Shown here piece after piece: positions 1 through 27,543 of a stretch of 27,543 bases of DNA. This DNA is from a virus, in the IMG/VR virus record IMGVR_UViG_3300008448_000489, positions 1-27,543 of that record; one strand, given 5' to 3'. The position numbers and the translations under genes are program-made. The notes under the pieces were generated by a model. The model saw only the letters and a program-made list of their open reading frames with translations, made no database searches and was not told the DNA's origin. Position 1 is the first letter of the stretch. Each line of letters opens with the position of its first letter.

Positions 1-51
1 TCGGCACGCCTTGAAGTAATTGGGGAAGTTATTTCAGGGTCCTTCTACTAA
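1..51 (+). CDS. C-terminal end of a plus-strand gene (partial)
   Basis: Frame 1 is open from the window edge to a TAA at 49-51 and encodes a 16-residue tail ending EVISGSFY. The other two plus frames hit stops within the first 20 bases. A bidirectional terminator follows directly, which fits a convergent gene ending here. The stretch is too short to assign a function and could be chance. Confidence 0.4.
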   Translation, partial: SARLEVIGEVISGSFY

Positions 52-60
52 AGGACAAAT

Positions 61-110
61 AAAAAAAGCCCCCGCTCATCAAGATATTTCTTGACGGCGG
101 GGGTCTTTTG
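61..110. terminator. Bidirectional intrinsic terminator
   Basis: A 7-bp GC stem pairs CCCCCGC (69-75) with GCGGGGG (97-103). It encloses a second perfect 6-bp stem, TCAAGA (79-84) with TCTTGA (89-94), around a 4-base loop. On the minus strand the stem is followed by a run of seven T (67-61), which ends the late operon just after the holin. On the plus strand it is preceded by the A-run and followed by TCTTTTGTTT, so it can also stop transcription from the left. A small additional hairpin (GTCCTT 39-44 with AAGGAC 51-56) lies beside it. Confidence 0.88.
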
Positions 111-126
111 TTTAAACAGTATTAAG

Positions 127-312
127 TTATTTTACTCTACCGAATTCGGCAGCCGATGGGTCCAACCACTTCAACACGGGACCGAGGAAACCTGCGAGGG
201 CAGCCACTGCTAGTGTTTTAATGTCTGTTTCACCAGCGAGGTAGAGTGCGATTGCAGCAGATGCTGCAGCACGGAACCAGGTTAGCGATACTTGCTTTAG
301 TTGTTCCAGCAT
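127..312 (-). CDS. Putative holin (61 aa, small membrane protein)
   Basis: This 61-residue protein has a hydrophobic segment at about residues 15-27, a short acidic turn (GETD), and a second hydrophobic segment at about 32-48, followed by a polar tail. Two short membrane spans, small size and position directly after the endolysin gene are typical of phage holins, which form lesions in the cytoplasmic membrane and time lysis. The ATG sits right after the endolysin TAA, with AAAGG 7 bases upstream inside the lysin gene, so the two are probably translationally coupled. It is the last gene before the terminator. The assignment rests on topology and context, not on a sequence family I can name. 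Confidence 0.65.
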   Translation of the reverse strand: MLEQLKQVSLTWFRAAASAAIALYLAGETDIKTLAVAALAGFLGPVLKWLDPSAAEFGRVK

Positions 313-843
313 TTATTTACCTTTCTTGTTTGCCAAACCATGTACCTTGCAACAAGTACATACCAATACTTCAGCCTTAGCAGGCTTTTTCTTAGGTGCT
401 GAACCGATGGCTTCTGCCACTATTTGCTTGGCTAGGCTTGGTTGATTCTTCCACCAGAACCAAGGGCTGGTATCGCCAGCGTACTCAGGTTTGATGGAAA
501 CATGGAGGTGCTTGGTATGCGGATTTTGACCCGTATACTTTCGGTCACCCTGCTTTGCATGTTGGCGTGACCAAATCTTACTATTGAATATTAGATAACT
601 AACTCGGTTATCTTCTTTAAGGCGTTGAAAAATATCTGAACAGTCAATACCGTTCTTTGGGTCATGGGTTAAATCTACCGCAAGACCTGTGTTGTGGTCT
701 GAGTTAGGACTTAGTGCCAAATGTGCAGTGGAAGGGAGTAAACCGTCTGATGCTTTCTTGCGTAGGGGGGCAAGAGCAGTCGCCTGGCGTAGCATGGACA
801 ATGCAGCAGGGCTGGCAGACTTTGCAACTTTGGGTTTGGTCAT
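313..843 (-). CDS. Endolysin, M15-type peptidoglycan peptidase
   Basis: The 176-residue protein carries the zinc-peptidase signature of the M15 (VanY / L-Ala-D-Glu peptidase) group: the SxHxxGxAxD motif is SDHNTGLAVD at residues 48-57, giving ligands H50 and D57, and a downstream HLH (112-114) supplies the third histidine. Such enzymes cut the peptide stems of peptidoglycan, so this is the likely host-lysis enzyme. There is no signal peptide; release through a holin is expected and membrane proteins flank it on both sides. After a linker rich in K, P and A (about 150-160) the C terminus has an unusual cysteine cluster, CTCCKVHG, which could be a small metal-binding or wall-binding element. 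GAGGA lies 8 bases before the ATG. Confidence 0.85.
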   Translation of the reverse strand: MTKPKVAKSASPAALSMLRQATALAPLRKKASDGLLPSTAHLALSPNSDHNTGLAVDLTHDPKNGIDCSDIFQRLKEDNRVSYLIFNSKIWSRQHAKQGDRKYTGQNPHTKHLHVSIKPEYAGDTSPWFWWKNQPSLAKQIVAEAIGSAPKKKPAKAEVLVCTCCKVHGLANKKGK

Positions 844-846
844 CGC

Positions 847-1050
847 TCATTTCCTCAATGCTTCTTTAACTAACTCAGTTAATAGTTCTACTTTTTCTTC
901 CAGTAAATTAACTTTATCTTTAACACTAGAGCCACCATTGGGTCTTAATTCATATAGGTAATGCTTGACCATCCAGCGCACAGCGCCAGCAAATCCAGCA
1001 ACTAAAGTTAATATGGCTACGGCTAAGCCAGCCCAATCAGCAGGTGTCAT
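847..1050 (-). CDS. Small membrane protein of the lysis cassette (holin-like)
   Basis: The 67-residue protein has one membrane segment at about residues 7-27 and then a charged helix with leucine heptads (about 43-66) that probably forms a coiled coil. N-terminal anchor plus coiled-coil tail is seen in phage lysis-cassette proteins adjacent to endolysins, which are often annotated as holins or holin-associated proteins. Its TGA is four bases from the endolysin ATG, and AAGGA lies 7 bases before its own ATG. Whether this or the 61-aa protein is the pore-former cannot be told from sequence. Confidence 0.6.
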   Translation of the reverse strand: MTPADWAGLAVAILTLVAGFAGAVRWMVKHYLYELRPNGGSSVKDKVNLLEEKVELLTELVKEALRK

Positions 1051-1068
1051 GTTCTTTTCCTTAAGTGT

Positions 1069-3039
1069 TTAGACGACAGTACGAGCAGTAATCTGGAGAA
1101 TCCCACCATAGCCTGAGAAGTTGCCATTTGGTGGACTTGTGCGGGTGAAAGTCACCTGCTCAATCACTGCTTCCGTTGGTTCTCCATCGGCAGTGAAATC
1201 TTGGATGATGATTGTTTTACCTTGTGCTTCAAGTTGTTCTAATGATTGGAGTCTACCGAGCGCATAACCTTGGAAGCCCATAAGGTTTTTATGGCGGTCA
1301 CGCTCAGAGTCAAAACAAAAGACAGGAAACTGAACAACACGAGCACGGGTAGGAGTAGGCAAAGCCTTAACAGAGTAACCATAAACAACAGCGCCAGTCG
1401 TGGCAGTCGTATCGTTACGATTGAGGCGGAGTTTAAATTGCGCTTCAACATTAACATCCTCAAAAACGGAGGATAAGTCATAGTCATAGTCCTCTGTGCT
1501 TCCTTGTGCCACGGTACGAAAGGCTGAATCTACTCCATTGTCAACACGGAAAATATCAATATCACCTTGCAATGTTCCTTCGGTGCGTAGTTTTATACGC
1601 TTCCATGCTTTGTTCTCAAGAGTTTCATAACGGATAATACCTGTTGTTAACTCACCTGATTCAACTAATTCTGTAGCATGTTCAATGAATAAACCATCGC
1701 CGTTAACACAGAAGGCTAAGCGCCCAGTAATAGTAAGTGCTACGCCTTCTACTTTACCTGTTACTTCTGAGGCATAGACATCAGTTGCATAGGCATAGCC
1801 ACCATTTTGCAGTGGTTGACCTAAATCAACTCGGTAAATTCCAGAGTAGCCACCAATACCAGAGTCAACTCCAGCATATATGTACGAGCCAGTAGCGCTC
1901 ATTTTGAATACACCAAGTGAGGTTTTAAATACAAGCGGTCCATAGGACAAATCGCCAACCTCATTAGCAATAGCAACACGCAAGCCTTGGCTAGTACCAA
2001 GGATTACATAGGTTCCTAAGTAACCAAGTAGTCCAGTAATCTGCTCATCATTAGGAAGCGAAACAACAGTAGTCATTGTATTTAGCGTTCCATCATTAGC
2101 AACAGTTATTTTAAATACACTGCCTTGATTACCAGAAAATCCACCTACATAGATTGCTGCGCCTGACTCGGCAACGGCTCTAAAAGTATATGAAGTAGGT
2201 AGCGTAGAACTACCATTAACCGCAGTAAGAGTGCTTAGGTTTATGGATGAGCCAGTGTTTTTATTTAATTCATAAACAAATGTATTTTTGTTTGTGTCAT
2301 GATAAGCCAATATAAAACGATTCTTAACATATCCAATGGTGCCTTGCTCTGCATTGGCGGTATTAATTGCATAATCCTGATGTATAGCAGGGGAAGTTGC
2401 ATCAAAGGAATAGCGCCAAACCTTGGTGGGGGTAACCATCATTAGGTCATTACCGCCCATGGTTACGGCAATAATGCTTTCAGTAATGTCGGTGTTGGTT
2501 AGTATTGTAGTTTCTGTTAAGTCGCTTACTCTAATGCGAACCACACGAGCAGCCTCAGTAGAGGCGTACTTAACCAAGATTAGATATTCAACGCCAGCAA
2601 TTACCGTATTAAAAACACGGCTATCTCCTGTTGCTGCTTCTTGTAATGCTGTTCTACGCAGCAAAGATATTTCTCCAGGAGTCCAAGGATTAATACCTAC
2701 TGAATCATAGAAACGAAAGCGTGCTTCCTCTAGGGTTCCAATGATTGGCTCTTGATAGGTAGCCCCCGCACCAAGGTGAAAGGATGACTGAGAGCGAATC
2801 CAGTAGCCAGAACCAGAGAGCGACTGCTCGCCTGGGTCACGGAGTTGGTCCACACGCTGAGTACGAAACTCTGCAGTCTGCCTACGGTAAGGAGTGTTAT
2901 CAGTAATGGCATAGATGAAAGGCATGCCACCGATAGCAACATCATACTTATAGGTAGTTGGGTCGTAGTATGCAGAGATGCGACCCGATAAGTCAAGGAT
3001 TACGCGTTCAGATATATCGGGCGGTCTACTGTCTGCCAT
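1069..3039 (-). CDS. Virion tail protein, probable nozzle / beta-propeller type (656 aa)
   Basis: A 656-residue beta-rich protein without membrane segments. Residues about 130-430 contain repeated blade-like units with patterns such as YIYAGVDSG and IYVGGFSG, each a pair of strands with small loops, as in a beta propeller. The N terminus reads like an interaction region, with conserved-looking aromatic and Arg residues. Size, content and position (last structural gene before lysis, downstream of adaptor and fibres) resemble the nozzle (tail tubular B-like) proteins of podoviruses, though I recognise it only as a phage tail protein. AAGGAG stands 4 bases before the ATG. It may equally be an adhesion or minor tail protein. 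Confidence 0.6.
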   Translation of the reverse strand: MADSRPPDISERVILDLSGRISAYYDPTTYKYDVAIGGMPFIYAITDNTPYRRQTAEFRTQRVDQLRDPGEQSLSGSGYWIRSQSSFHLGAGATYQEPIIGTLEEARFRFYDSVGINPWTPGEISLLRRTALQEAATGDSRVFNTVIAGVEYLILVKYASTEAARVVRIRVSDLTETTILTNTDITESIIAVTMGGNDLMMVTPTKVWRYSFDATSPAIHQDYAINTANAEQGTIGYVKNRFILAYHDTNKNTFVYELNKNTGSSINLSTLTAVNGSSTLPTSYTFRAVAESGAAIYVGGFSGNQGSVFKITVANDGTLNTMTTVVSLPNDEQITGLLGYLGTYVILGTSQGLRVAIANEVGDLSYGPLVFKTSLGVFKMSATGSYIYAGVDSGIGGYSGIYRVDLGQPLQNGGYAYATDVYASEVTGKVEGVALTITGRLAFCVNGDGLFIEHATELVESGELTTGIIRYETLENKAWKRIKLRTEGTLQGDIDIFRVDNGVDSAFRTVAQGSTEDYDYDLSSVFEDVNVEAQFKLRLNRNDTTATTGAVVYGYSVKALPTPTRARVVQFPVFCFDSERDRHKNLMGFQGYALGRLQSLEQLEAQGKTIIIQDFTADGEPTEAVIEQVTFTRTSPPNGNFSGYGGILQITARTVV

Positions 3040-3062
3040 GTTGCTCCTTCATGATGCCCTTT

Positions 3063-3776
3063 TTATTCGTATGATTTTTTTTGCCACATATTTTTTTTGT
3101 AATAACCAAGAAATGTATTTTTTGCTGCTAACCAATTTTTTTGACCTTCATCATTTATTGATTCATCTTTTTCTATTTCCCAATTTTCTATTTTAAATGG
3201 AATTATTTGCACAATTGGAGTGCCACGCTTTATTATTCCTTCAAAATCTTTGTTTAAAAAAAATGGATAATTGCCTCTACCGATAGTTTGGTCGGCATCA
3301 ACGATTCCACTCAATGTTAAAAATGGTAAGTCAAAACGATTAAGTGGGTGAGTGGCTAAAAAAGAATATCCTTTTGGGGTTTTAAAAGTATAAGGTATAC
3401 GCCAGTTATATTGGGAAGGCTCACATCCAAATGGAATTGGAATATTTTTTTCATCTAATGTTCTAACTCCAACTGGTTCAGGACTTCCTTGACCCCAACG
3501 CAAATAATGCCTACCTTTTTCATCACTTATTTTAACTTCAATATCACACCAAAGTTCAATGGTATATCCTGCCATCAAAGAATCTAAATAAGGATAACAA
3601 GATTTTACATTTTTATCTACTATATTAGATTCTGCATTGAAAGAATAGTTCCCATAATGTACACCTTTTATTTTTTTATACCATTCAGGAATATATTGTT
3701 TTGCAGGTAAAACATTGTTTAATGCTAAGTCGTTTGATGTGGCATATTTTAATTTATTAACTTTGTTGTTTAGCAT
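3063..3776 (-). CDS. Tail-cluster protein with dUTPase-like fold signature, copy 2 (237 aa)
   Basis: This is a diverged tandem paralogue of the gene just upstream. Shared blocks include TPKGYS (133-138), GIVDAD (157-162), NYPFFLNKDFEG (169-180) and GTPIVQIIPF (185-194). The order P-x-G-Y, then G-[IV]-[IV]-D-x-D, then G-x-x-I-[AV]-Q-[IV]-I matches the core of the dUTPase / dCTP-deaminase fold (beta-clip). The catalytic Tyr of the DYRG motif and the C-terminal glycine-rich motif of real dUTPases are absent, so an enzyme is unlikely. I recall similar uncharacterised proteins in aquatic phages. Its ATG overlaps the previous TAA as TAATG, so the pair is coupled. Base composition is visibly more AT-rich than in the neighbours. 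Confidence 0.6.
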   Translation of the reverse strand: MLNNKVNKLKYATSNDLALNNVLPAKQYIPEWYKKIKGVHYGNYSFNAESNIVDKNVKSCYPYLDSLMAGYTIELWCDIEVKISDEKGRHYLRWGQGSPEPVGVRTLDEKNIPIPFGCEPSQYNWRIPYTFKTPKGYSFLATHPLNRFDLPFLTLSGIVDADQTIGRGNYPFFLNKDFEGIIKRGTPIVQIIPFKIENWEIEKDESINDEGQKNWLAAKNTFLGYYKKNMWQKKSYE

Positions 3777-4462
3777 TATTTATACTCTTTGTTTTGTCTA
3801 AACAATTTTTTATAGCCATCAAAAAAATTATTTCGCATTGCATAAACTTGATTTTTTGCTTTTAAATCATCTTCTTGTGTACCAAATTTTATTTCCCAGT
3901 CATCTCTTTTAAAAGGAATTACTTGAGCAATAGGTGTTCCTGCGGGAATCATTCCTTCAAAGTTTTTATTTTTCATTAAAAATGGAAAATTAACATTAGC
4001 GTTATAGGTATCTGTATCTACAAGACCTTCTAAAATTGAGAAAACACTTTCTCTATGAACTGGCGGTATAAATAAACAAGAGTATCCTTTAGGTGTTTGA
4101 ATACCCCAAGGGTTTATCCATTTAGGAATCATAGAACCATCTGTATCAGGATAAGTAGGTGCCTGCCATTCAGGATGAAATTCTAATGGTTTCCCTTGGG
4201 GCCATTCAAACCAATGTGCATCGTCTTTTATAGATACATAAACATCGCAGTAACTAAAAATTATGTAACCCGCACTTATAGCATCAAAAACAGGCATACA
4301 TTTTTTTATAGTCTGAGCAGTTCTACCTTCACCAGTAGGTTTCTTTTCACTGTTAGCGTATGTGGGCAGTTCTTTTAACCAACCTGGAAAAACATTTTTT
4401 GCTGGTTTAGGTTCAAACCCATCTAAAGGAATAGATAATGTATTGGTGAAGGTTATCTCCAT
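3776..4462 (-). CDS. Tail-cluster protein with dUTPase-like fold signature, copy 1 (228 aa)
   Basis: A 228-residue protein paralogous to the next gene. Alignable blocks are TPKGYS (123-128), GLVDTD (146-151), NVNFPFLMKN (156-165) and GTPIAQVIPF (175-184), which follow the order and spacing of strands in the dUTPase / dCTP-deaminase family. The catalytic Asp-Tyr and the terminal phosphate-binding motif are not present. The N-terminal half (W-rich, with PGWLKELP and a central AGYIIFSYCDVYVSI block) looks like further beta structure. It lies between a fibre-associated gene and the nozzle-like gene, suggesting a virion or assembly role. Function is unknown; the fold proposal is inference from pattern matching by eye. 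Confidence 0.6.
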   Translation of the reverse strand: MEITFTNTLSIPLDGFEPKPAKNVFPGWLKELPTYANSEKKPTGEGRTAQTIKKCMPVFDAISAGYIIFSYCDVYVSIKDDAHWFEWPQGKPLEFHPEWQAPTYPDTDGSMIPKWINPWGIQTPKGYSCLFIPPVHRESVFSILEGLVDTDTYNANVNFPFLMKNKNFEGMIPAGTPIAQVIPFKRDDWEIKFGTQEDDLKAKNQVYAMRNNFFDGYKKLFRQNKEYK

Positions 4463-4478
4463 TGTACTCCTTATTAGA

Positions 4479-4826
4479 TTATGACCAGTTGTAATCTGGG
4501 TTCACAAAGGGATTTGGCCCTACATTTACCCATTTTTTCAACTCCTCATTGTATTCATATAAGTGAGTATTGTCAAATGGTTTTGCCGTAAATGGTACTT
4601 TTTGCCCATTTTCATCTACAAAACATTCACCATTCCATTTGCCACCAATGGTTGCTAGGCCAAATCTTTTGCACGATATTGCCTTTTTAGCCCCTGATTC
4701 AACTGCAAGAAAATTTGCCCATATATCATCATCTTTATCTAAAAGAATTACATTAAGGACATTATCTTCAGAATCAAGAAGGGCAAACACATAAACTTCT
4801 TCGTCTACATTTTCTATATTTTCCAT
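4479..4826 (-). CDS. Small acidic fibre-associated protein (115 aa)
   Basis: The 115-residue acidic protein begins with a strand-rich segment (VYVFALLDSEDNVLNVILL) in the style of short phage proteins encoded after tail fibres, which open with a hydrophobic 'A-L-D-x-x-N-x-V' stretch and end with an aromatic tail (here KWVNVGPNPFVNPDYNWS). These are often fibre chaperones or fibre-tip components, but family membership is not certain. It follows the glycine-rich adhesin gene by one base; AGGA lies about 9 bases before the ATG. Confidence 0.55.
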   Translation of the reverse strand: MENIENVDEEVYVFALLDSEDNVLNVILLDKDDDIWANFLAVESGAKKAISCKRFGLATIGGKWNGECFVDENGQKVPFTAKPFDNTHLYEYNEELKKWVNVGPNPFVNPDYNWS

Positions 4827-4827
4827 A

Positions 4828-6285
4828 TTATGCGTTCCTAACTAGTAGAACATATCCATTTACTCCAGCATCTGCGGCACTGTTATCGCTAGAACCAGTT
4901 CCTTTTCCTTTATTGGCGCCATAATAAGTGCCATCATATAGAATACCTAAATAGTTTCCTGTATTACCAGAAGCCGCATTACCCGCACCAACTCCGCCCG
5001 CTCCGTTTGGAGAAGAAGCGTTGCCGCTACCAGTTCCACCATTAGCAGTTGCCGAATTGCTACCGTTTCCTCCAGCGTTACCGCCGTTTCCTCCAGCCTC
5101 AACAACTATATTAAATTGATTGTTAGCAGAATTCTTCTGCCATCTTCCGCCGCCACCACCGCCCGAGCCACCTGCTCCGCCAGCACCAGCAGTATAGTTA
5201 TTTAAATCTACAGTGGTTCCATTAGAACCTTTGCTTCCACCTGCAGCGTTAACAGCACCAACAGTCGTTGTTCCGCCAGCAGAATTAGTTGCCCCTGCGC
5301 CAACAGTTACAGTAACATTTCCTGTATTTACGGTTGTTAAGTTAGTTTCAGCATAATACCCTGAACCACCGCCACCACCACCAGCAATAGAGGTTGAGTT
5401 AAATCCATAATCAGTAGCAAAGCCTCCAGAAAAACCTCTATTTGATAATCCAGCCGAGCCACCAGCGCCAATTAGATATGCTTTATATGTAGCAGGATAT
5501 GAACTTGGAGTCCATGTTCCACTTGTATTAAACTGGAAAACAGTAGCAGGTATAGTTACAGAATTTGAAGCAGTTGAGTCTGCACAAGTTCCATTAGCAT
5601 TAGTTGCTTTTACTTTAAATGTGTAACTATTTCCAATCGTAAGTCCAGTAAATGTATGCGATGTAGAACTTGTTGAAGCCGCAGTCTGAGATGTTTGAGC
5701 GGTTGTTCCATTAAGGAACGGAGTAATTGTTATAGAAGAAAGCGGTTTACCGCCATTATCCCCATTGGTCCAAGTAACTACTACATCTGTGGTGGTGTTG
5801 CTTGTGGTTGCTGTGCCAATGGTTCTTACCTGTGGCAAAGTAGTTGCAGTAACTGCAGCAGCATTGGGCGTATTACCACTTGTTCCGTATGAGTTTTGAG
5901 CAGTACCAAATACTGTGTATGAAGTACCTGGCGTTAAACCCGAAATAGTAACTGTAGTACCAGAAGAATTACCACTATACCCGCCAACAGTAGTAAACGC
6001 ATTGTATTGTAGAACAGCGCCACCATTAGTTGCTGGGGTAAATGCTATTGATAGTTTTCCAGCAGTAGCGGTCCAGGCATCACCAGTGGCTGCATCTGTT
6101 GGCGTAGCAATAGTTGGAGTTCCAGGTGAAGCAGAGCAAGGAACCCAAGCGGTGCCGCTATAGATTTCAAGAATTGTTAATGTACCATTGTAGAATAAAT
6201 CACCAATAGCAGGACTGGCTGGTCTATCAGCAGTGGCTCCAGAAGGAATACCACTTTCTGCAGGAGGAAATTGCGAAATTGTCAT
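4828..6285 (-). CDS. Receptor-binding adhesin: two FN3 domains and a glycine-rich tip (485 aa)
   Basis: Residues about 20-50 form a short module ending IYSGTAWV. Two fibronectin type III domains follow (about 55-148 and 152-246), each with the typical GLTxGxSYTF turn before the last strands. From about 255 to the end the protein is dominated by glycine runs (GGGGGGSG, GGSGGGGGGR, GGNGGNAGGNGS) separated by Asn/Thr/Ala, and it closes with GYVLLVRNA. A glycine-rich lattice on a beta stem resembles the tip adhesins of some tailed phages (for example the polyglycine sandwich of T-even gp38), so host recognition is the probable role. The ATG overlaps the previous TAA (TAATG) with GGAG 8 bases upstream. 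Confidence 0.75.
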   Translation of the reverse strand: MTISQFPPAESGIPSGATADRPASPAIGDLFYNGTLTILEIYSGTAWVPCSASPGTPTIATPTDAATGDAWTATAGKLSIAFTPATNGGAVLQYNAFTTVGGYSGNSSGTTVTISGLTPGTSYTVFGTAQNSYGTSGNTPNAAAVTATTLPQVRTIGTATTSNTTTDVVVTWTNGDNGGKPLSSITITPFLNGTTAQTSQTAASTSSTSHTFTGLTIGNSYTFKVKATNANGTCADSTASNSVTIPATVFQFNTSGTWTPSSYPATYKAYLIGAGGSAGLSNRGFSGGFATDYGFNSTSIAGGGGGGSGYYAETNLTTVNTGNVTVTVGAGATNSAGGTTTVGAVNAAGGSKGSNGTTVDLNNYTAGAGGAGGSGGGGGGRWQKNSANNQFNIVVEAGGNGGNAGGNGSNSATANGGTGSGNASSPNGAGGVGAGNAASGNTGNYLGILYDGTYYGANKGKGTGSSDNSAADAGVNGYVLLVRNA

Positions 6286-6587
6286 TAGACTATCTCCACT
6301 CCGCTAATGTGAAAGTTAACAGCAGTAGTTGAAGCAGAGCCTTTGATGGTATCACTGGCATCTACAACCTGCTTTAAATCCACAAAGATAGTAGTTGCAG
6401 CATCAACTGCCACGCTAGATAGTATAGCCACATCGTCAAGTAATATAGATGCAGTCACTGCGCTAGTCGTAGTGTTGGTTACTCCAATGTTAGTTACTAC
6501 CGCAGTAGCAGTAGCAGGGGTTGTATAGAGTGTTGTGCTTGTCGTTGCAGCGGCCCCCCTAAAGAGGACTTTAGATGTTACAGCCAT
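6285..6587 (-). CDS. Small beta-sandwich virion protein (100 aa)
   Basis: The 100-residue protein is rich in Thr, Ala and Val with alternating hydrophobic strands (AVVTNIGVTNTTTSAVTASI) and few charged residues. Such short all-beta proteins occur among fibre and collar genes of tailed phages and are thought to be minor structural parts. It sits between the repeat fibre and the adhesin and is coupled to the adhesin by a TAATG overlap. No family can be named with confidence. Confidence 0.6.
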   Translation of the reverse strand: MAVTSKVLFRGAAATTSTTLYTTPATATAVVTNIGVTNTTTSAVTASILLDDVAILSSVAVDAATTIFVDLKQVVDASDTIKGSASTTAVNFHISGVEIV

Positions 6588-6605
6588 TAGTTACTGTATC
6601 CTTTC

Positions 6606-8843
6606 CTAGTATGCGCCCATAATCGTCATGATTATGTCTGCATTGATTGTTGTATCAATAACTCCCCATGAAGGAGTTGTTCCATCTGTTGTTAGATATT
6701 TACCTGAGTTGCCATTTTGTGCTGGAAGTCCTGCGTAATACTCGCTAAATACAATATCAGTAGTTCCAATAACAATCGGACTTACTATTGTTGCGTTAAT
6801 AAATGACTTATTAATATTTACTGTACCGCCAGAGCAGAATAACTCATCACCATTTTTTACTTCACCTGATGGGCTATTATCGTAGTCGGTTGCGCGAGTC
6901 AAAACCCAATTTGTTGAACCATCACCAATGGTTGTTAATGTATAGATACCATTTTGAGTTTGCGTTGTTTGATTCTTTACAAGAACACGAGCATTAATAG
7001 CAGGGCTTACACCATCTATGCTAAATGCTGCTTGTGTACCAGAATTTGTAAGTGTTGCACCTACGCCAGAAGTTCCATTGTTATAGGTAGCAGTTAGGTT
7101 TGCTGTTGTAGCAGCGACTACTGATTCATGGTAATTAATCTGAGTAACTACTGTATCAACATACTGTTTGGTGGCAAGACCAAGGTTTGTAGTTGGGTCT
7201 GCGCTTGCTAATCCACCAGAAAGCGTTAATCCTGTAATTGTTGTGTAAGTAGTACCCGAGTCAATGGTTGTACTACCAAGAGTAGGCGCTGAATAGATGG
7301 TAGTTGTGGCAATCTGAACCCAAGCGCTTCCTGACCACACATACATGTTATTAAGAACTGAGTTCCAATAGATAGCACCAACAAGGAGTGTGTTGCCATC
7401 ATTGTCTAAAGATGGAGGAGATGATTTGCTACCAAGATAACGGTCATCAAAATCATCATAAGTTGTTGCAGCACTGGAGGCTGAAGTGGCTGCGCTTGAT
7501 GCACTTGTTGCTGCTGCAGTTTGAGAAGTTAATGCACTAGATGCCGATGTTGCAGCACTGGAGGCTGAAGTAGCGGCTGCTGTTGCAGATGTTGCTGCTG
7601 AATTAGCAGATGTTAATGCTGATGATGCAGAAGTACTTGCACTATTAGCGCTAGTTAAGGCAGATGAAGCAGATGTTGCTGCGCTAGTAGCAGATGTTTC
7701 TGCAGATGATGCAGAAACAGCAGCAGCAGTTGTAGAAGCAGCAGCGCTTGCAGCGCTAGTTGCTGCTGCAGTGGCACTATTAGAAGCAGAGGTAGCCGAT
7801 GTTGCAGCAGCAGCAGCATAATCTGCAATAGCAGCAACAGAAGCAGCAGCAGTCGTTGCACTATTTGCAGCACTGGTTGCACTTGTTGCTGCTGCAGTGG
7901 CGCTCGCAGCAGCGCTTGTAGCGCTGGTAGCAGCAGCCGTGGCTGAATTAGCAGCCGAAGTAGCGGAAGTGGCTGCAGCACTAGCACTAGTTGCTGAGGC
8001 ACTTGCAGAAGCAGCAGATGCTGTTGCACTGTTTGCTGCTGATGTAGCACTAGTTGCAGCAGATGTAGCGCTCGTTGCAGCAGATGTTGCTGATGTTTGT
8101 GCATCTGTTAATGGACCAAAAAAAGCATCAACATAAGAAACTGGTGCAGCAGATGAACTTGTTAACCCTGCGCTGGATAGACCAGTAATGACTGGCGAGC
8201 CAGAGATTGTTGGGCTTACGAAGGTAGCAGCAGAGGCTGTAAAAGAACCTGTAAATGTGCTTGATACAATCGTAGAAGCAGTAATAGTTGAACTGGTTAC
8301 TGTGGCTGATGTAAATGTACCGCCAGTAAATGTTGCGCTAGTTGCAGTAAATGCACCAGTTACCGTACCGCTTGAATAAACTTTATTAGTAAGGGTCTGA
8401 GCCTTAGTAGTACCAACTACTACACCATCACCTGTTTCTAAGCCATGTACATGGGTCTGGTTAGCAAGTCCCAAAATCGCAGAATCTGTGTCATAGCCAC
8501 GAGAGGCAATATGAGTCTGGGATTCACGGAAGTCACGACCTGATACACCGTGTCTAACAACGGCTCCTGCTGAGTGAGCAACGCCTTGGGTTCCATCAAC
8601 ACCGCGAGTTACAACAAGTGTTGTGCTACTACCAGAGGTAACAGTGACAACTTCTTCTTTAGAAGTATCAGGGTCAACAATAAGTGTATATGGATATGAA
8701 GTTGGAAATCCGCTTACAGATGCAACGATAAACGAACTGTTGGATGCACCCTGTGCTTGGGCTGCAATGGATGATTGGAGCGAAGTTTCTACTGCGGTTG
8801 ACGAGTAGTACCGCGCTGGGGAGCCTGGGTCGCCTGCTGCCAT
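6606..8843 (-). CDS. Tail fibre with Ala/Ser/Thr repeat shaft (745 aa)
   Basis: Residues about 25-115 are a small beta domain with the motif RGVDGTQGVAHSAGAVV, common at fibre and adaptor interfaces. A Thr/Ser beta stretch follows (about 160-235), then about 215 residues (245-460) of nearly pure A/S/T repeats built on SAATSAT, which fits a trimeric coiled-coil shaft. After it come a WSGSAWV module (about 495-505), a TKQYVD helix (about 553) typical of phage fibres, and a C-terminal beta head with LVKNQTTQTQNGIYTL. The protein should attach to the short tail and reach the host surface. AAGG lies 6 bases before the ATG, which follows the adaptor stop by 8 bases. Confidence 0.82.
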   Translation of the reverse strand: MAAGDPGSPARYYSSTAVETSLQSSIAAQAQGASNSSFIVASVSGFPTSYPYTLIVDPDTSKEEVVTVTSGSSTTLVVTRGVDGTQGVAHSAGAVVRHGVSGRDFRESQTHIASRGYDTDSAILGLANQTHVHGLETGDGVVVGTTKAQTLTNKVYSSGTVTGAFTATSATFTGGTFTSATVTSSTITASTIVSSTFTGSFTASAATFVSPTISGSPVITGLSSAGLTSSSAAPVSYVDAFFGPLTDAQTSATSAATSATSAATSATSAANSATASAASASASATSASAAATSATSAANSATAAATSATSAAASATAAATSATSAANSATTAAASVAAIADYAAAAATSATSASNSATAAATSAASAAASTTAAAVSASSAETSATSAATSASSALTSANSASTSASSALTSANSAATSATAAATSASSAATSASSALTSQTAAATSASSAATSASSAATTYDDFDDRYLGSKSSPPSLDNDGNTLLVGAIYWNSVLNNMYVWSGSAWVQIATTTIYSAPTLGSTTIDSGTTYTTITGLTLSGGLASADPTTNLGLATKQYVDTVVTQINYHESVVAATTANLTATYNNGTSGVGATLTNSGTQAAFSIDGVSPAINARVLVKNQTTQTQNGIYTLTTIGDGSTNWVLTRATDYDNSPSGEVKNGDELFCSGGTVNINKSFINATIVSPIVIGTTDIVFSEYYAGLPAQNGNSGKYLTTDGTTPSWGVIDTTINADIIMTIMGAY
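7460..8110 (-). repeat. Degenerate repeat tract coding the fibre shaft
   Basis: The tract consists of imperfect repeats of GCA/GCT, AGT/TCA and ACA/ACT codons that encode the A/S/T shaft of the fibre. Units such as GCAGCAGATGTTGCTG (plus-strand sense) recur with synonymous variation. Recombination or slippage here would change shaft length in frame because the unit is a multiple of three. Confidence 0.8.
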
Positions 8844-8851
8844 TTTCTACC

Positions 8852-9745
8852 TTATCTCTGATAGTGCGAACGGATTGGATATTGTCGGCGTTGGTTATTC
8901 GCCACTTCGTTTAAACGCTGCTGATAAATGCCAAACAAAAATCTGGCTGCGTTCTGCCCTGAACCATTTGGGCGTACGCCATCTAATATGTCTGCTGCTG
9001 CAGACTGAGGACCAAGGCGTGAAGGGTCCAAGAAAGAAATCATGCGGAAGGCTGCGCCATAGATGACAACATCTTCCGAATAAGAAGGAAAGCCTGTAAC
9101 CGTTGAATACTCTTGCTCATTGCTAGTAAGCAGCGTTGGGCGCTTGCTGTAGGTAACATGCACAGTTTGTCCAGGAACAATCTCTGAATAAATAGATAGA
9201 CTCTTTGCGGTAGTAAAAGCATCTGAATCTGCAGTTCTATCTAACTGCCATGCACGAGCAGGAAACCACTCTTTAGAAGGACCAATAATGGAATAGGTTA
9301 CTGATAAAACATTTTCTACTGCAGCAGGGATTCCATAGGAATACTGCGCTGCTACATAATCAAAATCATAAGAGCCAATAGCAAATACACTTGGGTACAT
9401 AGCATCAATAGTGTTATTGATAGCGTTTTTAATTTCTTGCCTTGGAAACAATGGAGCCATAGTTACCTTAGCATTTTGAGCATGGGTAGCAGCAGTAGTA
9501 CCACGCTGCGCTCTACCCCAAGGGGCTACGGTAAGAATTCCTGCCACATTGTCTGTACTGTTAACGAATACAATTTCATCATCAATCTGTACATAGCCAC
9601 GACCAATTACGCTGGCATCATAAACAGTCAGCGATGTGGTTGTGCTGGTAGCGCTAGTAGTAAGCCATGAGGCTGGCTCTGTGTTCTCTGTGTAGCCATG
9701 CAGCACAGCCTCAACGCGGTCTGCTAGTTGAGCAAATGTACTCAT
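8852..9745 (-). CDS. Head-tail adaptor-like protein (297 aa)
   Basis: The first 30 residues are helical, followed by an inserted beta domain (about 34-95) with the motif RGTTAATHAQNAKVT, and then a helix (about 101-120, RQEIKNAINNTIDAMYP) characteristic of phage adaptor proteins in which N-terminal helices bind below the portal. The remainder is beta strands plus a C-terminal helix, matching the plan of gp11 / tail tubular A-type adaptors of short-tailed phages. The position between the small head genes and the fibre supports this. The ATG overlaps the previous TGA (ATGA). Sequence-level identity to a named family was not established. Confidence 0.65.
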   Translation of the reverse strand: MSTFAQLADRVEAVLHGYTENTEPASWLTTSATSTTTSLTVYDASVIGRGYVQIDDEIVFVNSTDNVAGILTVAPWGRAQRGTTAATHAQNAKVTMAPLFPRQEIKNAINNTIDAMYPSVFAIGSYDFDYVAAQYSYGIPAAVENVLSVTYSIIGPSKEWFPARAWQLDRTADSDAFTTAKSLSIYSEIVPGQTVHVTYSKRPTLLTSNEQEYSTVTGFPSYSEDVVIYGAAFRMISFLDPSRLGPQSAAADILDGVRPNGSGQNAARFLFGIYQQRLNEVANNQRRQYPIRSHYQR

Positions 9746-10017
9746 AGGTCAATACTCCTTAAAGCAACTACGGCTGATAGCCCAGAGGTGCCAGCAAGTT
9801 CATTGCAGATAGCGTTTAAACCTTTATAGTCATTTGGCTGGCGGGAGGAACTAGCCTTGTAATTAAGGGCAGCAATAAGTCCTAGACCAGATGTGCCAGC
9901 ATAGGCGTTAGCAGCGCCCTGTGGTGCCTTATAGACCGTATAAACGGGATATGTACCACCGTTGGCTAGGCGGTTAAGTTCTCCCGTAAGTGTGCTTCCT
10001 GCTGCTCCTGTTGCCAT
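9742..10017 (-). CDS. Small virion-type protein with AGTSGL repeats (91 aa)
   Basis: The 91-residue protein holds repeated short units: LTGELNRLA, YAGTSGLGLIAALN and LAGTSGLSAVVALR, each a glycine turn followed by a helix-like hydrophobic stretch. Similar small proteins with AGTxGL repeats are common among head genes of actinobacterial phages, from memory, with no known function. Its ATG shares a base with the preceding TAA, and its TGA overlaps the adaptor ATG, so it is tightly coupled to the adaptor. Confidence 0.7.
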   Translation of the reverse strand: MATGAAGSTLTGELNRLANGGTYPVYTVYKAPQGAANAYAGTSGLGLIAALNYKASSSRQPNDYKGLNAICNELAGTSGLSAVVALRSIDL

Positions 10018-10187
10018 TACTTACCCTTCTTCTTCTTTCGTGCCACAGCAGCATTGTCCACAAGGTTCGGATACTTCCGACCCGCAGCCTTTGCTCTTGC
10101 TTTGGCAGCAGCCTTCTGTGAGGAGGTTAATTTCGTTGATGTTTTCTTTGGATTCTTCTTGTCCCAAAATGCTTTACCCTTCACCAT
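10017..10187 (-). CDS. Very basic 56-aa protein
   Basis: The reading frame starts ATG GTG AAG at 10187 and encodes a 56-residue Lys/Arg/Ala-rich peptide with SSQKAAAKARAKAAGRKYPN in the middle and a KKKKGK end. It overlaps the upstream stop (ATGGTGA) and the downstream ATG (TAATG), which strongly supports real translation. Such peptides among head genes may bind DNA or condense the packaged genome; this role is inference. Confidence 0.72.
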   Translation of the reverse strand: MVKGKAFWDKKNPKKTSTKLTSSQKAAAKARAKAAGRKYPNLVDNAAVARKKKKGK

Positions 10188-10447
10188 TTCACCTTATCTG
10201 CCCAATATGCTGCGCTCATTTTGCCTTTGGCAATGTTCTTAGCATGGCGTGCTTTAAATGATTTTTGTCTAGGCGTAGACTTTTTATCGCCACTAACGCC
10301 TTGCTGACCAAAACGGATGGTCTTTACTTGACTGCCTTCTTTGGCAACCACAACATGTGACTTAGTTGGATGGCTTGGCGTACGCTTGGGTTTGTTAAAA
10401 CCTGCTACGCCAGCCCTTTTAATTCGTGGGTCTTTTTTACTTGCCAC
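10181..10447 (-). CDS. Conserved basic phage protein ending in AAYWADKVKW (88 aa)
   Basis: The 88-residue protein has the blocks FNKPKRTPSHPTKSHVVVAK, VKTIRFGQQGVSG and KSFKARHAKNIAKGKMSAAY near its end. I recognise this pattern as an uncharacterised family common in aquatic phages and other viruses (probably a DUF6321-type domain, from memory). The high Lys/Arg content suggests nucleic-acid contact. The start is GTG at 10447, inside the end of the preceding lysine-rich gene (11-base overlap), with a weak ribosome site, so coupling is likely. Confidence 0.75.
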   Translation of the reverse strand: MASKKDPRIKRAGVAGFNKPKRTPSHPTKSHVVVAKEGSQVKTIRFGQQGVSGDKKSTPRQKSFKARHAKNIAKGKMSAAYWADKVKW

Positions 10448-10562
10448 GCTTCTTTGCAGCCTTCTTCATTACCATTTTCTTACCAGACTTCTTTGCTGCT
10501 TTCTTTGCTGCAGCCATACCCTTCTTTGAGTAAGAGTATTCTTTTCCGTTTACCATTGGCAT
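10437..10562 (-). CDS. Lysine/alanine-rich 41-aa peptide
   Basis: The frame encodes MPMVNGKEYSYSKKGM and then a run of KKAAKK-type repeats ending KKRGK, 41 residues in all. GAGGA stands 6 bases before the ATG at 10562 and the frame fits exactly between its neighbours. The composition resembles small histone-like or DNA-condensing peptides; no family is assigned. An alternative ATG lies two codons further in. Confidence 0.65.
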   Translation of the reverse strand: MPMVNGKEYSYSKKGMAAAKKAAKKSGKKMVMKKAAKKRGK

Positions 10563-10564
10563 GG

Positions 10565-10654
10565 TTATTCCTCATCTTCTTCGTAGATGTCCTCATCTTC
10601 AATGGTGGGAGAGGGCAGTCCCCACAACGGCTCTGGAATAATGGTGCTAGTCAT
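10565..10654 (-). CDS. Acidic 29-aa peptide
   Basis: A short frame encodes MTSTIIPEPLWGLPSPT followed by an acidic end (IEDEDIYEEDEE). It starts within the last codons of the upstream gene, where GAGG lies 6 bases before the chosen ATG (two in-frame ATGs precede it), and ends 2 bases before the next ATG. It lies directly next to lysine-rich genes, so a charge partner is possible. It could be a by-product of a leader for the next gene. Confidence 0.5.
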   Translation of the reverse strand: MTSTIIPEPLWGLPSPTIEDEDIYEEDEE

Positions 10655-10898
10655 CATCATCCTCATCCAGCATCCGCTTAATCTCATCCTCAGAAGGGGA
10701 ACGGTAGTTCACCCAACTTGGATAAGAACCTTTATCCATAACAAATGACAGGGCTAGTTCAGACTTAAAGCCTGCTTTGAGCAAAGATTTGTAGTACTCG
10801 TTAAGCCAAATGCAGTACATTTCAAGTTCTGTATATGACTCATCCTTGACTGTACGCACGCGTTTTACTTGTTTCTTTCGTGGTTTGCGAGCAGCCAT
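10647..10898 (-). CDS. Small head-region protein with basic start and acidic end (83 aa)
   Basis: The protein opens with a basic stretch (ARKPRKKQVKRVRT), continues with a helical aromatic region (YCIWLNEYYKSLLKAGF) and a segment FVMDKGSYPSW, and finishes with DEDDDD. I recall comparable small proteins after the capsid gene in actinophages, without function. AGGAGG stands 4 bases before the ATG. Confidence 0.7.
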   Translation of the reverse strand: MAARKPRKKQVKRVRTVKDESYTELEMYCIWLNEYYKSLLKAGFKSELALSFVMDKGSYPSWVNYRSPSEDEIKRMLDEDDDD

Positions 10899-10906
10899 GA
10901 TTCCTC

Positions 10907-11158
10907 CTATGCCCCGTATGCCTTGCCTGTTTCGTTTGAAATCTTTACAGCCTGTTGAATCTTCTTCATACTCGTTCCATCAGGTTGAATACCTTGAGCA
11001 CGAGCATCCCTATATGCCTGTAGTTCTTTATCCCATTTCTTTGCAGATACGCTTAGGTTAGAGTTTGCTTCTCCTGTATTCATTACAAGAGTTCCAACTT
11101 TGCAACCAAAGCAACCTTCTACAAACTCAGGATGGGTCTGTTGTCTATGTAGGCTCAT
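10907..11158 (-). CDS. Small CxxC protein of the head region (83 aa)
   Basis: An 83-residue protein with the motif HPEFVEGCFGCKVGT (residues 9-23) containing CFGC, then a helical part with KWDKELQAYRDARAQGIQP. The single CxxC next to His residues could bind a metal or form a disulfide, but only two cysteines are present, so a full zinc site would need other ligands (H4, H9) or a partner. The pattern recurs in actinobacterial phages as far as I recall. Its ATG overlaps the previous TGA (ATGA). Confidence 0.7.
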   Translation of the reverse strand: MSLHRQQTHPEFVEGCFGCKVGTLVMNTGEANSNLSVSAKKWDKELQAYRDARAQGIQPDGTSMKKIQQAVKISNETGKAYGA

Positions 11159-11415
11159 GCTGGTGTTATGTATGCTCCGTAGCCCTGTGCTGTAAGGGCA
11201 TCAGCAGTCTGTTGGTTAATAAGATTTTTTGTTCCACCTAAGTAATACTCCTCTGCCTGATTTGTCTGAATTTGGCTTGGATACCTAAAGGAACTATACA
11301 CTCCGTTTAAACGCAAGACAGATATGCCACGCGGTAGTTCAATACGAGCAAAGAGGATATGGTCCCCTGCTGGGGTTTCATCTACGGTAGGCGTAGTGAA
11401 GTAATACATTGACAT
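11155..11415 (-). CDS. Small protein downstream of the capsid gene (86 aa)
   Basis: I chose the ATG at 11415 because AGGAGG lies 4 bases upstream; an in-frame extension to 11436 would swallow that site. The protein starts MSMYYFTTPTVDE, has a beta-like middle (HILFARIELPRGISVLRLNG) and ends LTAQGYGAYITPA. It may be a head-completion or decoration component by position only. It overlaps the next gene by 4 bases. Confidence 0.68.
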   Translation of the reverse strand: MSMYYFTTPTVDETPAGDHILFARIELPRGISVLRLNGVYSSFRYPSQIQTNQAEEYYLGGTKNLINQQTADALTAQGYGAYITPA

Positions 11416-11435
11416 AAGTCCTCCTAATGAACTCA

Positions 11436-11471
11436 CCCCAAAGGGGCAGACTTTTCAAATATGTCTACCCC
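11436..11471 (-). promoter_or_regulatory. Two mutually exclusive stem-loops after the capsid gene
   Basis: In the minus-strand transcript, GGGGTAGAC (11471-11463) can pair with GTCTGCCCC (11451-11443), a 9-bp stem with one G-U pair and an 11-base loop. The same CCCC (11446-11443) can instead pair with GGGG (11439-11436) around TTT. No U-run follows. The position directly after the capsid stop suggests partial termination, RNA processing or mRNA stabilisation that sets capsid protein above the downstream genes. Confidence 0.5.
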
Positions 11472-11485
11472 TCAGAGTCAATCAA

Positions 11486-12658
11486 CTAGAGAGCAGCGAT
11501 TGAAGAACCAGTTTCAATGCGATATAGCGCTTCCTCGCGGTAACGGCTCCATCCAAGGACACCGTACCAACCGATTGGGCGGAAACGCATTAACTTATCG
11601 GTAACTGGACCGATAACAACACCTGGCTCCTGTGCTACGGCTTCAGCCAATGCTTGCTTACCGCAAACGATGGTTCTGAATACGCGTGTTACAGGGGTTA
11701 CAGTTACAACAGTTGTTGCAGTAACTGCAGCAGTATTGGCTACATCTACGGTGAATGTAGTTGTTGAGCCAGATGTGCTGATTGCAGTAATTTTTGCAGT
11801 AGATGCAATGCCAGTTCCAGAAATCTTGTCGCCTACCTCAGCGCGTGTTGCGATTACAGCAGTAGATGCAACACCAAAGGTGAAGCCTGCTGAAGTACCT
11901 GCAACGGTTACTGCGGTTGTAGCGAGAGCGGTCTGGTCTGCGCCATCCTTAGCAGAGAACATGCGTGCGTTTTCTACAAAGAAAGCGCCTTCGTATGTTC
12001 CGATGGTACCTGCGAACAGGTTGCCAAGTGATGCATCAGTGTGTGCGTGAGTATCACGCCATCCGATTGAGCCAGATTCGGCACGGAGGTCATGTGATAC
12101 TTCTGGGTGAATACCGACCCAGTATAGGCTTCCTGCGCGAGGAACAGCCTTATTGGAACGGAGTTTTGCAACAACCTTGCGAAGGTCAGCAGAATCAATA
12201 GTGTCTGATGCTGTGACTGTAGCAGTGGATGTGCGGGTTCCACCGTAAATAACATTGGTGCCTTGACGAAGGACATTTTGTGCCACAACATCAAGAGAGT
12301 CAGCCAAGTTGTAAGCGATGATGTCTGCAACAGCAGGGTCAACATCAGATAGTGAGAACAACTGTAGTTTGCGTGTTACAAGGGCAGCGTTGCCGTACTC
12401 TGCAAGAGTTACAGATACGGTATCAACATTGCTTAGTGCAACTGCATCTGGGTCAGTTGTTTCTGTGAGCGTTGAAGTAGCAGCCGACAAATCGTTGTAA
12501 AGTGAGAATACAACGGATGAGCCTGGCATAGCCTGTTGTACAGGCTTCTTATCCGCAACAGCACGAATCATCGGCTGAGAGCGGAGGGCAAATTCAACAT
12601 AACGGTCATAAGCGGTCTGAACTAGACCACTAATTGCCGATGTGTCTGTAAATGCCAT
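11486..12658 (-). CDS. Major capsid protein, N4-gp56 family type
   Basis: The 390-residue protein resembles the N4-gp56 group of HK97-fold capsid proteins: an N-terminal helix with a YDRYVEFALRSQPMIR block (17-32), an A-domain-like stretch with SVTLAEYGNAALVTRKLQL (82-100), VLRQGTNVIYGG (129-140), a P-domain helix (DSADLRKVVAKLRSNK, 155-170) and WVGIHPEVSHDLR (180-192). A Thr/Ala/Val-rich beta block at about 246-323 interrupts the usual fold and looks like an inserted Ig-like surface domain. It follows the scaffold gene and has the strongest ribosome site in the window, as expected for the most abundant virion protein. Confidence 0.85.
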   Translation of the reverse strand: MAFTDTSAISGLVQTAYDRYVEFALRSQPMIRAVADKKPVQQAMPGSSVVFSLYNDLSAATSTLTETTDPDAVALSNVDTVSVTLAEYGNAALVTRKLQLFSLSDVDPAVADIIAYNLADSLDVVAQNVLRQGTNVIYGGTRTSTATVTASDTIDSADLRKVVAKLRSNKAVPRAGSLYWVGIHPEVSHDLRAESGSIGWRDTHAHTDASLGNLFAGTIGTYEGAFFVENARMFSAKDGADQTALATTAVTVAGTSAGFTFGVASTAVIATRAEVGDKISGTGIASTAKITAISTSGSTTTFTVDVANTAAVTATTVVTVTPVTRVFRTIVCGKQALAEAVAQEPGVVIGPVTDKLMRFRPIGWYGVLGWSRYREEALYRIETGSSIAAL

Positions 12659-12664
12659 GTGGGT

Positions 12665-12673
12665 TCACCTCCT
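12665..12673 (-). promoter_or_regulatory. Very strong ribosome binding site of the capsid gene
   Basis: AGGAGGTGA matches nine bases of the anti-Shine-Dalgarno sequence and sits 6 bases before the capsid ATG. It is the longest such match I found in the window. Confidence 0.85.
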
Positions 12674-12696
12674 GGTGATTGGTTGATGTAAGTTAT

Positions 12697-13149
12697 TTAA
12701 TTTAAACCAAGGAGTGCATCTAAGTCCTCACGAGTCTTTGCTCCTGCAATCTTTGCAAACGCATCTTCGTCAACATCTGGCGCAGAGCCAGTAGAAACTA
12801 GATTGTTGATTCTTGCTTGAGCCTTGACCTCTGGACTTTTTTCTGCAGGCTTTTCCTCAGATGGAGTTTGGATTCCAAATACATCACCGTATTCATTAAC
12901 CCACTTAACAATTTCTTCCTCAGAGGAATCAATATCTGGTGGTATGAACGCGGCAATCTTTGGGTTTAATCCCTTAGCCTGTAGTACATCCTTGACAGTA
13001 CGCTGACGGGTCTGAGTTTTTAGACCTGACAACTCCTGTTCTAGTTCTTTCGCACGCTTTTCCAGCGCACGGTTTACTTTGCGGAGTTGACCAACAACAT
13101 CTGTAGTAGTGTCGTCATCTTCTTCGTCATCGTAGTAATTGGTAGCCAT
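12697..13149 (-). CDS. Capsid scaffolding protein (150 aa)
   Basis: An acidic start (YYDDEEDDDTTTD) leads into a coiled coil (about 20-48, RKVNRALEKRAKELEQELSG), then TVKDVLQAKGLNPKIAAFIP and an acidic, disordered second half ending LDALLGLN. This layout, with the gene immediately before the capsid gene, is typical of phage scaffolding proteins that guide procapsid assembly and leave before packaging. GGGAG lies 8 bases before the ATG. Confidence 0.8.
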   Translation of the reverse strand: MATNYYDDEEDDDTTTDVVGQLRKVNRALEKRAKELEQELSGLKTQTRQRTVKDVLQAKGLNPKIAAFIPPDIDSSEEEIVKWVNEYGDVFGIQTPSEEKPAEKSPEVKAQARINNLVSTGSAPDVDEDAFAKIAGAKTREDLDALLGLN

Positions 13150-13228
13150 CTACCTATCTCCCTTTTCTTAGTTGTATTCGCAATCCACAATGAGGTTCGG
13201 GGAAACCAAATTGGCTATTGCTACCAGA

Positions 13229-13258
13229 CTTATACGCCCCCCTGGGCTGGTTGGTCAG
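13229..13258 (-). promoter_or_regulatory. Candidate internal promoter before scaffold and capsid genes
   Basis: The 120-base gap between the 502-aa gene and the scaffold gene is the largest in the operon. On the minus strand it contains CTGACC (13258-13253), 18 bases, then TATAAG (13234-13229), a 4/6 and 5/6 match to sigma-70-type boxes. It would give separate, stronger transcription of scaffold and capsid. No other clear element is visible in the gap. Confidence 0.32.
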
Positions 13259-13269
13259 GGTGGGGATTC

Positions 13270-14778
13270 TTATATTGGTGTAGCGGTTGAGCGAAGTGAT
13301 GATTCAGTGAGTCCACCTCTTGCACTAAAGCGTGCGGATTCACGGGCTGCTCTGCGCTCAGAAGCAAGTCCTGCTGTTATGTCGTCACCAACAACAGTAC
13401 TCACTGCTTCAAGTTCTGAGTATGGTTGATTTTCAATTTGCGCTAGACGACTTTGAGTATTAGCAAGTTGACGAGCGCGTTTAAACTCAAGAGCAATTTG
13501 ATTAAAGGTAGCATCACCAACTGCTGGTACTAAATTAGCGGCTTCTACTGAAGTCATGAATGATTTAACAAAGCCAGCATTTACAGCAGCAGCACCAATT
13601 TCAGAAGTGCGAACTTGTTTCTTAATAGCATCAAGACCTGCTTTAGGATTGAGCATGTAGGAAATAACTCCACTTTCATCAACTTCAGGATAATATGTTT
13701 TAAAAACTGCCATTACATCTGGATTTTCTCTGACTCGCGTAGCAGCCAAATTAACTCGCTCCTCAAACTCACGAGGAGAAACTTCATTTGATATGTATAA
13801 GCCAAGATTGTTACGATTTCCAAGGATTGCAGTATCTAAGCCGTAGGCTCGCAAAGTTTGTAAATAACCTTTTTCGTTAGAAATATAAGTTGCTTCATTT
13901 ATTGCTCGCCCTACTTTACGCAAAGTTTCCATGCCTGGAAAACGCTCTTTATATCCTTTTGTTTCTGGAAGTTCTAGTCTTATCTGGGCCATTGTATAGT
14001 CTTTTTTAATCATATCATCAAGTTCATTAATGATTCCATCAGACTCTTTAAAACCAAGGCTTATTAAAGTATCTTTAAATTCTTGCGAAGCGGTCATGCG
14101 TGATTGCTTTGCAATTTGTTCAGCAGTTAAAAAGTTTTTTTGTTGGTCTTGCATTAACTTTAGTTCTGCTCTAAGGGCATCAATTGATGCGGTTATTTCA
14201 GGGTTAGAAGTTGTTACGGTAGTCGTACTTTGTACTTCTACGCCATCTTTGTAATTCTTACCTAAGTAAATTCCTGTATAAACGCCGCCATTTTTAAGAA
14301 GCACTCCTGCTGGGCTAAAAGTAAAAGTTTCACCAACAGAATTATCAGGAGGAGGTGTACTAGAATTATCAGGAGGAGGTGTACTAGAACTACCAGGAGG
14401 AGGTGTAGTATAAGCGCCAGTTTTAGTATCTATATTTCCGCCAGCCCTCTTTGCTGCTCTGGCGGCATTTATAGCAGCGCCAATAGCGCTGCCTGTTGCG
14501 CCTTTTGCAAGTGCTGCTTTAATAACTGCATCTTCTTCTGCTTTAGTTAAATACTCTGAAGCACCGTATACTGCAAATGAGTCGCCATAAACATTTGCAT
14601 CATTTATGCCACCGCGAGATTCTATGTATTCCTCTGCAGTCATACCTCTATCAGCAGCCTCTTTTATGAAGTAAGGTCTACTTGCAACTTCTTTTTCCAC
14701 CTTAGCATCCCTGACAAATTCAGGGTTTGGTGTCAAATCAGTCCTACCTATAAAATAACCGAAAGGTTTTTTAGCCAT
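13270..14778 (-). CDS. Virion-associated protein with proline-rich linker (502 aa)
   Basis: The N-terminal part (1-115) includes FGYFIGRTDLTPNPEFV and an Ala-rich helix. A Pro/Ser linker follows (about 127-146, repeated SSTPPPDN), then a short module YTGIYLGKNYKDGVEV (about 166-182) that also occurs in the neighbouring 509-aa protein. The rest is helical and contains KERFPGM (about 276-283), GYLQTLRAYGLD and ISNEVSPREFEERVNLA, blocks that I associate with virion proteins of actinobacterial phages lying between portal and capsid genes. It may be an internal or ejected protein; the function is unknown. It starts 2 bases after the previous stop. Confidence 0.65.
   Translation of the reverse strand: MAKKPFGYFIGRTDLTPNPEFVRDAKVEKEVASRPYFIKEAADRGMTAEEYIESRGGINDANVYGDSFAVYGASEYLTKAEEDAVIKAALAKGATGSAIGAAINAARAAKRAGGNIDTKTGAYTTPPPGSSSTPPPDNSSTPPPDNSVGETFTFSPAGVLLKNGGVYTGIYLGKNYKDGVEVQSTTTVTTSNPEITASIDALRAELKLMQDQQKNFLTAEQIAKQSRMTASQEFKDTLISLGFKESDGIINELDDMIKKDYTMAQIRLELPETKGYKERFPGMETLRKVGRAINEATYISNEKGYLQTLRAYGLDTAILGNRNNLGLYISNEVSPREFEERVNLAATRVRENPDVMAVFKTYYPEVDESGVISYMLNPKAGLDAIKKQVRTSEIGAAAVNAGFVKSFMTSVEAANLVPAVGDATFNQIALEFKRARQLANTQSRLAQIENQPYSELEAVSTVVGDDITAGLASERRAARESARFSARGGLTESSLRSTATPI
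14341..14412 (-). repeat. Three tandem 24-bp units in the Pro/Ser linker
   Basis: Units at 14341-14364, 14365-14388 and 14389-14412 encode S-T-P-P-P-[DG]-[NS]-S. The first two are identical and the third has several substitutions, which suggests a recent duplication of an older unit. Confidence 0.85.
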
Positions 14779-14780
14779 TA

Positions 14781-16310
14781 TTACCCCTGAAATCCAAACA
14801 TTTTAGCAAGGTCAAGTGCTGTGTTGCTGTAAACTTCTTTAGCGTTACGAGTGTATTGCCATAGTGGGTCTGCTTTTAATGATTTTGTAAAATCAGCAAA
14901 TGTGCGAGCATTGCCAGTTTCGCTATCAATTACTTTATTCATTAAGTCATTCCAAGTAATTGCAGTGCTATCCACTTCTAGTAAGTTAGCCATTTGACTG
15001 CGGTAACTATTTGTAACTTCATATAGGCTGCGACCAGCCTGAAGTGATGCAAGAAATGGTTTATTTTGTGGGGCATCGTATGCCATTTGTTTAACACTAT
15101 TAATCCAATACTGAACATCTCTGCCGTCTAATGGGTCAAGCAATGATGTATTAATAGCGTTCTTTACATTGTTATCTAAAGACATGCCATAAAGATAAGC
15201 AGTCTGGTTAACGCGGTCTAGGTATGAACCAAGGGTTCCTCCGCCTGTAAAGATAATTTCACTTTTGGTTGATAAGTAGTTTTCTAACTCATCATCGGTC
15301 CAATTATTCTTAATTGTTTCAAGAGCGATACCCTTTATTAATTCGGTATTATCAATAACCTTACCTGTAACTGGGTCTATGCTTCTTATTTGAACACCAA
15401 GCGCTTCTAGTTTGCCTGCGATAGAAGTTATATTATTGCTTATTTTTTCAGCAAAGGTAGCAGCATTGCGTGGGTCATTAGATTCAAGAAAGAATTGGCG
15501 AAGGCTTGGAAATGTGTTTTGCCACCAACTTGTACCCTTGAGGGCTTCCATAAAAGTATTTTCATCCCAGCCTTGTTTGAGTGCTTTGTCAAACAAAGCA
15601 TCAATTTGAGCCTTTTGTGTTTTATCTTCTAAGGATAAAAATGTTGTACGAAGCCAAGAAACCCACATTGTTTTTTTGGCTATATCTTCTTCTTCTTTGG
15701 CTTTTGCTGCTGCTGCTTTCGCGGCTGTTTCAGCATCTGTTGCTGCTTTAGCATCTGCTGCTGCTTTGGCTGCTGCTGCTGCTTCTGCTGCTTTTGCAGC
15801 CTCAGTTGAATCGGCCTTGACAAGAATTCCATTTTTGTATTCTTTGCCTTTGTATAAACCAGTAAATGGGTTTCCATTTAACTCTAGTGGTTTGTCTTTA
15901 GTGCCTGTTCCAGTGTAAACATCTTTAGGTTTTATCTTAGGCATTGTAGTGCTGCCTTCAAAATAACTTTGAGTTCCAGGTACTAAAGATGAACCATCTG
16001 GACCATAACGAGGAACAGGAGTTTTACCCAAAGCAATTTCACGCTCATATTGCTCTTTGGCAGCAGCAGCATTTTTACTAAGTTTTGCTTTGTCTGCTGC
16101 GATTTTATCGGCAGTACGCTGTGCATCAATGGCTTTATTGGCTTTATCAAATTCTTTTTTTGCTAAAGCCAATGCAGCAGTTGCTTTTTTAAATTTTTCT
16201 GAACCAGGTTTATTGCTTTTAATTATTTGTTCATTTTGATAAATAGCAAGGCCAAAAAACTTAAGCGCTTCTTGTGGAGTTTCAAAATTCTTAGAATAGC
16301 GTTCTGCCAT
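14781..16310 (-). CDS. Virion-associated protein with Ala/Lys coiled coil (509 aa)
   Basis: Residues about 1-95 are Lys/Ala-rich helices. A disordered part leads to the module FTGLYKGKEYKNGILV (about 147-162) shared with the 502-aa neighbour. A long alanine coiled coil (EAAKAAEAAAAAKAAADAKA onward, about 166-205) is followed by a helical domain with SWLRTTFLSLEDK, TSWWQNTFPSLRQF (about 258-271) and a C terminus ending LAKMFGFQG. I know the WWQN-TxPSxRQF block from other phages with actinobacterial hosts, where the role is unassigned. The position between the giant protein and the scaffold suggests an internal virion protein. Its ATG overlaps the previous TAA. Confidence 0.65.
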   Translation of the reverse strand: MAERYSKNFETPQEALKFFGLAIYQNEQIIKSNKPGSEKFKKATAALALAKKEFDKANKAIDAQRTADKIAADKAKLSKNAAAAKEQYEREIALGKTPVPRYGPDGSSLVPGTQSYFEGSTTMPKIKPKDVYTGTGTKDKPLELNGNPFTGLYKGKEYKNGILVKADSTEAAKAAEAAAAAKAAADAKAATDAETAAKAAAAKAKEEEDIAKKTMWVSWLRTTFLSLEDKTQKAQIDALFDKALKQGWDENTFMEALKGTSWWQNTFPSLRQFFLESNDPRNAATFAEKISNNITSIAGKLEALGVQIRSIDPVTGKVIDNTELIKGIALETIKNNWTDDELENYLSTKSEIIFTGGGTLGSYLDRVNQTAYLYGMSLDNNVKNAINTSLLDPLDGRDVQYWINSVKQMAYDAPQNKPFLASLQAGRSLYEVTNSYRSQMANLLEVDSTAITWNDLMNKVIDSETGNARTFADFTKSLKADPLWQYTRNAKEVYSNTALDLAKMFGFQG

Positions 16311-16708
16311 TATACTTCTGTACTCCTAACATCTTGTTCAATAGCCTTATAGATAGCATCTAAATAACGATTTTCTTGCCGATTACGAAATTCAGGAGTT
16401 TTTTCAACAGCAGAAACAATAGCAGCCTGACGACCTGTTACATCGGTATCTTGTGATTGATTTAAAAAGATGTTGATAGCCTTGGTGCGTTCAGCGCCAA
16501 CAGCATTACGACCAAGTATTTGTTGATACACACTTTGCACATAAGCATTGGCATCTTGGGTAGTAAATACAGGGCCTTTATTTTGTTGTACATTGCCGCC
16601 CATAGATGCGTATTTCTCCATAAGTGCTGCAAGGTCTATACCGCCTGTGGGTTTATCTGTTCCAGCAGGTGTGCCTGATTCTGTCTTAGGCTTTTCATCT
16701 TTTGCCAT
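16310..16708 (-). CDS. Virion-associated protein with DUF4214-like segment (132 aa)
   Basis: After a disordered start the protein has VQSVYQQILGRNAVGAERTK (about 53-72) and later SAVEKTPEFRNRQENRYLD. The spacing of Y-x-x-[IL]-LGR ... G-x-x ... T-P-E-F recalls DUF4214, a helical repeat found in surface and phage proteins, though the match is partial and by eye. It overlaps both the 2073-aa gene and the 509-aa gene as TAATG and is therefore part of the same translational unit. Confidence 0.62.
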   Translation of the reverse strand: MAKDEKPKTESGTPAGTDKPTGGIDLAALMEKYASMGGNVQQNKGPVFTTQDANAYVQSVYQQILGRNAVGAERTKAINIFLNQSQDTDVTGRQAAIVSAVEKTPEFRNRQENRYLDAIYKAIEQDVRSTEV

Positions 16709-19700
16709 TAAACTACCACCGTATCATTGATAAAGTAACGATTAAGGAATTGTTCAAACTCTGGACTTTCAGCAATTAGTTGTTGTTTAATTTGGTCAAG
16801 CACATAAACAACATCCCGATTGCTTTGAGCCGATAACATTGCAGAACCACCAATAGCATCACGCTGTTTAAGTATAGAAGCAATTTGGTCGCGTGCATCA
16901 AGATATACAGCCATAGCCTTAACAACTGGGCGGTCACCATTTTGTGCCATCCAAGCCTTATCACTCAAAGCCTTTTTAAGTACAAGTGCACGGCGCTCAT
17001 ACTTACCACGGTCTGGTGAAATATACTCTGAGTACCAGTCAAAGTTTTCTTCTGCCTGTGAGCGAGTCCATAATTGCTTAGCGCCATTAAGAAGTTCCAT
17101 GCGTGGGTCATTATCTGACACAATGCCGTTTTGAATCTTATAGGTATTAATCTGTCCCATTAATGAATTGAACTGAGTCCAACCACGCTTAATGTTTGCA
17201 TCACGGAGTAGTTCTTCAGGGCTACGATTTTGGCGATATGTGTTCTTTGAGCCAGGATATGCACCTTGGCGATACTGCCATTGATATGCAGCCTGACTAA
17301 AGGTGTATTGACCATCAAAGTCATTAGCCAAGAAACCGATTAGTTCTGGATTGTCAGAAGCCTCAGCCTCTGCCATAAGCCCACGGAACTTCTTTAGGTT
17401 CTTAACAGTGCCCATATTAGCCTCAAGGCTGCCAGGTGATTTAGATAAACTAACAGTAGCCTCAAAGTAATCTGGATACATCTCAAGGAACTTTGCTTCT
17501 GCTTCGCCTGGACCATATTGGTTTAGGAATTGACGATATGTTTGCTGATAAAAGTCCATCTCTGGGCTAACAGCAAATGGCATTGTCAAGGAACTGAAAG
17601 CACGAAGCATAAAGAACTTGTTTGTCTTTTCAGTAATTTCATCTAGCGTAGGTTCATCTGTACGCCTACCACTATTAAAGTTGTAAGCCTCATAACGAAG
17701 CATCTGGTTGAAAGTACGGACATATAGTTCGTCTTGTGTCCACATAGAGCGTAGACGGCGCAAGGCTGCTGGGGCAAACAAATCTGTTGCACTTTGTGGC
17801 ATACCTGCAGGGAAGAAAGGTCTTGCTGCATCTTCAAGTTCTGGGCGATTGCGTAGAATCAAATAGGTTGGCAGCACTGCATAAGGACCAAATCCTGGAT
17901 TTCCAGGTTGTCCTTGGGTAATAACATCTAAAGATGATAATGGGATATTAACTGTCTTAAAAGCATTATTAGCAATTTCTCGCCATTGCTTTGGTAGTGA
18001 GTCAATAAACCCTTGTGGAACTTGTACTACTAGATTTGCGTATGTGCCTTCTGATAACTTCTTAGCATCAGTAATGCGGTTACCATCTTGGTCAATAACG
18101 GTTTGACCATTAACTAATTGAGCAATGGTTCTAGCAGCAGTAGTAACTGCTTGTGGATTCTCAGCCACAATGCCTGACCATCGTTTAATGGTATTTTCAT
18201 AGGCTGCATAGAACGGGAACATTAACTGCATTACTTGGCTAGATGATGCACGAGTACGGCGTACAATCGTAAAGAGCGTTTGCTCAACTGTACGGCGAGA
18301 ATCTTCTCTAGCGCCACGGATGGCTGAATTAATTTCCTCAGCAGTAAGTTTATCTCCGCCTTTAGCCCTAGCAATGTTCTGTATGTTAACCCTAACTTGG
18401 CGATTATAGGTTGCTCTAGCCAATGGATGACGAGCAAATACATCTTCAGGTAGTGAACCTAAAAAGCGCATTACACGGCGGTTAAAGGTATCAATAAGGC
18501 GTTCTTGGTCACGAAACTCTTTACTTGTTGTAACAAGTAGTCCATTAATATCTGGCAGATTCTCTGGATTATCGCCAAAGCGATTACGCAAGAAGTTCTG
18601 TAATTCTCCGCCAGTTAATGGTTTACCTTCTGGACCTGCAGTGCTAAAGAACAAGGCTGTTTCTTCGTCTGGTAAATATAATTTAACAGCACCACGGGTA
18701 ATGTTAATTTTCTCTAGCAAGTCCTCATTGAGTTCTCCACCCTTAAGGGCTGTTAAACCAAAGGCTTGACGAGGCGTGGTGTAAGTATCGTTGGCGTATA
18801 GGCGACCTTCTGGGGTTCTGGTAAACCAACTTAAAATATCTTGGTCTGTTTCACCATCAAGAACCTTACGAACTATTGGGTCCATAATCCCTGTTTCAGG
18901 GTCACGGAAGTGCATGTTCAAAACATTTGACCAAGCCTCAAAATAACGAGGGTCATTATTTTTAACTGTGCTTACTGTGCGTGCACCGATACCAGTTGAG
19001 AACGCCATTTCTTGTGTGCCAATAAGGGCGTTCCAAGTATCTTCAGCAGATGTACGACCCATAAACCATGTAGCATCTTGGAATATTTCTGGAATATTAT
19101 AGTTATAGCCTTCGGCTTCAATATCCATGTAGCCATAACCAGTGCGTTGCTTAATAGCATTTGATTCAGCGCGACCAATTCGTGCGTTTAAACGACTTGA
19201 AATGTCATCAATATACGCATGTGACATGGTGTAAAGACGAGCCAAGTTTTCAGCAGCATCCTCAACGCCATTATTAATCATGGCATCAGCATTTTCCTTG
19301 GTGTAATAAGGAGATACTGGGCGCTCTTGTTGGCGCATTGCTTTACGAGCAGCAGTGCGAGCAAGGCGGCGTTGCTTAGGTGTAGCCATTGACTGTTCAA
19401 GCATTGGTAAATCTTCAGCAGCCTGAACTGCTGCACGCTCTTGCATTTGTGTAATAGAGCGTTCTACAGAGCGTTTACGCCCTGCGCTAGATACTGCTTC
19501 TGGTAAAACGATGTTTGATACACCACCAGCGCGAGCATCATCTTGAACAACTGCCCGACCAAAACCTTTTTCACGCATATATTGAGTTACAGAATCATCA
19601 GCGTTTTGCCAACCTTTGGACTTAACCCATGCTTTGTAGTTTGCAAATTTGCCACCAAAAGCAGCCTCACGCAAATCTAATGGAACATCTGCCCATTTGG

Positions 19701-22700
19701 TTAAATACAAAGCCTCGCCATATACACGCACTGGTGTTGGCTTATTAACTACACCTTTAACGCGGAATACTGAGCGAGCAAAAATTTCTGGTTCTACGGT
19801 AAGTACGCCTTCTTCAGCAAGGCGAATCTGATTCCAGTCTAGTGCTTCAACTTTACGCCATCCACGCCGAGTTCTCATTTCAACAACTTTGCCAGCGTTC
19901 TTGGCAGCAATCATATCTGTTAGCAGGTCATCTGCTGCTTTTTTAACTCGTTCTGTTATCGGGCGAGCGCCTCGGCTAATGCCAGCGCCCATTCCTGCTT
20001 CTCCTGCTCGGACATTTGAGAGTAATTCTTCGGGACTTGTACGAACAAGCGTTCCTTCGCCGATGAGTTCATCGGGGCTTCTGTCTGCATTTGTTGCTGC
20101 TGCTTTTCCACCTGTACCACCCGTTTCAATTTCTTTGCCCGCTTTGACATCCCAAACACTTATTTGGTCGCGGAACTCTGGACTACCAAGTCTAACAGCA
20201 GCCTCTTGACTTGTCACATTGTCTGACAAATCTAAATATATCTGCTTGTCTTTTTTATTAAACCATCCACCAAAATACAAATCTGGGTTTTGTTTAAACG
20301 CTTCTTGGTTTTCATCTAAAAACTTTTTAATTGCTTGTGCAAGTTCTTCTTTGTCTTTGGCTGGTAAAACTTGTCCACCGCCAACACGAGCAACCATGAA
20401 GCCCTGTTTTGGTGAATCAAAGGTTGTATTCTTTACTGAGAACCCACCCTTAATGGCGCGATTAGCAAGTTCTTCTTCTAGCGTTAAAGGTCCTTGCCAA
20501 ACTTCTTTGCCTGGTCTTTCTTCAGGTTTCATGCCTAAACGACCTGGGCGACCAGTTGGGGTTTCTAGGTAGTTCTCAGCAGCATGAAAAGTAAAGCCTT
20601 CAGAATAACGAGCAGCAATGGATGGAGATGCTGATGTTGCAAGTACTCTTGTTTCGTCAAGTTTAAACGCTGCATCTGCACTACCGTGGTATAAGGTTAC
20701 AGATTCTAAATCTGAAAGTACGCCACGAAGGGTGCGAATTTCATCTTCAACTGTTAATGGTCCGACATCTCCCGTAAGGCGTATTCTAAATACATCTTGT
20801 TCAATATCGCGGATACGGTCTGATACAGCCTTAGCAAGTTGCTTACGGCTCATGTCAATGGCACGAAGTTTATCTACCTCAGACATGAAGGCATATTGCA
20901 TAGTTGGAATATCATCTATACGACCAGCCATAACATTGAACTGGTCAATAAAACGATTAAACCCAACTTTACGGTTATTAAAAAAGCGTTTTACTCCATC
21001 GGCTCCGCCTGCTGCAACCATTGCTGGTAGAGCAAAACCTTTAGCCAACATGGATAGTTGCGCTTCAGTAATGTTACGAACCGTATAACCAAGGCGCATA
21101 AGCACCGAAGTCTTAAATATGTCATTAATAGTTGCTAAAGCGGATAAACCTTTTTGTGTGCGGAAAGTTAAATCTTCTACATTAAGTCCATCTAGGATGC
21201 CAGGAAGGATTCTTTCGTGAGAATCAATGGCATGCTTTAGTTTACGCAAGTCTGCAATGATGACAGTGTTTGCTGATTCACGCTGTAGAACTGGAGCAAT
21301 AGCATGAACTACTTGACCATTTTCTAAATAAGAAACAAAGCCTTGGTCGCGGTGTTGCTTAATACGAGATACACGGCGATAGTCAAAGATTGCATATAAC
21401 TTATCAATAGTTTGCTGGTCATAATTTGGGAACAAGGTAGCCAAAGCAACCTTTTCCGCCTGTTGGATAATTGCATTGCGCTCACCAGTTGATGCTGCAG
21501 CAAGGTATCTATCTGCAAATGCAGCACCTGTTGGTCCAAAACGACCTGCTGAAAGTTCATTTGCTTCACGCAAGAAGGCATTGAACTCAATATAAGAATC
21601 GCCATCATTAACATTAAATACACCGCTTGGTAGTTCTTTTGTAAAGAAGTTAACTACCTTAACAACTGGATGAAGGCTTGTCTTTTGGAAAGTTACGCTA
21701 TCTGCTTCAGCAAATACTGCTTGTGCTTTGGAGCGTGACTTCTGAGCCAGTTTACCTTCCCAAGGTCCACGGCTAAATCCATATTTTAATTGACCACCTG
21801 TGCGGGCTGTGTTGAGAGCCTCAGCAAAACGCTGGTCATAAGCATCACTTGCTTCATCGGTAAGTTTAGTAATGTAATCGCCAGCAGCCTTGTTGTATTC
21901 AGGAGATGTAAGCAAATCACCGTCTGTCTTACCCTCAAGGTATTGACGATGTTGATGTGGTACATCGCTGAGGTTATTCATTACAAGTGCTGCTTCTGCA
22001 TCTTGTGATGCAATCTTTGATACTGATTCAGCATCGCGGTACATAACAGCACGGAAAGTATCTACAACATCCTGTTCTGTGCTGGCACGACCAAAGAGGT
22101 ATGCCATAGCATCAGGATTTGTTACTTTCTTTTTGCGCCAGTATTCATACTGTTCACGAGCATTACTGTTTGCAAGAAAATTAATATCTGAAAGACCTTC
22201 ACCTTTACCCTCAAGGGCTTGAGTAAGGATGTTGTCTAACCTATCCTCGGTCATTGCAAATTTACCAAATACTGCACGGGCTGTCTTGCCAGAAATTTGG
22301 TCAAGCATTGGTGCCTTGGCAGCAATTACTGCGCCTTTGCCTAAGAAACCAGCAAATGTTAATGGGTCAATAATTGTTGATGCAGTTAAATCGCCAAAAC
22401 CTGAAAGGATTTTTCCTGTGTATTGGTTACTAAAAGCAATATCTCTATCTTCTTGATTAAATACATCAAAGCCAGCAGAAAGAAATCTAAGGTTATTATC
22501 GGTCCAATCTTGAAACCAACCACTTTTATCACCAGAGTTACGCCCTGGAGAAAGCGTTGATAAGGCAGCCTGCGTGATAGAAATGTTTTCTTTTTCAGAT
22601 TCTACACGCGCTGTATAATCAGCATAAGATTCACCTGGAGCCTTAAACTTGTTATACATAAAAGGTTGCTCAAGGATTGTTTCTGCACCTTCACGGCGTA

Positions 22701-22929
22701 CTTTTCCGCCAAGTTCGTACGATGCTTCTCCAACGGCAAATAATCCGCCTACAGCAGCACGAACTGGAGTGGTTGCAACCTTAACTGTATTCTTAACAAA
22801 GTTAACACCATCTATGTACCACGGGTCATCGTTACTTCCCGAAGTTGCAATGTCTTTAAATAGTCCTGGTAAGCCTGTAAAGTCAACTGCTGACTTTGCC
22901 ATCTTACCTAAATTTTGAACCCAACTCAC
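16708..22929 (-). CDS. Giant polyvalent virion protein with ADP-ribosyltransferase-like motifs (2073 aa)
   Basis: The GTG start at 22929 forms a GTGA overlap with the previous gene and has GAGG 8 bases upstream. The N terminus (about 40-75 and 180-205) has amphipathic or hydrophobic helices. At 744-775 VTLYHGS and, 14 residues later, ATSASPSIAARY resemble the first two motifs of ADP-ribosyltransferases found in phage polyvalent proteins; a later block, about 1116-1145 (KGFGRAVVQDDARAGG, then VLPEAV), resembles their C-terminal strand. Between them is a segment with GFMVARVGGG (about 842) and ISVWDVKAGKEIETGG (about 921). Near 1570 MFPFYAAYENTIKRW resembles the LPD38-type domain of large virion proteins. 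A protein packed in the capsid and ejected with DNA is the best guess. Confidence 0.72.
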   Translation of the reverse strand: MSWVQNLGKMAKSAVDFTGLPGLFKDIATSGSNDDPWYIDGVNFVKNTVKVATTPVRAAVGGLFAVGEASYELGGKVRREGAETILEQPFMYNKFKAPGESYADYTARVESEKENISITQAALSTLSPGRNSGDKSGWFQDWTDNNLRFLSAGFDVFNQEDRDIAFSNQYTGKILSGFGDLTASTIIDPLTFAGFLGKGAVIAAKAPMLDQISGKTARAVFGKFAMTEDRLDNILTQALEGKGEGLSDINFLANSNAREQYEYWRKKKVTNPDAMAYLFGRASTEQDVVDTFRAVMYRDAESVSKIASQDAEAALVMNNLSDVPHQHRQYLEGKTDGDLLTSPEYNKAAGDYITKLTDEASDAYDQRFAEALNTARTGGQLKYGFSRGPWEGKLAQKSRSKAQAVFAEADSVTFQKTSLHPVVKVVNFFTKELPSGVFNVNDGDSYIEFNAFLREANELSAGRFGPTGAAFADRYLAAASTGERNAIIQQAEKVALATLFPNYDQQTIDKLYAIFDYRRVSRIKQHRDQGFVSYLENGQVVHAIAPVLQRESANTVIIADLRKLKHAIDSHERILPGILDGLNVEDLTFRTQKGLSALATINDIFKTSVLMRLGYTVRNITEAQLSMLAKGFALPAMVAAGGADGVKRFFNNRKVGFNRFIDQFNVMAGRIDDIPTMQYAFMSEVDKLRAIDMSRKQLAKAVSDRIRDIEQDVFRIRLTGDVGPLTVEDEIRTLRGVLSDLESVTLYHGSADAAFKLDETRVLATSASPSIAARYSEGFTFHAAENYLETPTGRPGRLGMKPEERPGKEVWQGPLTLEEELANRAIKGGFSVKNTTFDSPKQGFMVARVGGGQVLPAKDKEELAQAIKKFLDENQEAFKQNPDLYFGGWFNKKDKQIYLDLSDNVTSQEAAVRLGSPEFRDQISVWDVKAGKEIETGGTGGKAAATNADRSPDELIGEGTLVRTSPEELLSNVRAGEAGMGAGISRGARPITERVKKAADDLLTDMIAAKNAGKVVEMRTRRGWRKVEALDWNQIRLAEEGVLTVEPEIFARSVFRVKGVVNKPTPVRVYGEALYLTKWADVPLDLREAAFGGKFANYKAWVKSKGWQNADDSVTQYMREKGFGRAVVQDDARAGGVSNIVLPEAVSSAGRKRSVERSITQMQERAAVQAAEDLPMLEQSMATPKQRRLARTAARKAMRQQERPVSPYYTKENADAMINNGVEDAAENLARLYTMSHAYIDDISSRLNARIGRAESNAIKQRTGYGYMDIEAEGYNYNIPEIFQDATWFMGRTSAEDTWNALIGTQEMAFSTGIGARTVSTVKNNDPRYFEAWSNVLNMHFRDPETGIMDPIVRKVLDGETDQDILSWFTRTPEGRLYANDTYTTPRQAFGLTALKGGELNEDLLEKINITRGAVKLYLPDEETALFFSTAGPEGKPLTGGELQNFLRNRFGDNPENLPDINGLLVTTSKEFRDQERLIDTFNRRVMRFLGSLPEDVFARHPLARATYNRQVRVNIQNIARAKGGDKLTAEEINSAIRGAREDSRRTVEQTLFTIVRRTRASSSQVMQLMFPFYAAYENTIKRWSGIVAENPQAVTTAARTIAQLVNGQTVIDQDGNRITDAKKLSEGTYANLVVQVPQGFIDSLPKQWREIANNAFKTVNIPLSSLDVITQGQPGNPGFGPYAVLPTYLILRNRPELEDAARPFFPAGMPQSATDLFAPAALRRLRSMWTQDELYVRTFNQMLRYEAYNFNSGRRTDEPTLDEITEKTNKFFMLRAFSSLTMPFAVSPEMDFYQQTYRQFLNQYGPGEAEAKFLEMYPDYFEATVSLSKSPGSLEANMGTVKNLKKFRGLMAEAEASDNPELIGFLANDFDGQYTFSQAAYQWQYRQGAYPGSKNTYRQNRSPEELLRDANIKRGWTQFNSLMGQINTYKIQNGIVSDNDPRMELLNGAKQLWTRSQAEENFDWYSEYISPDRGKYERRALVLKKALSDKAWMAQNGDRPVVKAMAVYLDARDQIASILKQRDAIGGSAMLSAQSNRDVVYVLDQIKQQLIAESPEFEQFLNRYFINDTVVV

Positions 22930-23381
22930 TCTAAGCCCTCAACCTGGCTACGAATATAGCGATACCAATTACGGGTTGCATTAGAAGCCCGTGGTGATTC
23001 TGCAATCTTTGCGTAAAATGGTAAATATGCAGCAAGTTGAGCAATGTCTTGATTGTTTTGCGCTTTAAGCATAGCAGGTGCTGCCATAACTTCTTCGCCT
23101 GCGTTAGGTCCAAGTGCTCCACCAGTGTCAACGCCTTCTTCAGGATACTGGGTTGGAGCATCTAAAGGAACAATTCCATCTAAACTTACTTTTGGCATAC
23201 CGCCGCCCATAGCCATTGATGGTTTATTTGCTGGATTTTCTCCAGCCATAGGCTGCGATGTTTGTAATTCATAAAAATCTTGTGCGTTATCAATGCCTGC
23301 TGCGTATCGTGCAGGTTGTCCATTAGTTCCAGCACCGCCTGTTGCGGATACTTGGAAATTATTTTTTGCTTCTTTTGCCAT
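22926..23381 (-). CDS. Head-region protein with disordered N terminus (151 aa)
   Basis: Two adjacent ATGs exist; the second (23381) is preferred because AAAGG is then 5 bases upstream. Residues 1-100 are Gly/Pro/Ala/Met-rich and probably disordered, and the last 45 form helices (IAQLAAYLPFYAKIAESPRA, then NWYRYIRSQVEG). It lies between portal and the giant protein and overlaps the latter by 4 bases. I know no function; a portal or internal-protein partner is possible. Confidence 0.65.
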   Translation of the reverse strand: MAKEAKNNFQVSATGGAGTNGQPARYAAGIDNAQDFYELQTSQPMAGENPANKPSMAMGGGMPKVSLDGIVPLDAPTQYPEEGVDTGGALGPNAGEEVMAAPAMLKAQNNQDIAQLAAYLPFYAKIAESPRASNATRNWYRYIRSQVEGLE

Positions 23382-23418
23382 CATTACCTTTCGCTATAAA
23401 AGCGCATTTAAGTTTTGT

Positions 23419-23441
23419 TGAGCAGTTTTAAAACATGCTCA
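23419..23441. other. Small perfect hairpin between two head genes
   Basis: TGAGCA (23419-23424) pairs with TGCTCA (23436-23441), and the loop itself contains GTTTTAAAAC. It lies in the 70-base gap before the 151-aa gene. No T-run follows on the minus strand, so termination is unlikely; processing or a protein site is possible. Confidence 0.4.
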
Positions 23442-23451
23442 GGTTCTTAAA

Positions 23452-23622
23452 TTACTTGCTGCGTGAACCGCGAGTTCCGCTTGGATTGCTTGAGAAATAA
23501 GTCTTGCCACCCTTAGAGGATGCCTTTTTTGCTAACATTGGCTTCTGAGTTGGAGCCTTGCCTGCTGAACCTTGGTTCTTAGGCTTCTTTCCGCCCGAAA
23601 GCGATTTCTTTTTCATCTTCAT
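23452..23622 (-). CDS. Basic 56-aa peptide after the portal gene
   Basis: A 56-residue frame begins MKMKKKSLSGGKKPKNQG and ends GTRGSRSK, with 17 Lys/Arg or more. The ribosome site GGGAGGTGA overlaps the portal stop and lies 4 bases before the ATG, which strongly supports expression. Such small basic proteins are frequent in phage head clusters; DNA contact or portal association is speculation. Confidence 0.72.
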   Translation of the reverse strand: MKMKKKSLSGGKKPKNQGSAGKAPTQKPMLAKKASSKGGKTYFSSNPSGTRGSRSK

Positions 23623-23634
23623 TTAGTCACCTCC

Positions 23635-25455
23635 CTACGCAACTGGTAGTCGTCTGACGAGGGAAGCCTGAAGATTAGGTTCACCTCTTTGAGTTAAACT
23701 TGCTAAAAGCGATTGAACATCAGGTCTACCACCAGGAGCAATTTGTCCAGGTGCTACACCTTGCATACGACCTGTTTCAGACATACCCATAGGAAGTTGG
23801 CCCTCACCTGGAGGGACCGCACCTGGTTGCCCAAGCATGTCGGGACTTACTGCTTCAGGGGTCATCGCACCAGGTGGGGGATTCTGAGGCTGGAACGCAT
23901 CTTGTACTGCCTTTTCAATAGAGGCACCCTTTTGGCGTTCGTTTATGACGGTAGATAATTTATACAAAATATCTGATGGGTCTTGTCCCTGAGAAGCAAG
24001 CGCTGGAATTGCTTGTGCGTAAGAGGCGATTGCTTGCTTCATTGCATCGCGTAAATCTTCTGCATCAACCTTTTCTTCTTCTTGTGTTGCGTTAAAGGAG
24101 AAAGGCATTTGACGGCGTAAAAAGTCACGAGAGATTAGTTTATCTCCACGAGCCTGTAGACCAAAGACCAATGCACGATTTGGGTCAAGTCCTGCCATCA
24201 AACCATACTGAACATCAACAGTGTAGTCACCGTCAATGTCGCGTGATGGCTTATATTTAATTGCGTATGGAACTCCATTGCGTGTACCACGGAGTTCTTT
24301 TTCCATAGTGCCAAAAACTTTTTCATCAATCTTTAGCGCAACGCTAAGAAGTTCTACGAAGGCACGGGCAAACATTGCGTGGGCTGTTTTGATTTGTGTA
24401 TCAAAGCCACCCATAAGGGCTTGTACGCCACGACCTGTAACGATAGAGGCATCAATGTTTCCTGTACGAGATTCAGGATAGCGGGAACCTAGACGAAGTT
24501 CTCCTTCAAGTACCTGCTGTTGTGCAAAAGCACCTGCTGGTATCTCAATAGGCAATCTGCGAACATCGCCAGGTCTGTCAGTTCTAATAACAGCATCTGG
24601 TCCAAAGGCTAACTCATTTACATCTTGAGGGGCTACAAGGGGGGCTTGAACTGCTTTAGTAGCAGCCTCAAGCGATAGAAGTGCGTAACGAGCCTTTGCA
24701 ACTTGGATTGCAAGAACATCGTCAAATTGACCCCGCGCTTGACCATCTAAGGATGGTCGCTGAACAACGCGTATAAGACACTCGCCAATCGGATTAGGCG
24801 CACGGTCAATAACAATATTGTTTCTTGATGGAACAAAGATTATATCTTGGTCTTTGTCATGATAGCGAACAATTTCCATCATAGAAGCGGTTGAGTCTTT
24901 GTCGTATAGCAGATGGGCATACTCTGGGTATGCGCTCATTAGTTCTGCTAATGACTTCTTAATTCTTTGATACATGCCATGTACTTTTCCAAATCTATCA
25001 ATGATTGGATAGCATCCATAAGAATCTAAGAAACGGATGCGTGGCATGTTTTTTTCTAAATCAACTTCAACTTGAGCAGGTACGAAACCATAGGTTACAT
25101 AACGGTCTGCTGCGCTAAACATTTGAGTCTGCATGTCTGAGAAATCAATAATGCCGTTAACAATTTCTTCTCGCTTATCGGCTTTCTTGCGTTCTTTATC
25201 AGACACCATAGATGGGGAATTACAGTTAAATGCGGGTAGTGGCGCTATAACTTCAGATAAATCACGAGCCGATATATCCACCATGTTTGCAACGATTGGA
25301 TTCTCAAATGGTCCATCTGGGAATAAATCTGGGAAAACATCGCGCATGCGACCCTTACGAACAAGAAGTACTTGTTCCATGCGGGTGTCACGGTCAGAAT
25401 ACATTTGACGGTAACGGTCATAATTATCTTTAATTTCGTCTAGCGAGAGTGGCAC
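23635..25455 (-). CDS. Portal protein (606 aa)
   Basis: The start is placed at GTG 25455, because AGGAGG lies exactly 5 bases upstream; the GTG at 25461 would overlap that site. The order after the terminase, the size and the fold pattern fit a portal: N-terminal helices (YDRYRQMYSDRDTRMEQV), IVANMVDISARDLSEVIAPL, a beta wing region (PRIRFLDSYGCYPIIDRFGK), a long stem/crown helix (MKQAIASYAQAIPALASQG) and a Pro/Gly/Met-rich C-terminal tail (about 525-590). The dodecameric portal forms the DNA channel and docks the terminase. The disordered tail may contact the internal proteins encoded next. Confidence 0.82.
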   Translation of the reverse strand: MPLSLDEIKDNYDRYRQMYSDRDTRMEQVLLVRKGRMRDVFPDLFPDGPFENPIVANMVDISARDLSEVIAPLPAFNCNSPSMVSDKERKKADKREEIVNGIIDFSDMQTQMFSAADRYVTYGFVPAQVEVDLEKNMPRIRFLDSYGCYPIIDRFGKVHGMYQRIKKSLAELMSAYPEYAHLLYDKDSTASMMEIVRYHDKDQDIIFVPSRNNIVIDRAPNPIGECLIRVVQRPSLDGQARGQFDDVLAIQVAKARYALLSLEAATKAVQAPLVAPQDVNELAFGPDAVIRTDRPGDVRRLPIEIPAGAFAQQQVLEGELRLGSRYPESRTGNIDASIVTGRGVQALMGGFDTQIKTAHAMFARAFVELLSVALKIDEKVFGTMEKELRGTRNGVPYAIKYKPSRDIDGDYTVDVQYGLMAGLDPNRALVFGLQARGDKLISRDFLRRQMPFSFNATQEEEKVDAEDLRDAMKQAIASYAQAIPALASQGQDPSDILYKLSTVINERQKGASIEKAVQDAFQPQNPPPGAMTPEAVSPDMLGQPGAVPPGEGQLPMGMSETGRMQGVAPGQIAPGGRPDVQSLLASLTQRGEPNLQASLVRRLPVA

Positions 25456-25469
25456 ACCCACCTCCTGTT

Positions 25470-27326
25470 CTAATAGATGTCGCTTAGTGATACGGTGTAT
25501 TGCTTTGATTTGTCGTATGGAGTATGAAACATATTTAAACTGTTATGTGTACGAGCAAAGGTTCTTGCATTAGCAACACGGTCACGACAGCCAAGTTCAG
25601 CAAACCAAAACGCCATCACGGTATCGGTCTTTTGTGATTTTGGAGAATCTGGATACCAAGTGATGAGTTGTTCAATTAAACTTTTAATACCTTCTGAGGC
25701 GTGGGTTGAAGGGAACTCAATGAGTGCATCTCCATCTTCCCAACCATGGAATAGTGTCGTCAGGGATGCAACTCCGAAGTTCGTGTCCCATTTGTTTTGA
25801 CCCGTGTGATGTTCTCTTAGGGTCGCACCCCGTGACGAAAGGTATTCCCGTACCTCACGGTCCTGAGTTAACATTGTTTGAAAAGCATTTTTTTCAATAC
25901 GCCACTCAGAAATCTTGTAGTCATCAGTCCAGTCTTTGATTAAAGTTCTAATCTCGTCTGGCTTCATGCCTGGTTTATTTGACACATCTATCAGGTATCG
26001 TTTCTGAGTAGAAATATCAATGGCTAGACATACGGCTGCGGTATAACCGCTACCTGCAGGGTCTAAGCCAGCAATAACAATAAGTCCATCCATGCCATTA
26101 GGTCTTACGCCTGCTTTACCTTTTGGTATGCGCCCTACATTTCTAGCGCCATTGATAACGCCTTTGATGGCATCAGATGGAAATGCTGAATCTTCATGTA
26201 CTTGTTGCTGTTGGTAAACCATCGCCCAAAGATTTGGAGATAAACGGCTGCGCTTTTTATTTAAAGCATTGCCATCCCATTTGCGATATAGACCATCTGC
26301 ATCAGGGCTACCTACTCCAGATACTGGAGCGACATTTGTCTTAGCCCAGAGGGTTACCCACTTAGATGGGTCCTCATCAAATTCAAGTACTGCAGGTTGT
26401 GCAAAGTAAGTCCAAGGAGAACTCTCGTCAGGATAGCGCATGGGGTCGCGTACCTCGGAGTATAAATCTTTAGGGCGTAGGCGGGTGCCTATGATAAGAA
26501 GTTTGCCGCCGTTATCATCAATACGGGACATAACCTCAGACTGAATCCAATCAATCTGTTTCTCGTACTCATGGGCATTGGTGTTATCTACGCAGTCATC
26601 CATGATAATCAAGTCAGCACGAGCGCCGTAGATATGACCCCTAATACCAACAGCCTGTACGGTAGGGTCCTTTTCTCCTGAGTCGCGTGCCTCTGAGGAG
26701 AGGTAAATTAAGTCCTGCTTCCATGAATCAGAATTCTTTTCAAATCCACCTGGAGGTCCAAAGGTGAGTTGTAGGTCCTGGTACTTAGGATGCGTTAGTC
26801 TGTTCTTAATGGAGAGCAGGAACTTTTGCGCCATAGCCTGTGTCTTAGACACAATCATGATTCTGATGTTTGGGTTCTGGCAAATCCGATAGACCGCATA
26901 GTTGACCGTAATGGTCGTAGACTTTGCGTGTTCTGGAGGGGTGTTAACTATTAATAAATCTGGAGCGCCTTGTTCATAGGTTATAGCAGGGTGTATATCC
27001 GTAGGTTGTCTACCCTCTAATAAATCTATCCAATGGCGTTGGTGTGTAAAAACACGGGTACCTAGATATTTTTCTGAAAACTCAGGGAAGGGTGGTACTT
27101 CCCCTCGTGCTGAGCCAATCTCGCCTCTAGCAGTCATAGAGCGTACTTTGTCCACAGCAGTGGCAAAGTCAGAGTCTACCTTTCGGTAGTACTCATAGGT
27201 CTTAACGCTTCTGCCTACGGCATCCATAGCACGCTGGACAGAGTAGCCCTGCATTAAAAAATCAATAACTTGCTTCTTGATGGCATCACTTTGATGCGAA
27301 GCAGAGGTAGTTCGTTTTCTTTCCAT
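25470..27326 (-). CDS. terL: Terminase large subunit (618 aa)
   Basis: The ATG at 27326 has GGGAG 5 bases upstream and is preferred over a TTG at 27338. An N-terminal helix-turn-helix (about 16-48) may replace part of a small terminase. The ATPase shows a Walker A variant, TPPEHAKST (129-137), a Walker B LIIMDD (239-244) and a coupling motif IIGTR (278-282). The RNase H-like nuclease has D422 in LDPAGSG, E478 in WRIEKNAF and D568 in KTDTVMAF. The enzyme pumps DNA into the procapsid and cuts the concatemer. No small terminase gene is visible between it and the window edge. Confidence 0.93.
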   Translation of the reverse strand: MERKRTTSASHQSDAIKKQVIDFLMQGYSVQRAMDAVGRSVKTYEYYRKVDSDFATAVDKVRSMTARGEIGSARGEVPPFPEFSEKYLGTRVFTHQRHWIDLLEGRQPTDIHPAITYEQGAPDLLIVNTPPEHAKSTTITVNYAVYRICQNPNIRIMIVSKTQAMAQKFLLSIKNRLTHPKYQDLQLTFGPPGGFEKNSDSWKQDLIYLSSEARDSGEKDPTVQAVGIRGHIYGARADLIIMDDCVDNTNAHEYEKQIDWIQSEVMSRIDDNGGKLLIIGTRLRPKDLYSEVRDPMRYPDESSPWTYFAQPAVLEFDEDPSKWVTLWAKTNVAPVSGVGSPDADGLYRKWDGNALNKKRSRLSPNLWAMVYQQQQVHEDSAFPSDAIKGVINGARNVGRIPKGKAGVRPNGMDGLIVIAGLDPAGSGYTAAVCLAIDISTQKRYLIDVSNKPGMKPDEIRTLIKDWTDDYKISEWRIEKNAFQTMLTQDREVREYLSSRGATLREHHTGQNKWDTNFGVASLTTLFHGWEDGDALIEFPSTHASEGIKSLIEQLITWYPDSPKSQKTDTVMAFWFAELGCRDRVANARTFARTHNSLNMFHTPYDKSKQYTVSLSDIY

Positions 27327-27369
27327 AGGTTCTCCCAAGACGAGGTATCTGGAGTCTTGGGGCTAAACT

Positions 27370-27409
27370 CCTAACCGAAGGCGAAGTCCAAACGAAGCCG
27401 AAGGTTAGG
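27370..27409. repeat. Paired CGAAG repeats inside an inverted repeat
   Basis: CGAAG occurs at 27376, 27382, 27393 and 27399, forming two 11-mers (CGAAGGCGAAG and CGAAGCCGAAG) that differ only at the centre and lie 17 bases apart. They are enclosed by CCTAACC (27370-27376) and GGTTAGG (27403-27409). The arrangement suggests a protein site, possibly for the terminase. Confidence 0.6.
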
Positions 27410-27421
27410 GCTTCTACTAGG

Positions 27422-27439
27422 GCGACCCCATAGGGTCGC
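27422..27439. other. GC-rich hairpin in the terminase leader
   Basis: GCGACCC (27422-27428) and GGGTCGC (27433-27439) form a perfect 7-bp stem with the loop CATA. No T-run follows on the minus strand, so it is not a standard terminator. Confidence 0.55.
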
Positions 27440-27489
27440 AGTGTGCGTTCGGAGGCTCCGATAATTTTGCCTCCTCACTTATACTATAG

Positions 27490-27521
27490 GTGTCCAAAAG
27501 GTCCTCAACGGACACTTTTGG
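27490..27521. other. Two competing stems near the right edge
   Basis: GTGTCC (27490-27495) can pair with GGACAC (27510-27515), while CCAAAAG (27494-27500) can pair with CTTTTGG (27515-27521). The stems share bases and cannot both form as drawn. The site lies just upstream of the TATA-like boxes, so an operator or RNA switch is conceivable. Confidence 0.4.
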
Positions 27522-27543
27522 GTGTGTGATTTACGCCACATTT

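Follow-up and report, generated by a model that had tools for sequence, protein, structure and literature searches.

A probable internal virion protein of short-tailed phages with an exchangeable cargo slot inside a split ART-like domain

Phage polyvalent proteins and MuF proteins have already pointed to a mixing and matching of injected effectors by phages. Here, we describe a 2073-aa protein, from uncultured short-tailed phages, that is probably virion-delivered and built of nested modules: a conserved backbone, an optional ADP-ribosyltransferase (ART)-like domain resembling the anti-CRISPR AcrIF11 inside that backbone, and an exchangeable cargo slot inside the ART-like domain. Close relatives have swapped cargo at this single slot recently, cleanly and repeatedly. 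We read it as an internal polymorphic-effector slot in a virion-delivered polyvalent protein. MuF toxins vary at the protein end and their evidence comes from rather distant genomes, whereas here near-identical phages differ mainly in one internal slot and thus form natural near-isogenic pairs, in which an injected-effector role is directly testable. The protein is encoded in IMG/VR record IMGVR_UViG_3300008448_000489, positions 1 to 27,543 (27,543 nucleotides), hereafter called the window.

Results

The giant gene lies between portal (phrog_104) and TerL (phrog_38) genes upstream and scaffold/major capsid-like genes downstream (Table 1), and from this position its product is probably an internal virion (ejection-type) protein of a short-tailed phage. 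The phrog_10618 family matches residues 1738-2070. On both sides of the ART-like region the backbone is collinear with gp9 of the Streptomyces podophage RosePharie (Beephvirinae), which has the same gene order and is likewise located downstream of the portal gene. In RosePharie gp9 and its Streptomyces podophage homologues the entire ART-plus-cargo module is missing while the flanking backbone is kept. Searches with the whole protein against Pfam, NCBIfam and PDB sequences returned nothing useful, the protein is absent from genome_contigs, and tblastn found the ART-like frame in none of 50,697 phage records; hence, the only sources of the group in this analysis are viral metagenomes and distant Streptomyces podophages.

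Table 1 Features of the giant protein and its gene in the window.
Feature	Residues	Window positions	Strand	Basis or remark
Giant protein, 2073 aa	1-2073	16708..22929	minus	GTG start; probable internal virion (ejection) protein
N-terminal backbone, conserved	1-739	20713..22929	minus	40-90% identity per 25-residue bin (56 full-length relatives); collinear with RosePharie gp9
ART-like domain, N-terminal half	740-794	20548..20712	minus	AlphaFold2 models, VIA matches, AcrIF11-family profile match
LYHGS	746-750	20680..20694	minus	H748 corresponds to AcrIF11 H7
ATSASPSIAARY	764-775	20605..20640	minus	Y775 corresponds to AcrIF11 H37; A764 at the place of the strand-2 aromatic (AcrIF11 F26)
Exchangeable cargo slot	~795-996	19942..20547	minus	blastn breakpoints against L018 and L026; cargo catalogue; ~10% identity
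Cargo domain of the window, FGGWFNKKDKQIYLD...VWDVKAGKEIETGG	~825-940	20110..20457	minus	Related to phrog_3170 and small stand-alone phage proteins
Long helix and Hfq/SH3-like small beta barrel, conserved	~997-1062	19744..19941	minus	Between cargo and second ART half
ART-like domain, C-terminal half	~1063-1160	19450..19743	minus	AlphaFold2 models, VIA matches, profile match
KGFGRAVVQDD	1121-1131	19537..19569	minus	D1130/D1131 correspond to AcrIF11 D115/E116
VLPEAV, closing strand	1141-1146	19492..19509	minus	Model and profile alignment
C-terminal backbone, conserved	1256-2073	16711..19164	minus	Collinear with RosePharie gp9 842-1589; phrog_10618

A preliminary description of the window had proposed a split ART-like domain from two early motifs and closing motifs near residues 1116-1145. 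The motifs are all present (Table 1), and structure predictions and profile alignments support the assignment of both halves to one ART-like fold. In the AlphaFold2 models the N-terminal half forms strands at residues 744-748, 763-766 and 779-783 and a helix at 769-776. For the frame alone we modelled a relative whose slot is almost empty (pLDDT 85.7, pTM 0.68), and the outcome was clearer than with the whole 471-aa window model. Its best VIA match, and by predicted fold its closest solved relative, is AcrIF11 (6kyf; rmsd 3.6, 113/137 residues), at a Z of 8.7 that sits barely above the values reached by unrelated models. The next matches are residues 1418-1597 of 9k3a_B (Z 6.2), MbcT (Z 6.2) and ParT (Z 5.7). 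MbcT and ParT are ART toxins with a RES domain (PF08808), and both align to the window's own model over the two halves around the cargo (model positions 49..460, residues ~743-1154). With hhalign, each half aligned in register to the AcrIF11 family, scoring 26.8 (N-terminal) and 24.9 (C-terminal) against 18.6 for the best of 60 column shuffles and 15.5 for the reversed profile; the probability was only 6-13%, although the pairwise E was 0.002-0.007 and the scores exceeded those of every shuffle.

The frame is recognised by no sequence family model that we searched, and frame profile searches against PDB sequences found nothing. For the RES domain (PF08808) there was no match at E≤10 with control genomes positive, and the resemblance is one of fold only. 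The proposed ART-PolyVal family did not hold up: PF18760 has no match in the protein even at E≤10, the strand-2 aromatic is missing, and AcrIF11 and RES-type ARTs are nearer. No ART-PolyVal structure is named in the VIA list, but this absence carries no evidence. An LPD38-like helix had also been suggested near residue 1570; it is unsupported, as PF18857 gave no match, but the control genomes gave none either.

Could the motif likeness be accidental, the domain an unrelated structural one and the hypervariable segment within it a surface loop selected for variation? The lack of a family model fits this reading, as do the modest Z and the Foldseek results, in which the frame had no PDB match below E 0.001 and the whole 471-aa window model returned PDB noise only. 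We nevertheless regard it as very unlikely, given that the top four fold matches include two ART toxins and are led by an ADP-ribosylating anti-CRISPR, that the profile match lies in the catalytic register and well above shuffles, and that the cargoes are recognisable catalytic-type domains and not loop variants.

Conservation in 62-65 distinct relatives shows that the motifs are not a chance resemblance, whereas identity falls to about 10% between residues ~795 and 996. The strand-1 histidine H748 is found in 62/62 relatives and Y775, the helix aromatic after strand 2, in 64/64; S766 is kept in 63/64. Each member of the acid pair, D1130 and D1131, occurs in 64/65, L057 being the one relative without the pair. 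The strand-2 aromatic, whose role in most H-Y-[E/D] ARTs is to stack on nicotinamide, is lost, with position 764 occupied by A (53), S (9) or V (2) among 64 relatives. From the GY/GF onwards, D1130/D1131 align in ungapped register with the acid pair of AcrIF11, of which D115 is essential, as the D115A variant is inactive (PMC12421852).

With A, S or V in place of the strand-2 aromatic, the frame may be an inactive or a modified ART, and its catalytic activity is plausible. A degenerate ART lacking both this aromatic and a GYDG-type aspartate was considered and dropped as the leading reading, because the AcrIF11 comparison places the acid later, as the near-invariant DD pair. A related explanation, which we hold to be possible if somewhat unlikely, is that the frame is a pseudoenzyme, a structural scaffold that displays or carries exchangeable cargo, and that the cargo alone acts. 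The aromatic is indeed lost in every relative, L057 lacks the acid pair, and full canonical motifs are kept by the cargo ARTs and not by the frame. However, H748, Y775 and D1130/D1131 are invariant or nearly so despite drift across much of the domain, and the frame stays intact in near-empty relatives, where a mere carrier would have no need of it.

The two halves had been described as separated by roughly 330 inserted residues. This stretch has two parts, the exchangeable cargo (~795-996) and a conserved long helix with the small beta barrel (~993-1058 here), of which the barrel matches Hfq-like barrels (Z about 4.4, about 60 residues aligned). A separate block previously noted inside the insert is VWDVKAGKEIETGG, residues 925-938. 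The cargo slot, the main feature of the protein, had been overlooked. Among 56 proteins it is the sole hypervariable stretch, with an identity of about 0.1 at residues 798-997 versus 0.4-0.9 elsewhere.

Cataloguing 62 non-redundant relatives gave six cargo states. The slot is near-empty (1-10 aa) or holds a coiled coil of about 52 aa, a ParB-like domain (7/11 match PF02195, weakly), an R-S-E ART exoenzyme, a phrog_2579-type domain (match 9e-31) or the domain type of the window. All 13 ART exoenzyme cargoes match PF03496 (best 4e-16), with R and ExE invariant and STS nearly so. As the near-empty and coiled-coil versions make clear, an effector in the slot is not obligatory; we infer that the window's own cargo is one. 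Homologues of the cargoes are also found as separate small ORFs in phages (phiKSUM, 119 aa; Fryberger gp75; Elite2014 gp129) and inside P60 gp34, which is annotated as an internal virion protein.

The swaps are clearest between close relatives. L040 (empty) and L062 (ParB-like) are 99.1% identical across 5.6 kb of upstream sequence and 97.9% identical across 4.1 kb of downstream sequence, and between these flanks they have 28 and 514 bp, respectively. L029 (empty), L007 (ParB-like) and L008 (ART cargo) differ in the same way at 95-98% identity. On a tree of 62 backbones the cargo class changes at least 31 times (shuffled mean 36.4), and for the ART cargo at least 11 changes are forced by supported branches. 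Within several kb, no gene co-varies with the cargo in swapped pairs, and no immunity gene was seen to travel along. The close relatives all stem from contigs of metagenomes, which might suggest that the differing cargoes are assembly chimeras. This is extremely improbable, since the same or near-identical cargo contexts recur across separate metagenomes (L042/L043, L052/L053/L054, L085/L086/L089), the junctions keep the reading frame and share one position, and the class changes are spread over the whole tree.

The slot lies between the early and closing strands, where AcrIF11 has its variable helical region (residues ~51-107), which has been proposed to set specificity (PMC12421852). By analogy, the cargo might be a target-recognition insert whose swapping changes what the ART modifies. 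Several cargoes are, however, enzymes or enzyme-like themselves (PF03496 in 13/13; ParB-like), cargo homologues also exist as stand-alone genes, and there are near-empty versions, all of which make this distinctly unlikely. A broader version, suggested by the same equivalence of position and in our view unlikely as well, is that the ART-like domain acts as an injected enzyme which natural cargo exchange would re-target or supplement, matching the effector to local host defences. If so, phages would own a cassette system that fits an injected effector to local defences.

Discussion

In the nested-module reading that we favour, the giant protein would be packaged in the virion and enter the host alongside the DNA, where the delivered protein would present the ART together with whichever effector occupies the slot. 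The ART could then use NAD+ to modify a host or defence protein. Packaging, catalytic activity and targets are what we infer here, and injection followed by host-protein modification is plausible. Recombination in the conserved flanks would exchange the cargo like a cassette, so that closely related phages may differ in the early effectors they bring in. Carried by a virion-type protein, the AcrIF11-like ART would be in place ahead of any phage gene expression, and such delivery would suit an anti-defence enzyme well.

The frame resembles AcrIF11 (PDB 6KYF), a CRISPR blocker that ADP-ribosylates Cas8f/Csy1, in its predicted ART fold, the strand-1 HGS, the register of D115-E116 with D1130-D1131, the H37 helix position (held by Y775) and a variable insert in the equivalent interval. 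AcrIF11 is, however, a separate protein of 132 aa that is produced inside the cell and has 15% identity to the frame, whereas the domain in the window is interrupted and embedded in a virion-type protein of 2073 aa, is without the strand-2 aromatic and has a helix-barrel insert and swappable cargo. The second-best fold match, residues 1418-1597 of a solved podophage protein, belongs to the cyanopodophage A4 pre-ejectosome (PDB 9K3A chain B), although Z is only 6.2 and the profile search of PDB chains gave no sequence match. We know of no cargo slot in the A4 protein.

Phage polyvalent proteins (Iyer et al. 2017, PMC5512222) are likewise giant multidomain proteins among virion genes and combine ARTs with unrelated domains such as ParB-like ones. 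Unrelated predicted activities within one polypeptide are also found in our relatives (frame plus ParB-like, R-S-E ART or phrog_2579 cargo). The window protein differs in matching neither PF18760 nor PF18857 (the latter searched without a positive control), and in having one domain nested in a second one, where near-identical phages have exchanged it at a single fixed position, an arrangement that the consulted sections of that paper do not describe. MuF polymorphic toxins (Jamet et al. 2017, PMC5576092) are similar in that toxin-type domains, including ARTs, are interchanged on a conserved carrier associated with the virion. Here, in contrast, the variable part is internal and not C-terminal, Pfam shows no MuF domain and no cargo-linked immunity gene was seen. 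T4 Alt, a separate protein, is packaged in the head and then injected. Relatives with an R-S-E exoenzyme as cargo (L003, L008 and others) have matches there to both PF03496 and phrog_832 (Alt), but the cargo in the window is not of the R-S-E ART kind.

A split ART-like frame around a single variable slot

In the giant protein, two halves of an ADP-ribosyltransferase (ART)-like domain, here the frame (residues 740-794 and approximately 1063-1160), flank a slot at residues approximately 795-996 that holds exchangeable cargo. The preliminary description had read a split ART signature from motifs in this protein, each of which was located in the 2073-aa ORF at the residues assigned to it. An ART-like fold spanning both halves was supported by predicted models. 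By sequence, the frame is not recognisable as an ART-PolyVal or RES member. An AlphaFold2 model of residues 695-1165, built from a composite alignment, had a pLDDT of 73, with most frame strands scoring above 80-90 and the cargo core about 72-86. Its strongest long matches were to two ART toxins whose alignments run through both frame halves, MbcT (Z 5.9, 113 residues) and ParT (Z 5.3). A second AlphaFold2 model, of a relative with an almost empty slot (L042), reached a pLDDT of 85.7, and in VIA structure comparison the ADP-ribosylating anti-CRISPR AcrIF11 (Z 8.7, alignment over 113 of 137 AcrIF11 residues) came ahead of a cyanophage A4 pre-ejectosome protein (6.2), MbcT (6.2) and ParT (5.7).

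Profile comparison aligned each half separately to the AcrIF11 family in the same register, with scores of 26.8 and 24.9 against a highest score of 18.6 among 60 column shuffles. The AcrIF11 query sequence matches PDB chain 6KYF over its full length. AcrIF11 has an essential D115 and the key residues H-F-H-D (PMC12421852), of which we infer from the alignment that H37 and F26 are the H and F. H748 corresponds to AcrIF11 H7, Y775 to H37 and D1130/D1131 to D115/E116, and A764 occupies the place of F26. We conclude that the frame is an ART-fold domain with AcrIF11 nearest, and it is probably, though not certainly, catalytically active.

Close relatives of the giant protein are all metagenomic. 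Viral contigs were scanned twice: the first scan found 33 loci, and the second, queried with a near-empty relative's ART frame, 79 entries on contigs partly shared with the first. The frame reads LYHGS...GRPGRLG, variable stretch, ...DMIAAKNAGK...VFRV...PVRVYGEALYLTKW...KGFGRAVVQDD...VLPEAV. HMMs of its two halves found both in nearly every relative. Among 56 full-length proteins, residues 798-997 are the only hypervariable segment (about 10% identical, half gapped), compared with 40-93% identity per 25-residue bin in the remainder. The predicted helix-barrel that separates the slot from the second half is similar to Hfq/SH3-like barrels, at a Z of about 4.4.

Cargo classes and their exchange

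The slot content falls into six states.

Cargo states and their counts among 62 non-redundant backbones
State	Content	Residues	Characteristics	Backbones
(a)	Near-empty	1-10	Linker	14
(b)	Coiled coil	about 52		19
(c)	Weakly ParB-like	about 165	EGNHR motif invariant	10
(d)	phrog_2579 type	about 145	phrog_2579 'ParB C-terminal domain' match, 9e-31	3
(e)	ART	200-219	PF03496 ADP-ribosyltransferase exoenzyme match in 13/13	13
(f)	Window type		Also in L002, L092 and their copies	3

PF02195 matches 7 of 11 state (c) members (best 0.015), and several ParB phrogs match at about 0.02-0.3. State (d) has a stand-alone homologue, gp129 of Mycobacterium phage Elite2014. In state (e), R and ExE are invariant and STS nearly so; the proteins of ART-cargo loci (L003, L008, L063 and others) have two ART-type domains of different clades, R-S-E nested in AcrIF11-like. 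State (f) has homologues in Fusobacterium phage phiKSUM (a stand-alone ORF of 119 aa), in Gordonia phage Fryberger (a small ORF) and in Mycobacterium (a 433-aa protein); another lies within gp34, the internal virion protein of Synechococcus phage P60. In L006, which is closely related and has cargo of the window's type, an in-frame stop codon splits the giant ORF, leaving the second frame half in a separate open stretch; either the truncation is genuine or the assembly is at fault.

Near-identical phages differ in cargo. L040 (near-empty) and L062 (ParB-like) are 99.1% identical over 5.6 kb before the slot and 97.9% over 4.1 kb after it, with 28 bp versus 514 bp between the shared flanks. L029 (near-empty), L007 (ParB-like) and L008 (ART) share 95-98% identity outside the slot, and L085/L087, L068/L073, L056/L079, L042/L050 and L065/L067 behave likewise. 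Residues ~795 and ~996 mark the window's breakpoints against L018 and L026. Mapped on a tree built from the N-terminal parts of 62 backbones, cargo switches class a minimum of 31 times, compared with 36 for shuffled labels; counting supported branches only, the ART class still requires 11 or more changes. Some pairs have cargo more alike than backbone (L008/L090, 89% versus 56%), so cargo is passed from one lineage to another. State (c) and (e) cargoes of the swapped pairs that were examined have a lower G+C than the loci (0.31-0.41 versus 0.40-0.46). No gene co-varying with cargo was seen among the neighbours in swapped pairs, so there is no sign of an immunity partner. The Streptomyces homologue aligns collinearly on either side and lacks residues ~750-1255 entirely, so the ART-plus-cargo module as a whole is optional.

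Gene neighbourhood and proposed mechanism

PHROGs place TerL (terminase large subunit) and portal genes upstream of the giant ORF. Downstream are proteins of 132, 509 and 502 aa, then two genes whose products read as scaffold-like and capsid-like. This gene order is common to the window and Streptomyces phage RosePharie (Manuelvirus); electron microscopy shows Abafar, a phage of the same genus, to be a podovirus (PMC11536984). Pfam and NCBIfam searches with the whole giant protein gave no useful match; phrog_10618 matches its C terminus and phrog_3170 residues 822-903. We infer that the protein is packaged in the head and enters with the DNA, given its size and the position of its gene, the parallels in P60 and A4, and the precedent of polyvalent proteins (PMC5512222, PMC9503650). 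The ART would then act at once on a host or defence protein and the cargo would supply a second, exchangeable function. A less likely alternative is that the cargo re-aims the ART: the slot falls within the stretch that has been suggested to determine what AcrIF11 targets. The cassette would be exchanged by homologous recombination in the conserved flanks, as the clean, in-frame junctions suggest.

The 27.5-kb window record may be a fragment; relatives reach about 40 kb, and one contig 76 kb.

Features in the window and in L006
Position	Strand	Feature
313-843	minus	Protein of 176 aa, motifs HNTGLAVDLTHD and HLHVS; matches phrog_32486 (annotated 'unknown function'); looks like an M15-type peptidase endolysin
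3063-3776	minus	237-aa protein, tail-gene region
3776-4462	minus	228-aa protein, adjacent to the preceding
6606-8843	minus	Tail-fibre-like protein, 745 aa; long Ala/Ser/Thr-rich repeat (ATSA...)
13270-14778	minus	~500-aa protein
14781-16310	minus	~500-aa protein, neighbouring the preceding
22929..16708	minus	2073-aa ORF
19744-19941		Long helix and Hfq/SH3-like small barrel, conserved in all relatives
L006:6755-6757		In-frame TAA just after cargo

The 237- and 228-aa proteins look like tandem paralogues, judging from their IPEWYKK and FPGWLKE starts and similar endings. Both ~500-aa proteins contain low-complexity linkers and the motif NG..(Y/F)TG(I/L)Y.GK.YK(D/N)G, and their positional counterparts are two RosePharie proteins annotated as minor tail proteins.
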